Positions 1-64,000 of a stretch of 64,000 nt of DNA are shown here, piece by piece. How positions within the stretch are numbered: the stretch's first letter is position 1; every line of letters begins with the position of its first letter. A program made the position numbers and the translations under genes. Source of the DNA: Lysobacter sp. KIS68-7 (GTDB taxonomy: Bacteria; Pseudomonadota; Gammaproteobacteria; Xanthomonadales; Xanthomonadaceae); assembly GCF_021284745.1 (NCBI RefSeq), contig NZ_CP089925.1:1735001-1799000 (forward strand), in the 5' to 3' direction. Under the pieces are notes generated by a model. That model did no database searches, was not told where the DNA came from, and was given only the letters and a program-made list of their open reading frames with translations.

Positions 1-1736
<1,736 letters not shown>

Positions 1737-1742
1737 GGCTGC

Positions 1743-2081
1743 ATGCGCGTACTTCGCGTCGTCCTGGTACTGCTGATCGCGCTGCTGGCGTGGTTGCAGT
1801 ACCGGCTGTGGTTCGGCCACGGCGGTGCGGGTGAAGTGCAGGCGCTCTCGACGCAAGTGGAAAAGCAGGCCCGCGACAACGCGGGCCTGCGCCAGCGCAA
1901 CGCGGAAGTGGCGGCGGAAGTCGAAGACCTGAAGTCCGGCGAAGCCGCGGTGGAAGAACGCGCGCGCAGCGAGCTCGGCATGATCAAGCCGGGTGAAACG
2001 TTCTATCGCGTGGTCGAGCCGGCGTCGACTTCGACCGCGCCCCAACCCGACGCGGCCTCCGACAGCGGGGAGTCGCCGTGA
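1743..2081 (+). CDS. ftsB: Cell division protein FtsB
   Basis: FtsB is a small bitopic inner-membrane protein of the divisome that forms a complex with FtsL and FtsQ and helps activate septal peptidoglycan synthesis. The 112-residue product starts with one transmembrane helix (about residues 3-21, [21 protein letters not shown]), followed by a periplasmic coiled coil (about 30-70, with [16 protein letters not shown]) and the conserved [18 protein letters not shown] segment. The tail is rich in Ala, Pro and Ser and poorly conserved. It lies between eno and ispD, the standard position for ftsB, and its stop overlaps the ispD GTG start as GTGA, which suggests translational coupling. Confidence 0.93.
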
Positions 2082-2788
2082 TCTGGGCGATCGTGCCCGC
2101 GGCAGGGCGCGGTTCGCGTTACGGCGGTGCCTTGCCGAAGCAGTACCTGGAAATCGCGGGCGCGCCCTTGCTCGCGTATTCCCTGCGCGCGGTGCTCGCG
2201 CATCCTTCCGTCGGCGGTGCGATGGTGGTGTTGTCGGAAGACGACACGCTGTGGCCGGGCTGGACGGAGATCGACGGCAAGCCGGTGCGCACATGCATCG
2301 GCGGCGCCGAACGCGCGGATTCCGTGCTCGCCGGCCTGGCGGCATTGCCGGACGATGTGCGGCCCGACGACTTCGTCCTCGTGCACGATGCGGCGCGCCC
2401 GCACCTGCGCGCCGCGGACCTTGAACGCCTGCTCGACCTCGGTCGCGGCGATCCGGTCGGCGCCATCCTCGCCGCACCGGTGCGCGACACCTTGAAGCGC
2501 GCGGGCGACGACGGCGGCATCGACGCCACCGAATCGCGCGATCGCCTGTGGCGCGCGCTCACGCCGCAACTGTTCCGTCGCCTGCAGCTCACGCGCGCGC
2601 TCGAAGCCGCGCGCAACGCTGGCATCACCGTGACCGACGAAGCGATGGCGATGGAACGACTGGGCCATCGCCCGCTGCTGGTGGAAGGCAGCGACGACAA
2701 TCTCAAAGTGACGACGCCCGCGGACCTGCCGCTGGCCGAGTTCCTGTTGCGCCTTGCGCGCGAACGACGCCTGGGGAGCGCGCCATGA
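2078..2788 (+). CDS. ispD: 2-C-methyl-D-erythritol 4-phosphate cytidylyltransferase
   Basis: IspD catalyses the third step of the non-mevalonate isoprenoid pathway, joining CTP to methylerythritol 4-phosphate. The 236-residue protein begins at a GTG overlapping the ftsB stop. The N-terminal nucleotide-binding signature [10 protein letters not shown] (residues 7-16) is followed by LPKQYLEI. The VHDAARP motif and the C-terminal [15 protein letters not shown] motif are also present, all diagnostic for IspD. The stop overlaps the ispF start (ATGA), and ispF encodes the enzyme two steps later, so coupled expression is likely. The length is typical and nothing is missing. Confidence 0.96.
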
Positions 2789-3264
2789 ACATCCGGATCG
2801 GACAGGGCTACGACGTCCACGCCTTCGGCCCGGGCGACCACGTGATGCTCGGCGGCGTGCGCGTGCCGCACGATTGCGGCGTGATCGCGCATTCCGACGG
2901 CGACGTGGTGCTGCACGCCCTGTGCGATGCGATGCTCGGCGCGCTCGCGCTGGGCGACATCGGCAAGCATTTCCCGCCGAGCGACCCGCGCTGGAAGGGG
3001 GCCGACAGCCGCCTGTTCGTGCGCCACTGCAAGCAGTTGCTCGCCGAACATCGCTACACGCTGGGCAACGTGGACATCACCGTGGTCTGCGAGCGCCCGC
3101 GCATCGGGCCGCATGCGGGCGAAATGCGCGGCCTGATCGCGGCCGACCTCGGCGTCGCCGTGGATGCGATTTCGGTCAAGGCGACGACCACCGAGAAGCT
3201 CGGCTTCACCGGCCGCGGGGAAGGCATCGCCGCGCAGGCGGTGTGCCTGCTCGTGCGCGAGTGA
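2785..3264 (+). CDS. ispF: 2-C-methyl-D-erythritol 2,4-cyclodiphosphate synthase
   Basis: IspF cyclises CDP-methylerythritol 2-phosphate to the cyclodiphosphate in isoprenoid synthesis. The protein is a trimer with zinc at the active site. The 159-residue product has the expected length. It opens with [11 protein letters not shown], in which Asp10 and His12 are metal ligands, and continues with [19 protein letters not shown]-type and [11 protein letters not shown] motifs, ending with the [16 protein letters not shown] signature. The ATG at 2785 overlaps the ispD stop. A longer open frame exists upstream but is only a shadow of ispD. The stop overlaps the GTG start of truD (GTGA), extending the chain of coupled genes. 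Confidence 0.97.
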
Positions 3265-4289
3265 ACGCTGCGCCGCGCGCGCACGGCGAGGCCGTGCTGA
3301 CCGCCCGCTTGCGGGTGACGCCGGAAGATTTCCGTGTCGACGAAATCGACGCCTTCGACGCGAGCGGGCAGGGCGAGCACCTGCTGCTCACGATCGAAAA
3401 GCGCGGCATGAACACGGCCTTCGCGGCGAAGAAACTCGCAACGTGGGCCGGCATCTCCGAGATGGGCGTGAGCTATGCGGGCCTGAAGGATCGGCACGCG
3501 GTGACGCGGCAGCGCTTCACCGTGCACCTGCCGAAGAAGGTCGCGCCCGAACTCGCGCTGCTGGAAGCGGACGATTTCCACGTGATCGATTCGGCCTGGC
3601 ATGCGCGCAAGCTGCCGCGCGGCGCCTTGTCGGGGAATCGCTTCGTGCTGACCTTGCGCGAGATCGTCGGCGAGCGTGCGCGGATCGAAGCGCGCTTGCA
3701 GGCCATCGCGCAACGCGGCGTTCCGAATGCATTCGGTGAACAACGCTTCGGTCGCGCGGGCGACAACGTCGCGCAGGCGCTGGCGATGTTCGGCGGCCGC
3801 CGCGTGAAGCGCGAGCAGCGCACGATGTTGTTGTCGGCCGCGCGTTCGGCGCTGTTCAACCGCGCGCTCGATGCGCGGATCACCGACGATTCGTGGGATC
3901 GCGCGCTCGACGGCGAGGTGTGGATGCTCGATGGGTCGCGCAGCGTGTTCGGTCCCGAGCCTTTCGACGACACCCTCGCGCAACGCCTCGCTGCCTTCGA
4001 CATCCATCCGACCGGACCGCTGTGGGGCGCCGGCGACCTGCGCACGACCGACGCGGTCCGCGCGCTCGAACTGCACGCACTCGACGACGAAGAATCCCGC
4101 GCATTGCGTGCAGGCCTCGAAGGCGCGGGCATGAAACAGGAACGTCGCGCCCTGCGCCTGCGCCCGCAGGACCTGCAATGGGAATGGCTCGGCGACGACG
4201 TGCTGCGCCTTGGCTTCGCATTGCCGCCCGGTTCCTACGCCACCACCGTACTCGCCGAACTGGGCGACTTCGGCAAGATCGACGGCTAG
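3261..4289 (+). CDS. truD: tRNA pseudouridine-13 synthase TruD
   Basis: TruD isomerises uridine 13 of tRNA(Glu) to pseudouridine. The 342-residue protein starts at a GTG that overlaps the ispF stop. An upstream in-frame extension exists but lies wholly within ispD/ispF. The catalytic loop [11 protein letters not shown] carries Asp77, matching the catalytic Asp of the family, and the downstream block [11 protein letters not shown] is the TruD signature. The arrangement ispD-ispF-truD-surE is classical. Here an Smr gene on the opposite strand separates truD from surE, and the stop codons of truD and that gene interlock in the palindrome CTAG at 4286-4289. Confidence 0.96.
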
Positions 4290-4858
4290 CGTTTCGCCGC
4301 CAGCAGCACGAGCACCGCGCCCGTGCCGCCCTGGTTCGCGGGCGCCGAGGCGAAGGCCAGGACGTCGGCACGATGCCGCAATTGCCGGTCGACCAGGTTC
4401 TTGAGCACGGGCGCATTGCTGTCGCCGTGCAGGCCCTTGCCGTGGATCACCCGCACGCAGCCAAGGCCTTGCTGCCGCGCGTGGTGGAGGAAGTCGCGCA
4501 GCATGGCTTCGGCCTGGCGCGCGTCGGCCCAGTGCAGGTCGATCTCGTCCTGCGAAGCGAAATGCCCGCGCTTGAGCCGCTGCAAGGTGCGTGGCGGCAC
4601 GTTGTCGCGGCGGTAGGACAAGGCATCGCCGGCCTCGAGCGCATCGGCGGTCAGCGCGCGGCGGAATTCGCTGATCGCCTCCCGCTCGTCGCGCAGGCCC
4701 ATGCGCGGGGTGGGGCGCGGACGGGGCTTCTCGGGCGGCGGCGCTTGCGCAGGCAACGCGCGCACGGGGCCGATCGCGTCGCGGAACAGCGCGGCGTCGT
4801 CCGGTTCGCCCCGGGCGGGCGGGTCTTCCGGCGGACCTTCATGCGTCTTGCGTGCCAT
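4286..4858 (-). CDS. smrA: Smr-domain protein (SmrA-like)
   Basis: This 190-residue protein carries a C-terminal Smr domain like the one at the end of MutS2. Such stand-alone proteins are reported as nicking endonucleases or RNA/DNA-binding proteins. The N-terminal 60 residues are proline- and charge-rich and look disordered. The Smr core starts at about residue 105 with [20 protein letters not shown] (the DLHG-like motif is DLHW here), then [20 protein letters not shown], which carries the diagnostic HGKG loop, and ends in [17 protein letters not shown]. It is convergent with truD and divergent from surE. The cellular role is unknown; MutS2-independent Smr proteins have been linked to ribosome quality control as well as recombination. 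Confidence 0.9.
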
Positions 4859-4885
4859 GCCACGAGCCTACCGCGATGCTTCGGC

Positions 4886-4891
4886 TATGAT
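4886..4891 (+). promoter_or_regulatory. Candidate -10 element for surE
   Basis: The 60-base gap between the divergent smrA and surE genes contains TATGAT, a 5-of-6 match to the sigma-70 -10 box, about 28 bases before the surE start codon. No convincing -35 box lies 16-18 bases upstream. A purine-rich ribosome-binding site (ggaagg) follows. The call rests on position and the hexamer alone. Confidence 0.35.
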
Positions 4892-4918
4892 GCGGTCGTC
4901 GACGGAAGGACAACAGCT

Positions 4919-5701
4919 TTGCGCGTATTGGTCAGCAACGACGACGGTGTCGACGCCCCCGGCATCCGGATCCTCGCCCAGGGGCTGCGCGATGCGGGAC
5001 ATCTCGTCACCGTGGTCGCGCCCGACCGTGACCGCAGCGGCGCCAGCAATTCGCTTACCCTCGACGGTCCCGTGCGCGTGGTGGAAATGGAGCCGGGCCG
5101 GTTTCGTGTCTTCGGCACGCCCACCGACTGCGTGCACGTGGCGATCACCGGCATGCTCGAAACCGAGCCGGACATCGTCGTCTCCGGCATCAACACCACC
5201 GCCAACCTCGGCGACGACGTGATCTATTCCGGCACCGTCGCCGCTGCGATGGAAGGCCGCTTCCTCGGCCTGCCCGCGGTCGCGGTGTCGCTCGCGGCGC
5301 ACGACCACAACGGCCAGCACTACGAAACGGCCGCCCGCGCCGCGGTGGAAATCATCGCGCGCCTCGCCGTGGACCCGCTGCCGGCCGATACGATCCTCAA
5401 CGTCAACGTGCCCGACATCGCCTGGGGCGACGTCGCCGGATTCGAAGTCACGCGCCTGGGCAACCGCCATCGCGCCGAGCCGTGCATCCCGCAGCAGGAT
5501 CCGCGCAACCGCACCTGGTGGTGGATCGGCGCCGCCGGTCCCGAACAGGACGCAGGCCCCGGCACCGATTTCCACGCCGTGCGCACCGGCCATATTTCGA
5601 TCACGCCGATCCATGTCGACCTCACGCGCTTCCAGGCGCTGGAGCAGGTGGCGAGCTGGGTCGGTGGCCTCGCCGCTTCGTTGCAGGAGCGCCCGGCATG
5701 A
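4919..5701 (+). CDS. surE: 5'/3'-nucleotidase SurE
   Basis: SurE is a metal-dependent phosphatase acting on nucleoside monophosphates and short polyphosphates, usually tied to stationary-phase survival. The 260-residue product contains the family's N-terminal motif [14 protein letters not shown] with metal ligands Asp8 and Asp9, [12 protein letters not shown], the [20 protein letters not shown] block, and the late motif [15 protein letters not shown]. The chosen start is TTG at 4919, because the family begins exactly there and a ggaagg sequence lies at good spacing. Further upstream is intergenic and antisense smrA sequence. The stop overlaps the pcm ATG, and SurE-Pcm-NlpD genes commonly share an operon. 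Confidence 0.96.
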
Positions 5702-6393
5702 CCGCGCGCATCCATCTGCAACCCGCAGCGGTCGGCATGGGCATGACCTCGCAGCGCGTGCGCGATCGCCTGATCGAACGCCTGCGCGCCAACGACATTT
5801 CCGACGAGCGCGTGTTGAACGCGCTGCGTGCGGTGCCGCGCCATCTGTTCGTCGATGAGGCGCTCGCCACGCGCGCCTACGAAGACACTGCGTTGCCGAT
5901 CGGCCATGGCCAGACGATTTCGCAGCCGTGGGTCGTGGCGAAGATGACGCAGACGCTGCTCGAAGTGCCGCGCCCCGCCGGCGCGCCGACCATGCGCGTG
6001 CTCGAGATCGGCACCGGCTCGGGCTACCAGGCCGCGATCCTCGCCGCGCTGGGCCTGGAAGTCTTCACCGTCGAACGCATCGGTGAGCTGCTGCGCACGG
6101 CGCGCAAGCGCTTCCGCACGCTCGGCTTCAACATCCGCAGCAAGCACGACGACGGCCGCATCGGTTGGCCGGAACTCGCGCCCTTCGATGCGATCATCGT
6201 CACCGCGGCCGCGCCTGCGCTGGTCGATGCACTCACCTCGCAGCTCGCGCCGGGCGGCACGCTGGTGTGCCCGGTCGGCGGCAGCAGCGCGCAATCGCTT
6301 GTGCGGTTGCGCAAGGACGACGCCGGCACGGTGGACGAAGCGCAGCTCGCGCCCGTCACCTTCGTGCCGCTCCTGCCAGGGATGGTGGACTGA
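5698..6393 (+). CDS. pcm: Protein-L-isoaspartate O-methyltransferase
   Basis: Pcm methylates isoaspartyl residues that form in ageing proteins, starting their repair in the cytoplasm. The 231-residue protein has the family motifs [30 protein letters not shown], the SAM-binding loop [16 protein letters not shown] (about residues 101-116), and the late [13 protein letters not shown] and GGTLVCPVG segments. It starts at an ATG overlapping the surE stop and ends 2 bases before the yqaA start. A second pcm-like gene lies at 41208-41882 and differs clearly in sequence. The copy here is the one in the conserved surE-pcm-nlpD context and is the likely orthologue of the E. coli enzyme. Confidence 0.95.
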
Positions 6394-6395
6394 CA

Positions 6396-7010
6396 ATGAA
6401 GCTGTTCGGCCCGCTCTACGAACGCACCATCGCGCTCGCACGCCACCCGCGTGCGTCCCTGTGGCTGGTCCTGCTCAGCTTCTTCGAAGCCATCATCTTC
6501 CCGATCATGCCGGAAGTGATGCTGGTGCCGATGTGCGTGGCCAAGCCGAAGCGCGGCTTCTGGTTCGCCACGATCAGCCTGGCCGGTTCGATGGTGGGCG
6601 CGCTGGTCGGTTACTTCCTCGGGCACTACGCGTTCGAAGCGTTGAAGCCGGTGTTCGCCGCGGTCGGGCTGCTGCACGGGATCGAAGCGGGCATCACGAT
6701 CGTGCAGGCGAAAATGGCGCAATCGCCGTGGGCGGTGTTCACCTTCCTCGTGCTCGGCGGCTTCATGCCGATTCCGATGAAGGTGTTCACGTGGGCCTCG
6801 GGCATCGTGGGCGTGCCGCTGCTGCCGTACATCGCGAGCATGGCGGTGGGGCGCGGCAAGCGCGTGTACCTGCTCGCCCTCGTGGTGCGCCTGGGGGGCG
6901 AACGCGCGGAAGAAACCTTGCGCAAGTACATCGAACCGGTGGGTTGGGCGGCGACGGTGCTCGTCGTCGGCCTGGTCGGCTGGCTCATCGTGCGGGCCCA
7001 CGGCGCATGA
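6396..7010 (+). CDS. yqaA: YqaA family inner-membrane protein (DedA/SNARE-associated type)
   Basis: This 204-residue membrane protein resembles YqaA and the wider DedA (VTT-domain) family, whose members are implicated in lipid scrambling or membrane homeostasis; the substrate here is unknown. Several hydrophobic segments are visible, including SLWLVLLSFFEAIIFPIMPE, ATISLAGSMVGALVGYFLG, AVFTFLVLGGFMPIP and a C-terminal helix around residues 180-200. The ATG at 6396 follows the pcm stop by 2 bases, and the stop overlaps the nlpD start (ATGA). It is found between pcm and nlpD in other xanthomonads, so cotranscription with the stress genes is likely. Confidence 0.87.
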   Translation: MKLFGPLYERTIALARHPRASLWLVLLSFFEAIIFPIMPEVMLVPMCVAKPKRGFWFATISLAGSMVGALVGYFLGHYAFEALKPVFAAVGLLHGIEAGITIVQAKMAQSPWAVFTFLVLGGFMPIPMKVFTWASGIVGVPLLPYIASMAVGRGKRVYLLALVVRLGGERAEETLRKYIEPVGWAATVLVVGLVGWLIVRAHGA

Positions 7011-7792
7011 CGCGCGCGACGCTCGTCCGCTGCATCGCGCTGGGCTTCGTGCTCGCGCTCGCCGCGTGCGGTTCGAGCAAGGTGGTGACGCGCAATACAC
7101 CGTCGTCGGCGCCGCCGCGCGTGTCGACGCCGAAGTACGGCGCGACCGCGGTGGTGAACCGCGGCGACACGCTGTACGGCATCGCGTTCCGCAACGGCAT
7201 CGATGTGCGCGACCTCGCGTCCTGGAACGGCATCGGCGCGCCGTACACGATCTATCCGGGGCAGCGGCTGCACCTGTATCCGAAGAACGGCGGCAGCGTG
7301 GCGTCCACCGCGCCGCGTCCCGTCGGCACGAAACCGACATCCCCGCGTCCGCCGACGACGGTGCCCAGCGCACCCACGGCACCGCGTCCGGCCCCGCCGC
7401 CTGCGGCCCCCGCCACGAGTCCCATTGCGTGGACCTGGCCCGCAAACGGCGATCTCGTCGGCAGCTACGTTTCCGGCGACCAGACCAGGCAAGGCATCGA
7501 CATCGGCGGCGACGGCGGCGCGCCCGTGCGTGCGGCGGGCGATGGTGTCGTGGTGTATTCCGGCGCGGGCCTGGTCGGTTACGGCGAGCTGATCATCGTC
7601 AAGCACAACGATGCATGGTTGTCGGCGTACGGCCACAACCGCATGCGTATGGTCAACGAAGGGCAGATCGTGAAGGCCGGTCAGCAGATCGCGGAAATGG
7701 GCCACACGGGCGCCGCGCGCGACATGCTGCACTTCGAGATCCGCTACAACGGCAAGCCGGTGGATCCGCAGGCGTACCTGCCGAAGCGTTGA
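7007..7792 (+). CDS. nlpD: NlpD-type LysM/M23 lipoprotein, amidase activator
   Basis: NlpD is an outer-membrane lipoprotein that activates a cell-wall amidase during division. The 261-residue product has a lipobox ending at Cys21 (LALAAC), a LysM domain (about residues 45-92, with RGDTLYGIAFRNG and IYPGQRLHLYP), a Pro/Thr/Ala-rich linker to about 140, and an M23 domain to the end. The first zinc-ligand position of active M23 enzymes is missing: the sequence reads RQGIDIGGDGG, with no His before GID, as in E. coli NlpD. The domain should therefore be a non-catalytic activator. In many gammaproteobacteria rpoS follows nlpD; here convergent minus-strand genes follow instead. Confidence 0.92.
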   Translation: MTRATLVRCIALGFVLALAACGSSKVVTRNTPSSAPPRVSTPKYGATAVVNRGDTLYGIAFRNGIDVRDLASWNGIGAPYTIYPGQRLHLYPKNGGSVASTAPRPVGTKPTSPRPPTTVPSAPTAPRPAPPPAAPATSPIAWTWPANGDLVGSYVSGDQTRQGIDIGGDGGAPVRAAGDGVVVYSGAGLVGYGELIIVKHNDAWLSAYGHNRMRMVNEGQIVKAGQQIAEMGHTGAARDMLHFEIRYNGKPVDPQAYLPKR

Positions 7793-7812
7793 TTCAAGAG
7801 CGCTGATTCAAG
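7786..7812. repeat. Imperfect 14-base tandem repeat at convergent gene ends
   Basis: Two copies of gcgYtgattcaag start at 7786 and 7800, one mismatch apart and with a period of 14 bases. The first copy contains the nlpD stop codon (TGA 7790-7792) and the second contains the stop of the convergent gene (TCA on this strand, 7808-7810). It looks like a small local duplication of the stop-codon region. Confidence 0.6.
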
Positions 7813-8182
7813 CGGGGAAAATGAACCCCGCGACCACGCGACGCCCTTCGCCCGCCAGCACGCTGTAAGTGCGCGCAGCCGCCGCGTTGTCCATCACTTC
7901 CAGGCCGATGCCCTGCGACAGGCAGGCATGCATCACCGCGGCGGAAGGAAAGCGCTGCGTGGGCCCCGTGCCCAGCACGATCAGCTCGGGCTTGAGCGCG
8001 AACAGCGGTGCGAGATCGTCCGGCTGCATCGCCTTCGCATCGACGACGGGCCAGTCTTCCACCAGCGATTCGGGCGCGATGGCGAAGCTGCGTTCGATCG
8101 TGCGTTCGTTGACCAGCGCGTGGTGCCCGTCGGCGCCGCGCAGGTACCAGGTGTAATCGGGGCGTTCGAGGTTCAGCTGCAT
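7808..8182 (-). CDS. Mth938-like domain protein
   Basis: This 124-residue protein belongs to the Mth938-like (DUF498) family, small single-domain cytoplasmic proteins related to the mitochondrial assembly factor NDUFAF3. Visible family features are the PDYTWYLRGADG-type start, the central PELIVLGTGPTQRFP motif and the IGLEVMDNAAAARTYSVLAGEGRRV segment. The bacterial function is not established. It follows yhbY on the same strand, 17 bases after the yhbY stop, so the two may be cotranscribed. The convergent nlpD gene ends only 15 bases away with no clear terminator between. Confidence 0.85.
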   Translation of the reverse strand: MQLNLERPDYTWYLRGADGHHALVNERTIERSFAIAPESLVEDWPVVDAKAMQPDDLAPLFALKPELIVLGTGPTQRFPSAAVMHACLSQGIGLEVMDNAAAARTYSVLAGEGRRVVAGFIFPA

Positions 8183-8199
8183 CGCGGCCCGCCGATGCG

Positions 8200-8535
8200 T
8201 CAGCCGCGCGGCAGCACGATGTGGCGCTTCTCGCGGCTCGGCTTGTACAGCACGGCGGTGTGGCCGATGCGCTGCACGAGCGCGGCGCCGGAACGCTGCG
8301 CCAGGTCGGCGATCATCGCGTCGCGGACCTCGCGGTCCTCGCCGGCGATCTTCACCTTGATCAATTCGTGCTGTTCCAGGGCATTGCCCACTTCGGAGAC
8401 CAGCGCATCGGTGATGCCCTTGCCGCCGACCTGGAGGAGGGCCTTGAGGTCATGGGCCTGCCCCCGGAGGAACCGAACCTGGGCGCTCGTCAACACGACG
8501 GGGCCTGAAGAGGGGGAAGCGGAAGCGGCAGGCAT
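8200..8535 (-). CDS. yhbY: YhbY family RNA-binding protein
   Basis: YhbY is a small CRM-domain protein that binds pre-50S ribosomal particles and aids ribosome assembly. The 111-residue product contains LTSAQVRFLRGQAHDLKALLQVGGKGITDA, covering the CRM signature with its GxxG-type loop (VGGKG), and ends with TAVLYKPSREKRHIVLP. The start at 8535 gives a short Ala/Ser-rich leader. A start at 8577 would add 14 residues but overlaps the presumed rlmE promoter region; neither has a strong ribosome-binding site. yhbY is divergent from rlmE, which also serves the 50S subunit. This is a common arrangement in gammaproteobacteria. Confidence 0.9.
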   Translation of the reverse strand: MPAASASPSSGPVVLTSAQVRFLRGQAHDLKALLQVGGKGITDALVSEVGNALEQHELIKVKIAGEDREVRDAMIADLAQRSGAALVQRIGHTAVLYKPSREKRHIVLPRG

Positions 8536-8602
8536 GGCGAACGACGGGGGCTGAACGGGGGAGGGCGAGGTTATCATGTCGACCCCGCTGGACCTTCCCT
8601 GT

Positions 8603-9247
8603 ATGGCCACACGCAGCAAGTCCAGCCAGCGATGGTTGAAGGAACACTTCTCCGATCCCTATGTGAAGAAGGCGCAGGCCGAGGGCCTGCGCTCGCGCGC
8701 GGCCTACAAGCTCGAGGAACTGGTGGCGCGCGACCGGCTGCTGAAGCCGGGCATGACGGTCGTGGACCTCGGCGCGGCGCCCGGCGGCTGGTCGCAGTGG
8801 GTCCGGGCCGAACTCGACCGGCTGTCGAAAGGCTCGCCCGACAGCGGCCGTGTCATCGCCCTGGACATCCTGGAGATGCCCGGCCTGGCCGGCGTGGACT
8901 TCCTTCATGGCGATTTCAGGGATGATGACGTGTTATCACGGCTGGAAGCCGCGCTCGGGGGCGACCGGGTGGACCTTGTCCTGTCGGACATGGCCCCCAA
9001 TAAGAGCGGAGTGGATGCCGTCGACCAGCCCCGTGCCATGCACTTGGCCGAACTGGCGATGGAGTTCGCCGACCGCCACCTGAAGCCCGGCGGTGCGTTC
9101 CTGATCAAGCTGTTCCAGGGCGTGGGCTTCGACGAATACGTGCGGTCGCTCCGGCAGCGTTACGCCAGGGTGGCCATCCGAAAGCCGGCGGCGTCGCGCA
9201 AGCGGTCGCCGGAGGTCTACGCCCTCGCGCAGGGCAAACTGAGCTGA
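8603..9247 (+). CDS. rlmE: 23S rRNA (uridine-2'-O)-methyltransferase RlmE
   Basis: RlmE (RrmJ, FtsJ) 2'-O-methylates U2552 in the 23S rRNA A-loop late in 50S assembly. The 214-residue protein has [19 protein letters not shown] at the N-terminus with a catalytic Lys, the SAM loop [14 protein letters not shown], the [10 protein letters not shown] motif with the catalytic Asp, and [11 protein letters not shown] with the second catalytic Lys. The frame is open back to 8576, but the family start and normal length fit ATG 8603 ([11 protein letters not shown]). It is divergent from yhbY and 19 bases upstream of ftsH, repeating the classical yhbY / rlmE-ftsH layout. Confidence 0.95.
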
Positions 9248-9266
9248 CTCCCGGGTGGAGTACAGG

Positions 9267-11159
<1,893 letters not shown>

Positions 11160-11199
11160 CTCGGCCGTAGTGGCGCGGAAAATGCGTTGATTCACAGAC

Positions 11200-11228
11200 A
11201 GGGCTCCTTCGGGAGCCCTTGTTGTTTC
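11200..11228 (+). terminator. Intrinsic terminator after ftsH
   Basis: A perfect 8-base-pair stem, agggctcc / ggagccct, with the stable loop ttcg is followed by tgttgtttc. It lies 40 bases after the ftsH stop and before the ribosome-binding site of the next gene, so it separates the rlmE-ftsH unit from the TPR genes. Confidence 0.85.
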
Positions 11229-11254
11229 AGGTGACCGTCGTTCCAGGAGCAGCA

Positions 11255-12904
11255 ATGCCCGACACGTCCGCCAGCCTGCGTCGCTTCTTCGCCGAATTCC
11301 GTCGACGCCGCGTCGTGCGCGTGGCGATCGCCTACCTGATCGTCGGGTGGGTGCTGGTGCAGGTCGCCGACGCGACCTTCGAACCGCTCGGCTTGCCCCC
11401 TTGGGCGACGCGTCTGGTGATCGTGCTGCTCGCGCTCGGCTTCGTGCTGGCCTGCGTGCTGTCGTGGATCTACGACATCCAGCCGCACGGGATCGAACGC
11501 ACGCCGGCCCTGCCCGAAGCGAGCAGTGTGGAAGCCCCCGCGCCTTCGCCCGCGCGTCGCGCTTCCGATGTGGCGCCGCCTGCACCCCCCGCGCCGCCCG
11601 ACGCTTCCGTTGCGATCCTCCCGTTCTCCGACCTCAGCGAAGCCCACGACCAGGATTACTTCTGCGATGGCCTCGCCGAAGAGATCCTCAACGCATTGGC
11701 GAAGGTGCGTGGCCTGCACGTGGCGTCGCGCACTTCGTCGTTCCGTTTCCGCGGCCGCGATGCGGAGCTGTCGGAGATCGGGCGCCAGCTCGGCGTCGCC
11801 GCAATCATGGAAGGCAGCGTGCGCAAGGCCGGCGATCGCGTGCGCGTCACCGCGCAGTTGGTGAGTGCCTCCAACGGCTACCACCTGTGGTCGGAGAATT
11901 TCGACCGCAACCTGGAGGACATCTTCGCCATCCAGGAAGAAATCGCACGCAACGTCGTCAATGCGGTGCGGCCCACGTTGCAGTCGCCCATCAAGTTCGA
12001 CCTGGAGAAACGCGCGCCGCGCGACATGCGCGCCTACGAGTTCTACCTGCGCGGGCGCCAGCTCGAAGGACGCACCACGGAGTTGTCGTGGAAGCAGGCG
12101 CCGCTGATGTTCCGCCGCGCGATCGAGATCGACCCCGAGTACGCGCAGGCCTGGGCGGGCCTGGCCGATTCGCTGTGCGAGCTGCTGATGTGGCGGCTCG
12201 AAGTCGCGCATTCCGGCGCGCTCGAGGAAGCGAAGAACGCCGCGCATCGCGCGCTCGAACTCGACCCCAACCTCGCCGAAGCGCACGTCGCGAAAGCGCA
12301 CGCGCTGTCGATGTCCGGCGACCACGACGCCGCGACCGAAGCCTACGAACGCGCGCTCTCGCTGGATCCCGGCCTGTACGTGGCGAACTACTACTACGGG
12401 CGCGAATGCTTCACGCAGGGCCGCTACCTGCGCGCCGTCGACCTGTTCGAAGCCGCGCACCGTGCGCAGCCCGACGAATTCCAGGCGATCACGCTCGCCG
12501 TCAACGCGGCCGATGCGGCGGGCGACGAAGAGCGCAAGAAGCGGCTCGCGATCGAAGGCCTGGCCTGCGCCAGCCACCAGGCGGAGATCGATCCGGAGAA
12601 TGCACGCGCGCACTACCTCACCGCGGGCCTGATGCAGCACCTGGGCGTCGGCGACAAAGGGCGTGCGGAAATGGAATTCGCGCTGCGCATCCGTCCCGAC
12701 GATTTCGACGTGCTGTACAACGGCGCGTGCTACTACGCGCTCGGCAACGACCCGGACCGTTCCCTCGACCTGCTCGAGCGCGCCGTCGAACGTGGCGAAG
12801 GTTTCCTCGATTGGATCGAGCACGATTCGGACTTCCGCCACGTGCAGCACCTCCCGCGGTTCAAGGCCCTGGTGGCGACGCTCAAGCCGCGCCAGGACGC
12901 GTGA
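11255..12904 (+). CDS. Membrane-anchored TPR protein with TolB-N-like domain, copy 1
   Basis: This 549-residue protein belongs to the adenylate-cyclase-associated TPR type common in xanthomonads, but has no cyclase domain. It has a short basic N-terminus (RRFFAEFRRRRVVRVAIAY), two membrane helices (about residues 28-46 and 55-72), a Pro/Ala-rich linker, a domain starting SVAILPFSDLSEAHDQDYF that resembles the TolB N-terminal or FlgO fold, and TPR-like repeats from about residue 260 to the end (for example IEIDPEYAQAWAGLADSL). The start ATG 11255 has aggagc in front. The next gene is a close paralogue starting 4 bases after the stop. The molecular function is unknown; a sensory or scaffolding role is an inference. 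Confidence 0.9.
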   Translation: MPDTSASLRRFFAEFRRRRVVRVAIAYLIVGWVLVQVADATFEPLGLPPWATRLVIVLLALGFVLACVLSWIYDIQPHGIERTPALPEASSVEAPAPSPARRASDVAPPAPPAPPDASVAILPFSDLSEAHDQDYFCDGLAEEILNALAKVRGLHVASRTSSFRFRGRDAELSEIGRQLGVAAIMEGSVRKAGDRVRVTAQLVSASNGYHLWSENFDRNLEDIFAIQEEIARNVVNAVRPTLQSPIKFDLEKRAPRDMRAYEFYLRGRQLEGRTTELSWKQAPLMFRRAIEIDPEYAQAWAGLADSLCELLMWRLEVAHSGALEEAKNAAHRALELDPNLAEAHVAKAHALSMSGDHDAATEAYERALSLDPGLYVANYYYGRECFTQGRYLRAVDLFEAAHRAQPDEFQAITLAVNAADAAGDEERKKRLAIEGLACASHQAEIDPENARAHYLTAGLMQHLGVGDKGRAEMEFALRIRPDDFDVLYNGACYYALGNDPDRSLDLLERAVERGEGFLDWIEHDSDFRHVQHLPRFKALVATLKPRQDA

Positions 12905-12908
12905 GCCG

Positions 12909-14513
12909 ATGCGCGATTGGTCCGCGAGCCTGCGCCGGTTCATCGCCGAGTTCCGTCGGCGCCGCGTGGTGCGGGTGGCGATTGCGTACCTGATCTTCTC
13001 GTGGCTGCTCGTGCAGATCGCCGATGCGACCTTCGAGCCGATGGGCCTGCCGCCGTGGTCGTCGCGCTTGCTGATCGTGCTGCTGGCGATCGGCTTCCTG
13101 CTTGCTTGCGTGTTGTCGTGGATCTACGACATCCAGCCTTCGGGCATCGAGCGCACGTTGCCCTTGCCCGATGACCCCGCGCCACCCGAAGCCGCGCCAC
13201 CCGTTAAGATCCTCGACGCCTCCGTCGCCATCCTCCCGTTCGCCGACCTCAGCGAAGCGCACGACCAGGATTACTTCTGCGACGGCCTGGCCGAGGAGAT
13301 CCTCAATGCGCTGGCGAAGGTGCGCGGCCTGCACGTTGCGTCGCGCACCGCGTCGTTCCGTTTCCGCGGCGGCGGCATGGCGCCGTCGGAGATCGGCCGC
13401 CAGCTCAACGTCGCCGCGATCATGGAAGGCAGCGTCCGCAAGGTCGGCGACCGCGTGCGCGTGACCGCGCAGCTGGTGGATGCATCGAACGGCTTCCACC
13501 TGTGGTCCGACAATTTTGACCGTAAGCTTGCGGACATCTTCGGGATCCAGGAAGAGATCGCGAGCAATGTCGTCAACGCCGTGCGGCCGGCCTTGTTGCA
13601 GTCCGGACCCGCCTTCGACCTGCGCAAGAACGCACCGCGCGACATGCGCGCCTACGAGTACTACCTGCGCGGCCGCCAGTTCGGCGTGCGCATCACCGCG
13701 GAGTCGCAGAAGCAGGCGCCGGTGATGTTCCGCCATGCGATCGAAATCGATCCGGAATATGCGCAGGCGTGGGCGGGGCTTGCCGATTCCCTGTGCGAGT
13801 TGATGCTGTGGAGGATGGTGCATCGCGACGTCGCGCTCGACGAAGCACGCGCCGCCGCGCAACGCGCGCTGGAACTCGACCCCGGCCTCGCCGAAGCGCA
13901 CGTCGCCATGGGCCACGCCCTGATGATCGGCGGCGACATCGAAGGCGCGACGGCCTCCTTCGAACACGCGATCAAGCTCGATCCGGAGCTGTACGTCGCG
14001 TATTACTACTACGCGCGGCTGTGTTACACGCAGGGCCGTTATTCGCGCGCCGTCGACCTGTTCGAGGCCGCGCACCGCGCCAAGCCAGACGAGTTCCAGG
14101 CGCTCTCGCTCGCGGTCGGCGCGGCCGACGCCGCGGGCGACGAGCAACGCAAGAAGCGGATCGCGATCGAAGGCCTGGCCTGCGCGAGCCACCAGGCGCA
14201 GATCGATCCGGAGAATGCGCGCGCGCATTACATGACAGCCTCTCTGATGCAGCACCTCGGCGTCGGCGATCGCGGACAGTCGCAGATGGATTACGCGCTG
14301 CGCATCCGTCCCGACGATTTCGACGTCCTCTACAACGGCGCCTGCTTTTACGCGCTGGAGGGCCGCACCGACGAGGCGCTCGACCTGCTGGGCCGCGCCA
14401 TCGACAGCGGCCAGGGCGCGCTGGAATGGATCGAACACGACTCCGACTTCCGCTCGCTGCAGGGCCATCCGAAGTTCGAGCAGATCAAGGCCAGGCTGCG
14501 CCAGAAGCGGTGA
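12909..14513 (+). CDS. Membrane-anchored TPR protein with TolB-N-like domain, copy 2
   Basis: This 534-residue protein is a tandem paralogue of the preceding one, with the same layout: basic N-terminus (RRFIAEFRRRRVVRVAIAY), two membrane helices, linker, SVAILPFADLSEAHDQDYF domain, and TPR-like repeats. Long blocks are identical or nearly so (for example GLACASHQAQIDPENARAH and ALRIRPDDFDVLYNGAC), so the pair arose by duplication and both copies are intact. Divergence concentrates in the linker and in the first TPRs (about residues 255-300). The start ATG 12909 lies 4 bases after the stop of copy 1, so they are surely cotranscribed. folP begins 45 bases downstream. A more distant relative lies at 51267-53090. 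The function is unknown. Confidence 0.9.
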   Translation: MRDWSASLRRFIAEFRRRRVVRVAIAYLIFSWLLVQIADATFEPMGLPPWSSRLLIVLLAIGFLLACVLSWIYDIQPSGIERTLPLPDDPAPPEAAPPVKILDASVAILPFADLSEAHDQDYFCDGLAEEILNALAKVRGLHVASRTASFRFRGGGMAPSEIGRQLNVAAIMEGSVRKVGDRVRVTAQLVDASNGFHLWSDNFDRKLADIFGIQEEIASNVVNAVRPALLQSGPAFDLRKNAPRDMRAYEYYLRGRQFGVRITAESQKQAPVMFRHAIEIDPEYAQAWAGLADSLCELMLWRMVHRDVALDEARAAAQRALELDPGLAEAHVAMGHALMIGGDIEGATASFEHAIKLDPELYVAYYYYARLCYTQGRYSRAVDLFEAAHRAKPDEFQALSLAVGAADAAGDEQRKKRIAIEGLACASHQAQIDPENARAHYMTASLMQHLGVGDRGQSQMDYALRIRPDDFDVLYNGACFYALEGRTDEALDLLGRAIDSGQGALEWIEHDSDFRSLQGHPKFEQIKARLRQKR

Positions 14514-14558
14514 TCGCCTGCGCGTGGTTCAATGCCGGCCTGCGACAGGAGACCGCCG

Positions 14559-15458
14559 ATGTTCGACACCGTCCCCCAGCTCGACTGCAATGGCCGCGTG
14601 CTGCGCCTGGATCGCGCCCGCGTCATGGGCATCGTCAACGTCACGCCGGATTCGTTCTCCGACGGCGGCGAGCACGCGACGACGGAAGCGGCGATCGCGC
14701 ACGGTGTGCAGTTGGCGGAAGAGGGCGCCGACCTCCTGGACATCGGCGGCGAATCCACGCGCCCCGGTGCCGCCGAGGTGTCGATCGAAGAAGAACTCCG
14801 CCGCGTGATCCCGGTGATCGAAGGGCTCGTGCGCGCCACGTCGCTGCCGATCAGCATCGATACGTCGAAGCCCGAAGTGATGCGCGCGGCCGTCGCCGCC
14901 GGCGCGGGCATGATCAACGACGTCTTCGGCCTGCGCCGCGAAGGCGCGCTCGATGCAGCCGCCTCGCTCGGCGTGCCGGTCGTGCTGATGCACATGCTCG
15001 GCGAGCCGCGCTCGATGCAGGCGTCGCCGCAGTACGACGACGTGGTGGCCGACGTGCACCGCTTCCTCGCCGAACGCATCTTCGCGGCGGAGATGGCGGG
15101 CATCGCGAAGGCGCGCATCGTGGTCGACCCGGGCTTCGGTTTCGGCAAGACGAGCGCGCACAACATGACCTTGCTCGCGCGGCTGGACAAGATCGCCGAA
15201 CTGGGCGTGCCGGTGCTTGCGGGTCTGTCGCGCAAGCGCACGATCGGCGAGCTCACGGGGCGCGAGGATCCGCACGCGCGCGTGGCGGGTTCGGTGGCCG
15301 CGCACCTGGTGGCGGCGCAGCGAGGCGCGCGCATCCTGCGGGTCCACGACGTCGCGCCGACCGTGGATGCGCTGAAGGTGTGGGAAGCCGTGGCCGCCGT
15401 GCCCATGCCCCGCGGCCGCGACGAGAAGCCGACGATCCGCTGGCCCGACGACGACTGA
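14559..15458 (+). CDS. folP: Dihydropteroate synthase
   Basis: FolP condenses p-aminobenzoate with dihydropterin pyrophosphate in folate synthesis and is the sulfonamide target. The 299-residue product has both family signatures: VMGIVNVTPDSFSDGG (residues 22-37) and LLDIGGESTRPGA. It also has SIDTSKPEV, GMINDVFGLR, VVLMHMLGEPRSM, DPGFGFGKT and the late GLSRKRTIGELTG loop. ATG 14559 is chosen because AGGAG lies 7 bases upstream; the frame extends 9 codons further back without support. In E. coli ftsH-folP are adjacent; here the two TPR genes have come between. glmM, the usual next gene, is replaced by a PutP-type symporter. Confidence 0.96.
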   Translation: MFDTVPQLDCNGRVLRLDRARVMGIVNVTPDSFSDGGEHATTEAAIAHGVQLAEEGADLLDIGGESTRPGAAEVSIEEELRRVIPVIEGLVRATSLPISIDTSKPEVMRAAVAAGAGMINDVFGLRREGALDAAASLGVPVVLMHMLGEPRSMQASPQYDDVVADVHRFLAERIFAAEMAGIAKARIVVDPGFGFGKTSAHNMTLLARLDKIAELGVPVLAGLSRKRTIGELTGREDPHARVAGSVAAHLVAAQRGARILRVHDVAPTVDALKVWEAVAAVPMPRGRDEKPTIRWPDDD

Positions 15459-15484
15459 CCCGGCGCGGTTCCTGCGGCTACACT
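15455..15484 (+). promoter_or_regulatory. Candidate sigma-70 promoter for putP
   Basis: CTGACC (15455-15460) and TACACT (15479-15484) are separated by 18 bases, each matching the -35 and -10 consensus at 4 of 6 positions. The pair overlaps the folP stop codon and lies about 27 bases before the putP ATG. The match is modest, so confidence is low. Confidence 0.3.
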
Positions 15485-15510
15485 CCCCGGGCATCCAGGG
15501 GAACCACCGC

Positions 15511-17016
15511 ATGACCGCCAGCACGCCGCTCGTCGTCACCTTCGCCATCTACCTGCTCGCGATGATCGCCATCGGCGTGATCGCGTGGCGCTCTACCCGC
15601 AGCTTCGACGACTACATCCTCGGCGGCCGTTCGCTCGGCAGCTATGTCACCGCCTTGTCGGCGGGCGCCTCCGACATGAGCGGCTGGCTGCTGCTCGGCC
15701 TGCCGGGCGCGCTGTACCTCGGTGGCCTGTCGGAAGGCTGGATCGCGGTCGGCCTGGTCCTCGGTGCGTGGTGCAACTGGAAATTCGTCGCCGGCCCGCT
15801 GCGCGTCTACACCGAGCGCACGCGCAACGCACTCACGCTGCCCGATTACTTCACCCATCGCTTCGACGACCGCAGCCGCGTGCTGCGCGTGCTGTCGGCG
15901 CTCGTGATCCTGGTGTTCTTCGCGGTGTATTGCGCCAGCGGCATCGTGGCCGGTGCGCGCTTGTTCGAAAGCGTGTTCGGCGTGCCGTATGCGCAGGCGC
16001 TGTGGTGGGGCGCGGCCGCGACGATCCTGTACACGTTGATCGGCGGCTTCCTCGCAGTCAGCTGGACCGACACCGTGCAGGCCTCGCTGATGATTTTTGC
16101 GCTGGTGCTCACGCCGGTCGTGGTGATCCTCAGCACTGGTGGCTTCCACGACAGCCTGGCGCTGATCGAATCGGTGAATCCGGCGAAGCTCGATCCGTTC
16201 AAGGGCGGGGAGCTGGGACTGGTCGGCATCGTCTCCCTGCTCGCATGGGGCCTGGGCTATTTCGGGCAGCCACACATCCTGGCGCGCTTCATGGCCGCCG
16301 ACGATCTGCGCTCGATCCCGAAGGCGCGCCGAATCGGCATGACCTGGATGGTGGCGTGTCTGTTCGGCGCGATGGCGGTCGGCTTCTTCGGCAACGCTTA
16401 CTTCGCCGCGCACGGTGGCGGAGAAGCCGTGCAGGCCAATCCCGAGCGCGTGTTCATCGTGCTGTCGAACCTGCTGTTCAATCCGTGGGTCGCCGGCGTG
16501 CTGCTCTCGGCCATCCTCGCGGCGATCATGAGCACGCTCTCGTGCCAGTTGCTGGTGTGTTCGAGCGCGCTGACCGAAGACTTCTACAAGGGCTTCATGC
16601 GGCCGAAGGCGAGCCAGCGCGAGCTGGTGTGGTTCGGTCGCGCCATGGTGCTGTCGGTCTCGCTGCTGGCGATCTGGATTGCGCGCGATCCGGACAGCCG
16701 CGTGCTCGGCCTGGTGAGCTACGCCTGGGCGGGCTTCGGCGCCGCATTCGGCCCGGTCGTGCTGTTCTCGCTGTTCTGGCATCGCATGACGCGCAACGGC
16801 GCGCTCGCGGGCATGGTGGTCGGCGCGGTCACAGTGATCCTGTGGAAGCAGATCGCGGTGGACCAGTACGGCAGCGGCCTGTACGAAATGGTGCCGGGCT
16901 TCCTCGCGGCCTCCGTTTCGATCGTGGCGGCCAGCCTGCTTGACCGCGTGCCGGTGGGCGCGGTGCGCGACACGCACGACCAGGTGCACGCGGCGTTGGC
17001 GGAGCATGGTTACTGA
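15511..17016 (+). CDS. putP: Sodium/proline symporter (PutP-type)
   Basis: This 501-residue transporter of the sodium:solute symporter family matches PutP, which takes up L-proline with Na+ across the inner membrane. The N-terminal block [20 protein letters not shown], followed by [21 protein letters not shown], is the family signature and contributes to the sodium and proline sites. About 12-13 hydrophobic segments run to residue 480. [18 protein letters not shown] is also typical. The substrate is inferred from family resemblance. The gene overlaps the miaA start by 11 bases, which suggests coupled expression. putP between folP and miaA is not the E. coli order. No putA is present in the window. 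Confidence 0.92.
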
Positions 17017-17968
17017 CGAGCGCGAAGACGCACGACCCCGCGCGCTTGCGATCGCGGGGCCGACGGCGTCGGGCAAGACTGCGTTCGCGCTCGCGTGCGC
17101 GGCGCGGTATGGCGGCGAGATCGTCAGCGTCGATTCCGCCCTGGTGTACAGAGGGCTCGACATCGGTGCGGCGAAACCGTCGCGCGACGAGCAGGCCGCC
17201 GTCCCGCATCACCTGATCGATGTGCGCGATCCGTGGGAGGCGTATTCCGCCGCCGACTTCGCGCGCGACGCACGCATTGCCGTCGACGACATCCTCGCGC
17301 GCGGGAAGCTGCCCATCCTCGCCGGAGGCACCGGCCTGTATTTCCAGGCACTGCTGCATGGCCTGGCGCCGATGCCCGAAGCCGATCCGGCCTTGCGCGC
17401 GCAGATCGCCGCGGAGGCCGAGCGCGACGGATGGGCGGCATTGCACGCGCAGCTGGCGCAGGTCGACCCCGTCGCCGCCGCGCGCATCCACGCCACCGAT
17501 CCGCAACGCATCCAGCGCGCGCTCGAGGTGTATCGCACGAGCGGGCGCCCGATCTCGGAATGGCAGCGCATGCACGACGTCGACCGCTTGCCGGTGAAGG
17601 TGCTCAAGCTGGCGTTGGCACCGTCGGATCGTGCGGTGTTGCACGCACGCATCGAGGCGCGATTCGACGCGATGCTGCAGGCGGGCTTTCTGGATGAGGT
17701 GCGGACGCTGCGCGCATTACCCGCGATGCAGGCGCATCCGGCGCCGCGCGATCTGCCTGCGGTGCGCGCCGTCGGCTACCGGCAGGCATGGGAATTCCTC
17801 GACGCGCAGAGCGACGCGGCCACCTTCCGCGAGCGCGCCATCGCCGCCACGCGCCAGCTCGCCAAGCGCCAGTGGACCTGGTTGCGCTCGGAGTTCGACA
17901 CCTTCTGGTGCGACCCGCAGCGAGACGTGCGTCGCATGGACCGCCTGGTGGCGGACTTCCTCGGCTGA
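17006..17968 (+). CDS. miaA: tRNA dimethylallyltransferase MiaA
   Basis: MiaA transfers the dimethylallyl group to N6 of A37 in tRNAs that read codons beginning with U. The 320-residue protein has the P-loop GPTASGKT (18-25), [19 protein letters not shown] (substrate-binding DSxxVYxGxDIGTAKP motif), [33 protein letters not shown], and the C-terminal [13 protein letters not shown] and [13 protein letters not shown] segments. ATG 17006 lies inside the 3' end of putP. Linkage miaA-hfq-hflX-hflK-hflC-purA is the classical gammaproteobacterial cluster. The product is complete and of normal length. Confidence 0.95.
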
Positions 17969-18066
17969 GCCGCCCCGGCCGCCGGGGGTGTACCATCGGC
18001 CGGTCGCCGCCGTGGGGAGTGCGGGTCGGGCGATGCGCGGCGCAGGCCGCGGACCACACCACATAA

Positions 18067-18369
<303 letters not shown>

Positions 18370-18400
18370 TCGCTCACGCCCCGTGGTGTAAAACCCTCGC

Positions 18401-19735
18401 ATGTTCGAACGTTCAAAGAAGGGCGAGACCGCGCTCCTGATCCAGCCGCACGCGGGTGGTCCGCCCGATGAAGGCGCCGTCGAAGAGTTCGCCGACCTTG
18501 CGCGCTCCGCGGGCGCGAAGGTCGCGCACCTGCTCACCGCGCGCATCGACCGCCCGAATCCGGCCACGCTCATCGGCAGCGGCAAGCTCGAGGAAGTGAA
18601 GGTCGCCGCCGATGCAAGCGGCGCCGACCTCGTGCTGGTCAACCATCCGCTGAGCCCGGTGCAGGAGCGCAACCTGGAAAAGGCGCTCGAGCGTCGCGTG
18701 GTCGACCGCACGGGCCTGATCCTCGACATCTTCGCGCAGCGCGCGCGCAGCCACGAAGGCAAGCTGCAGGTGGAGCTCGCGCAGTTGCGGCACATGGCCA
18801 CGCGCCTGGTGCGCGGATGGACCCACCTGGAACGCCAGCGCGGTGGTGCCATCGGCCTGCGGGGCCCCGGCGAAACGCAGTTGGAAACCGACCGTCGCCT
18901 GCTGCAGAAGCGCGTCGAACAGCTGCAACGTCGACTCGAGAAAGTCGAAGTGCAACGCACGCAGATGCGACGCGCGCGCGTGCGCAGCGAACTGCCGCGC
19001 GTGGCGCTGGTCGGCTACACGAACGCAGGCAAGTCGACCTTGTTCAACGCGATGACGGGCGCGGATGCCTACGCCGCCGACCTGTTGTTCGCGACGCTGG
19101 ACCCCACCGTCCGCCGCGTTGCATTGCAGGGCGGATCGGTGGTGCTCGCCGATACGGTCGGGTTCGTGCGCGACCTGCCGCACGAACTCGTCGCCGCGTT
19201 TCGTTCGACGCTGGCCGAAGCGCGCGAAGCCGACCTGTTGCTGCACGTGATCGACGCCGCCGATCCGCTGCGCGAGGAGCGCATCGCGCAGGTGGACGCC
19301 GTGCTCGAGGAAATCGGCGCTGGCGAGATCCCGCAACTGCTCGTCTACAACAAGATCGATCGCATCGAGGGCGCCGTGGCCCGCCACGACCTCCCGGGCG
19401 ATGCCGGCGACGACGGCGACAGCCATGCCCGCTCCACGCGCGAGCGCGTCTGGCTCTCCGCGCGCGACCGCGACGGCATCGACCTGCTGCGGGACGCGCT
19501 GGGCTCGCGCCTGGGCCTGCGCCGCGTTTCGGGCGAAGTGCAGCTCCCGCCGGGGGCCGGGCGCCTGCGCGCGCGCCTCCACGAGTTGGGCGCCGTACTG
19601 GCCGAGCGCCATGATGAGCACGGCTGGATCCTGAGCCTGGACTTGGCCGAGGCCGACGCGGCGCGCATCGTCGCGCACGCCTACGGCGAACCTTTGCGCC
19701 CGCTCTTGCTTGAGGGTGCGGGCACCCCCACCTAG
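18401..19735 (+). CDS. hflX: Ribosome-associated GTPase HflX
   Basis: HflX is a translational GTPase-like protein that splits stalled or stress-inactivated 70S ribosomes. The 444-residue product has the HflX N-terminal domain (GSGKLEEV, VLVNHPLSPVQERNLEK), the Gly-rich linker GAIGLRGPGETQLETDRR, and a G domain with G1 GYTNAGKST (205-213), G3 DTVGFVRDLP and G4 NKID. An acidic insert at residues 325-345 (LPGDAGDDGDSHARS) is longer than in E. coli HflX. The position between hfq and hflK is standard. A candidate promoter for hflKC overlaps the stop codon. Confidence 0.96.
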   Translation: MFERSKKGETALLIQPHAGGPPDEGAVEEFADLARSAGAKVAHLLTARIDRPNPATLIGSGKLEEVKVAADASGADLVLVNHPLSPVQERNLEKALERRVVDRTGLILDIFAQRARSHEGKLQVELAQLRHMATRLVRGWTHLERQRGGAIGLRGPGETQLETDRRLLQKRVEQLQRRLEKVEVQRTQMRRARVRSELPRVALVGYTNAGKSTLFNAMTGADAYAADLLFATLDPTVRRVALQGGSVVLADTVGFVRDLPHELVAAFRSTLAEAREADLLLHVIDAADPLREERIAQVDAVLEEIGAGEIPQLLVYNKIDRIEGAVARHDLPGDAGDDGDSHARSTRERVWLSARDRDGIDLLRDALGSRLGLRRVSGEVQLPPGAGRLRARLHELGAVLAERHDEHGWILSLDLAEADAARIVAHAYGEPLRPLLLEGAGTPT

Positions 19736-19738
19736 AAT
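19710..19738 (+). promoter_or_regulatory. Candidate promoter for hflK-hflC
   Basis: TTGAGG (19710-19715) and TAGAAT (19733-19738) are spaced by exactly 17 bases; the -10 box matches consensus at 5 of 6 positions and the -35 box at 4 of 6. The -10 box includes the TAG stop codon of hflX, and transcription would start about 45 bases before hflK. It would allow hflKC expression apart from hfq-hflX. Confidence 0.42.
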
Positions 19739-19788
19739 CGCCCGGCTCAGGTCGCTTTCGACCCGGGTTCCCCTCCACAGGAGCAGGC

Positions 19789-20886
19789 ATGGCCTGGAAC
19801 ATCCCCGGCGGTTCTTCGAACAAGGACGGCCGCAACCCCTGGCAGCGTCGCGGCTCCGGCGGGTTCGACCGCTTCCTCGATCCGCTGCGCGGCGTCTTCG
19901 GTCCCGGCGGGGGCGGCGGCATCGCGCGCTGGATCGGCGTGCTCGCCGTCCTCTGGCTCGCCTTCAACACCTTCGTGCTGGTGACCGAACAGCAACGCGG
20001 CGTCGTGCTGCGCTTCGGCCAGTTCGCCCGCGTCCTGCAGCCCGGCCCGCACTTCAAGTGGCCCTGGCCGATCGAGCGCGTCACCAAGGTCGACGCCACC
20101 CAGATCAAGACCTTCGGCGACACGGTGTCCGTGCTCACGCGCGACGAGAACATCGTGCGCGTGGAAATCAACGTGCAGTACCGCGTCCGCGATCCGCAGG
20201 GCTACCTGTTCAAGACCCGCGACGCCGACAAGGTGCTGCAGCAGGCCGCGCTGAGCACCGTGCGCGAACAAGTGGGCCGCTCCACGCTCGACACAGTGCT
20301 CAACGCGCGCGGCACCTTGTCGGTCTCCGCGCGCCAGCGCCTGCAGCAGTCGCTCGATGCGTATCGCACGGGTCTGGTCGTCACCGAACTCAACCTGCCG
20401 AACGCGCGCCCGCCGGAAGAAGTGAAGCCCGCCTTCGACGACGTCAACAGCGCGCAGCAGGACAAGGACCGCCTGATCAGCGAAGCGCGCGCCTACGCGG
20501 CGCGGGTCGTGCCGACCGCGCGCGGCCAGGCCGCGAAGATCCGCACCAACGCAGAGGGCTACAAGACCGCCAGCATCGCGCGCGCCACCGGCGACGCCGA
20601 ACGCTTCTCGCTGCTGGTCGACCAGTACCACGGCGCGCCGGACGTTACGCGCAAGCGCCTGTGGCTGGAAACGCTGCAGGAAGTGCTGGGCAACAACAGC
20701 CGCCGCATCGTCGGTGGCGACAGTCGCCAGTTGCTGTACGTGCCACTGCCCGGCACCACGGCGCCCGCACAGGCAACGCCTCCGGTCGTGCCGCTCGACC
20801 TCGCATCGCCCACCGTCGAAACCACCGGCGCCGACCGCCCCGCGCGCAGCGCTGACCGCCCCGGCCGCGAGGAGCCTGCCCGATGA
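19789..20886 (+). CDS. hflK: FtsH protease regulator subunit HflK
   Basis: HflK is an inner-membrane SPFH-domain protein that forms a large cage with HflC around FtsH and modulates its activity. The 365-residue protein has a Gly-rich cytoplasmic N-terminus (residues 1-45), one transmembrane helix (about 46-66, WIGVLAVLWLAFNTFVLV), an SPFH domain starting EQQRGVVLRFGQFARVLQPGP, a helical stretch, and a Pro/Ala-rich tail. The start has AGGAGCAGGC in front. Its stop overlaps the hflC start as ATGA. FtsH itself is at 9267-11159. Confidence 0.95.
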   Translation: MAWNIPGGSSNKDGRNPWQRRGSGGFDRFLDPLRGVFGPGGGGGIARWIGVLAVLWLAFNTFVLVTEQQRGVVLRFGQFARVLQPGPHFKWPWPIERVTKVDATQIKTFGDTVSVLTRDENIVRVEINVQYRVRDPQGYLFKTRDADKVLQQAALSTVREQVGRSTLDTVLNARGTLSVSARQRLQQSLDAYRTGLVVTELNLPNARPPEEVKPAFDDVNSAQQDKDRLISEARAYAARVVPTARGQAAKIRTNAEGYKTASIARATGDAERFSLLVDQYHGAPDVTRKRLWLETLQEVLGNNSRRIVGGDSRQLLYVPLPGTTAPAQATPPVVPLDLASPTVETTGADRPARSADRPGREEPAR

Positions 20887-21746
20887 GAGTGCCCGTCTGG
20901 ATCCCCCTCGTCGTCGCCGCGCTGCTGGCGCTGCTGGGCTCGGTGTACACCGTGAGCGAAGGCCATGGCGCCATCGTGCTCAACCTCGGTCGCGTCGTGC
21001 GCACCGACAGCGGCCCCGGCCTGCACTTCAAGTGGCCGCTGATCGAAAGCGCGCGCGTGTTCGATACGCGCCTGCAGGTGCTTGACGCAGACCCCGAGCG
21101 TTACCTGACCTCCGAACGCAAGGACGTGAGCGTCGACTTCTTCGCCATCGGCCAGATCGAAGACCTGCGTGCCTTCTACCGCGCGACCGGCGGCGACGAA
21201 ACCACCGCGATCGAACGCCTCGCGCCGATCATCAAGGACGCGCTGCGCAACGAGATCAACGCACGCACCTTGTCGGAAGTGGTGTCGGGCGACCGCTCGG
21301 AAATCGTCGAGCCCCAGCTGGCGACCATCAACAAGGGCGCGGCGACGCTGGGCGTGCGCATCGTCGACCTACGCATCAAGCAGGTCGACCTGCCGACGGA
21401 AGGCGAAGTCATCCGTCAGGTCTATCGCCGCATGAGCGCGCAGCGCCAACAGGTAGCAGCCAAGCTGCGCGCCGAAGGCGACGAGGCGGCCCAGCAGATC
21501 TTCGCCACCGCCGACCGCGACAAGCAGGTGATCGAAGCCGAGGCCGAACGCGACGCGCAGAAGCTGCGCGGCGAGGGCGATGCGCAGGCAGCGCAGATCT
21601 ACGCCGCGGCGGCCAACAAGGACCCGGGCTTCTACGCCTTCCAGCGCAGCCTGGAGGCCTACCGGCAGTCGTTCAAGGACGGCAACACGGTCATCGTGCT
21701 CGACAAGAACGACCCCTTCCTGCAGTACATGCGCAGCGACCGCTGA
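20883..21746 (+). CDS. hflC: FtsH protease regulator subunit HflC
   Basis: HflC is the partner of HflK in the membrane cage around FtsH. The 287-residue protein has an N-terminal helix (about residues 5-24, WIPLVVAALLALLGSVYTV), the SPFH start SEGHGAIVLNLGRVVRTDSGPGLHFKWPL, the DAERDAQKLRGEGDAQA-type helical region (here AEAERDAQKLRGEGDAQAA), and the conserved C-terminal YRQSFKDGNTVIVLDKNDPF. It begins within the hflK stop and is followed by GC hairpins and then purA. Length and motifs are normal. Confidence 0.95.
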   Translation: MRVPVWIPLVVAALLALLGSVYTVSEGHGAIVLNLGRVVRTDSGPGLHFKWPLIESARVFDTRLQVLDADPERYLTSERKDVSVDFFAIGQIEDLRAFYRATGGDETTAIERLAPIIKDALRNEINARTLSEVVSGDRSEIVEPQLATINKGAATLGVRIVDLRIKQVDLPTEGEVIRQVYRRMSAQRQQVAAKLRAEGDEAAQQIFATADRDKQVIEAEAERDAQKLRGEGDAQAAQIYAAAANKDPGFYAFQRSLEAYRQSFKDGNTVIVLDKNDPFLQYMRSDR

Positions 21747-21822
21747 GGTCGGCGGGCCGGCCTTCGGGCCGGTCTTCACGCCAACGGGGTTCCGGCGGGG
21801 CCCCGAATGCCGGATAATCCAT

Positions 21823-21857
21823 AAAAGCCGGACGGGCACGCGCCCTCCGGCTTTTTC
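21823..21857 (+). terminator. Terminator-like hairpin in the hflC-purA gap
   Basis: aaaagccgga / tccggctttt form a 10-base-pair stem enclosing an inner gggc-acgc-gccc hairpin, followed by a T run. A smaller stem, ccggcc-ttcg-ggccgg, lies just after hflC at 21757-21772. A GATAAT hexamer at 21813-21818 precedes the hairpin and could be a -10 box for purA, in which case the hairpin would sit at the very start of its leader. The simple reading is that this ends hflKC transcription 22 bases before the purA start. Confidence 0.7.
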
Positions 21858-21866
21858 CGTGCATAA

Positions 21867-23171
<1,305 letters not shown>

Positions 23172-23180
23172 CGGCTTGCG

Positions 23181-23528
23181 ATGGATCCCGGACTGACGCC
23201 ACTGGAAGTCCGGGTCCTTCGCAGATGCATCGCAAAGGCGCCGGCCGAGGTTGCAGAGGAACTCCGGGCGCAACTCGCCGAGGCGACGCTGACCCGCACG
23301 CCTGATCGCGCGTTCGGGTATTACGTCGATTTCGAAGTTTCGTCTTATAAGCGCGATCAGGGCGAGGAACCGTTCGTCCTTGAGTGTTCCGGGGGCCATC
23401 CCGATGGCCAGAACATCATGTTCTTCATGCTTTATGTGGTGGGCGGCGTCCTGGACTTCCTCGAACTGTCGAGCACCGGCGATTGGCCCGACGATGAGTC
23501 GGGCATCGAACTGCACGACGACGTGTGA
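23181..23528 (+). CDS. Small conserved-looking protein of unknown function
   Basis: I do not recognise this 115-residue protein. It is acidic, soluble and has no signal peptide. The first 40 residues look helical (LTPLEVRVLRRCIAKAPAEV). The rest looks like a beta-rich domain with FGYYVDFEV, the Gly-rich ECSGGHPDGQNIMFF and the ending VGGVLDFLELSSTGDWPDDE. That last phrase recalls small bacterial immunity proteins of contact-dependent toxin systems, but no toxin gene is nearby, so this is only a resemblance. It follows purA after 9 bases on the same strand and could be cotranscribed. Codon use is like its neighbours, which supports a real gene. Confidence 0.7.
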   Translation: MDPGLTPLEVRVLRRCIAKAPAEVAEELRAQLAEATLTRTPDRAFGYYVDFEVSSYKRDQGEEPFVLECSGGHPDGQNIMFFMLYVVGGVLDFLELSSTGDWPDDESGIELHDDV

Positions 23529-23718
23529 CCGCCCGCCGGGGCCCCTTGACCCTCGCAAAGCTGAAGGACGGCTAGCGAATGTCAACGCCGTGTGCACGCG
23601 ATGTGCAGAGGGTGGGCTTCGCCATGACTTCCGGCCGAGGGCAGGGCGGCCCGGACCCCGCACCATCGGGCAACTCACTCCCGCCGGTTTGGCGGAACAC
23701 CCCAACCCAGGACCTCCC

Positions 23719-26379
23719 ATGCGTCGCACGCTCGCCGCTGCCATTACCTTTGCCCTTTCCGTCGCCGCCACGGACGCCTTCGCGCAAGCCGCCATGCCCC
23801 GACAGGACACCGCTCCGCCGGTCGTCAACGCGACCACGCAGTTGCCGCGCACCGTGCGCCCGACGCACTACACGATCGCAGTCGTGCCGCACGCGCAGTC
23901 GCTCACCTTCGACGGCAACGTCAAGATCGCGCTCGACGTGCTGCAGCCGACCGACAAGATCGTGCTCAACGCGGTCGACATGACCTTCCCGAAGGCCACG
24001 CTCAGCGGCGCCAAGGGCAAGCCGATGGCCGCGAAGGTCAGCACGGACAAGGACACGCAGACCGCCACGTTCTCCTTCGACAAGCCGCTCGCCACGGGCA
24101 GCTACGTGCTCGAGCTCGACTACACCGGCAAGATCGGCACGCAGGCCAACGGCCTGTTCGCGATCGACTACGAAAACAAGCAGGGCAAGCAGCGCGCGCT
24201 GTACACGCAGTTCGAGGCCTCCGACGCCCGCAAGTTCATCCCCTCGTGGGATGAGCCGAACTACAAGGCCGTCTTCGACCTCAGCGCCGACGTGCCGAAG
24301 GACTACATGGCGCTCAGCAACATGCCGGTCGCCGAGTCGAAGGACCTGGGCAACGGCCTGCAGCGCGTGAAGTTCCAGACCTCGCCGAAGATGTCGACCT
24401 ACCTGCTGTTCTTCGGCGTGGGCGATTTCGAGCGCGCGACCAAGCAGGTCGGCGATACGCAGATCGGTGTCGTCGCCCAGCGCGGCTCGGTGGACCAGGC
24501 GAAGTTCGCGCTGGATTCCTCGGCCGACGTGCTGAAGGAATACAACGACTACTTCGCCACGCCGTACCCGCTGCCGAAGCTCGACAACGTCGCTTCGCCA
24601 GGCCGCAGCCAGTTCTTCGGCGCGATGGAAAACTGGGGCGCGATCTACACCTTCGAATACGCGTTGCTGCTCGACCCGACGATCTCCACGCAGTCGGACA
24701 AGCAGGGCGTGTTCTCCATCGCCGCGCACGAAATGGCGCACCAGTGGTTCGGTGACCTCGTGACGATGAGCTGGTGGGACGACCTGTGGCTCAACGAAGG
24801 CTTCGCGACGTGGATGGCCGCGCGCACCACGCAGAAGCTGCATCCGGAATGGAACACGGTGCTGGGCAAGGTCAACCAGCGCGAAGCTGCGATGGGCCTG
24901 GACTCGGTGGCGACCACGCACCCGGTGGTGCAGAAGGTCGAAACCGTCGAGCAGGCCGCGCAGGCCTTCGACTCGATCACCTACCAGAAGGGCAGCGCCG
25001 TCATCGGCATGCTCGAAGGCTACGTCGGCGCCGATGCCTGGCGCGAAGGCGTGCGCGCGTACATGAAGAAGCACGCGTACGGCAACACGGTGTCCGATGA
25101 CCTGTGGAATGCGGTGCAGGAAGCGTCCGGGACGCCGATCGTCGACATCGCGCACGACTTCACGCTGCAGCCGGGCATCCCGCTGATCACCGTGGAATCG
25201 GCGACCTGCGCCGGCGGCAAGACCACGCTGCACCTGAAACAGGGCGAATTCACGCGCGACCGTCCGGGCAAGCAGTCGCTGGCCTGGCGCGTGCCGGTGA
25301 TCGCGCAGTCGGTCGGCGGCCAGCCGGTGCGCACGGTGGTGCAGGGCGGCACGGGCACGCTGGAAGTGCCGGGTTGCGCGCCGGTCGTGCTCAACGCCGG
25401 CCAGAGCGGTTACTACCGCACGCTCTACACGCCGCAGCACTTCGCCACCATCCGCGACAAGTTCACTTCGCTCGCGCCGATCGACCAGCTGGGCCTGATG
25501 AACGACATCTGGGCGCTCGGCATGGCCGGCCTGCAGCCCTCGTCGGATTACCTCGACCTCGCCAAGCGCGTGCCGGTGGATGCCGATCCGCAGATCTGGG
25601 GCGACGTTGCCGACAGCCTGCGCGGCCTGGACCGTTACTACGAAGGCACGGGTGAGCGCCAGGCGCGCTTTCGCAAGTTCGCCGTCGCCACGCTGCGTCC
25701 GGTGATGGCGCACGTGGGCTGGGATGCGAAGCCGGGCGAACCCGATCCGGTGGCGATCCAGCGCACCGACCTGATCGCCGCGCTCTCGCAGCTCGGCGAC
25801 GAGCAGGTGATCGCCGAAGCGCGTCGTCGCTTCGCCGCTTCGGAGACCGATCCGAACGCGATGCCGGCGCCGCTGCGTCGCACGATCCTCGGCGTGGTCG
25901 CTTCGCATGCCGATGCGGCGACGTGGGACAAGCTGCACACGATGGCGAAGAACGAAAAGACGCCGCTCGTGCGCGACCAGCTCTACACCATGCTGTCGAT
26001 CGCCGATGATGCGGCCATCGCGCAGAAGGCGCTGGACCTGGCGCTCACCGACGAACCGGGCGAGACCAACAGCGCGGGCATGATCGCGGCCGTCGCCGGC
26101 GACCATCCGGACATGGCGTTCGACTTCGCCTCCGCGCATCGCGATGAAGTCGGCAAGCGCGTGGACTCGACCTCGAGCAGCCGCTACTACCCGGGCCTGG
26201 CGAATGGTTCGCTCGATCCGGCGATGGTCGGCAAGCTGCGCGCCTACGCGGACAAGTACATCGCCGCCGGCTCGCGTCGTCCCACCGACACCGCGATCGC
26301 CACCATCGAGTACCGCACGAAGGTGAAGCAGGACCGCCTGCCGGCCATCGACACCTGGCTGAAGAAGAACGGCGGCTGA
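23719..26379 (+). CDS. Secreted M1 family zinc aminopeptidase
   Basis: This 886-residue M1 metallopeptidase removes N-terminal residues from peptides. A signal peptide (MRRTLAAAITFALSVAATDAFA, cut near residue 22) predicts export to the periplasm or beyond, unlike cytoplasmic PepN. The M1 exopeptidase motif GAMEN is at 301-305 and the zinc site HEMAH at 337-341 with Glu360 in NEGF, the exact HExxH-18-E spacing. A C-terminal ERAP1-like helical domain runs from about residue 560. The start ATG 23719 is fixed by the signal peptide. The 190-base gap upstream shows no clear promoter. Secreted peptidases fit a predatory or lytic lifestyle such as that of Lysobacter, which is an inference. Confidence 0.94.
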   Translation: MRRTLAAAITFALSVAATDAFAQAAMPRQDTAPPVVNATTQLPRTVRPTHYTIAVVPHAQSLTFDGNVKIALDVLQPTDKIVLNAVDMTFPKATLSGAKGKPMAAKVSTDKDTQTATFSFDKPLATGSYVLELDYTGKIGTQANGLFAIDYENKQGKQRALYTQFEASDARKFIPSWDEPNYKAVFDLSADVPKDYMALSNMPVAESKDLGNGLQRVKFQTSPKMSTYLLFFGVGDFERATKQVGDTQIGVVAQRGSVDQAKFALDSSADVLKEYNDYFATPYPLPKLDNVASPGRSQFFGAMENWGAIYTFEYALLLDPTISTQSDKQGVFSIAAHEMAHQWFGDLVTMSWWDDLWLNEGFATWMAARTTQKLHPEWNTVLGKVNQREAAMGLDSVATTHPVVQKVETVEQAAQAFDSITYQKGSAVIGMLEGYVGADAWREGVRAYMKKHAYGNTVSDDLWNAVQEASGTPIVDIAHDFTLQPGIPLITVESATCAGGKTTLHLKQGEFTRDRPGKQSLAWRVPVIAQSVGGQPVRTVVQGGTGTLEVPGCAPVVLNAGQSGYYRTLYTPQHFATIRDKFTSLAPIDQLGLMNDIWALGMAGLQPSSDYLDLAKRVPVDADPQIWGDVADSLRGLDRYYEGTGERQARFRKFAVATLRPVMAHVGWDAKPGEPDPVAIQRTDLIAALSQLGDEQVIAEARRRFAASETDPNAMPAPLRRTILGVVASHADAATWDKLHTMAKNEKTPLVRDQLYTMLSIADDAAIAQKALDLALTDEPGETNSAGMIAAVAGDHPDMAFDFASAHRDEVGKRVDSTSSSRYYPGLANGSLDPAMVGKLRAYADKYIAAGSRRPTDTAIATIEYRTKVKQDRLPAIDTWLKKNGG

Positions 26380-26400
26380 TCCCGGCGCCACGTTGACCCG

Positions 26401-26438
26401 ACGGGGTCGGAGGTTTCCTCCGGCCCCGTTTCTTTTTT
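26401..26438 (+). terminator. Strong intrinsic terminator after the M1 peptidase
   Basis: A 13-base-pair stem with one G-U pair, acggggtcggagg / cctccggccccgt, with loop ttt is followed by ttcttttttg. It lies 22 bases after the peptidase stop. This is one of the clearest terminators in the window. Confidence 0.9.
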
Positions 26439-26465
26439 GCAAATTCGACAGGTCTCCAATAAATA
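26437..26465 (+). promoter_or_regulatory. Candidate promoter for the GNAT-mscS-regulator unit
   Basis: TTGCAA (26437-26442) and TAAATA (26460-26465) are 17 bases apart in an unusually AT-rich patch directly after the terminator. The -35 match is 4 of 6 and the -10 match only 3 of 6. The GNAT start is 80 bases downstream. The remaining gap up to 26545 holds nothing else recognisable. Confidence 0.35.
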
Positions 26466-26545
26466 GGCCATTCGTTCGCGTTCGAACCTGAAGCTGCCTT
26501 CCGGCCTTCTGGCCGCCCCCCGGTTGCGATTACCGTTCGGTCCCA

Positions 26546-27025
26546 ATGCCCATGCACGATCCCGCCATCACGCTCGCCACGCCGGACGACCTCCCGCGCC
26601 TGCTCGCGGTCTGGGAGTCGTCGGTGCGCGCCACCCATGCGTTCCTCCCGCCCGCGGAAATCGATCGGCTGTCGCCGCTGGTCCGCGATCTCCTCGCGTC
26701 CTTCGTGCCCCTGCATGTGATCCGCGATGCCACGGGCGTGCCGTATGCCTTCCTCGGCGTGGCCGATGGCACGATCGAAATGTTGTTCGTGCACGACGAC
26801 TGGCGCGGGCGCGGTGCGGGCAGGCGCCTCCTCGAACATGCAGTGACCGCGCTCGGTGCGAAACGCGTGGACGTCAACGAGCAGAACGCGCAGGGCGTCG
26901 GCTTCTATCGCCACCTCGGCTTCCGCCAGGTGGCGCGTTCACCGCTCGACGGGCAAGGGCATCCCTATCCGGTCCTGCACATGCTGCGACAGGACGCCCC
27001 CACGCGGCGGCGCTCGGCCGCATGA
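26546..27025 (+). CDS. GNAT family N-acetyltransferase
   Basis: This 159-residue GNAT-fold protein should transfer an acetyl group from acetyl-CoA to an unknown small molecule or protein. The acetyl-CoA pyrophosphate-binding motif A is visible as IEMLFVHDDWRGRGAGRRLLEHA (key residues RGRGAGRRLL), followed by VDVNEQNAQGVGFYRHLGFRQVAR. This is the NEQN..A..FYxxxGF pattern of YjaB/PhnO-type acetyltransferases. A second ATG two codons in is an equally possible start. The stop overlaps the start of the mechanosensitive channel gene (ATGA), implying coupled translation with a membrane protein of seemingly unrelated function. Confidence 0.9.
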   Translation: MPMHDPAITLATPDDLPRLLAVWESSVRATHAFLPPAEIDRLSPLVRDLLASFVPLHVIRDATGVPYAFLGVADGTIEMLFVHDDWRGRGAGRRLLEHAVTALGAKRVDVNEQNAQGVGFYRHLGFRQVARSPLDGQGHPYPVLHMLRQDAPTRRRSAA

Positions 27026-29166
27026 GCAAGCGCGCGCTCCTGTCGCTCACCTTCGCCACGCTCGCGTGCATGGCGTGCGGCGCCGCCTTCGCGCAAGGCG
27101 CCGCGCTGCGCAACGCACTCACCGCGCCTGCGGCCGCCACCACGACTGCGCAGGGCGCAGGCACCAAGGACCTCGCCGCGCGCATCCAGGCCTTGCGCGC
27201 CGTCATCGACCCCGCCGCCGAATCGCTTTCGGAAGACCGCGCGGATTTCCTGCGGCGGCAGTTGCTCGCCTCGCTCGAGCGACGCGAAGACATGGCGCAA
27301 TCGATCCGCGATGTCGCCCGCCTCGCGCAGCAGCCCTCGGCCACGAAGGTCCCGCCACCGCAGAGCGTGCTGGCGCTCGACGACCAGCGCCGCGAGCTGC
27401 AACGCCTCGAACAGGAACTGGCGGGTGGGTTGCGTCGCCGCGCCCTGCTTCAGGAAGAACGCGACGCGTCGGCGCAGATGCTCACGCAGAAACTCAGTGC
27501 CCAGCGCGCCCTCGTCGACGCGGGTGCAGCGCCCGCGACGCTGGAAGTGGCCAGGCTCGAAACCGAACTCGTCGAGACCTCCACCGCGGAGATCGACCAG
27601 ATGCTGGCGTTGATCGACGTGCAGCAGCACCTGGCGCAGGCCCAGCACGATGCCATCGCCACCCGCTTGTCGCACGTCGATGCACGCAAGATCAGTGTCA
27701 CCGCGCAGGACGAGGCGACCATCGACGCGCGCATCCGCGCGCGGGGCGATGAGTTGCGCCGCCGCATGGCGGTGTCCGCCATCGCCCGCGAACGTGCGCG
27801 CGCCGAGCTGCTGCGTGCCAGCCCCGCCACGCCGCCGCTGCGCCTGGAGGCGTTGAAGGAGCGCGTCGCCAACGCAGACATCGATCTCGAACTCGCGCGC
27901 GAAGCCCTGACCAACCTCGCCACCGAGCAGGCCGTGTGGCAGACGGTGCTGCGCCATTACCGCGACCGCGATCCCTCTGCACTCGTCGAAGCGCACAAGC
28001 TCGGTCCGGTGCTCAAGGAACGCCTGGAGCGTCGCCGCGATTTCCTGCGCGCGATGTCAGAACAGGTGCTGGCCCGCACCGGCGCGCTCGACACCGAGAT
28101 CGAACAGGCGCCAAACGCCCCCGATGTCGCCGACAAGCGCATGTTGCGCGACGTGTTCGATGCGCGCCTGCAGATGGTGCATCGCGCGCAGTACGACGAA
28201 GGACGCGTGGCCGACATGATCGAGCGCGTGCGCGCCGATTTCGACCAGGGCATGCGCATGGCGCCGTGGCAGGAACGTGCGCGCGTGGCCTGGGCCATGA
28301 TGCGCGACGGCGTGTCGCGCTTCTGGAACTTCGAACTGTTCACCGTGCAGGAGACCGTCGAAGTCGACGGTCGCCAGACCGAGGTGCCGCGGGGCGTGAC
28401 CGTGGGCAAGGTGGTGAAGGCGCCCTTGCTGCTGGTGTTCGGCCTGTTCGCGGCGATCAAGCTCACGGCCTGGTGGGAGCGCTGGCTGCATCGCCGCCGC
28501 GGCGTGGAGGAGGGCAATGCGCGGCTGTTGCGGCGCTGGGTCCTCGCCTTGCTCATCGCCGCCGCGGTGCTGGCGAGCCTGGCCATCGCCGGCATTCCGT
28601 TCGCGGCCTTCGCCTTCATCGGTGGCGCGGTGGCGATCGGCATCGGCTTCGGCATGCAGGCGCTGTTCAAGAACCTCATCAGCGGCGTGCTGGTATTGAT
28701 CGAACGTCCGTTCCGGCTCGGCGACGTGATCGAAGTCGGCGCGCTGCGCGGCACCGTGGTGGACATCGACCTGCGCACCTCCGTGATCCGCGACGCCGAC
28801 GGCGCCGACACGCTGATCCCCAATTCGGTGTTGATGGAAGAGAACGTCAAGAACGTCACCTACCGCTCGCGCATGCACCACCAGGTGCTCGACGTGGTGG
28901 TGGATGGCGACTCGGATTCGCGCGCCGTGGGCGATGCGATGCTGGCGGCGGCCGCGCGCCACGGGCAGTTGGCCGACGATCCGGAACCGACCGTGCTGCT
29001 CGACGAATTCGCGGACAACGGCCTGCGTTTTGCATTGCATTACTGGATCGAACTGCGCCCCGGCACCGACCGCCGCCGCATCGCGAGCGACCTGCGCCTG
29101 ATGATCCTGGGCGCGTTCGCGGACGCCGGCATCAGGATGGCCCCGCCGCCGCCCACATATCGTTGA
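27022..29166 (+). CDS. Large MscS-type mechanosensitive ion channel
   Basis: This 714-residue protein is a long MscS-family channel, which opens under membrane tension to release osmolytes. It has a signal peptide (to about residue 24, ending GAAFA), a long periplasmic coiled-coil region (about 45-430) rich in Arg/Glu/Leu, and several membrane helices (about 465-560). The MscS pore and beta domain carry IGIGFGMQALFKNLISGVL (about 539-557) followed by IERPFRLGDVIEVG. The ending reads IRMAPPPPTYR. The architecture is like MscK/MscM. It overlaps the GNAT gene and is followed after 7 bases by a large transcription regulator. Induction by osmotic stress is plausible but not shown. Confidence 0.92.
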   Translation: MSKRALLSLTFATLACMACGAAFAQGAALRNALTAPAAATTTAQGAGTKDLAARIQALRAVIDPAAESLSEDRADFLRRQLLASLERREDMAQSIRDVARLAQQPSATKVPPPQSVLALDDQRRELQRLEQELAGGLRRRALLQEERDASAQMLTQKLSAQRALVDAGAAPATLEVARLETELVETSTAEIDQMLALIDVQQHLAQAQHDAIATRLSHVDARKISVTAQDEATIDARIRARGDELRRRMAVSAIARERARAELLRASPATPPLRLEALKERVANADIDLELAREALTNLATEQAVWQTVLRHYRDRDPSALVEAHKLGPVLKERLERRRDFLRAMSEQVLARTGALDTEIEQAPNAPDVADKRMLRDVFDARLQMVHRAQYDEGRVADMIERVRADFDQGMRMAPWQERARVAWAMMRDGVSRFWNFELFTVQETVEVDGRQTEVPRGVTVGKVVKAPLLLVFGLFAAIKLTAWWERWLHRRRGVEEGNARLLRRWVLALLIAAAVLASLAIAGIPFAAFAFIGGAVAIGIGFGMQALFKNLISGVLVLIERPFRLGDVIEVGALRGTVVDIDLRTSVIRDADGADTLIPNSVLMEENVKNVTYRSRMHHQVLDVVVDGDSDSRAVGDAMLAAAARHGQLADDPEPTVLLDEFADNGLRFALHYWIELRPGTDRRRIASDLRLMILGAFADAGIRMAPPPPTYR

Positions 29167-29173
29167 TAGCGGT

Positions 29174-32100
29174 ATGCCACTGGCCAAGCTGACGCGACCC
29201 AAGTTGCACCAGGTGTTGGCGCGCGAGCGCCTGTTTGCGCGACTGGACGATGCCACGCGGCCCATCGTGTGGATCGTCGGTCCGCCGGGCGCGGGCAAGA
29301 CGGCGTTGGTGGCGAGCTGGTTGCACGCGCACAAGGTGGGCGGCGTCTGGTACCAGGTGGATCCGGGCGACCGGGATCTGTCGACGTTCTTCCATTACCT
29401 CGGTCTCGCCGCGCCCGCCACGCGCAAGCGCGATGCACCGCTGCCGCCGTTCACCGCCGAACACGCGTCGGATCCCGCGGGGTTCGCGCGCCTGTTCTTC
29501 CGGTCGATGTTCGAACGCTTCAAGCCGCCGGCCGCGATCGTGTTCGACAACTACCACGAGCTGCCGCCGGGCGCGCCGCTGCACGCCTTGTTCAACGCGA
29601 TCGCGCGCGAGGTGCCCGAGCGCACGCTGCTCATCGCCACCAGTCGCGGCGAACCGCCGCCGGAATGCGCGGAGCTGCGCGCGATGGATCGCATCGCGAT
29701 CGTCGATTGGGACGAATTGCGCCTGACGTTCGATGAAACCTGCGGCATCGCCGCGCTGCGCCAGCACCTGGACGACGCCACGCTACGCGCCGTCCATGCA
29801 CAGGCCGACGGCTGGCCGGTGGGCCTGGTGCTCACGCTCGACCAGGTGCGACGAGGACACGTGGATGCGACGACCGCCGCCTCGCAGGGGCGCGAAGTGT
29901 TGTTTGGCTACTTTGCAGGGCAGATCCTCGCGTCCCTGCCCGAGCCCGTGCAGGCGAGCCTGATGCGCATCGCGCTGTTGCCGCGCGCCACTGCGGCGCA
30001 GGCCGCCGCGATTTCGGGCGATGCGGGCGCAGACCATCTGCTCGATTCCCTGTATCGCAGGCGCCTGTTCGTCGAGCGTCGCGGCGAGGCCTATCAGTTC
30101 CATGATCTGTTCCGCGCATTCCTGGTCGAACGCCTGGAAGCGACGGTGTCGCCGGAGGCGGTCACGGCCTTGCGTCGCCATGCCTTCACGCTGCTCGCGC
30201 AAGCCGACCAGATCGAAGCGGCCTTCGATTGCGCCGCGGCCGCGCGCGATTGGCCGGCGGCTGCGCAACTCGCGTTGCAGTGCGCGCCGCGCTTGCTGGA
30301 ACAGGGGCGCGTGGCCACGTTGAAGAGTTGGTTCGACGTGTTGCCGTTGGAGGTCCAGGACGCATCGCCGTGGCTGATGCTTTGGCGCGGTGTGTCGCTC
30401 TCTCCGTTCGCCCCGTTGCAGTCGCGCGGCATCTTCGAAGCCGCCCATGCGCGCTTCGGCGAAGCCGACACGATCGGCCGCATCCTGAGCCTCGGCGCGA
30501 TCATCGCCACGCATTACCTGGAGTTCGACCACGGCCAGGTGGACCACTGGCTCGACCTGCTGTTGCCCGAACTGGAAGCCGCGCCGGAGTTCCCCGCCAC
30601 CGCGGCGGAGGTGCGCGTGAACGCCGCCCTTCTGTTCGCGCTGAGTTTCCAACGCCCGAAGGCGCCGCTCATCGATGCGTGCCTGGCCCGCTTGCGCGTG
30701 CTACTGCAGCGCCCGGACGTGCCCGTCAACCCGCGCGTCGATGCCGCGACGCTCATGCTTGCGCACCACCAGACCATCGGCGACCTGGAGGAAGCCGAAC
30801 GCATCGTGGCGATGGCATCGCCGTGGGTCGCCGATCCGGCCACCACACCGGCCTATCGTGCGCTGTGGTTGTTGCAGCTTGCGCACCTGCGCCCCAAGCA
30901 GGGGCGCGAAGCCGAAGCGATGCGCATCTACGACGAATGCGAGAAGGTTGCCGACGACAATGCCTTGTCGTTGCCGCCGCTGCGCATCTTCGTGCACCTG
31001 GGGCGCGCGATTGTCGCGTTGCAGGCAGGCGACCCCGACATGGCGGAAGCCGAGCGCGTGAAAGCGGCGGCGTACTGGAACTTCGCGCGCAAGCTGGATC
31101 GCGCGCTCGACGCTGCGATCAGCGGTTGGATCGCCCTCCAGCGCGGCGAGCATGAGAAAGCGCTGGCCTGCGCGCGCGCCGAAGTCGAAGGCATGGATGC
31201 GTACGGACCGATCTGGTTGCGCTTCGGCGGACGCTTGCTGGTTGCGATCGCGGAGTTCGAAGCCGATCCCGCCGCAGACGTCGCGCCCATCCTCGCCGAG
31301 GCGCGCGCCTTGCTCGTGGGCACGTGCCTTGGCCGGTACGAATACGCGATCGATGCCACCGAAGCGTGGATGTGTTTGCGCCGCGATGGCCTCGAAGCCG
31401 CGCGGCCCTTGATCGAACGCAGCTTCGCGGGACGCGACGCACACCACGGGCAATTCCTCGTGCGCGCACACCCGACGCTGCTCTCGGAGGTCTACGGCGC
31501 CGCACTGGAACTCGGCATCTCCGAAGGCGACGCACGCCGCGCGATCCGCGACTTCTCGCTGCGCGCCCCCAACCCCGATCCGCCGCGCTGGCCGTGGCCC
31601 TTCGAAGTGCGCACGCTCGGCGGCTTCGAAGTGTTGCGCGAAGGCCAGCCGCTCGCATTCTCGCGCAAGCTGCCGCGCAAGACGCTCGCGTTGCTCAAAG
31701 CCATCATCGCCTTGGGCGGACGCAGCGTGTCGGAGCAACGCCTGCTCGATGCGCTGTGGCCGGACGAAGAGGGCGATGCAGGTGCACGCGCACTCGATGC
31801 GACCGTGCTGCGCCTGCGCACCTTGCTGGGCGATGCGGCGGCGATCGAACAACGCGGGGGGCGCGTCTCCCTGAATCCGCAGCGCGTGTGGGTCGACATG
31901 TTCGCGTTCGACCGCGCGCTCGTGATGGCCGACGAAGCGGCGCATCGCCATGATGCGGGCGCCGAACGCGCACCGCTGCAACGTGCGCTGGAACTCTACC
32001 GTGGCGCGTTCCTTGTTGAGGACGAGGGCGAATCCTGGCCCGTCGCCGCGCGCGAACGCCTGCGCGGCCGCTTCATCCATGCGCTCGCGCGCCAGGCCGA

Positions 32101-32335
32101 AACCTTCGAACGCGAGGGCGACGACACCGCCGCCATCGCCGCCTATCTGCGTGGCATCGACGCCGACCCGGCCATCGAATCCTTCTACCAGGGCCTGATG
32201 CGCTGCTACGACCGCCTGGGTCGCCGCAGCGAAGCCATTGCCGCTTACCAGCGCATGCGGCAGATCCTCTCGATCACCCTCGGATTGCAGCCCTCCGGCG
32301 CGAGCGAACGGCTCTACCAATCGCTCCGCCATTGA
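29174..32335 (+). CDS. Large ATPase-type transcriptional regulator with C-terminal wHTH-BTAD
   Basis: This 1053-residue regulator combines a MalT-like STAND ATPase with an SARP-type output. The N-terminus has Walker A GPPGAGKT (36-43) and Walker B-like AAIVFDNYHELPPG (about 118-131). The middle (about 330-800) is a helical, TPR-like sensor region. From about residue 808 comes an OmpR-like winged helix (EVRTLGGFEVLREGQPL, RQLPRK-type segment KLPRKTLALLKAI, LLDALWPDEEG), then the bacterial transcriptional activation domain to the end (YRGAFLVEDEGESWPVAARERL, IAAYQRMRQILSITLGLQPS). LuxR-type output is absent. The signal and targets are unknown; the channel gene 7 bases upstream is an obvious candidate target. 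Confidence 0.9.
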   Translation: MPLAKLTRPKLHQVLARERLFARLDDATRPIVWIVGPPGAGKTALVASWLHAHKVGGVWYQVDPGDRDLSTFFHYLGLAAPATRKRDAPLPPFTAEHASDPAGFARLFFRSMFERFKPPAAIVFDNYHELPPGAPLHALFNAIAREVPERTLLIATSRGEPPPECAELRAMDRIAIVDWDELRLTFDETCGIAALRQHLDDATLRAVHAQADGWPVGLVLTLDQVRRGHVDATTAASQGREVLFGYFAGQILASLPEPVQASLMRIALLPRATAAQAAAISGDAGADHLLDSLYRRRLFVERRGEAYQFHDLFRAFLVERLEATVSPEAVTALRRHAFTLLAQADQIEAAFDCAAAARDWPAAAQLALQCAPRLLEQGRVATLKSWFDVLPLEVQDASPWLMLWRGVSLSPFAPLQSRGIFEAAHARFGEADTIGRILSLGAIIATHYLEFDHGQVDHWLDLLLPELEAAPEFPATAAEVRVNAALLFALSFQRPKAPLIDACLARLRVLLQRPDVPVNPRVDAATLMLAHHQTIGDLEEAERIVAMASPWVADPATTPAYRALWLLQLAHLRPKQGREAEAMRIYDECEKVADDNALSLPPLRIFVHLGRAIVALQAGDPDMAEAERVKAAAYWNFARKLDRALDAAISGWIALQRGEHEKALACARAEVEGMDAYGPIWLRFGGRLLVAIAEFEADPAADVAPILAEARALLVGTCLGRYEYAIDATEAWMCLRRDGLEAARPLIERSFAGRDAHHGQFLVRAHPTLLSEVYGAALELGISEGDARRAIRDFSLRAPNPDPPRWPWPFEVRTLGGFEVLREGQPLAFSRKLPRKTLALLKAIIALGGRSVSEQRLLDALWPDEEGDAGARALDATVLRLRTLLGDAAAIEQRGGRVSLNPQRVWVDMFAFDRALVMADEAAHRHDAGAERAPLQRALELYRGAFLVEDEGESWPVAARERLRGRFIHALARQAETFEREGDDTAAIAAYLRGIDADPAIESFYQGLMRCYDRLGRRSEAIAAYQRMRQILSITLGLQPSGASERLYQSLRH

Positions 32336-32419
32336 TGAGCTTCAGGCACGACGGCAATCCGTAGCCAATAAGTGCCGCCCCCCGGGCGACCCTCTCCGTG
32401 CCCTCTCCGGAGACCCCGC

Positions 32420-32608
32420 TTGGCCCCCATCCGCTCTTTCGTCGTGCGCATCTACCGCAGCGGGCGGAACGGCCTCCACGGTGTCGTCGAGGACGTGAAG
32501 ACCGGCCGCACGCGGCCGTTCCACTCCATCGCCGAACTGTGGGAGGCAATGCGCACGACACGTCGGTCCCCTGGGCACAAGGACGTGCCACCTCCTTCTT
32601 CCGAATAG
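32420..32608 (+). CDS. 62-residue conserved-type small protein, TTG start
   Basis: A short basic cytoplasmic protein of unknown function. The pattern SFVVRIYRSGRNGLHGVVED followed by a Thr/Gly turn and FHSIAELWEAM is like small proteins I recall in other beta- and gammaproteobacteria, where the fold looks like a beta sheet followed by a helix. The start is read as TTG 32420 because GGAG lies 7 bases upstream and the similarity begins there. The frame is open 16 codons further up but is Pro-rich and unlikely. It ends 20 bases before the RND adaptor gene, so it is probably its operon leader. Confidence 0.7.
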   Translation: MAPIRSFVVRIYRSGRNGLHGVVEDVKTGRTRPFHSIAELWEAMRTTRRSPGHKDVPPPSSE

Positions 32609-32628
32609 TCCCCACGACTGGAACCCCC

Positions 32629-33711
32629 ATGTCCCGTTTCGTTCGTCCGTTGCTGCTCCCGGCCGCCCTGGCCCTTGCCCTCGTCGCGTGCTCGCGCGCC
32701 GCAACGCCGACCGAAGAGGACGCGCGCCCCGTGCGCGCGTTGCGCGTCGGTGCTGCCGAAGACACCGCCGGCGCCACGTACTCCGGTGAAATCCGCGCAC
32801 GCCGCGAAGCCGCGCTCGGCTTCATGGTCGGTGGCCGCATCCAGCAGCGCGCGATCGAAATCGGCGACACGGTCGAGAAGGGCGCGGTGCTGTTCCGCCT
32901 GGATCCCACCGACGCTGCGCTCAACGCGAATGCCTCGCGCAGCCAGGTCGCTTCCGCGCGCAGCCAGTACGAACAGGCGAAGGCCGACTACGCGCGGTTC
33001 TCGCAGCTCTCGGGCATGCAATACGTTTCGCGCTCGGAACTCGACAAGGCACGCATGAACCTGCAGACCGCGCAGGAAGCCTTGCGCGCGGCCGAAGCCA
33101 ACAACGGCGTGGTTGCCAACCAGGCGAGCTACACGACCTTGCGTTCGACGGTGGCCGGTGTGGTCACCAGCCTCGAAGCCGAATCCGGCCAGGTGGTCTC
33201 CGCTGGCCAGGTCGTCGCGCGCATCGCCGAAGACGGCGAACGCGAACTGCTCGTCAGCGTGCCCGAGTCGCGCATCAACGAACTGCGTGCGGCGCGCAAC
33301 CTCAGCGTCGAACTGTGGGCCGACCCGAGTCATCGCTACCCGGGCCGCCTGCGCGAACTCTCGCCCGACGCCGACTCGGTGACGCGCACCTACACCGCGA
33401 AGATCAGCGTACTCGGCGCCGACGACGCGGTGCGTCTCGGCATGACGGCGAAGCTGCATGTCGCGCTGCCCGCCTCGGGCACGTTGCGTCGCCTGCCCCT
33501 CACCGCCATCTACGACCCGGACGGCAAGTCCTATGTGTGGGTGGTGGATCCGAAGACCCAGCGCGTGGCGATGCGCCAGGTCGAACTCGCGCACGCGCAG
33601 GACGATGGCGTGCTCGTGAGCCGCGGGCTGCGCGACGGCGAAGTCGTCGTCACCGCCGGCGTGCACATGCTGCATGCGGGCCAGAAGGTCCGCACCACGC
33701 CCGCTTCCTGA
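32629..33711 (+). CDS. RND efflux periplasmic adaptor lipoprotein (MFP)
   Basis: This 360-residue membrane fusion protein bridges an RND pump to an outer-membrane channel. It has a lipobox (LALALVAC, lipidated Cys at residue 21), a barrel-sandwich half starting GEIRARREAALGFMVGGRI, an alpha-helical hairpin (about 100-160, with SRSQVASARSQYEQAKADYAR), a second lipoyl half (LRSTVAGVVTSLEAESGQVV), a beta-barrel domain and the membrane-proximal domain with ITAIYDPDGKSYVWVV-type sequence (here LTAIYDPDGKSYVWVV). The pump gene starts 8 bases after the stop. No outer-membrane channel gene is present, so a TolC-like protein encoded elsewhere is presumably used. Confidence 0.93.
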   Translation: MSRFVRPLLLPAALALALVACSRAATPTEEDARPVRALRVGAAEDTAGATYSGEIRARREAALGFMVGGRIQQRAIEIGDTVEKGAVLFRLDPTDAALNANASRSQVASARSQYEQAKADYARFSQLSGMQYVSRSELDKARMNLQTAQEALRAAEANNGVVANQASYTTLRSTVAGVVTSLEAESGQVVSAGQVVARIAEDGERELLVSVPESRINELRAARNLSVELWADPSHRYPGRLRELSPDADSVTRTYTAKISVLGADDAVRLGMTAKLHVALPASGTLRRLPLTAIYDPDGKSYVWVVDPKTQRVAMRQVELAHAQDDGVLVSRGLRDGEVVVTAGVHMLHAGQKVRTTPAS

Positions 33712-33719
33712 GGTCATTC

Positions 33720-36700
33720 GTGAAAGGTTTCAATCTCTCGCGTTGGGCGCTCGCCCATCCGCAATTCGTGCTGTTCCTGATGCTCCTGTTCGTCGCGGGC
33801 GGCGTCTATTCGTGGCGGCATCTCGGCCAGGCCGAAGACCCGAACTTCACCGTCAAGGCGATGGTCGTGCAGGCGCAGTGGCCCGGCGCGAGCGCCGACA
33901 CGATGGCGCAGCAGGTCACCGATCGCCTGGAGCGCAAGCTGCAGGAAGTCGCGGAAGTCGACTACCTCAACAGCTACTCAAAACCCGGCATCACGCAGAT
34001 CACCGTGGTGCTGCGCGAGTCCGTGCCGCCCAAGCGCGTGCCCGACGTCTGGTACCAGATCCGCAAGAAACTCAGCGATGCGCAGGGCGAGTTGCCGGAA
34101 GGCGTGCAGGGCCCGTTCTTCAACGACGAGTTCGGCGACACCTTCGGCAACCTGTATGCGTTCACCAGCGACGGTTTCAGCTACGCGGAGCTGCGCAAGT
34201 TCACCGACCAGGCACGCGACGAATTCCTGCGCGTGCCCGACGTGAGCAAGGTGCAGTACCTCGGCTTGCAGGAAGAAAAGGTCTTCGTCGAGACGTCCTC
34301 GGCCAAGCTCGCGTCGATCGGCCTCGACCCCAAGGTGCTCGAAGACACGCTGCGCGCGACCAACACCGTCGTGCCCGCCGGCATCGTGCAGGCCGGCGAA
34401 CAACGCGTGGCCCTGAAGATCACGGGCGAGTTCGACTCGGTCGAATCCATCGCCGACATCGGGCTGAACGCGAACGGACGCATCGTGCGCCTGGGCGACG
34501 TGGCACGCGTGTATCGCGGCTACAGCGACCCGGTCGAAAGCAAGATGCACTTCAACGGCAAGGACGCGATCGGCTTGGCCATCGCCATGCGCGACGGCGG
34601 CGACGTCATCCGCATGGGCCACGACCTCGACGCCGCGGTGGAACGCGTGCGCCGCGCGATGCCGGTCGGCGTCGAGATCCATGCGGTCTCCAACCAGCCG
34701 AAGGTCGTGCACGAATCGGTGCACGAGTTCACCAAGAGCCTGGCCGAAGCCATCGTCATCGTGCTCGCGGTGAGCTTCCTGTCGCTCGGTTGGCGCACGG
34801 GCATCGTGGTCGCGCTGTCGATCCCGCTCGTGCTCGCGACGACCTTCCTGGTGATGTATGCGCTGGGCATCGATCTGCAGCGCATCTCGCTCGGCGCGCT
34901 GATCATCGCGCTCGGCCTGCTGGTCGACGACGCGATCATCGCGGTGGAAATGATGGCGCTGAAGCTCGAACAGGGCTGGGATCGCACGCGTGCGGCGACC
35001 TTCGCCTACACGGCCACGGCCTTCCCGATGCTCACGGGCACGCTGATCACCGCCGCTGGCTTCCTGCCGGTGGGCCTGGCGAAGTCGAGCGCGGGCGAAT
35101 ACACGATCTCGATCTTCCAGGTCGTGGGCATCGCGCTGATCCTGTCGTGGCTGGTGGCGGTGTTGTTCACGCCCTACCTCGGTTACAAGCTGCTGCCCGA
35201 GCCCAAGGCCGGCGCGCACGCGCACGATCATGCGATCGATGCGAAGCACGGCTTCTATGGGATGTTTCGCCGCCTGCTCGAATGGTGCCTGGCGCGTCGC
35301 GGCCTCGTGCTCGGCTGGACGGTCGCGATGTTCATCGGCGCGATGGCCTTGTTCCAGGCCGTGCCGCAGCAGTTCTTCCCGGCCTCCAGCCGCCCGGAAC
35401 TCATGGTGGACCTGTGGTTGCCGGAAGCGGCGAGCATCGCCGCCACCGACGCCGCGGTGTCGCGCCTGGAAGCGAAGTTGCAGCACGATCCCGACGTCGA
35501 AGCCGTCACCGGCTACATCGGCACGGGCAGCCCGCGCTTCTACCTGCCGCTGGACGTGCAGTTGCCGAACACCAACTTCGGCCAGGTCATGGTGATGACC
35601 AAGGGCGAGGAGGCGCGCGAGCAGGTGTATGCGCGCCTGGAAAAGACGCTGCGCGAAGACTTCCCCAACCTGCGCGGACGCGTGTCGCGCCTGGAGAACG
35701 GCCCGTCGGTCGGCTATCCGGTGAAGCTGCGCGTGTCGGGCCCCGACCCGCAGAAGCTCGACGAAGTCGTCCGCCAGGTGCAGGCCGTGCTGCGCAAGGA
35801 CCCGGCGATCCGCGACGTGAACTCCGACATGGGCGAACGCCTGCAGACCGTGCGCCTGATCGTCGACCAGGACAAGGCGCGCACGCTGGGCGTGTCGTCG
35901 AAGCAGATCGCCGACACCACGCAGAACTCGCTGTCGGGACACGCGACCACGCAGTATCGCGAAGGCGACCAGCTGATCGACGTGGTGACGCGCCTGGAAG
36001 GCGCCGAACGCACCGACCTGGATAACATCAAGGACGCCAAGCTCTATACGCGCGATGGCAAGTTCGTGGCGCTCTCGCAGGTCGCGCGCATCGAGCTGGG
36101 CAGCGAGCAGAGCGTGGTGTGGCGTCGCAACCGCATGCCGACCGTCACGGTGCGCGCGGATGTCGTGGGCGCGGAAGGCCCGGACGTCACCGCGCGCAAC
36201 TGGCCTGCCGTGCAGAAGATCATCGACACGCTGCCGCTGGGCTATCGCATCGAGATCGGTGGCGCGGCCGAATCCAGCGCGACGAGCCAGGCCTCCATCG
36301 CCGCGGTGGTGCCGTTCGCGATCGCCGTGATCCTCGTGCTGCTGATGATGCAGCTGCAGGACATGAAGAAGACCGCGCTCGTGCTGGCCACCGCGCCGCT
36401 GGGCATGATCGGTGTGTCGCTGATCCTGGCGATCTTCCGCGTGCCCTTCGGTTTCGTCGCGCTGCTCGGCACGATTGCGTTGGCCGGCATGATCATGCGC
36501 AACTCGGTGATCCTGATCGACCAGATCGACCAGGACCTGGCGCAGGGCCATACGCCGTGGGAGGCCATCGTGGGCTCGACCCTGCGCCGCTTCCGCCCGA
36601 TCGTGCTGACCGCGCTGGCCGCCATCCTCGCGATGATCCCGCTCACGCGCTCCACGTTCTGGGGCCCGATGGCCTGGGCGATCATGGGCGGGCTCACGGT

Positions 36701-36842
36701 CGCCACGCTGCTGACGCTGATCGTGCTGCCCACCCTGTATGCGTGGGCCTATCGCATCCGTCGTGACACCCCCGCACGCGCCCCCGTGGCCGCTCCCGAC
36801 GCCCCGGAACCGCCGATCGACGCGTTGCCGCAACCAATTTGA
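33720..36842 (+). CDS. RND family efflux transporter permease
   Basis: This 1040-residue inner-membrane RND pump exports toxic compounds using the proton gradient. It has the usual 12-helix layout with two large periplasmic loops. Family marks are the N-terminal helix LSRWALAHPQFVLFLMLLFV, the QVTDRLERKLQEV segment, and LIIALGLLVDDAIIAVEMMA in TM4, with the Asp pair (DD) of the proton relay. The second-half repeat reads LAGMIMRNSVILIDQIDQDL. The GTG start at 33720 follows tgagg at good spacing. It resembles pumps with a single adaptor and no linked outer-membrane gene. The substrates are unknown. The S41 gene begins within about 20 bases. Confidence 0.94.
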   Translation: MKGFNLSRWALAHPQFVLFLMLLFVAGGVYSWRHLGQAEDPNFTVKAMVVQAQWPGASADTMAQQVTDRLERKLQEVAEVDYLNSYSKPGITQITVVLRESVPPKRVPDVWYQIRKKLSDAQGELPEGVQGPFFNDEFGDTFGNLYAFTSDGFSYAELRKFTDQARDEFLRVPDVSKVQYLGLQEEKVFVETSSAKLASIGLDPKVLEDTLRATNTVVPAGIVQAGEQRVALKITGEFDSVESIADIGLNANGRIVRLGDVARVYRGYSDPVESKMHFNGKDAIGLAIAMRDGGDVIRMGHDLDAAVERVRRAMPVGVEIHAVSNQPKVVHESVHEFTKSLAEAIVIVLAVSFLSLGWRTGIVVALSIPLVLATTFLVMYALGIDLQRISLGALIIALGLLVDDAIIAVEMMALKLEQGWDRTRAATFAYTATAFPMLTGTLITAAGFLPVGLAKSSAGEYTISIFQVVGIALILSWLVAVLFTPYLGYKLLPEPKAGAHAHDHAIDAKHGFYGMFRRLLEWCLARRGLVLGWTVAMFIGAMALFQAVPQQFFPASSRPELMVDLWLPEAASIAATDAAVSRLEAKLQHDPDVEAVTGYIGTGSPRFYLPLDVQLPNTNFGQVMVMTKGEEAREQVYARLEKTLREDFPNLRGRVSRLENGPSVGYPVKLRVSGPDPQKLDEVVRQVQAVLRKDPAIRDVNSDMGERLQTVRLIVDQDKARTLGVSSKQIADTTQNSLSGHATTQYREGDQLIDVVTRLEGAERTDLDNIKDAKLYTRDGKFVALSQVARIELGSEQSVVWRRNRMPTVTVRADVVGAEGPDVTARNWPAVQKIIDTLPLGYRIEIGGAAESSATSQASIAAVVPFAIAVILVLLMMQLQDMKKTALVLATAPLGMIGVSLILAIFRVPFGFVALLGTIALAGMIMRNSVILIDQIDQDLAQGHTPWEAIVGSTLRRFRPIVLTALAAILAMIPLTRSTFWGPMAWAIMGGLTVATLLTLIVLPTLYAWAYRIRRDTPARAPVAAPDAPEPPIDALPQPI

Positions 36843-36860
36843 TCCCTCGTGCATCCGAAG

Positions 36861-38417
36861 ATGAAATCCGCTCGCTCCCACGCCATGGATCTCCGCCCCG
36901 CGCTGTTCTTCCTGCTGCTTGCCGTGTGCGGCCTGGTCGCGGCCGCCACGGTGGCCGTCACGGGCAACGACTCGGCGTGGCGGCACATGGCGGAACAGGA
37001 CCTGGCGACGATCCGCGACACGATCGGCGAGCGCCATCCCGGGCCATTGGACACGCGCAATCCGGCCTTCGCGCAATGGAATGCGAAGGGTTACGACGAA
37101 GCGATGGCGCTTGCGGCGAAGGCGACCGATTTCCCGGGGTACGAGAGTGCGTTGCGCGCCTACGTCAACGGCTTCCACGACGGGCACTTGTCGTTGAATC
37201 TCGACATGCAAACCAGCCGCGCGTGGTGGCCTGGTTTCGTGATGGCCTGGCGCGACAACGCGTGGCGCGTGCACTCGGTGGCGAGCGATGTCGCCTCGCC
37301 CCATGCAGGCGATGTGCTGGTGGCCTGCGACGGCGTCGGCGCCGACGATCTGTATGCGCGCCGCGTGGCTCCGTTCTACGGCAATCCGGAAATCCGCAGC
37401 AGTCGCGTGGTGTCCGCGCCGCGCCTGCTGGTCGACACATCCACCGAGAAGCCTGCGTCACCGGCGAATTGCACGTTCCATAGCGCAAGCGGTGAACACA
37501 CGATCGCGCTGGATTGGCGACGCGCGCAGTGGGATCGCCTTGCGCCGTTGCTGGCGGCCGCACGCACGGGCGCACCGCCGCCATTGGGCGTGCGTGCGGT
37601 CGCCGGCAACGGCACGTGGGTGAGCCTGCCGAGCTTCACGCTGCAGGGCACGGAGATCGACGCGACCAAGGCCGTGCTCGCGCAACTCGCCACGCATCGC
37701 GACAGCGATTACATCGTGGTCGACGTGCGCGGCAACGGCGGCGGCAGCTCCTACTGGGGCAGCGCCACCCTCGCGGCGATCTACGGCGAGGCCTTCGGCA
37801 AGTGGATGGATGACGAGGCGACGCGCAAGCAGGCGAACACGTACGTCGAGTTCCGCGTGTCGCAGGCCACGGCGGATCACTTCCGCAACGAATTGCCGCG
37901 CATGGCGAAAGGTGCGGGCAAGGAATCGGGCGACTACCGCTACTTCGAACGCATCGTCGCGGCGCTGGATTCGGCCGTTGCGCGCGGCGACAAGCTGCTC
38001 GACGATCGCGCGATCCAGCGTGCCGTCTACGGCGCGCCAAACACCACGCCTGCGCCGCGCCCCGATCCTGCGTACCACGGTCGCGTGTTCTTCCTCACCG
38101 ATGCAAATTGCGCGAGCGCGTGCCTGGATTTCGCGGACCTGATGCTGTGCGCGCCGAACGTCGTGCACGTGGGTGGCGAGACCAGCGGCGACACCGCGTA
38201 CATGGACGTCGCCCGTCGCCCGCTGCCGAGTGGTACCGGCACCATCGTGTATGCGACCAAGGTCTACCGCGACCGCGCACGCGGCCACAACGAAACCTAC
38301 GCGCCGTCGCTCGCCTGGACGGGCGATGCGTGGGACACGCCTTCCATCGAAAAGTGGATCGCCGACCTGCAGCAAAGCGGCAAGGTGCCGGCGCAGAAAA
38401 CGCCGAAGCACTGCTGA
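36861..38417 (+). CDS. S41 family (tail-specific protease-like) secreted protein
   Basis: This roughly 518-residue secreted protein has the C-terminal catalytic domain of S41 serine peptidases. An N-terminal signal peptide (hydrophobic LRPALFFLLLAVCGLVAAAT) is followed by a helical region, a possible degenerate PDZ segment (about 135-170) and the S41 core. That core has DYIVVDVRGNGGGSSYWGS (substrate-pocket motif VDVRGNGGGS) and later VFFLTDANCASACLDFADLM, which holds the candidate catalytic Ser in CASAC. Three starts are possible (GTG 36849, ATG 36861, ATG 36885); ATG 36861 gives a good signal peptide. Cotranscription with the RND genes is likely. It ends convergently 4 bases from the MFS gene. 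Confidence 0.85.
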   Translation: MKSARSHAMDLRPALFFLLLAVCGLVAAATVAVTGNDSAWRHMAEQDLATIRDTIGERHPGPLDTRNPAFAQWNAKGYDEAMALAAKATDFPGYESALRAYVNGFHDGHLSLNLDMQTSRAWWPGFVMAWRDNAWRVHSVASDVASPHAGDVLVACDGVGADDLYARRVAPFYGNPEIRSSRVVSAPRLLVDTSTEKPASPANCTFHSASGEHTIALDWRRAQWDRLAPLLAAARTGAPPPLGVRAVAGNGTWVSLPSFTLQGTEIDATKAVLAQLATHRDSDYIVVDVRGNGGGSSYWGSATLAAIYGEAFGKWMDDEATRKQANTYVEFRVSQATADHFRNELPRMAKGAGKESGDYRYFERIVAALDSAVARGDKLLDDRAIQRAVYGAPNTTPAPRPDPAYHGRVFFLTDANCASACLDFADLMLCAPNVVHVGGETSGDTAYMDVARRPLPSGTGTIVYATKVYRDRARGHNETYAPSLAWTGDAWDTPSIEKWIADLQQSGKVPAQKTPKHC

Positions 38418-38421
38418 CGCG

Positions 38422-39681
38422 TCAGAGACGCTCGGTCGGTTCCAGCGCCGCCGACTCGCCCGCGATGGGGGCGGGCATGCGCGCATTCGCGCTGGACTCC
38501 CAACGCCAGAACAACCAGCCCAGCGTGCTGAAGACCGCGGCGCCCAGCGCCAGGTGCATCGCGGAATGGCTGAGCAAGGGCGAGAGTACGCCAGCGATCA
38601 CAGCGTTCGACACCAGCCCGCAGAAGGCCTGCAGCGACGACGCACTGCCGCGCTGGCGCGGATACATGTCGAGGATGGCGAGCGTGAGGATCGGAAAGAC
38701 CAGCGCGATGCCGAAGGAGTTGAGCATCATCGGCAACACGGCCCACGGCACGGAAGGCTGCGGCACCAGCAGGTTGTAGCCGATGTTCGCGAAGACGGCG
38801 AGCGCGCAGAACGCAAACCCCATGCGCACCTGGCGGGTGCCGTCGATCCTGCCCGCGATGCGGCCCGACACGTACGCGCCGAGCATCATGCCGCTGATCA
38901 TCGGCACGAAGAACCACGCGAAGCTGCGTTGGTCCAGGTGCATCAGGTCCATCACGAAGGCAGGGGCCGAGGCGATGTAGAGGAACAGTGCGCCGAAATT
39001 GAAGGTGCCCGCCGCCGCGAGCCGCTGGAAACGCGGATTGAGGAAGATCGCAACGTAGTCGCGCAACAAGGGCTTCGCACGCAGCGGCAAGCGCGCCTGT
39101 GGCGGATGCGTTTCGGGCAGCGCCACGAACGTGGCGAACCACAAGAGCGTGGAGAACGCGACCAGGAACCAGAAGATCATCGGCCACGCCGACCATCCCA
39201 GGATCCAACCGCCGATCACCGGCGCGATGGCGGGCGCGATGCCGAAGATCATCGACACCTGGCTCATGAGGCGTTGCGCGTCGTGCCCGTGCAGCACGTC
39301 GCGGATGACCGCGCGGCCGACGATAAGCCCGACGCCCGCACTCAATCCCTGCAGGCCGCGGAACCACAACAACGTCGTCAGGTCATGCGCGAGCGCGCAG
39401 CCGACCGACGCAACGGCGAACACCGCCAGGCCGCCCAGGATCACGCGGCGGCGGCCGATCGCATCGGACAAGGGCCCGTGCACCACGCTCGTCAGCGCAT
39501 AGGCGATGAGGTAGGCGCTGATCGTCTGCTGCATCGCCACCTTGTCGGCGGCGAGCTGGGCGCCCATCTGCGGGAACGCCGGGAAGATCGTGTCGATCGA
39601 AAACGGGCCGAACATCGCCAGCCCGCCGAGGAGGACGGCCAGGCGACGCGTGGAAAGTGTTGCCGTCCCTGGCCCAGCCAC
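38422..39681 (-). CDS. Bcr/CflA family MFS drug efflux transporter
   Basis: This 419-residue 12-helix transporter is of the Bcr/CflA subgroup of drug:proton antiporters. Typical features are the first helix FGPFSIDTIFPAFPQMGAQL, the motif-A-like GPLSDAIGRRRVILGGLAVF, the FRGLQGLSAGVGLIVGRAVIRD segment of TM4, and the central cytoplasmic loop with LPETHPPQARLP. The start is set at GTG 39681 because the first helix follows closely and an agagga sequence lies upstream. The open frame upstream is only the shadow of the neighbouring small gene, whose stop is 2 bases away. The substrate cannot be told from the sequence. Confidence 0.9.
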   Translation of the reverse strand: MAGPGTATLSTRRLAVLLGGLAMFGPFSIDTIFPAFPQMGAQLAADKVAMQQTISAYLIAYALTSVVHGPLSDAIGRRRVILGGLAVFAVASVGCALAHDLTTLLWFRGLQGLSAGVGLIVGRAVIRDVLHGHDAQRLMSQVSMIFGIAPAIAPVIGGWILGWSAWPMIFWFLVAFSTLLWFATFVALPETHPPQARLPLRAKPLLRDYVAIFLNPRFQRLAAAGTFNFGALFLYIASAPAFVMDLMHLDQRSFAWFFVPMISGMMLGAYVSGRIAGRIDGTRQVRMGFAFCALAVFANIGYNLLVPQPSVPWAVLPMMLNSFGIALVFPILTLAILDMYPRQRGSASSLQAFCGLVSNAVIAGVLSPLLSHSAMHLALGAAVFSTLGWLFWRWESSANARMPAPIAGESAALEPTERL

Positions 39682-39683
39682 GA

Positions 39684-39968
39684 TCAGCGTTCCTCTTCTT
39701 CCTCGCGCTGTTCGTCGGTCACGGGGACCTCGAGCTTGCACGACTGCTGCGCACCGGCGGCGGTGCACGTGCACTGGCCGTCGCCCGCGAGCGAACGCGC
39801 GCGGCCCGCGGACTTGCCTTGCTTCACCCAATCGCGCGCCTGCTTGTTGGCGGCATCGCACGCGGCCTTTTCGGACGCGCCGGTCGCGGTGAAGGTCTTC
39901 TTCGCGTCCTGCGCATGCAGCGCGGGCGCGAGGAGAAGCAGGGCGGAAGCAATGAGGGCAAGACGCAT
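39684..39968 (-). CDS. Small secreted protein, unknown function
   Basis: This 94-residue protein has a clear signal peptide (MRLALIASALLLLAPALHAQ, cut near residue 19). The mature part is about 75 residues, holds Cys residues (including CTC and SC) that could form disulfides, and ends in a run of Glu residues (REEEEER). I do not recognise a family. It lies just upstream of the MFS gene on the same strand with a 2-base gap, so the two are likely cotranscribed. The Rieske oxygenase gene ends 35 bases upstream. Confidence 0.75.
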   Translation of the reverse strand: MRLALIASALLLLAPALHAQDAKKTFTATGASEKAACDAANKQARDWVKQGKSAGRARSLAGDGQCTCTAAGAQQSCKLEVPVTDEQREEEEER

Positions 39969-40003
39969 GGCGACCCCTTGGGCTTGTGAACGTGCGCCGT
40001 ATT

Positions 40004-41110
40004 CTACTTGCCGTTCCTGTACGTCGCCCGCAGCAGCTCGTGGAAATGGTGGACCGCGTTCTCGCGCAGCGGATTGAGCCGCCCGGGGACGTAGGAGCCC
40101 GACGACAATCCGCGCTGCACGTCCTCGCAGATGGTCAGGTCCTCCACCTGCACCTCGTCGCTGAAGCTCAGGTCCGCCGCGCGACGCGCCTTGCCGGCGT
40201 CGCTCTCGTCCATCGCGTAGTAGAAGTCGAACTCCACGCGGCATCGGTCCGCGCCCTTGGGGATCACGCGGTTGGTCTGCAGGCGGCCGGGGACGATGTT
40301 GAGCATCGTGTTGGGCCACATCCAGTAATACAGCGCGTCGCCGCCGCCGTAGAGGCTGTCGTCGCTTTCCAGCGGGCTCCACTGGAACGAATACCACTCG
40401 GCCGTCGCGGTGACGTAGCTGCGGTAATCCAGCAGTCGGTTGAGGCCCGGATGGATGTGCGGGACGTGGTAGCCCTCCAGGTAATTGTCGACGTACACCT
40501 TCCAGTTGCACGGCACGTCGTACCCGACGCGATGGTGATGGCCGTAATGTTCGAGTCCACGATCGGGGCCGATGCGTGCATCGATGCCGGCGACGAATGC
40601 ATCGAAATCCGGGGAGCGCGTCGGATCCACGCACGCGAACACCATGCCTTGCCACACGCGCACCGCGAGTTGCGGGAGCTTCACGTCGGAGACGTTGAAG
40701 TCCGGCGCGCCGCTCATTTCGGGCGCGGAACGCAAGGTGCCGTCGAGCGTGTACGTCCAACCGTGGTAGCGACAACGCAGCGCCTTCGCCCCCAGGCCAT
40801 CGCATTGCGCGAGCGGGCCGGCGCGATGGCGGCACACGTTGTGGAAGACGCGAATGACCTCGTCCGCACCGCGCACCGCGATGACCGGCAGGCCCGCGAA
40901 ATCGGCGATCGCGTGATCGCCCGCGTTCTGCAATTGGCACACGTGCGCGATGAGTTGCCAGCCATGATCGAAGATCAGCGCGCGATCGACCGCGACGAAC
41001 GCGGGATCGGCATAGAAGCGCGCGGGCAGGGCGGTGGCGTGGTCCAGCGGCTGCGGATCGAGGTCCGAAGGCGGCGGCGGAACGGCGGGGCGGGAGGTCG
41101 TGCGCGTCAT
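40004..41110 (-). CDS. Rieske-type aromatic ring-hydroxylating oxygenase, alpha subunit
   Basis: This 368-residue oxygenase has an N-terminal Rieske [2Fe-2S] domain with ligands Cys93, His95, Cys113 and His116 (CRHRAG ... CRYHGW) and a C-terminal catalytic domain. The mononuclear iron site lies in NYLEGYHVPHIHP, with His215 and His220 in the typical E-x2-H-x4-H arrangement. The family hydroxylates or demethylates aromatic acids, quaternary amines or betaines. The sequence looks close to the choline-monooxygenase/GbcA type, but the substrate is not certain. No ferredoxin reductase gene is next to it. ATG 41110 is preferred to upstream frames that run into the divergent pcm-like gene. Confidence 0.88.
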   Translation of the reverse strand: MTRTTSRPAVPPPPSDLDPQPLDHATALPARFYADPAFVAVDRALIFDHGWQLIAHVCQLQNAGDHAIADFAGLPVIAVRGADEVIRVFHNVCRHRAGPLAQCDGLGAKALRCRYHGWTYTLDGTLRSAPEMSGAPDFNVSDVKLPQLAVRVWQGMVFACVDPTRSPDFDAFVAGIDARIGPDRGLEHYGHHHRVGYDVPCNWKVYVDNYLEGYHVPHIHPGLNRLLDYRSYVTATAEWYSFQWSPLESDDSLYGGGDALYYWMWPNTMLNIVPGRLQTNRVIPKGADRCRVEFDFYYAMDESDAGKARRAADLSFSDEVQVEDLTICEDVQRGLSSGSYVPGRLNPLRENAVHHFHELLRATYRNGK

Positions 41111-41207
41111 TGCGGAAGTATGCCGCGCGGCCCGTCGGCGCGTCCGTGATGGGTCACGCCCCTGTGATCGGCCCCGCGCTACGGTCGCTGCGGAGGGGTG
41201 CTTGCCC

Positions 41208-41882
41208 ATGCGCGATTTCGGTATCCAGCGCGAGTCCATGGTGCGGCGGCAGATCGCGGCACGGGGTGTCCACGACCTCGGGATCCTGGAGGCCATGCGC
41301 CACGTGCCGCGCGAGCGCTTCGTGGACGAGGCGATGCTGGAGTACGCCTACGAGGACGGACCGCTGCCGATCGCGGCGGGGCAGACGATTTCGCAGCCCT
41401 ACATCGTGGCGCGCATGATCGAACTTGCGCGCATAGCGCACGGGGATCGCGTGCTGGAGATCGGAGCGGGGTCCGGTTATGCGGCGGCGGTGATGGCGCA
41501 GATCGCAGAACGGGTGTTCACCATCGATCGTGTCGGACAACTTGCGGAGCTCGCACGGCGGCGTTTCGTCGCACTGGGTTACGACAACATCGAAGTGCGC
41601 ACGGGCGATGGCACGGCGGGATGGCCGGAGGTGGCGCCGTTCGATGCGATCCTCGCATCCGCAGGCGGGCCCGATGTACCGGATGTGTTGCGCGTGCAAC
41701 TCGCGATCGGTGGTCGACTCGTCATGCCGGTGGGGCAGTCGCTGCATCACCAGCAACTGGTGCGCGTGACCCGCGTTGACGAAGTGACTTTCGAAGAGCT
41801 GTGGACCGACCACGTGGCGTTCGTGCCGTTGATCGGCACCTACGGTTGGCCGGACGACGGTCCGAGCGCGTGGCGTGCGTGA
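41208..41882 (+). CDS. Second protein-L-isoaspartate O-methyltransferase-like protein
   Basis: This 224-residue methyltransferase resembles Pcm: MRHVPRERFVDEAM, PLPIAAGQTISQPYIVARM, the SAM loop VLEIGAGSGYAAAVMA (about residues 82-97), APFDAILASAGGPD and GGRLVMPVG. It is clearly distinct from the surE-linked pcm at 5698. Some bacteria carry an additional Pcm of this kind; whether it repairs isoaspartate or serves another substrate is unknown. The start ATG 41208 has a ggagggg sequence 9 bases upstream. It is divergent from the Rieske oxygenase (97-base gap) and its stop abuts that of the convergent TetR gene. Confidence 0.88.
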   Translation: MRDFGIQRESMVRRQIAARGVHDLGILEAMRHVPRERFVDEAMLEYAYEDGPLPIAAGQTISQPYIVARMIELARIAHGDRVLEIGAGSGYAAAVMAQIAERVFTIDRVGQLAELARRRFVALGYDNIEVRTGDGTAGWPEVAPFDAILASAGGPDVPDVLRVQLAIGGRLVMPVGQSLHHQQLVRVTRVDEVTFEELWTDHVAFVPLIGTYGWPDDGPSAWRA

Positions 41883-42455
41883 TCAGCGTGCGGCGCTGAT
41901 CGCAGTGACCATCGTGCGCACGGCGTGTTCCGGCGTCAGTCCGCTATCACGCACCAAGCTGCGCCAGGTGAAGAAATCGAGCGCAAGGCGGAGCAGGGCG
42001 CGTGCGGGTGCGCCGAGGCCTTCGCTGAGCACTTCGTCGTAGGCGACGTGATAGGGCGCCCAGCGCAATTCGACGATCTCGCGCACCAACGGTTGCGCGT
42101 CGGCATCGCGCAGCACGCAACCGGTGAGGTCGGCGTTGCGTTCGTACCAGGCGTAAAGCGCGGACAGGCCCGTCGAGAGACGTTCGTTGCGATCACGGAT
42201 GGCGCGCCATGCATCGGCATCGGGCAAGGGATCGCGTTCCAGCGAAAGGGCGGAGCAGGCGAGCAGCAACGTGCGCTCGTCGGGGAAGTGCGAATAGAAG
42301 GTGTTGCGCTGCACGCCCGCGCGCTCGGCGACCATGCTGAAGGTCGTGCGCGCGGGGCCGACTTCCGTATGCAGGGCCACGGCCGCCTCGACGATCCGCC
42401 GCCGCGTATCGGCCTGCTGCTCAGCTCGCTTTCCGAGGGTGTATGTGCGGGTCAT
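41883..42455 (-). CDS. TetR family transcriptional regulator
   Basis: This 190-residue repressor-type protein has an N-terminal helix-turn-helix (about residues 18-63: ADTRRRIVEAAVALH, then TTFSMVAERAGVQRNTFYSHFPDERTL), followed by an all-helical ligand domain of unknown specificity. It is divergent from the metallo-beta-lactamase-fold gene at 42563, which it probably controls together with itself. A TATAGT -10 box on this strand at 42464-42469 would place the transcript start only a couple of bases before the ATG, so the mRNA may be leaderless. The stop codon directly abuts the stop of the pcm-like gene. Confidence 0.9.
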   Translation of the reverse strand: MTRTYTLGKRAEQQADTRRRIVEAAVALHTEVGPARTTFSMVAERAGVQRNTFYSHFPDERTLLLACSALSLERDPLPDADAWRAIRDRNERLSTGLSALYAWYERNADLTGCVLRDADAQPLVREIVELRWAPYHVAYDEVLSEGLGAPARALLRLALDFFTWRSLVRDSGLTPEHAVRTMVTAISAAR

Positions 42456-42463
42456 GTGGATTC

Positions 42464-42516
42464 ACTATACACCTGTGTTCGGCCATATTGACAAGCATGG
42501 ATATTGGGAGCACATT
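42464..42516. promoter_or_regulatory. Divergent promoter region between tetR and the MBL gene
   Basis: Plus strand: a perfect -35 box TTGACA at 42488-42493, followed after 17 bases by the weak -10 CACATT (42511-42516), pointing to the MBL gene 46 bases on. Minus strand: TATAGT at 42464-42469 with TTGTCA 19 bases upstream, overlapping the plus-strand -35 box. The short inverted repeat ACAC-CT-GTGT (42469-42478) between them is a possible TetR operator. Confidence 0.45.
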
Positions 42517-42562
42517 CGCGTTCGCCCAAATAGGGCGCCCCCTCCCCAGCGAGCACGGCCCC

Positions 42563-43318
42563 ATGCAAACCCAAGTCGATGAAATCGCGGATGGCATCTA
42601 CCGGCTGTCGACCTTCGTGCCCGACGTGGCACCGCCCGCCGGCTTCACCTTCAACCAGTTCCTGGTCCTCGGGGACGAACCGCTGCTGTTCCATACCGGC
42701 CCGCGGAAGATGTTCCCGCTGGTGCAGGAGGCCGTGAGTCGCGTCATCGCGCCCTCGCGATTGCGCTGGATCTCGTTCGGGCACGTGGAAGCCGACGAGT
42801 GCGGCGCAATGAACGAGTGGCTCGCGGTGGCGCCCGATGCGCAGGTGGCGCATGGCGAGATCGCCGTGATGGTGTCGCTCAACGACCTCGCGGACCGCGC
42901 GCCGCGCATGCTGAAGAACGGCGAGGTCATCGACCTGGGCGGCGGAAAGCGCGTGCGTTACCTCGATACGCCGCATACGCCGCACGGGTGGGACGCCGGC
43001 GTGATGTACGAGGAGTCGAGTGGCACGCTGCTGTGCGGTGACTTGTTCACGCAGGTCGGCAAAGCGCCGGCGCTGATCCATGGCGACATCGTTGGGCCCG
43101 CGCTCGTGGGCGAAGACATGTTCGGGTATTCGTCGTTGAATCCGAACATGGGGACGACGATCCGGTCGCTGTCGGCGCTGGCGCCGCGGACGCTGGCGTT
43201 GATGCACGGGCCGTCGTATGCGGGCGATGGCGCGAGTGCGTTGCGGGCGTTGGCGGATGACTACGATCGAAGGGCGTCGCTTCGTGGCGTGGCAATCGAT
43301 CAGGCCGTGGCCGCGTAA
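42563..43318 (+). CDS. Flavodiiron-type metallo-beta-lactamase-fold protein
   Basis: This 251-residue single-domain protein resembles the N-terminal beta-lactamase-like domain of flavodiiron proteins (ROO/FprA). Metal-ligand motifs of that type are visible: GHVEADECGA (H-x-E-x-D), TPHGWDAG, LCGDLFTQ and the C-terminal MHGPSY. The flavodoxin domain of true flavodiiron proteins is absent, so it is unlikely to be a complete NO/O2 reductase by itself. It may act in oxygen or peroxide chemistry or be a diiron/zinc hydrolase. ATG 42563 is preferred since the candidate promoter would start transcription near 42523; an in-frame ATG at 42497 is less likely. Confidence 0.85.
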   Translation: MQTQVDEIADGIYRLSTFVPDVAPPAGFTFNQFLVLGDEPLLFHTGPRKMFPLVQEAVSRVIAPSRLRWISFGHVEADECGAMNEWLAVAPDAQVAHGEIAVMVSLNDLADRAPRMLKNGEVIDLGGGKRVRYLDTPHTPHGWDAGVMYEESSGTLLCGDLFTQVGKAPALIHGDIVGPALVGEDMFGYSSLNPNMGTTIRSLSALAPRTLALMHGPSYAGDGASALRALADDYDRRASLRGVAIDQAVAA

Positions 43319-43340
43319 TCCACGCGGCAACAGGACCAAC

Positions 43341-43365
43341 AAAAAGCCGCCCTCTCGGGCGGCTT
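43341..43365 (-). terminator. Bidirectional hairpin, better terminator for the minus strand
   Basis: The 9-base-pair stem aagccgccc / gggcggctt with loop tctc ends on the minus strand in a run of five T (aaaaa at 43341-43345 on the plus strand), while the plus-strand side has only ttctga. It lies 22 bases after the MBL gene stop and would end transcripts from both sides. Confidence 0.75.
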
Positions 43366-43489
43366 CTGATCGACCCAGGCTGGTTGGCTTGGCCACGCCT
43401 TCCAGCCTGCCTCCGGGGGGCGCACCTGACCGAAGGACTTTAGCCCGCAGAGCGGGGACGCGGCGGACTCTACCTGCGTGCGGAACTCA
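43341..43489 (-). ncRNA. Candidate structured small RNA or 3' UTR
   Basis: Read on the minus strand, the 149 bases after the PemK-like stop form a series of hairpins. These are cccgc-tct-gcggg (plus-strand 43444-43456), then an 8-base-pair stem caggctgg / ccagcctg (43376-43409) that encloses an AA/AA internal loop and a GGC/GCC stem, then the terminator at 43341. C-rich single-stranded stretches (cgtcccc, gcgcccccc) lie between. No coding frame fits. The layout is that of an Hfq-type sRNA or a processed 3' UTR. No separate promoter was found, and the family is not identified. Confidence 0.35.
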
Positions 43490-43894
43490 TCACAAGTGCT
43501 CCTGCCACGGGTGTCCCAATGCGTTCAAAACGCCTTGCCGGATGGCCTCGAGTTCCTTGAGCGAGACCTTCATCTTGTAGTACTCACGCCTGCCTCTCCA
43601 ACGTCGGAAGTACCCGCGCAAACGGTCGAATGACACGACGTTGATCATGTCGCACTTGGCCCACACATCGCCCGCGCCTCCCCCTGGCAAGGGATCCCGA
43701 TCGAGCCGTACATGCCAAGGTCGGACGATCTGCGGCGGCGTCGTGCTCAATGGAACGACCGTTGTCAGGCGAGCGCGTTGGCACGCCCTCGGCACAATGA
43801 CGATCGCGATGCGCGTTTTGATCATCTCTGGCGCCATGCCTGAGTAGTCGCACCACAGCGCTTCGCCCAAATCCGGGTGGTAGTTGATGCCCAT
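43490..43894 (-). CDS. PemK/MazF family toxin-like protein
   Basis: This 134-residue protein resembles PemK/MazF endoribonucleases, which cleave mRNA at short motifs. Family features are the N-terminal YHPDLGEALWCDYSGMAPEM, the KTRIAIVIVPR strand pair, TTVVPLSTTPPQIVRPWHV with the conserved TTVVPLST core, and DVWAKCDMINVVSFDRL. The C-terminal extension (KVSLKELEAIRQGVLNALG) occurs in a subset of the family. ATG 43894 is chosen from homology; AGGAG lies 12 bases upstream. No convincing antitoxin gene is adjacent: an out-of-phase frame from GTG 44009 overlaps but reads through the whole toxin. It may be an orphan. Confidence 0.8.
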   Translation of the reverse strand: MGINYHPDLGEALWCDYSGMAPEMIKTRIAIVIVPRACQRARLTTVVPLSTTPPQIVRPWHVRLDRDPLPGGGAGDVWAKCDMINVVSFDRLRGYFRRWRGRREYYKMKVSLKELEAIRQGVLNALGHPWQEHL

Positions 43895-44067
43895 CGACGC
43901 GCTCGATCTCCTGCATCGAGCGTGCGCCATTCGACAGCGCGTGCAAATGCGACGGCAGCGCAATCGCGATGCGATCAGTCTCCGGATCGCGAGTCGGCCG
44001 TACCTGCACGCCCTGCTAACGCCCCCTCCGGCATCACTCCCCATTCGGCAGCGATGTGGAGGCGGCA

Positions 44068-44643
44068 ATGGAAACGTATAGCGTCGGTTATCTCGTCGGC
44101 AGCCTGGCCAAGGCGTCGATCAACCGCAAGCTCGCCAGGGCGCTGACGAAGCTCGCGCCGAAACACCTCGTGATGCACGAGATCCCGATCGGCGAGCTGC
44201 CGCTCTACAGCTACGACTACGACAAGGATTTCCCCGAGGTCGCGCGCAAGTTCAAGCAGGCGATCGCCGATGTCGATGCGGTGCTGTTCGTCACGCCCGA
44301 GTACAACCGTTCCATCCCGGGTGCGCTGAAGAATGCGATCGACTGGGCGAGCCGTCCGTATGGGCACAACTCCTTCGCGCGGAAGCCGTCGGGTCTGATC
44401 GGCACTTCACCTGGCTCGATCGGCACCGCGGTCGCGCAGCAGCAGTTGCGCGGCGTGCTGTGCTTCTGCAACTCGCCGCTGATGAACACGGTCGAGGCCT
44501 ACATCCAATTCAAGCCCGGCCTGATCGACGACGACGACAACGTCACCGACGAAAGCACCCGGCAGTTCCTGCACAACTACCTCAAGGAATACATCGCCTT
44601 CATCCAGCGCGTACTGACGGTGCATCCGCGCAAGCCGGTGTAG
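44068..44643 (+). CDS. NADPH-dependent FMN reductase-like flavoprotein
   Basis: This 191-residue flavodoxin-fold oxidoreductase uses NAD(P)H to reduce FMN, quinones or similar acceptors. The FMN-binding start [20 protein letters not shown] is typical, as are [41 protein letters not shown] and the [18 protein letters not shown] segment. ATG 44068 with GGAGG 5 bases upstream is chosen over GTG 44056. The gene is divergent from the PemK-like gene across a 173-base gap that contains no clear promoter. tex starts 86 bases downstream. The cytoplasmic redox role is inferred from the family. Confidence 0.92.
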
Positions 44644-44729
44644 GGAGCGGGCCGCTCTGTCAATCCTTACGAAGCGCCAAAGGCCTTGCCACAATCGGGC
44701 CAGAACCGCCGCAACCCGCAGAACGCCGA

Positions 44730-47063
44730 ATGCCCCAGTTTTCCCCGCAGCTCGCCCGCCAGATCGCGTCCACCATCGCCGCCGAGATCGGCGCCCAGGC
44801 CTCGCAGGCCCAGGCCGCCATCGCCCTGCTGGACGAGGGCGCCACGGTCCCCTTCATCGCGCGCTACCGCAAGGAAGTGACCGGGGGCCTGGACGACACC
44901 CAATTGCGCAACCTTGAAACGCGCCTGGTCTACCTGCGCGAACTCGAGGACCGCCGGGCCACGGTGCTGGCGAGCATCGCCGAGCAGGGCCAGCTCAGCG
45001 ATGCGCTGCGGGCGGAGATCGAGGCCGCGGATTCCAAGTCGCGCCTGGAAGACCTCTACCTGCCGTACAAGCCCAAGCGCCGCACCAAGGCGCAGATCGC
45101 GCGCGAGGCCGGCCTGGAGCCGCTCGCTGACGCGCTGCTGGCCGATCCGACGCTGGCGCCGGAGGACTGCGCCGCGCGCTTCGTCGATGCCGACAAGGGC
45201 GTGGCCGACACGAAGGCTGCGCTGGACGGCGCGCGCTGGATCCTGATGGAACGCTGGGGCGAGGACGCCGCGCTCGTGGGCGAACTGCGCGCCTGGCTGC
45301 ACGAAGTGGGTGTGATCCGCGCGCGCGTGGCCGAAGGCAAGGAAAACGAAGGCGCAAAGTATCGCGATTATTTCGATCATCGCGAATCGCTCGCCCGCAT
45401 TCCGTCGCATCGCCTGCTTGCGCTGTTCCGCGCGCGCCGCGAAGAAATCCTGTACATCGACCTCGATCCCGGCACGGACGCCGACGCCGGGCACCAGCTG
45501 GCCGAAGGACGCATCGCGCACCACGTCGGCATCAGGGCGCAGGGACGGGCGGCGGACAAGTGGTTGCAGGACACCTGCCGCCTGGCGTGGAAGGCGAAAC
45601 TGCATCTGCACTTGCTGCTCGACCTGTTCCAGCAGGCGCGCGAGAAAGCGGAAGCCGAAGCGATCCAGGTCTTCGGCGACAACCTCAAGGATCTGCTGCT
45701 CGCCGCACCCGCCGGCCCGAAGGCCGTGCTCGGTCTCGATCCTGGCCTGCGCACCGGCGTGAAAGTCGCCGTGGTCGATCGCACCGGCAAGGTGGTCGCG
45801 ACGGAAACGATCTACCCGCACGAACCCAGGCGCCAATGGGATCAATCGCTCGCGGTCCTGCATGCGTTGTGCGCGAAGCATGGCGTCGAGCTGATTGCGA
45901 TCGGCAACGGCACTGCATCGCGCGAAACCGACAAGCTCGCCGGCGAGCTGATCCAGCGCATGCCGAATGGTGGAATGCAGAAGCTCGTCGTCAGCGAAGC
46001 CGGTGCGTCGGTGTACTCGGCGTCCGAACTCGCGGCGAAGGAATTCCCGAACCTCGACGTGTCGCTGCGCGGCGCGGTGTCGATCGCGCGGCGCCTGCAG
46101 GATCCGCTCGCCGAACTGGTGAAGATCGAACCCAAGGCGATCGGCGTCGGCCAGTACCAGCACGACGTCGACCAATACCGCCTCGCGCGCGCCCTGGATG
46201 CGCGCGTGGAAGACTGCGTGAACGCCGTGGGCGTGGACGTCAACACCGCGTCCGCCGCGTTGCTTACCCGCGTCTCGGGTCTATCGTCGACGGTCGCGGA
46301 GAACATCGTCGAGTATCGCGACACGAATGGCGCGTTCAAGAACCGCAAGGCCTTGCTGAAGGTGCCGCGGCTCGGCGAGAAGACATTCGAACAGTGCGCA
46401 GGCTTCCTGCGCATCGCCGATGGCGACCAAGCGCTCGATGCCTCCTCGGTGCATCCCGAAGCCTATCCGCTGGTCGCGCGCATCCTGGAAAAGTGCGGGC
46501 GCGAAGTGAAGCAACTGATCGGCGATACCGCGCTGCTGCGCAGCCTCAAGCCGGAACAGTTCACCGAAGAACAGTTCGGCGTGCCGACCGTGCGCGACAT
46601 CATCAAGGAACTGGAGAAGCCGGGCCGCGACCCGCGCCCCGAGTTCAAGGCCGCGCGATTCGCAGAAGGCGTGGAGGACCTCAAGGACCTCAAGGTCGGC
46701 ATGATCCTCGAAGGCGTGATCAGCAACGTTGCTGCGTTCGGTGCGTTCGTCGACATCGGCGTGCACCAGGATGGGTTGATCCACATCTCGGCGTTGTCGG
46801 ACAAGTACGTCAAGGACCCGCGCGAGGTCGTCAAATCGGGCGACATCGTCAAGGTGCGGGTGCTGGAGGTCGACGTGCAGCGCAAGCGCATTGCGCTCAC
46901 TCGACGGCTCGACGACACGCCGGCGCCCGCGCGAGAACCGAAGCGCGATGCGCCCGTCAGTGGAAAGCGCGACGATGCGCGTGGCGCGCGTGACCCGAGA
47001 GCTGCGCAGCCGCCCGCGAACAATGCGCTGGCTGCTGCGTTTGCGCGCGCGAAGCGGGACTGA
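44730..47063 (+). CDS. tex: RNA-binding transcription accessory protein Tex
   Basis: Tex is a conserved cytoplasmic nucleic-acid-binding protein related to eukaryotic Spt6, linked to transcription and toxin gene expression. The 777-residue protein shows the expected order: helical N-terminal region ([19 protein letters not shown]), central [19 protein letters not shown], the YqgF/RNase H-like domain starting [18 protein letters not shown] (about residue 330), a double helix-hairpin-helix region ([22 protein letters not shown]), and a C-terminal S1 domain (about 655-725, [20 protein letters not shown]). A Lys/Arg/Ala-rich tail follows. The length is typical. A GC hairpin without a T run follows the stop (47065-47097). 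Confidence 0.96.
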
Positions 47064-47124
47064 CGGGGTGCCGCAGGCAAGTCTGAATGCGGACCCCACA
47101 CCGTCGTCCAAAAGCTTCGCTTGA

Positions 47125-47130
47125 TATAGT
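47125..47130 (+). promoter_or_regulatory. Candidate extended -10 promoter for the small gene at 47174
   Basis: TATAGT preceded by TGA gives an extended -10 element (TGn-TATAGT) in a locally AT-richer stretch. Transcription from it would leave a leader of about 37 bases before the ATG at 47174. No good -35 box is present, which extended -10 promoters can do without. Confidence 0.4.
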
Positions 47131-47173
47131 TCCGCTTGGGCAACGCCTCGCGTTTCCGCAACCCTGGACGGCC

Positions 47174-47440
47174 ATGGATGCAATTTCGCTAGAAGAACTC
47201 GCCTTGCTCGAGGTGTTGAAAAGAATCTCTCGACACGAGGCGTTGACCGATGATGACTCCGTCGTTCGCGACAGAATGATCGAGAGCGGGTTGGTAGCTG
47301 AGAACGATGAAGGGCTCGAACTGACATCGGCTGGGATCGAGATGTGCAAGTCGCTGCAGCATCGGGTTGCCGCCGACGCACAGGTGGCCAAGATCCTGCA
47401 GCAACGCGAGAACGGCGACGTCAAAGCCCCGGCGGGGTAG
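47174..47440 (+). CDS. Small winged-helix-like protein, unknown function
   Basis: This 88-residue soluble acidic protein has no assigned family. The pattern LEELALLEVLKRIS, then ESGLVAENDEGLELTSAGIE resembles the recognition helix and wing of small winged-helix DNA-binding proteins, with GLV...GLELTSAG as the wing signature. The rest is a C-terminal helix (AADAQVAKILQQREN). The start ATG 47174 is preferred over the open frame from 47087, since that extension overlaps the candidate promoter. Base composition is lower in GC than its neighbours, hinting at acquisition. The DNA-binding role is only an inference. Confidence 0.65.
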   Translation: MDAISLEELALLEVLKRISRHEALTDDDSVVRDRMIESGLVAENDEGLELTSAGIEMCKSLQHRVAADAQVAKILQQRENGDVKAPAG

Positions 47441-47561
47441 GAGCCGCGAGCCCCTCTGACGTGGCACATCAGCCCGAGGCGGCAAGGGTTGCGCCCTTCA
47501 CCCCCAACCCCATAGCCTGCCCCCCGACGCGCCTTCCGGCGCCCCAGGCAGGACCCACCCC

Positions 47562-49562
47562 GTGAAGCCACGCCACCTGTTGCTCGCACTCGCCGTCTCG
47601 GCCGCCGTGCTCACGTTCGCCGGATGCAAGAAAGCGCCGGAATCCGCCGCCCCGACCCCGGGCGGCGTCGCCACCACGCCCCCGCCTGAAGGCGAGACGG
47701 CCGACCAGTTCATCGCCCGCGTCAACAACGAAATCCGCGCCGGCTACCCCGAACTCACCTCCGCCCAGTGGCTCTCGTCCACCTACATCACCGACGACAG
47801 CGAACTGGTCGCCGCCAAGGCCAACGAACGCAACCTCGCGCAGCTGCGCGGGTGGATCGAGCAATCGAAGAAGTTCGAAGGCCAACCGATGTCGCCCGAC
47901 ACCGCGCGCGCCATCATGCTGCTCAAGACGCAAGTCTCGATGCCGCCGCCGAAGGATCCCAAGCAGCTCGCCGAACTCACCAAGCTCGCCTCCAAGCTCG
48001 AAGGCATGTACGGCAAGGGCACCTACTGCAAGGGCGCGGGCCCGCAGCAGCAGTGCCGCCAGCTCGGCGAACTCGAAGACGTGCTGCGCACCAACCGCGA
48101 CTACGACGCGCAGCTCGACGCCTGGCAAGGCTGGCACTCCACCGCGCAACCGATGCGCAAGGACTACACGCGCTTCGCCGAACTGCTCAACGTCGGCGCG
48201 CGCGACATGGGCTACGCCGACACCGGCGAACTCTGGCGCTCGGGCTACGACATGACGCCCGCGCAATTCGCCGCGGAAACCGATCGCCTGTGGGCGCAGG
48301 TCAAGCCGCTCTACGAACAACTGCATTGCTACGCGCGCACGCAACTGACGGCGAAGTACGGCGACCGCGGCGCAGTGGCCGGCGGCATGCTGCCGGCGCA
48401 CCTGATGGGCAACATGTGGCAGCAGGACTGGAGCAACCTGTGGGACATGCTGCAGCCCTACGCCAACGCGGGCGACCTGGACGTCACCGCGAAGCTGCAG
48501 GACATCCAGCGCCAGCAGTACAACCTCGCGCTCGCCAAGCACACCGGCAATCCGACCGCGAGCGATCTCGCCGACATGCAGGTCGCCGCCAACCTCGCGA
48601 CCGCCAAGGCGATGACCGAACGCGCGCAGGACTTCTACACCTCGATGGGCCTGCCCAAGCTGCCCGCGAGTTACTGGGAGAAGACGCAGTTCATCAAGCC
48701 GCGCGACCGCGAAGTGGTGTGCCACGCCAATGCCTGGGACATGAACATGGCCGGCGACGTGCGCACGAAGATGTGCATCAAGCCGAACGAAGAAGACTTC
48801 ACCACGATCTACCACGAGCTCGGCCACGTGTATTACTACATGGCCTACAACAAGCTGCCGCCGATCTTCCAGACCGGCGCGCATGACGGCTTCCATGAAG
48901 CGATCGGCGATACCATCGTGCTCGCGATGACGCCGGACTACATGCAGTCGATTGGCCTGGTGGGCGAACAGCAACAGAGCGACCAGGCACTGATCAACGC
49001 GCAGATGCGCATGGCGCTGGCGAAGGTCGCCTTCCTGCCCTTCGGTTTGATGATCGACCGTTGGCGCTGGGGCGTGTTCGACGGCACGATCAAGCCCGAG
49101 AACTACAACCAGGCGTGGTGGGACCTGAAGGCCAAGTACCAAGGCGTGGCGCCGGCGACGGCGCGTGGCGAGGAATTCTTCGACGCCGGCGCGAAGTACC
49201 ACGTGCCGGGCAACACGCCGTACACGCGCTATTTCCTCTCGCACATCCTGCAGTTCCAGTTCTACAAGGCGCTGTGCGATGCGGCGGGCTACAAGGGTCC
49301 GTTGTATGCGTGCAGCTTCTACGGCAACAAGGCGGCGGGGGCGAAGTTCGAAGCGATGCTCGCGCGCGGTGCCAGCCAGCCGTGGCCGCAAACGCTGAAG
49401 GAGATGACCGGCAGCGACAAGATGGACGCGACGCCGGTGCTCGAATACTTCGCGCCGCTGCAGGATTGGCTGAAGAAGCAGAACGAAGGCCAGACCTGTG
49501 GGTGGAGCACGACACCGGTGGCGAGTGCGCCGGCGAGTGCGGCGACAACGAAGCGGGGCTGA
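47562..49562 (+). CDS. M2 family peptidyl-dipeptidase lipoprotein (ACE-like)
   Basis: This 666-residue metallopeptidase belongs to family M2, related to angiotensin-converting enzyme, which removes C-terminal dipeptides. A lipobox (LTFAGC, Cys22) predicts lipid anchoring, and a short Pro-rich linker follows. The zinc site is HELGH at 418-422 with Glu446 in GFHEAIGD, the M2 arrangement of HExxH plus Glu about 24 residues later. Nearby IYHELGHVYYYMAY and YHVPGNTPYTRYFLSHILQFQ are typical. The start is GTG 47562. Bacterial M2 enzymes are known in Xanthomonas. A bidirectional terminator follows directly. Confidence 0.93.
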   Translation: MKPRHLLLALAVSAAVLTFAGCKKAPESAAPTPGGVATTPPPEGETADQFIARVNNEIRAGYPELTSAQWLSSTYITDDSELVAAKANERNLAQLRGWIEQSKKFEGQPMSPDTARAIMLLKTQVSMPPPKDPKQLAELTKLASKLEGMYGKGTYCKGAGPQQQCRQLGELEDVLRTNRDYDAQLDAWQGWHSTAQPMRKDYTRFAELLNVGARDMGYADTGELWRSGYDMTPAQFAAETDRLWAQVKPLYEQLHCYARTQLTAKYGDRGAVAGGMLPAHLMGNMWQQDWSNLWDMLQPYANAGDLDVTAKLQDIQRQQYNLALAKHTGNPTASDLADMQVAANLATAKAMTERAQDFYTSMGLPKLPASYWEKTQFIKPRDREVVCHANAWDMNMAGDVRTKMCIKPNEEDFTTIYHELGHVYYYMAYNKLPPIFQTGAHDGFHEAIGDTIVLAMTPDYMQSIGLVGEQQQSDQALINAQMRMALAKVAFLPFGLMIDRWRWGVFDGTIKPENYNQAWWDLKAKYQGVAPATARGEEFFDAGAKYHVPGNTPYTRYFLSHILQFQFYKALCDAAGYKGPLYACSFYGNKAAGAKFEAMLARGASQPWPQTLKEMTGSDKMDATPVLEYFAPLQDWLKKQNEGQTCGWSTTPVASAPASAATTKRG

Positions 49563-49571
49563 GGCTCCGAC

Positions 49572-49603
49572 AAAAAAAGGCCGCCCGAGAGGCGGCCTTT
49601 TTT
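49572..49603. terminator. Bidirectional intrinsic terminator
   Basis: The stem ggccgcc / ggcggcc (49579-49585 and 49591-49597) with loop cgaga is flanked by seven A on the left and six T on the right. It therefore works for the plus-strand M2 peptidase gene and for the minus-strand SPFH gene, whose stop is at 49622. Confidence 0.92.
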
Positions 49604-49621
49604 ACGCCACAGTCGAATCAC

Positions 49622-50431
49622 TTACTTCGCGACGACGTTCGTCCCCTGCGGCACGACATAGCACGCAATCGCCTTCTTGCACGCCTCCGCCTGGATCTCC
49701 GCCAACTGCCGCGCCAGGTACTGCTCCGGCGACAAGCCCATCTTGTTGCGATACGCGTTATCCGCATCCGCCGTCGCTTCCTGCTCCAGCTTGCGCTGCT
49801 GCTCGGCGATCGTCGCGGCCACGAGCGTCAGGTTGCGCTGCTGTTCGGCCGCGGTGTTGTTCATCTGCGCCAGCACGTTGTCGTTCGGCTTCGCCTTGCC
49901 GAGGTTCACCGCCATCACTTCCACGCGGATGCCGGAGGCCTTCACCAGTTCGCGCAGTTGGTCCGTCACTTCCTGGTCGACCTTCTCGGCCGCAACAGGG
50001 TCGGACATCATCTGCGCCATCTTTTCCGACTTGACCGCCTTGCGGACGATCGAGTTGTAGGGCGAGAGCACGTTGTTCTCCCACCAGTGCGGGCCGAATC
50101 GCTTCAGCGTGTCCGCCGCGTCGACGACGCGCAGCTGCACGCTCGTGTCGAAGTCGAGCAGGATGTTGTCCATGGACGACAGGTCCTGGAACGGCACGTG
50201 CAACGTCTGCGGCGCGGTGGTGACGTAGATGATCGTGGTGGAGGGCCAGGTCATGTCGCGGCCTTCCGCGAGCACCTCGGGCCGGATGCCTTCATGGCCG
50301 AAGAAGTAGGGGCGGTCCTGGTAGACGGCCACGTCGCCCGGTTCGGGCTGGGCGACAGTGCATCCGATGGAGAGCATGGCGATGGACAGCGGAATGGCGA
50401 GCAGCACGACGCGACGCACAGAAGACTTCAC
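49622..50431 (-). CDS. SPFH/band 7 domain lipoprotein
   Basis: This 269-residue protein has a lipoprotein signal ending at Cys24 (SIGC) and then a band 7 (SPFH) domain, seen in the PGDVAVYQDRPYFFG start, VPFQDLSSMDNILLDFDTSVQLRV, and the IRVEVMAVNLGKAKPNDNVL strand with the following long helix (AEQQRKLEQEATADADNAYR). SPFH proteins form large membrane assemblies. This one is held by a lipid instead of a membrane helix, so it should sit on the periplasmic side. The C-terminus has two Cys residues (EACKKAIACYV). It is the last gene of a minus-strand group and ends at a strong terminator. The function is unknown. Confidence 0.85.
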   Translation of the reverse strand: MKSSVRRVVLLAIPLSIAMLSIGCTVAQPEPGDVAVYQDRPYFFGHEGIRPEVLAEGRDMTWPSTTIIYVTTAPQTLHVPFQDLSSMDNILLDFDTSVQLRVVDAADTLKRFGPHWWENNVLSPYNSIVRKAVKSEKMAQMMSDPVAAEKVDQEVTDQLRELVKASGIRVEVMAVNLGKAKPNDNVLAQMNNTAAEQQRNLTLVAATIAEQQRKLEQEATADADNAYRNKMGLSPEQYLARQLAEIQAEACKKAIACYVVPQGTNVVAK

Positions 50432-50491
50432 TTGGTTTCCCCGGAAATTGCGGCCGTCAGGCTACCGGACCGCGTGGCCGGGCGCGAGCCG

Positions 50492-50776
50492 TCAGTGACC
50501 GAGCCAGCTCGAGAGGGAAGGCAGCAACGCCTGTGCTGAGTCGAACGCCCGACAGAGACCCGCTTTTTCCGCTGATCTGCGATCGATGCCGCTGACGAGG
50601 AACTGTCCCCGGTCGCGCGTCAGCGTGAACATGCGGCCCGGGCCACGGAAATCGACCACGAAATTGCCGAAGGCTTTCTCGGAGTACTGCCACGTGACCG
50701 GTGAGAGGTGTCCTGTGGCCAGGACGCCTGCCAGCGGGGCGAGCGCGTCCCGAATTTCAGGAGGCAGGTCTGACAT
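50492..50776 (-). CDS. Small hypothetical protein
   Basis: This 94-residue soluble protein was not assigned to a family. It starts SDLPPEIRDALAPLAGVLAT and contains WQYSEKAFGNFVVDFRGPGR and a basic middle. It has no signal peptide or membrane segment. ATG 50776 starts just 2 bases after the stop of the DUF1772-type gene, so it is the third gene of an operon with the TPR protein. The open frame further upstream is a shadow of that neighbour. Confidence 0.65.
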   Translation of the reverse strand: MSDLPPEIRDALAPLAGVLATGHLSPVTWQYSEKAFGNFVVDFRGPGRMFTLTRDRGQFLVSGIDRRSAEKAGLCRAFDSAQALLPSLSSWLGH

Positions 50777-50778
50777 CT

Positions 50779-51267
50779 TCAGTGGTGCGCCGACCGCAGC
50801 AACGCAGTGAGGATGCACATCCACGCCACCAGCACCAGCACGACCCGAACGAGATTCCCCGTGGCCCATTGCCGCGCAGCCACACCCAGCTCTTCGGCCG
50901 GCACTGAAAGCGGCGTCGTGAACAGCAACCGATTGCGTGGATAGTGGAATTTGAAGGTGATGACGTCGCTCGCCACGAGCGCAACAAGCGCGATGATCAA
51001 TGGCCATCGCCGATCCGGGTCCGACCACTGCGTTGCAATCGCAACCAACGTGAGCAACTGCGTCGCCGGAGAGAGCACCCGAAACAAATTCGCGGGCGTG
51101 GCCGCGGCCATGAACAAACGCCCGTGCTCCAGCCCCTGCGGACCGCCGCGCAAATTGGGCGCGAGCACCACCGTGTCGTACAAGGCCGCGCCGAACAGCG
51201 CCCCCGAACACAGCAGCGCCAGCACCGTCACGACGTGTGCGAGTTCATGCATCTGTGCGATCCCCAT
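50779..51267 (-). CDS. DUF1772 / anthrone-oxygenase-like membrane protein
   Basis: This 162-residue inner-membrane protein has four predicted helices: LAHVVTVLALLCSGALFGAAL (residues 9-29), one near 67-85, WPLIIALVALVASDVITF, and a C-terminal one, LVRVVLVLVAWMCILTALL. The layout YDTVVLAPNL after helix 1 and YPRNRLLFTTPLS between helices 3 and 4 are like the DUF1772 family that includes anthrone oxygenases. A bacterial role is not known. ATG 51267 overlaps the stop of the TPR gene (ATGA); an in-frame ATG lies 5 codons later. It is tightly coupled to both neighbours. Confidence 0.75.
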   Translation of the reverse strand: MGIAQMHELAHVVTVLALLCSGALFGAALYDTVVLAPNLRGGPQGLEHGRLFMAAATPANLFRVLSPATQLLTLVAIATQWSDPDRRWPLIIALVALVASDVITFKFHYPRNRLLFTTPLSVPAEELGVAARQWATGNLVRVVLVLVAWMCILTALLRSAHH

Positions 51268-53090
51268 CAGTGGCAGCGATATTGCCTCGCCGCAACCCGC
51301 GTACACAGGTCCGGCGCCCCGTACTTCTCCCACGCATCCACCAAGCCCCAACCCTCGCTCACGTCCGCAAACCCGGGCAGCGTGCGCAGCGGCGCGCCTT
51401 CCGGCGACCAGAGACGGAAGCCGACACCGGCATCGTCATTCGTGCGCGAGCGCATCAGGTCGAGCGCCCGCGGATACTGCTTCAGGCGCACCAGCGAGGC
51501 CACGACCCACGCCGGAATTTCTGCAGGCTTCGTCCCGACGCAGTCGTCGATGATCTGCAACGCGCGCGCCTGCGCCGCGGCGTCGCCGCCCAAGGTGCCT
51601 GCGAGCAGCGTGTCGAACTTCGTGGGCGATGGATCGCCACAAGACACCAACCGAATCTGCGGCGACAGCGCAATCAACTTGCGCGCCTCCTGCACTTGTC
51701 CCTTCGCAAGCGCGACTTCGCCCAGGCCCGGCTTGGCCAGCGACAATCCCAGCGATTCGGTGCGTTCGAACAAGGCCTGTGCGCTCTCCACGTCGCCGGC
51801 GTACAGGTATTGATACGCGCGCCAGTTGGCCGCGTTCGGCAACATGGGGTCGAGCGCGAGCGCGCGATCCATTTCCTCGATGCCCTGTTTGGTATAGCCC
51901 GCGACGAGCAGCCATTGCGCCAGGTACATGTGCGCCGACGCATCGTGCGGTGCCAATTGCACGGCGCGATCGAGATACGGACGCGAGCCCACGTAATCCC
52001 GCGCACTGCGCAGCGCAATCCCCATCACGTACACGGGTTGGGCGAGGTTCGGATCCTTCGCCATCGCGGCGCGGGCGTGCCGTTCGGCTTCGGCGATATG
52101 GTTCGGATCGCGCAGGTTGACGACGGCCTGCAGCAGCGCAAGCTGCGATTGCGCGCGCACGAAGTTCGGATCCAGCGCGAGCGCTTTCTCCGACCAGGCA
52201 ATCGCGTCCGCCGCGCGCGTGTAGTCGCGCTTGCTCAACACTTCGGCGGCGCGCAAATACAACTGATACGCCTCCGGGCTGTTCGTCGCCTGCGTGACCA
52301 GTCGCGACTTCTGCTGGCCTTCCAGCACCGGCTGCAGCTCATCGACGATCGCGCGCGCAATCTGGTCCTGCAGCTTGAAGACATCCGACAAGTCGCCGTC
52401 GTACTGCTTCGACCACAAATGGATGCCATCGGTGCTGCGGATCAACTGCGCGGTGATGCGCACCTTGTTGCCCTGCGTGCGCACCGAGCCTTCGAGCACG
52501 TGCGCGACACCGAGCGCCTTGCCGATCGTGCGCAGGTCTTCGTTGCGCCCCTTGTAATAGAACGACGACGTGCGCCCCGCCACGCGCAGGTCGCGGACCT
52601 GCGCGAGCGCGTTGAGGATCTCCTCCGACATGCCGTCGGAGAAATAGTCCTGGTCGTGCTTCGGGCTGAGGTCGGTAAAGGCGAGGACGGCGATCGACTT
52701 GTTGTCGACGGCGGGCGCGGGTTTCGCGGCAGGCTTCGCCGTATCGACCACGCTTTGCCCCGGCCGCACGCTCGGTTGCCCGAGGTAATACCAGGCGACC
52801 CCCAGGGCAGCGAGCCCGATGGCGACCCCGATCACCCGCTTGTTGCCGACGGGCGAAGTCTCCAGCCGCACCCCTTCGGGCGTGACGTCGAGCACCCATG
52901 TCAGCACCACGACGATGGGGAAGCCAAGCAGCAGGACGAGGATGAAGACCCGCAGCGCCCAGGGCGGGGCATCGAAGGCGGGGAAGCCGATGCTGGCGGC
53001 CTGCACGGCCAGCCAGGCGGCGACGAGATAGACCGCGCCGACCTTGACGACCTTGCGTCGCTTCAACTCGGCGAACAGCGAACCTGTCAT
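51267..53090 (-). CDS. Membrane-anchored TPR protein with TolB-N-like domain, copy 3
   Basis: This 607-residue protein is a third, more distant member of the family seen at 11255-14513. It has a short basic start (FAELKRRKVVKVGAVYLVAAW), membrane helices (about residues 18-35, 44-66 and 85-102), a Pro/Ala linker, and the SIAVLAFTDLSPKHDQDYF domain (about 132-270) resembling FlgO or TolB-N. TPR-like repeats run to about residue 470 (ALALDPNFVRAQSQLALLQ). A Cys-containing C-terminal domain ends in DLCTRVAARQYRCH, absent from copies 1 and 2. It leads an operon with the DUF1772 gene and the small gene. The function is unknown. Confidence 0.88.
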   Translation of the reverse strand: MTGSLFAELKRRKVVKVGAVYLVAAWLAVQAASIGFPAFDAPPWALRVFILVLLLGFPIVVVLTWVLDVTPEGVRLETSPVGNKRVIGVAIGLAALGVAWYYLGQPSVRPGQSVVDTAKPAAKPAPAVDNKSIAVLAFTDLSPKHDQDYFSDGMSEEILNALAQVRDLRVAGRTSSFYYKGRNEDLRTIGKALGVAHVLEGSVRTQGNKVRITAQLIRSTDGIHLWSKQYDGDLSDVFKLQDQIARAIVDELQPVLEGQQKSRLVTQATNSPEAYQLYLRAAEVLSKRDYTRAADAIAWSEKALALDPNFVRAQSQLALLQAVVNLRDPNHIAEAERHARAAMAKDPNLAQPVYVMGIALRSARDYVGSRPYLDRAVQLAPHDASAHMYLAQWLLVAGYTKQGIEEMDRALALDPMLPNAANWRAYQYLYAGDVESAQALFERTESLGLSLAKPGLGEVALAKGQVQEARKLIALSPQIRLVSCGDPSPTKFDTLLAGTLGGDAAAQARALQIIDDCVGTKPAEIPAWVVASLVRLKQYPRALDLMRSRTNDDAGVGFRLWSPEGAPLRTLPGFADVSEGWGLVDAWEKYGAPDLCTRVAARQYRCH

Positions 53091-53146
53091 GCCGAACCGC
53101 CCGGAGTGGCCTGGAGCCCCGGGCGAACCTTACAACAAGTGGCCCA

Positions 53147-53635
53147 TCAGGGCGGGGGGACCAGCAGGCTGCGCGTCTTCGGGCATACCAGTCCGCGCTC
53201 GGCGAGCCATTGCCACGACTCCTCGGCATCGCGCTCGACGTACTCGCGCGCCGAGCCCATGCGGAAGGTGTAGCCCCACGCGTCCATGTCGGCGAACACG
53301 CGCGCCGCGCCCACGCCCGGGATCGCATCGCCAAGCAGCGATTGCAGCACGCACACCGCATCTTCTTCGGCGACCGAATCGGTGGCGTCGGTATGCACCA
53401 CCGCGCGCTTCTCCGGCGGCAGCACGATCAGGTGCGCGGCTTCATGCAGCAGGGAATGCACGGGCGTATCGCCGCGCGCGAACACGGTGGCGCCGACGAG
53501 CCCGGCTTCGGGCTCGCCCCAGTAACTACCGGGAATGGGGGCGCCGTCGTCGACGTGCACCAGTTGCAACCCGTAGCCGCCCAGCAGGGCGGCCACGTGG
53601 CTTCGATCGATATCCGACAACGTCAACACAAGCAT
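53147..53635 (-). CDS. Putative zinc metalloprotein with HEAAH motif
   Basis: This 162-residue protein of unknown function carries VHSLLHEAAHLIVL with an HExxH motif (His64, Glu65, His68), then at about residue 90 AEEDAVCVLQSLLGD. That pair (HExxH plus a downstream Glu-rich helix with a LL ending) is reminiscent of ImmA/IrrE-type gluzincins. It has no signal peptide. It starts 4 bases after the minE stop on the same strand, so it is the last gene of the min run. An open frame upstream of ATG 53635 is the shadow of minE. Catalytic activity is inferred from the motif only. Confidence 0.75.
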   Translation of the reverse strand: MLVLTLSDIDRSHVAALLGGYGLQLVHVDDGAPIPGSYWGEPEAGLVGATVFARGDTPVHSLLHEAAHLIVLPPEKRAVVHTDATDSVAEEDAVCVLQSLLGDAIPGVGAARVFADMDAWGYTFRMGSAREYVERDAEESWQWLAERGLVCPKTRSLLVPPP

Positions 53636-53639
53636 GGGA

Positions 53640-53903
53640 TCACCCCACCGCGGCGCGCTCCTCCGGCAGCGCCACGGAGATGTCCAGCACGTCGTGCTCG
53701 CCGTCCTTGACCACGTCGACCTTGACCGCATCCACATCGACGTTGACGTACTTGCGGATCACCTCGAGCAGCTCGCGGCGCAGGAGGGGCAAATAGTCGG
53801 GACCCCCGTGCGCGGAACGCTCCTGCGCGATGATGATGCGCAGGCGGTCCTTCGCAACCGAGGCGGTGTTCTTCTTGGGCTTCAGGAAATCGAAGATCGA
53901 CAT
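53640..53903 (-). CDS. minE: Cell division topological specificity factor MinE
   Basis: MinE drives pole-to-pole oscillation of MinD by stimulating its ATPase and so confines MinC inhibition to the poles. The 87-residue protein has the usual membrane-targeting start [20 protein letters not shown] (residues 2-21), the conserved [14 protein letters not shown] anti-MinCD segment, [19 protein letters not shown], and a beta-rich C-terminal dimerisation domain ending [12 protein letters not shown]. It follows minD after 3 bases and precedes the HEAAH gene by 4 bases. All elements are normal. Confidence 0.97.
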
Positions 53904-53906
53904 GCG

Positions 53907-54716
53907 TCAGCCCCCGAACAGCTTGCTGAAGAATCCCTTCTTCTCGGCCGTGATGAAGCGCATGGGCCGTTCCTGGCCCATCAGGCGCGCGACGGCATCG
54001 TCGTAGGCCTGGCCTGCATTGGATTCGAGGTCGAGGATCACGGGCTCGCCCTTGTTCGAAGCATTGAGGACATCCCCCGATTCGGGGATGACGCCGATCG
54101 TCTTCAGGCCCAGCACTTCTTCCACGTCCGTGATCGACAGCATTTCGCCGCCTTCCACGCGCGAGGGAGAGTAGCGGGTGAGCAGCAGGTGTTCCTTCAC
54201 GCGCTCGCCGTTTTCCGCCTTGCGCGTCTTGGAGGCGAGCAGGCCGAGGATGCGGTCGGAGTCGCGCACCGAGGAGACTTCCGGGTTCACCACCACGACG
54301 GCCTGGTCGGCGAAGTACATGGCGAGGAACGCGCCCTTCTCGATGCCGGCGGGGGAGTCGCACACGATGTAGTCGAAACCGTCGTCCGCCAGTTCCTTCA
54401 GCACCTTTTCCACGCCTTCCTTCGCCAGCGCGTCCTTGTCGCGCGTCTGCGAAGCGGCCAGCACGTGGAGCGTGTCGAAGCGCTTGTCCTTGATCAGCGC
54501 CTGCTTGAGCGAGGCTTCGCCGTGGATGACGTTGACGAAGTCGTACACCACGCGACGCTCGCAACCCATGATCAGGTCGAGGTTTCGCAGGCCGACGTCG
54601 AAGTCGATGACGGCGACCTTCTTGCCCTGGCGCGCCAGGCCGCAGGCCAGGCTCGCGCTGGTCGTGGTCTTGCCCACGCCGCCCTTGCCGCTGGTGACAA
54701 CGATGATTTCGGCCAA
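53907..54716 (-). CDS. minD: Septum site-determining ATPase MinD
   Basis: MinD is the membrane-binding ATPase of the Min system; it recruits MinC to block Z rings near the poles. The 269-residue protein has the deviant Walker A GKGGVGKTT (10-18), VAVIDFDVGLRNLDLIMG, CDSPAGIEKGA, the switch VVVNPEVSSVRDSDR, and the C-terminal amphipathic membrane-targeting helix EKKGFFSKLFGG. The start is the rare codon TTG (54716); the family begins exactly there and GGGAGGA lies 6 bases upstream. minC ends 40 bases upstream on the same strand. Confidence 0.98.
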   Translation of the reverse strand: MAEIIVVTSGKGGVGKTTTSASLACGLARQGKKVAVIDFDVGLRNLDLIMGCERRVVYDFVNVIHGEASLKQALIKDKRFDTLHVLAASQTRDKDALAKEGVEKVLKELADDGFDYIVCDSPAGIEKGAFLAMYFADQAVVVVNPEVSSVRDSDRILGLLASKTRKAENGERVKEHLLLTRYSPSRVEGGEMLSITDVEEVLGLKTIGVIPESGDVLNASNKGEPVILDLESNAGQAYDDAVARLMGQERPMRFITAEKKGFFSKLFGG

Positions 54717-54756
54717 GTGCTGTCCTCCCTTGAGGAATTCTTATTCGATTGTTGTA

Positions 54757-55536
54757 TCAGTCCAGCGCCGCGATGTGGAGCTGCCCCTGGTCGAGCCAGA
54801 CCTGCACGGCCTTGCCGCGCAGGTCCTTCGGAATGTCTTCCAGCACCTTGTAGTGGCCGGCGACGGCGACCAGTTCGGCGTGGAATTCGCGACAGAAGAT
54901 GCGCGCTTTTTCATTGCCCTGCGCGCCCGCGAGGGCACGGCCGCGCAGCGCACCGTAGATGTGGATGGAGCCATCGGCGATCACTTCCGCGCCGGCGCCG
55001 ACGGTGGCGAGCACGGTGAGGTCGCTGTTCTCCGCATACACCTGCTGGCCGCTGCGCACGGGCGATGCCTGCATCATGCCGGGTGCGGCGCCCATGCGCG
55101 AGGCGGGGGCGGGCGGGGCGGCTTCGGCGGCGGGCGCGGATTGCTTGCTGCGCGCGGGCGCCGGTTCGGGCGCTACGGCGCGCGCACCGTCCGTCGGTTC
55201 GTACTGCGCGCGGAACTTGGAGAGTAGGGGCAGGCCGAGCGCGACCGAGAGTTCTTCGATCTCGCGCGTGCCGTAGGCCAGCGCCACGGGGAGCACGCCG
55301 GCTTCGCGCAGTCCTTCGACCAGCTTGCGCGCGGTGTCGGCGTCCGGGGTTTTCGTCAGGCCGCCGAAGTCGAGGATCACCGCGGCGCGTTCGAACAACT
55401 TCGGCGCGCGCTGCACGCGATCGCGCATTTCCGCGGTGAGCTGCGCCACGTCGAGCGTGCGCACGCGCAGGTTGGCGATGCCGACCTGGCCGATCTTGAG
55501 TTCGCCTGCCTGTTCGTAATCGATGGCCGTGCTCAC
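54757..55536 (-). CDS. minC: Septum site-determining protein MinC
   Basis: MinC is the inhibitor of FtsZ assembly in the Min system. The 259-residue protein has an N-terminal FtsZ-interacting domain (to about residue 110, starting DYEQAGELKIGQVGIANLRV and containing VILDFGG), a long Ala/Pro-rich linker (about 115-155), and a C-terminal right-handed beta-helix domain with ENSDLTVLATVGAGAEVIAD and GSIHIYGALRGRALAG. It starts at GTG 55536, inside the stop of the GNAT gene (GTGA), and minD follows. The linker is longer and more Pro-rich than in E. coli MinC. Confidence 0.96.
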   Translation of the reverse strand: MSTAIDYEQAGELKIGQVGIANLRVRTLDVAQLTAEMRDRVQRAPKLFERAAVILDFGGLTKTPDADTARKLVEGLREAGVLPVALAYGTREIEELSVALGLPLLSKFRAQYEPTDGARAVAPEPAPARSKQSAPAAEAAPPAPASRMGAAPGMMQASPVRSGQQVYAENSDLTVLATVGAGAEVIADGSIHIYGALRGRALAGAQGNEKARIFCREFHAELVAVAGHYKVLEDIPKDLRGKAVQVWLDQGQLHIAALD

Positions 55537-56147
55537 GCGGCGGTCCCGGTGGGGCGGTGCGCGGCCAGCGGTGCGACGTCCGCGAGGTTGGCGCGCGGCT
55601 GCAACAGCCAGTCCGCGTTGGGCAGCGCGTCGCCGTAGGTCTCGCGCACCCATGCGTAGCTGCACAAGTCCTTCATCAGCATCGCGGCGCGATGGCCGCC
55701 GGGCATGAGGTTCTGGCCGACTTCGCGGAAACCGAAGCTGCCGTGGAAGAGCAGGGCGTGGTCGGTGCCCGGTTCCAGCAGCACTTCGCAGCACAGCTCC
55801 GGATAGCGCAGCTCGGCATAGCTCGACACGTCGGCATACAACGCGCGGCCCACGCCACCGCCGCGGCGGCGCGAAGCGACCACGATGCGATCGATGTAGA
55901 AGAAGGCCGTGTTGCGCGCGCGGAACCAGGCGAAGTTGTCGCTTTCGTGCGCGGCGCCCGAACCGAAGCCCAGCAGGAAGCCCGCGATCGTCCCGTCGCG
56001 CTCGGCAACCCGGAAATATTCGGCGGAGTCGAAGAAGCTGCGGAGCTTGGCCGCATCGAGCGGCAGGATGGCGGGGCCAGCGGCGTTGTTCAGTGCAAGG
56101 ACGGAATCCAGCTCGTGCTCGCGCACGTCGCGGACGACAATCGACAT
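55533..56147 (-). CDS. GNAT family acetyltransferase linked to minC
   Basis: This 204-residue protein has a GNAT domain with motif A in FYIDRIVVASRRRGGGVGRALYADV (key residues RRRGGGVGRALY) and the C-terminal part LLFHGSFGFREVGQ. The N-terminal segment (VVRDVREHELDSVLALNNAA) is typical of one proteobacterial GNAT group. The last 40 residues extend beyond the fold (WVRETYGDALPNADWLLQP). The substrate is unknown. The stop overlaps the minC GTG start, so translation is coupled to the cell-division genes. ATG 56147 is chosen since the frame upstream is low-complexity Pro/Gly/Arg. Confidence 0.88.
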   Translation of the reverse strand: MSIVVRDVREHELDSVLALNNAAGPAILPLDAAKLRSFFDSAEYFRVAERDGTIAGFLLGFGSGAAHESDNFAWFRARNTAFFYIDRIVVASRRRGGGVGRALYADVSSYAELRYPELCCEVLLEPGTDHALLFHGSFGFREVGQNLMPGGHRAAMLMKDLCSYAWVRETYGDALPNADWLLQPRANLADVAPLAAHRPTGTAA

Positions 56148-56294
56148 TGAAGACTCCGGCTCTTCCGAAAAACGTTCGACGGGTAATGCGACCAGGCCCC
56201 CCGGCGCGGCGCGATTATCGCATGGGCCCGCCACCGGGGGGCATGACTTTCGGCTCCCCGCCGGCCGCTGGGATGGGGCTAGGATTCAGCTCAT

Positions 56295-57497
56295 ATGTTT
56301 GCCCGCTTCGGCCATGACCGCCTTTTGCGCTACGCCGGCCTGTTCACCTGGGCCGTCGTCAGCATTCCGTTGCTCTATTCCTGGCTCGTCCCCTTGTTCG
56401 GCGACGGCGCGGAAGAACTCGCCCTGCGCCCGATGCCCTGGCAGGGATGGGTGTCGTATTTCGCCTTCGGCATCAGCTATGCGTGGCTGACGCGCGGCCT
56501 CGGTGTGCGCCGGCGCGTGCTCACCGACTTCGCCCTCCTGCTGATCCTCACCCTCGCCGCAGTGGGGGTGAGCTACTACAACGAGAGCGGCCTGGGCAGC
56601 GTGCTGCTGATGGTCGCGGCCTGCGTGCTGCCGTGGCTGCTGCCGCTGCCGCTGGGCGTGGCCTGGCTGGTCCTGAGCCAGCTGGCGGTGGTGCCGGTGT
56701 TCGTGCACGGCCTCAATTTCCCGCTGCTCGAGGCGCTGATGCAGTCCGTGCTGTATGCGGGCTTCTCCGGCTTCGTGTTCGTCACCAGCCTCGTGGCCCG
56801 GCAGCAGGCGCAGGCCCGCGAGGAGCAGCGGCGCCTGAATGCGGAGCTGCGCGCCACCCGCGCGCTGCTGGCAGAAAGCGCCCGCATCAACGAGCGCACC
56901 CGCATTTCCCGCGAGCTGCACGACCTGCTCGGCCATCACCTCACCGCACTGAGCCTGAACCTCGAAGTCGCTGGCCATTTGTCGGAAGGCCGGGTGAAGG
57001 AGCATGTGCAGCAGGCCCACACCCTCGCGCGCCTGCTGCTCACCGACGTGCGCGAAGCGGTCAGCCAGCTGCGCGAGGGCGGGGCGATCGACCTGGGCGC
57101 GGCCCTGCGGCCGCTCGCCGAGAATGTCCCGTCGCTCGCCATCCACATGGACATCGAAGAGCCGCTCACGCTCGACGACCCCGAGCGCGCCCACGTCCTG
57201 CTGCGCTGCACGCAGGAGATCATCACCAACACCGTGCGCCATGCCGGCGCGCGGAACCTGTGGATCGATGCCCACCGGATCGAAGGCGGCATCGGCATCG
57301 AGGCCCGCGACGACGGGACCGGCGCAGAAGTCCTCACGCCCGGCCACGGCCTGCGCGGCATGCGCGAGCGCCTGGCGCAACACGGCGGCGACCTTCAGGT
57401 CGACTGCCGCCCGGGTGAAGGCTTCCGCCTGCGCCTGAACCTTCCCGCGACCACAGCGGGTCCACTGAAACCCACGCCCGAAGGAGCGATGGCCTGA
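56295..57497 (+). CDS. Membrane sensor histidine kinase (HisKA_3 type)
   Basis: This 400-residue sensor kinase has 5-6 membrane helices in the first 175 residues, a short coiled coil (RQQAQAREEQRRLNAELRAT), the HisKA_3 phosphoacceptor segment RISRELHDLLGHHLTAL with His209, and a HATPase domain (TQEIITNTVRHAGA and the G box GHGLRGMRERLAQHGG). It autophosphorylates in response to an unknown envelope signal and passes phosphate to the adjacent regulator, whose ATG overlaps its stop (TGATG). A TAGGAT hexamer 10 bases before the ATG could be a -10 box giving a nearly leaderless transcript. The architecture is like DesK or LiaS. Confidence 0.93.
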   Translation: MFARFGHDRLLRYAGLFTWAVVSIPLLYSWLVPLFGDGAEELALRPMPWQGWVSYFAFGISYAWLTRGLGVRRRVLTDFALLLILTLAAVGVSYYNESGLGSVLLMVAACVLPWLLPLPLGVAWLVLSQLAVVPVFVHGLNFPLLEALMQSVLYAGFSGFVFVTSLVARQQAQAREEQRRLNAELRATRALLAESARINERTRISRELHDLLGHHLTALSLNLEVAGHLSEGRVKEHVQQAHTLARLLLTDVREAVSQLREGGAIDLGAALRPLAENVPSLAIHMDIEEPLTLDDPERAHVLLRCTQEIITNTVRHAGARNLWIDAHRIEGGIGIEARDDGTGAEVLTPGHGLRGMRERLAQHGGDLQVDCRPGEGFRLRLNLPATTAGPLKPTPEGAMA

Positions 57498-58150
57498 TGA
57501 ACACCGGCACGATCCGCATCTGCCTGGTCGACGACCAAACACTGGTGCGGCAAGGCATCCGTTCCCTCCTCGCGCTTGCCGAGGGCATGGAGGTCATCGC
57601 CGAGGCCGGCGACGGCCGCCAGGCCGTCGACATGATTCCGCAGGTCCGCCCCGACGTGGTCCTGATGGACATGCGCATGCCCGTGATGTCGGGCCTGGAA
57701 GCCCTGCAGGCCCTGGCCCGCGCGAATGCCCTGCCACCGACCATCATCCTCACCACCTTCGACGACGACCAACTCGTCCTTGCAGGCCTGAAGGCCGGCG
57801 CGAAGGGGTATCTGCTGAAGGACGTGACGCTCGAACAGCTCGTCGGTGCGATCCAGACCGTCGCCGCGGGCGGCTCGCTGGTCCAACCGGCCGTGACGCA
57901 GCGCCTGCTGTCGGGCCTGGAGCACATGCGCAACGATTTCGTCAGCCTCGACCGTCCGGACCCGCTGACGGATCGCGAGACCGAGATCCTGCGCCTGATG
58001 GCCAGTGGCTTCTCCAACAAGGAAATCGCCAATTCGCTGGGCGTGGCCGAGGGGACGATCAAGAACCACGTCTCCAACATCCTGTCCAAGCTCGGCGTGC
58101 GCGACCGCACGCGTGCCGTGTTGAAGGCCTTCGAGCTGCAGCTGGTGTGA
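57497..58150 (+). CDS. NarL/FixJ family response regulator
   Basis: This 217-residue regulator has a receiver domain (phosphoacceptor Asp58 in VVLMDMRMP; acidic pair at Asp12-Asp13; switch TTFDDDQLVLAG) and a LuxR-type helix-turn-helix at about 152-215 (LTDRETEILRLMASGFSNKEIAN and VAEGTIKNHVSNILSKLGVRDRTRA). It pairs with the preceding kinase through overlapping stop and start codons. Targets are unknown; the SRPBCC-like gene 90 bases downstream has its own promoter-like sequence and is a reasonable candidate. Confidence 0.95.
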   Translation: MNTGTIRICLVDDQTLVRQGIRSLLALAEGMEVIAEAGDGRQAVDMIPQVRPDVVLMDMRMPVMSGLEALQALARANALPPTIILTTFDDDQLVLAGLKAGAKGYLLKDVTLEQLVGAIQTVAAGGSLVQPAVTQRLLSGLEHMRNDFVSLDRPDPLTDRETEILRLMASGFSNKEIANSLGVAEGTIKNHVSNILSKLGVRDRTRAVLKAFELQLV

Positions 58151-58183
58151 CACAGGCTGGTGTTTAGCGGCGGGGCCTTTTGC

Positions 58184-58223
58184 TAGGATGGCCGGTCTGT
58201 GCGGGCCGCCCGGCGGCGGCCCG
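58184..58223 (+). promoter_or_regulatory. Candidate promoter and leader hairpin before the SRPBCC-like gene
   Basis: TGCTAGGAT (58181-58189) reads as an extended -10 element with the hexamer TAGGAT. Transcription from about 58196 would run through a perfect 9-base-pair hairpin, cgggccgcc / ggcggcccg (58202-58210 and 58215-58223), which ends 4 bases before the ribosome-binding site ggag (58228-58231). There is no T run, so the hairpin is more likely to affect mRNA stability or translation than to terminate. Confidence 0.35.
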
Positions 58224-58240
58224 GTCTGGAGACCTACCGA

Positions 58241-59311
58241 ATGACCCGTTTGATCGAGATCCTGATTTCCCTGGCGATCGTCGCCGCGCTGTTCCTCATC
58301 GTCGGCATCGTGCTGCCGTCCTCGCGCCACGTGAGCGAGAGCATCGAGACGAACCGCAAGATGGTGATCGTGCGCGACACGCTCAACAACCCGCGCCGCC
58401 TGAAGGATTGGAATCCTCTCGCGCTGCGCGACCCCAAGATGCAGTGGACCTTCACCGGTCCTGAAACCGGCGTCGGCGCCGGCGCGGAATACGTCTCGAC
58501 CGTGCGCGACCTCGGCAAGGGCAGCTGGACGATCACCAAGAGCGAGCCGAACACGATCGAGTACGCGATCACCAGCCCGATGCGCGGCAACAACAAGCGC
58601 ACGACGTTCACGCTCAAGCCCACCGGTCGCAACAACCGCAACGTCGAAATCACCCAGACCTTCGACGTCGATTTCGGCTTCGACCTGCTCGGTCGTTTCT
58701 CCGGCCTGTACATCCGCAGCGTCGGCGACGACATCAAGCTCGGCCTCGGCAAGCTGACCAACATGCTCGCTGGCGTGCCGAACTACGACTACGCGCAGGA
58801 CTTCGGTCGCAAGGATCCGGCGAACCTGCCGAAGGTTGCGCAGCTCCCGGCCGAGAACCTCCTGTTCGCCTCGGCGTCCGTCGAGCGCGACCCGGACAAG
58901 ATCAAGCTCGCGATGAGCAACAACCTGCAGTGGATCAAGAAGGTGATGGACGCCAACGGTCTCGAAGCCGCCGGCCCGATCCGCGTGATCACCACGGAAT
59001 TCGCGGCGGACAGCTACTCCTTCGACACCGCGCAGCCGGTGAAGAAGAAGGGCGAGACCGGCGAGCCGACGGCGGTGTCGCCGAAGCTCGAAGGCCCGGT
59101 GCAGTTCCTGCGCACCGAGCCGGCGAAGTACGCCACGGCGGGCTTCACGGGCCACATGATGAGCCTGGCCAAGATGCGCGATTCGCTGCGCGCCTGGACC
59201 ATGACGCGCGGCCTGGAAACGACCGGCCGTCCGTTCGAAGTGTGGACCGGCGGCCTCGAGCCGGGCTTCACCGATGATGGTCAGTTCCAGATGTTCTGGC
59301 AGGTCAAGTAA
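58241..59311 (+). CDS. Membrane-anchored SRPBCC/polyketide-cyclase-like protein
   Basis: This 356-residue protein has one N-terminal membrane helix (RLIEILISLAIVAALFLIVGIVL) and a large soluble part. The first half resembles an SRPBCC (START-like) domain as found in polyketide cyclase-type proteins of xanthomonads: VSESIETNRKMVIVRDTLNN, DPKMQWTFTGPETGVGAGAEY and VEITQTFDVDFGFDLLGRFS. The second half (about 190-356) has no clear family. The ligand is unknown; a hydrophobic pocket binding a lipid or small molecule is typical for the fold. ATG 58241 has GGAG at good spacing. The terminator at 59342 ends the unit. Confidence 0.82.
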   Translation: MTRLIEILISLAIVAALFLIVGIVLPSSRHVSESIETNRKMVIVRDTLNNPRRLKDWNPLALRDPKMQWTFTGPETGVGAGAEYVSTVRDLGKGSWTITKSEPNTIEYAITSPMRGNNKRTTFTLKPTGRNNRNVEITQTFDVDFGFDLLGRFSGLYIRSVGDDIKLGLGKLTNMLAGVPNYDYAQDFGRKDPANLPKVAQLPAENLLFASASVERDPDKIKLAMSNNLQWIKKVMDANGLEAAGPIRVITTEFAADSYSFDTAQPVKKKGETGEPTAVSPKLEGPVQFLRTEPAKYATAGFTGHMMSLAKMRDSLRAWTMTRGLETTGRPFEVWTGGLEPGFTDDGQFQMFWQVK

Positions 59312-59341
59312 CGGTCCTGCCGTTCACTGATTCGCTACGAC

Positions 59342-59370
59342 GAACGCCGCGCCTGCGGCGTTCTTCGTTT
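59342..59370 (+). terminator. Intrinsic terminator after the SRPBCC-like gene
   Basis: The 9-base-pair stem gaacgccgc / gcggcgttc with loop gcct is followed by ttcgtttcc. It lies 30 bases after the stop codon and directly before the ribosome-binding site of the DUF423 gene (gggaggcg). Confidence 0.8.
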
Positions 59371-59384
59371 CCGGGAGGCGAAAC

Positions 59385-59759
59385 ATGCGCGACACGATGC
59401 AGCACCCACGCCCGCCGATCAGTCGCTTGTTCGCTGCCAGCGGATGTCTGCTCGCGGGCGCGGCGGTCGCGCTTTCCGCGTATGCGGCGCATGGCGTGGA
59501 CGGCGATGCGCGTGCACGGCTCTCGCTCGCGGCGGCGTTCGCGTTCGGCCATGGCGTCGCGTTGGCGGCACTCGCCGGCCACACCGTGCGCTGGTTGAAG
59601 ACGCTCGGGCTCGCAGCCTTGCTGCTCGGCGTCGTGTTGTTCTGCGGCAGCCTGGCGGGCGCAGTGTTGCGCGGTTGGTCGACCGCCGCGGCACCTGTCG
59701 GTGGCATGCTGCTCATCGGCGGCTGGCTCGTGCTCGCCGCCCATTCCCTGCGACGCTGA
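59385..59759 (+). CDS. DUF423 family membrane protein
   Basis: This 124-residue inner-membrane protein is of the DUF423 (YgdD-like) family with four helices: SRLFAASGCLLAGAAVALSAY with the family's AAHG right after it (AYAAHGVDGDAR), AAAFAFGHGVALAALAGHTV, KTLGLAALLLGVVLFCGSLAG and a last one, GGMLLIGGWLVLAAHSL. The function is unknown. GGAGG lies upstream of ATG 59385. The glycosylase gene starts 10 bases after its stop, so the two are probably cotranscribed. Confidence 0.87.
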   Translation: MRDTMQHPRPPISRLFAASGCLLAGAAVALSAYAAHGVDGDARARLSLAAAFAFGHGVALAALAGHTVRWLKTLGLAALLLGVVLFCGSLAGAVLRGWSTAAAPVGGMLLIGGWLVLAAHSLRR

Positions 59760-59769
59760 GGAGCGATCG

Positions 59770-60456
59770 ATGGCGCGCCGTGCCCGAGGATTCGATACCG
59801 AAGCCGCGTTCGCATATTTGACCAAGCGCGATCGCAAGCTCGGCAAGTGGATGGAACGCATCGGGCCGATCGCGCCCGACGTGCGCTGGCGCAAGCCTTT
59901 CGATCCGGTCGATGCGCTCGCGCGCGCGATCCTCTACCAGCAGTTGAGCGGCAAGGCCGCAGCGACGATCGTCGGGCGCGTGGAGGCGGCGATCGAGAGC
60001 GATCGCTTCCACTGCGACACGCTCGCGCGCATCGATGATGTGGCCTTGCGTGCGTGCGGCGTGTCGGGCAACAAGTCGCTGGCGCTGCGCGACCTTGCGT
60101 TGCGCGAGCAGCGCGGCGAGATCCCGACGCTGCAGCAGATGGCGTCGATGGACGAAGACGCGATCATCGCCGCGCTGGTGCCGATCCGCGGCATTGGGCG
60201 CTGGACGGTGGAGATGATGCTGATGTTCCGACTGGGCCGCCCCGACGTGTTGCCCGTCGACGACCTCGGCATTCGCAAGGGCGCGCAGATCGTCGACAAG
60301 CTCGAGGAGATGCCCGCACCGAAGGCGTTGATGGCGCGCGGCGAGAAGTGGGGGCCCTACCGCACCTACGCGAGCCTGTACCTATGGCGCATCGTCGATG
60401 AGGCTTCACCGCCCAAACCGAAGGACGCCAAACCGGTGAAGCGCTCGCAGGGTTAA
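59770..60456 (+). CDS. AlkA-type DNA-3-methyladenine glycosylase
   Basis: This 228-residue DNA glycosylase of the helix-hairpin-helix superfamily starts base excision repair by removing alkylated bases. It has FDPVDALARAILYQQLSGKAAATIVGRV, the HhH-GPD motif IRGIGRWTVEMMLMF, and the catalytic Asp165 in VLPVDDLGIRKG. The N-terminal domain of E. coli AlkA is missing, so it is the short form seen in many bacteria. A basic C-terminal tail ends the protein. ATG 59770 follows gaggag. The stop interlocks with that of the convergent acyltransferase gene in TTAA (60453-60456). Confidence 0.93.
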   Translation: MARRARGFDTEAAFAYLTKRDRKLGKWMERIGPIAPDVRWRKPFDPVDALARAILYQQLSGKAAATIVGRVEAAIESDRFHCDTLARIDDVALRACGVSGNKSLALRDLALREQRGEIPTLQQMASMDEDAIIAALVPIRGIGRWTVEMMLMFRLGRPDVLPVDDLGIRKGAQIVDKLEEMPAPKALMARGEKWGPYRTYASLYLWRIVDEASPPKPKDAKPVKRSQG

Positions 60457-61520
60457 GCGCCCGCGGTCGCCGGCGATGCCACGGGCGTGCGCGTTCCGAA
60501 CCTGCGCTTGATTCGCAACGCGGGCCGCTCGACGCAGAACCACGACAAGGCCGCGAGCGCAATCGCAATAACGCTGGCGAACAGCACGTTGTGCATCGGC
60601 GTCCCCGGCGAATACAGCTGCACAAGCTGCGCCGCCGGCCAACCGTAGAGATACAGCCCGTACGAGAGGTCGTGGTGCGCAAAGCCCCGGCCAGGCCGGA
60701 GGAACGCGAGCCACAGCGTGCCGTAGCACACGAGCAGGAAGTAGGGCACCGCGAAGTACAGCGTGCCGCGCGTGAGTGCCGCCAACAGGAGCAAGGCCAG
60801 CACGATCCACCCCGACAAGGGCACGCGGTCGCGGTACAGCCATGCCGCCGTGCCGGTGATGAAGAACAGGACGCACCAGAGTTCGTTGACGCGCGCTTCC
60901 GGAATCGGCATCCCCGCGTGCTGGCCCCACCAGGCAAGGCCCGTCACGCCGAGGACGATCAGCAGCCACGGCAACAGATAACGACGTGCATCGACCATGC
61001 CGAGCAGGCCGGCGATCAGCAACGCGATATAGAGCTGGACCTCGATGGGCAGCGTCCACAGCGAGCCGTTGATCGCGGTGCGCGGCAGCGTTTCGAACAC
61101 GCCGGGCAGGAAGAACTCTGCGCGATGCAGCGTGGCGTTGTGGAAGAAGTACTGCCAGGTCTGCGGCGTGCGCCAGTAGTCGGCGGCGGTGGTCAGCAGG
61201 GGGCCGAGCACGAAGGTCGACAAGCCCACGCACACCACCAGCGCCGGCAGGATGCGCAGCGCGCGCGAAGCCAGGTAACCGCGCACATTGTTGCGCATCA
61301 GGCTCGCGGCGATGAGGAACCCGCTGATGACGAAGAACATGTCGACCGCGACACCGCCGGCGAACTTGTACTTCGTCCATTGCGCAACCAGGTCGCCGCC
61401 CGGCGTGCCCGTGATCGCCCAGGCATGGCCATAGACCACCATCCACGCGGCGATGAGGCGGATGAGATTGAAGTGGTTGCGGCCTTCGGACCAGGCTTGC
61501 GCAATGGTGCGCGTGCGCAT
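60453..61520 (-). CDS. Acyltransferase 3 family membrane protein (OafA/NodX-like)
   Basis: This 355-residue multi-helix protein belongs to the acyltransferase 3 family, which acylates cell-surface sugars such as O-antigen or peptidoglycan. The N-terminal motif NHFNLIRLIAAWMVVYGHAW carries the conserved R..AA..V...H pattern, and FFVISGFLIAASLMRN and RALRILPALVVCVGLS (the RxxR of the family) follow. About 10 helices run to residue 335. A basic tail follows. The acceptor is unknown. It lies 4 bases after the VanY-type peptidase gene on the same strand, so a cell-wall target is plausible. Confidence 0.92.
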   Translation of the reverse strand: MRTRTIAQAWSEGRNHFNLIRLIAAWMVVYGHAWAITGTPGGDLVAQWTKYKFAGGVAVDMFFVISGFLIAASLMRNNVRGYLASRALRILPALVVCVGLSTFVLGPLLTTAADYWRTPQTWQYFFHNATLHRAEFFLPGVFETLPRTAINGSLWTLPIEVQLYIALLIAGLLGMVDARRYLLPWLLIVLGVTGLAWWGQHAGMPIPEARVNELWCVLFFITGTAAWLYRDRVPLSGWIVLALLLLAALTRGTLYFAVPYFLLVCYGTLWLAFLRPGRGFAHHDLSYGLYLYGWPAAQLVQLYSPGTPMHNVLFASVIAIALAALSWFCVERPALRIKRRFGTRTPVASPATAGA

Positions 61521-61524
61521 TCGC

Positions 61525-62337
61525 TCAGTGTCCTTGCCAGCGCCAGTGCCAGGGTTCGTACACGATGCCGTGCGGGTTGTCGCGCGGGTAGCTCATGACG
61601 AAGCCGTGCGCGCCTGCGTTGTCCCGCAGCCAGGCGAAGGCGCGTGTCTTTTCGAAGCTCTCTTCCGCCGACGGTTCGTCCGGCGTGCCGATGTCGAGCG
61701 CACGGCCGCCGTGGTGTTCGCTGAAGCCTGGCGCGGCATTGACCTTGAGGATCTCCTCCACGGTCTGCCCGCGCGCGAGCTTCCGTTCGAAGATGCCGAA
61801 CTGGTAGTCGTGCGAGCGATAGCCGCTGATCGATTCGAGGACGACGTCGCTGCGCATCGCGTCGGCTTGCATGTGCTGCCATGCGCGCGCGGCATCGGGC
61901 AGGAGCCAGAGCGGGCGGCGGAAGCGATCGAAGCCGGCGAAGCCGAGGCGGTCGGGTTCGGCGACGAGGTCGAGTCCGCTGCGTTCGCTGTAGTCGTCCT
62001 CGTCCAGCCCGAGCGCGTCGAGGCGTTCGTGCAGGCGCGTCAAAGGCAGTTCGTAGATGCGCTCAAGCCCGGCGCGCGAATGCGCCGAACGGTCGTCGAG
62101 CGCATCGAGGGCGTCCTGCAAGCCGTCCTCGCGCCCGAGCGCATGCACCAGCGGCATCAGGCCTTCGGGGACTTCGGCGGCGAGATAGCGGCCGTCGCGC
62201 TTGCGGCGCAGGACACGCGTCGCGCGCGAGAGGACGCGCGCGTCATGGTTGCTGCGCGCGCGCAACAGACCGCCGGGCCAGACTTCGATGTCGGGCGTAT
62301 TGACGAGGATCCTGGGCACGGCGCGCATGCGCGCCAA
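61525..62337 (-). CDS. M15 (VanY-type) D-Ala-D-Ala carboxypeptidase-like protein
   Basis: This 270-residue protein has a C-terminal M15 peptidase domain (about 95-268) with zinc-binding SEHHGGRALDIG (Ser206, His208, Gly211, Ala213, Asp215 in the SxHxxGxAxD pattern) and EPWHWRW near the end, a His ligand. SISGYRSHDYQFGIFERKL is typical of VanY. The first 90 residues form a separate region without a family match. No classical signal peptide is visible, so export is unclear. An in-frame ATG three codons in is also possible. Six bases separate it from the small membrane protein gene upstream. Confidence 0.88.
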   Translation of the reverse strand: MARMRAVPRILVNTPDIEVWPGGLLRARSNHDARVLSRATRVLRRKRDGRYLAAEVPEGLMPLVHALGREDGLQDALDALDDRSAHSRAGLERIYELPLTRLHERLDALGLDEDDYSERSGLDLVAEPDRLGFAGFDRFRRPLWLLPDAARAWQHMQADAMRSDVVLESISGYRSHDYQFGIFERKLARGQTVEEILKVNAAPGFSEHHGGRALDIGTPDEPSAEESFEKTRAFAWLRDNAGAHGFVMSYPRDNPHGIVYEPWHWRWQGH

Positions 62338-62343
62338 TGTACC

Positions 62344-62538
62344 TCAGCGCGTGCGCCAGCCCCAGACCGCCAACGCGCCCAGGACGAGCGCCGCGACCCA
62401 CGAAGCGGCGGTCGGCACCTGCAACTGGCCGATCGCCACGGGCAGGCCTGCGAAGGCGCGGTAGGCCTGGAGCAGCGCGATGACGCTGAAGATCGTCGCC
62501 GACACGGTGATGTACCCACGAGATGGAGCAGTGGCCAT
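62344..62538 (-). CDS. Small two-helix membrane protein
   Basis: This 64-residue protein has two predicted membrane helices (ITVSATIFSVIALLQAYRAF and AASWVAALVLGALAVWGW) with a short polar link. A strong ribosome-binding site (GGGAGGA) precedes ATG 62538, and the DUF4177 gene ends 13 bases upstream, so it is a real member of the SPFH operon. I do not know its function. Similar small proteins occur beside SPFH genes and may be partners. Confidence 0.78.
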   Translation of the reverse strand: MATAPSRGYITVSATIFSVIALLQAYRAFAGLPVAIGQLQVPTAASWVAALVLGALAVWGWRTR

Positions 62539-62551
62539 GGCACGTCCTCCC

Positions 62552-62728
62552 TTACATCGGTTTCTTGAGGTAGAGCTGCACGGGGCGGAGCGGGTGCGTC
62601 ATGACGACGCTCACCAGTTCCCACCCCTGCAGGCCGAGCTGCGTCAGCTTTTCCTGCACCACGTCGCGGCTGACGCCCATGAAGCCCTTCAACTCCACGA
62701 CCTGGTAACTCCAGCGATCATTCACCAT
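62552..62728 (-). CDS. DUF4177-type small protein
   Basis: This 58-residue protein starts VNDRWSYQVVELKGFMGVSR (residues 2-21) and continues with QEKLTQLGLQGWELVSVVM and a final QLYLKKPM. The pattern W.Y.VVELK...G and LN..G.QGWELV....H (the GWELV core) is the DUF4177 signature. Its start lies within the end of the ribbon-helix-helix gene. The function is unknown; the family is often found next to SPFH or regulatory genes. It is too short to show in ordinary gene scans with a 60-residue limit. Confidence 0.82.
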   Translation of the reverse strand: MVNDRWSYQVVELKGFMGVSRDVVQEKLTQLGLQGWELVSVVMTHPLRPVQLYLKKPM

Positions 62729-62909
62729 CGTCGTTCTCCGTCGGAGGCGCGGCAGGGCCGGGGGGGAGCCGGCCTGCCTTGCGCAATGCGTCGCGCAACA
62801 CGTACTCGATCTGCGCGTTGAGCGATCGCAGTTCGTCGTCGGCCCATCGCTGCGCAGCGCCGAGCACGTCGGCGTTGATGCGCAGCGGATAGGCTTTCTT
62901 CTCAGCCAT
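62718..62909 (-). CDS. Arc-like ribbon-helix-helix DNA-binding protein
   Basis: This 63-residue protein has the ribbon-helix-helix fold of the Arc/MetJ type: KKAYPLRINADVLGAAQRWA, which covers the beta strand and helix 1, then ELRSLNAQIEYVLRDALRKA with the typical RSLNAQIEYVL helix. The Pro-rich tail is variable. Such proteins bind DNA as dimers and often control their own operon. It starts in the SPFH stop (ATGA) and overlaps the DUF4177 start by 11 bases. Two palindromes at 63816-63834 are candidate operators. Confidence 0.88.
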   Translation of the reverse strand: MAEKKAYPLRINADVLGAAQRWADDELRSLNAQIEYVLRDALRKAGRLPPGPAAPPTENDDGE

Positions 62910-63772
62910 CAGTACAGCGTGCCCGCGTTGACGATCGGCTGCGTCGCGCGTTCACCGCACAACACCACCAGCAGGTTGCTGACCATCTGCGCCTTGCGCT
63001 CTTCGTCGAGATGGACGACGCCATTCTTCTGCAGTTCCGCGAGGGCCATTTCGACCATGCCCACGGCGCCGGCGACGATGCGCGTGCGCGCCGCGATGAT
63101 CGCGTTCGCCTGCTGGCGTTGCAGCATCGCCTGCGCAATTTCGGGCGCGTAGGCCAGGTGGCTGATGCGCGCATCGAGCACCTGCACGCCGGCATCGGCC
63201 AGGCGTTCGGACAGTTCCTGCGCCAGGTGCGCGCTGATTTCGGCGGCGTGGCTGCGCAGCGAGAGCTGGCCTTCCTCGTGCTGATCGTAGGGATAGCTGG
63301 TGGCCATCGCACGCAGCGCGGATTCGGACTGGATCTGGACGAAGCTTTCGTAGTCGTCGACGTTGAACACGGCTTCGGCCGAATCCACGACCTGCCACAC
63401 GATCACCGCGGCAATCTCGATCGGGCTGCCGTCGAGCTCGTTGACCTTGAGCTTGCCGCTTTCGAAGTTGCGCACGCGCTGGCTGACCTTGCGCTTCGTA
63501 TAGAAGGGGTTGTTCCAGCGCAGGCCGTTTTCCTTGACCGTGCCCACGTACTTGCCGAACAGGCTCACCACCGCGGCCTGGTTGGGCTCGACCATGTACA
63601 GGCCGAAGCTGCAGAAGACGGAGAGCAGGGCGACCAGCAGGCCTGCGACGATCCACGCCGGGGCGCCAGCCCGGACGCCGTTGAACATCAGGTACGCGCC
63701 GAACAGCACCGCCACGATGAAGGCAAGCAGCATCGGGATGCCGGCGGCGGAGCGGAGGGGGTTCTCTTTCAT
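62909..63772 (-). CDS. SPFH domain membrane protein
   Basis: This 287-residue protein has two N-terminal membrane helices (residues 10-30 and 38-57) and an SPFH domain starting VEPNQAAVVSLFGKYVGTVK, with ASTYPYD-like ATSYPYDQHEEGQLSLRSH and the AQAMLQRQQANAIIAARTRI helix. It resembles the stomatin/YbbK-like SPFH proteins found in many bacteria and likely forms an oligomer in the membrane. The start ATG 63772 is chosen since the upstream open frame covers the promoter. A short operon follows: ribbon-helix-helix protein, DUF4177 protein and a small membrane protein. The precise role is unknown. Confidence 0.9.
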   Translation of the reverse strand: MKENPLRSAAGIPMLLAFIVAVLFGAYLMFNGVRAGAPAWIVAGLLVALLSVFCSFGLYMVEPNQAAVVSLFGKYVGTVKENGLRWNNPFYTKRKVSQRVRNFESGKLKVNELDGSPIEIAAVIVWQVVDSAEAVFNVDDYESFVQIQSESALRAMATSYPYDQHEEGQLSLRSHAAEISAHLAQELSERLADAGVQVLDARISHLAYAPEIAQAMLQRQQANAIIAARTRIVAGAVGMVEMALAELQKNGVVHLDEERKAQMVSNLLVVLCGERATQPIVNAGTLY

Positions 63773-63814
63773 CGAAGGCCTCGTTGGGCGCCCCGGAAAG
63801 TAGGGCGCCTGCAT

Positions 63815-63843
63815 GTGATATCACTCTGATATCAACTGCGCAA
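63815..63843 (-). promoter_or_regulatory. Operator-like double palindrome in the SPFH operon promoter
   Basis: Two perfect TGATATCA palindromes lie at 63816-63823 and 63827-63834, with centres exactly 11 bases apart. On the minus strand they lie between and over TTGCGC (plus strand 63838-63843) and TATCAC (63815-63820), a weak -35/-10 pair with 17-base spacing upstream of the SPFH gene. The arrangement matches how ribbon-helix-helix repressors bind tandem half-sites along one DNA face. Confidence 0.5.
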
Positions 63844-63868
63844 CGGACAGGCGACGGACGGCGGTGCG

Positions 63869-64000
63869 TCAGGGCCCCGCGGGGAGGTAGACGAGAGGCG
63901 CCGGGCTGAACTCGCCGGTCGCCAGCAGGGCTTTGCCATCGGGCAGCCAGGCGATGGCTTCGGCCTGGTTGAGCCAGGGCAGGGGCGTCGTCGTGCGCGG
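63869..64000 (-). CDS. C-terminal end of an unidentified protein (partial)
   Basis: The last 43 residues of a minus-strand gene run out of the window. The visible part contains LPWLNQAEAIAWLPDGKALL and ends ATGEFSPAPLVYLPAGP. The pattern EAIAWLPDGKALLATGE is typical of a blade in a WD40-like or lactonase-type beta-propeller, but the fragment is too short for a firm call. It lies upstream of the SPFH operon on the same strand with a 97-base gap that holds the double palindrome. Confidence 0.7.
   Translation of the reverse strand, partial: PRTTTPLPWLNQAEAIAWLPDGKALLATGEFSPAPLVYLPAGP

Follow-up and report, generated by a model that had tools for sequence, protein, structure and literature searches.

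Tandem palindromes ahead of an SPFH operon in Lysobacter are probably the operator of an Arc-like autorepressor, in an arrangement that recurs across bacterial phyla

Two copies of the palindrome TGATATCA lie near the end of the window, the whole 64,000-nucleotide stretch of Lysobacter sp. KIS68-7 DNA that was analyzed. With a probability of roughly 0.8, comparisons of sequence suggest that they form the operator of an Arc-like autorepressor, a ribbon-helix-helix (RHH) protein encoded by the second gene of the SPFH operon that they precede. The same comparisons point to a control circuit of operator, SPFH, and RHH that would be old and has been kept across phyla. The features of the locus, in the order in which they are read on the minus strand, are as follows.

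63838..63843, minus strand: -35-like hexamer TTGCGC, with 3 of the 6 letters of TTGACA, 17 bp before TATCAC
63827..63834, minus strand: upstream palindrome TGATATCA, in the putative promoter spacer, conserved, 11 bp from the second site
63816..63823, minus strand: downstream palindrome TGATATCA, overlapping the putative -10 element, conserved
63815..63820, minus strand: putative -10-like hexamer TATCAC, with 4 of the 6 letters of TATAAT
62909..63772, minus strand: SPFH/Band 7 membrane protein of 287 aa (Pfam PF01145, E 2.3e-29), with the likely start ATG 63772 taken from relatives
62718..62909, minus strand: Arc-like RHH protein of 63 aa, a putative autorepressor, whose ATG overlaps the SPFH stop by one base
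62552..62728, minus strand: DUF4177/Sp36-like protein of 58 aa, overlapping the RHH gene (Pfam 23.3 bits against a cutoff of 25; NCBIfam Sp36 25.4 against 50)

A sequence-only reading of this DNA had described two identical 8-base palindromes with centers 11 bases apart, and this description was exact. In the 64-kb window, which has a GC content of 67%, TGATATCA was found twice, at 63816-63823 and 63827-63834, with a gap of 3 bp and a center-to-center distance of 11 bp. Dinucleotide shuffling of the window gave an expected count of 0.08, and two copies were obtained in none of 100 shuffles. The pair TGATATCA-N3-TGATATCA occurs at a single place in the 3.25-Mb genome, even when up to three mismatches are allowed, and a reversed control pattern had no match in the same genome. 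Given this one site only, a wider regulon in the organism's own genome was rejected.

The row of minus-strand genes at the end of the window consists of SPFH, RHH, the DUF4177/Sp36-like gene, a gene for a 64-aa protein, and a VanY peptidase gene. ATG 63772 is the most probable start of SPFH, because an MKE/MRE-like start occurs at the corresponding position in 30 of 49 relatives at the order level. On these grounds the alternative ATG 63814 is unlikely. It immediately adjoins a palindrome and would fall on the putative -10 element. The DUF4177 gene had been counted as part of the regulated unit, which needs correction, since it is present in only 27 of the 49 order-level loci; it is a variable passenger, and the core of the arrangement comprises the operator, SPFH, and RHH.

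Conservation was examined first within the order and the family. A search of 60 relatives recovered an SPFH homologue in 49, and in all 49 an RHH homologue followed downstream on the same strand. All 49 order-level SPFH loci also carried the array upstream with 12 to 16 of its 16 letters, including 31 with the exact core pattern, and in two of the loci (L047 and L050, f7) essentially one palindrome was kept. Among 149 genomes of the family, the exact pattern TGATATC-N4-TGATATC was present in 118, at most once per strand per genome, and the reversed pattern in none. The RHH gene was identified in 136 of the 149 genomes. The exact tandem occurred in 118 of these 136 and in none of the 13 RHH-free genomes (Fisher p 1.2e-10, uncorrected for relatedness). 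Of the 110 places listed for the 118 genomes, 109 had the array 790-1422 nt before the RHH gene on the same contig, and in the remaining one (G074) the contig breaks within SPFH. The 18 RHH-positive genomes lacking the exact pattern had near versions of 13-15 letters (L030, L037, and sixteen others), with that of L071 the poorest by eye. A search for SPFH covered four of the 13 RHH-free genomes and found it in none of the four. The family test therefore leaves RHH and SPFH unseparated, and co-occurrence in the family alone cannot assign the loss of the site to RHH rather than to SPFH.

A sample of 369 genomes from the class yielded the RHH gene in 10, and five of these 10 lie beyond the order; all five of these loci included SPFH and an upstream site of 15-16 of 16 letters. 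An SPFH match at E<=1e-40 was obtained in 14 of the 369 genomes, and in the four that had no RHH gene no site was found, the best match anywhere in the locus having 9-11 letters. At 37-47% identity, these four SPFH genes from genomes without RHH are only remotely similar and may be non-orthologues.

Homologues of RHH in a plasmid collection revealed SPFH-RHH pairs in Deinococcus, Parabacteroides, Prevotella, Qipengyuania, Nonomuraea, and Acetoanaerobium. A scan of a genome collection with the RHH profile identified at least 591 relatives, of which the best 80 loci were taken together with eight others, so that the 88 cross-phylum loci were chosen by RHH protein similarity alone. SPFH preceded RHH in 84 of the 88 loci, 80 of which are the best 80 of the at least 591 relatives. 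A tandem of at least 13 of 16 letters was located just upstream of SPFH in 81 of the 84; it was perfect in 26, and all 81 beat 200 of 200 dinucleotide shuffles. In the three exceptions the array stood at the head of a longer operon: a hydrolase gene came first in L116, with a 14 of 16 site ahead of it, and L155 and L187 had the order ABC ATPase, permease, SPFH, and RHH, where a triple array preceded the ATPase gene and the best pairs had 16 and 15 of 16 letters, respectively. In L190:1832-5465 and L222:2236-4661, an ABC ATPase gene and a permease-like gene lengthen the operon ahead of SPFH, and the array stands at the new operon head.

The geometry of the array was also retained. Among close pairs of sites in the cross-phylum loci, 73 were spaced at 11 bp and the other spacings were scattered, with one to three pairs each. 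In-register sites numbered two in 52 of the 81 loci, three in 25, and four in one, and the remaining three had a single site of at least 6 of 8 letters. The palindrome is conserved across phyla while its flanks vary, and away from the operator only 1 of 451,715 positions in the 81 loci reaches 13 letters. The RHH-bearing loci span Bacillota, Actinomycetota, Bacteroidota, Ignavibacteriota, Deinococcota, Cyanobacteriota, Acidobacteriota, Pseudomonadota, and Spirochaetota, in a set that includes many metagenome bins and in which gut Bacillota predominate.

In the class of an actinomycete, RHH was found in 87 of 296 genomes. SPFH was present in 28 of the 29 new loci examined from these 87, and 25 of the 28 SPFH-RHH loci had a site of at least 12 letters near the SPFH start or upstream. 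The other three (L230, L235, and L239) had 10-11 letters, a score that shuffles also reach. The second site in the actinomycete loci was often TGCTAG or TGATAG. Among viral contigs, 24 stretches matched a pattern and none of them encoded a relative; weak RHH matches were seen in three records of a phage collection. The sequence-only reading had proposed, as a check on itself, that the palindromes be kept in relatives that keep the operon, and they were kept both in the family and across phyla. Its suggestion of autoregulation gains support from this conservation and from the co-occurrence with RHH.

The solved-structure relatives nearest to the profile of the RHH protein (A1) were Arc chains, namely permuted Arc with an E-value of 1.1e-07 and wild-type Arc with 0.0045. 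The Pfam Arc family (PF03869) gave the RHH protein of the window 14.8 bits, under the cutoff of 20.4, was matched at E<=0.1 by 25 of 25 members of A1, and had its cutoff exceeded by two distant RHH relatives. Judged by these matches, the RHH protein is related to Arc in sequence. An AF2 monomer model, with a mean pLDDT of 78.7, contained two helices and no assigned strand; Foldseek placed Arc chains first for this model, with 1par as the top match and a weak E-value of 0.2 at best. The description of the second gene as Arc-like thus agrees with the best solved relatives of the profile, and the fold match is weak. The invariant positions of the protein in alignment A4 are K5, L9, R10, W22, D25, R28, S29, N31, Q33, I34, and E35. 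Some covariation between protein and site was observed. Where P precedes LR in the protein (125 loci), 95% of half-sites have G as their second letter, and where V or I precedes LR (6 loci), about 40% have A there; the loci are too few and too related for this covariation to prove contact. Members of the RHH family are publicly annotated as hypothetical protein, HicB family antitoxin, or PTS ascorbate transporter subunit IIC (L100, L103, and L106).

The array overlaps a promoter-like pattern, as had been proposed from the window alone. On the minus strand, TTGCGC is followed after 17 bp by TATCAC, and the downstream palindrome closes with the letters TATCA. In 39 of the 49 order-level loci, a TTG with A, C, or T as its next letter lies no more than 12 nt ahead of the array, and TTGACA-N17-TATCAT occurs in L157 and L172. 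In a set of 150 loci, which comprises only those with at least 12 site letters and a parsable RHH gene and therefore yields no rates, the best -35-like hexamer at 15-19 bp before the -10 element had a mean of 3.23 of 6 letters, compared with 2.51 and 2.83 at two control positions (Mann-Whitney p 3e-08, uncorrected for relatedness). Among the 59 loci of this set with at least four letters at -35, the spacer was 16 or 17 bp in 42. The distance from the end of the site to the SPFH start was 23-61 nt in the 49 order-level loci. The distance is shorter in 11 of the 81 cross-phylum loci, where the site either runs into the assigned SPFH start or stops fewer than 10 nt short of it, which would need either a near-leaderless transcript or a misassigned SPFH start.

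The array plausibly covers the spacer and the -10 element of a promoter recognized by its pattern, which would place it in the position of a repressor. Two dimers of the 63-residue RHH protein would bind, each to its own TGATATCA and separated by one turn of the helix. With one dimer on the -10 element and the other on the spacer, RNA polymerase would be excluded, and the SPFH-RHH operon would limit its own expression. Autorepression is most likely the outcome of bound RHH. A bound RHH that chiefly activates or fine-tunes the promoter seems improbable: the position of the array is deduced from sequence and the promoter match is modest at the -35 mean given above, which leaves some room for such a role, but the putative spacer and -10 element are where a repressor would sit, and most small Arc-type RHH proteins act as repressors.

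Loci in which RHH occurs without SPFH, rare in this material, bear on which protein owns the site. Four were examinable, with one clear site, one weak site, and two without any; a fifth (L114) was cut by a contig end. The clear case is L140, where a 14 of 16 site at 2971-2989 lies beside the RHH start near 2994; the genome of L140 contains another RHH gene, which is accompanied by SPFH and an array (L189). The weak site, in L133, has 12 of 16 letters. No site was found within 7 kb in L104:2477-2668, a Thermus thermophilus plasmid where RHH lies behind ABC transporter genes, and none was found in L247/L252. The SPFH-free loci lean toward RHH as the owner of the site, without settling the matter.

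Additional arrays were surveyed in 20 genomes of other lineages, allowing up to two mismatches, and among the arrays listed, those used together with their neighbors were L188, L189, L190, L191, L195, and L222. The reversed pattern is an unfair null in the AT-rich genomes of this survey. In Neobacillus sp. PS3-12, the genome of L130, a second array of 15 of 16 letters was located away from the SPFH operon (L188:2160-2189), where it precedes genes for a 71-aa membrane protein and a DrrA-like ABC transporter. In a Lachnospiraceae bin, the genome of L155, a triple array with a best pair of 16 of 16 letters precedes a gene for a YhfC intramembrane metalloprotease (L191:1901-1930). Each of these two genomes has one RHH gene. 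The regulon thus appears to consist of one operon in the family of the window and to be somewhat larger, and membrane-related, elsewhere. A small contig of Streptococcus parasanguinis (L194:1791-2010) carries a different RHH-like protein beside a replication-like gene, with arrays of the TGATAAC/TGATATC type around the RHH-like gene.

These loci also supply what can be said for an unlinked regulator that binds the tandem palindromes while RHH acts elsewhere, namely the two SPFH-free RHH homologues without a site and the two genomes with extra arrays before other membrane genes. There is little likelihood of such a regulator, however, since one site per family genome favors a dedicated local regulator, the SPFH-free RHH gene of L140 retains a site, RHH is shared by all operons found with the array at their head, and the 11-bp spacing suits an Arc-like protein. 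Chance, or a functionless sequence feature, was ruled out with next to no doubt by the shuffles, the uniqueness in the genome, the conservation across phyla with variable flanks, and the background of 1 in 451,715 positions.

The autorepressor reading can be extended into a membrane-stress switch, a speculative and rather unlikely proposal in which SPFH would trap the RHH repressor where the membrane is disturbed, thereby derepressing its own operon, as an ancient device of many phyla whose operator can still be read letter by letter. The C-terminal tail of SPFH would perhaps hold RHH, and in some lineages the ABC transporters and the intramembrane protease would also be derepressed. The SPFH tails are alike in distant phyla, with QPIVNAGTLY in the window (62912-62947), QPVVNTGTLY in Nonomuraea, and QPIVNSGSLY in Acetoanaerobium (SPFH ends of L102 and L105). 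The similar tail is possibly a contact site.

Several known systems resemble the arrangement in part. In phage P22, two dimers of the Arc repressor occupy adjacent half-sites 11 bp apart, one turn from each other, and the window shares with it a related RHH protein and the spacing. The arrangement differs from Arc in that it belongs to a cellular operon with an SPFH membrane gene, that its 8-bp sites are fully palindromic, and that arrays of three or four sites occur in 26 of the 81 cross-phylum loci. MetJ is likewise an RHH repressor of tandem 8-bp palindromes, but its met boxes are contiguous, with centers 8 bp apart, compared with 11 bp here. Of the Arc/MetJ-type spacing named in the sequence-only reading, the Arc half therefore fits and the MetJ half does not. 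The CopG/ParD antitoxin operons also include a small RHH protein and are thought to be self-controlled; here, in contrast, the partner is SPFH rather than a toxin, and it precedes RHH. No toxin gene was found adjacent to RHH, the Pfam neighbors in the window being SPFH, DUF4177-like, one protein without a family above cutoff, and VanY.

The HflK/HflC and QmcA-NfeD operons share an SPFH membrane protein with the window, where the partner is instead a predicted DNA-binding protein. An assignment of the window SPFH to HflK/HflC was rejected, as the NCBIfam equivalog cutoffs were missed by far (hflK 32.2 against 159.4 bits; hflC 29.4 against 134.4). QmcA pairs with YbbJ (NfeD), according to PMC8656257. 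No description of the SPFH-RHH operon or its operator was found in the open-access papers searched, including passages of PMC8656257, PMC2965109, and PMC7159879, a scope to which subscription papers mostly do not belong. RHH autoregulation as such is already known. What is apparently new is the coupling of a probable RHH autorepressor to a membrane scaffold gene in place of a toxin, and apparently also the conservation of its operator from one phylum to another.

Operators usually drift between phyla. Here, a 19-bp array and the same two genes are recognizable in gut Bacillota, actinomycetes, Bacteroidales, Deinococcus, cyanobacteria, and the family of the window. The finding would also give the small proteins of this family a name to replace the three annotations mentioned above: hypothetical protein, HicB-family antitoxin, and PTS ascorbate transporter subunit IIC. 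The signals sensed by bacterial SPFH (stomatin/flotillin-type) proteins are a long-standing question, for which a dedicated repressor with a defined operator would give a direct reporter.
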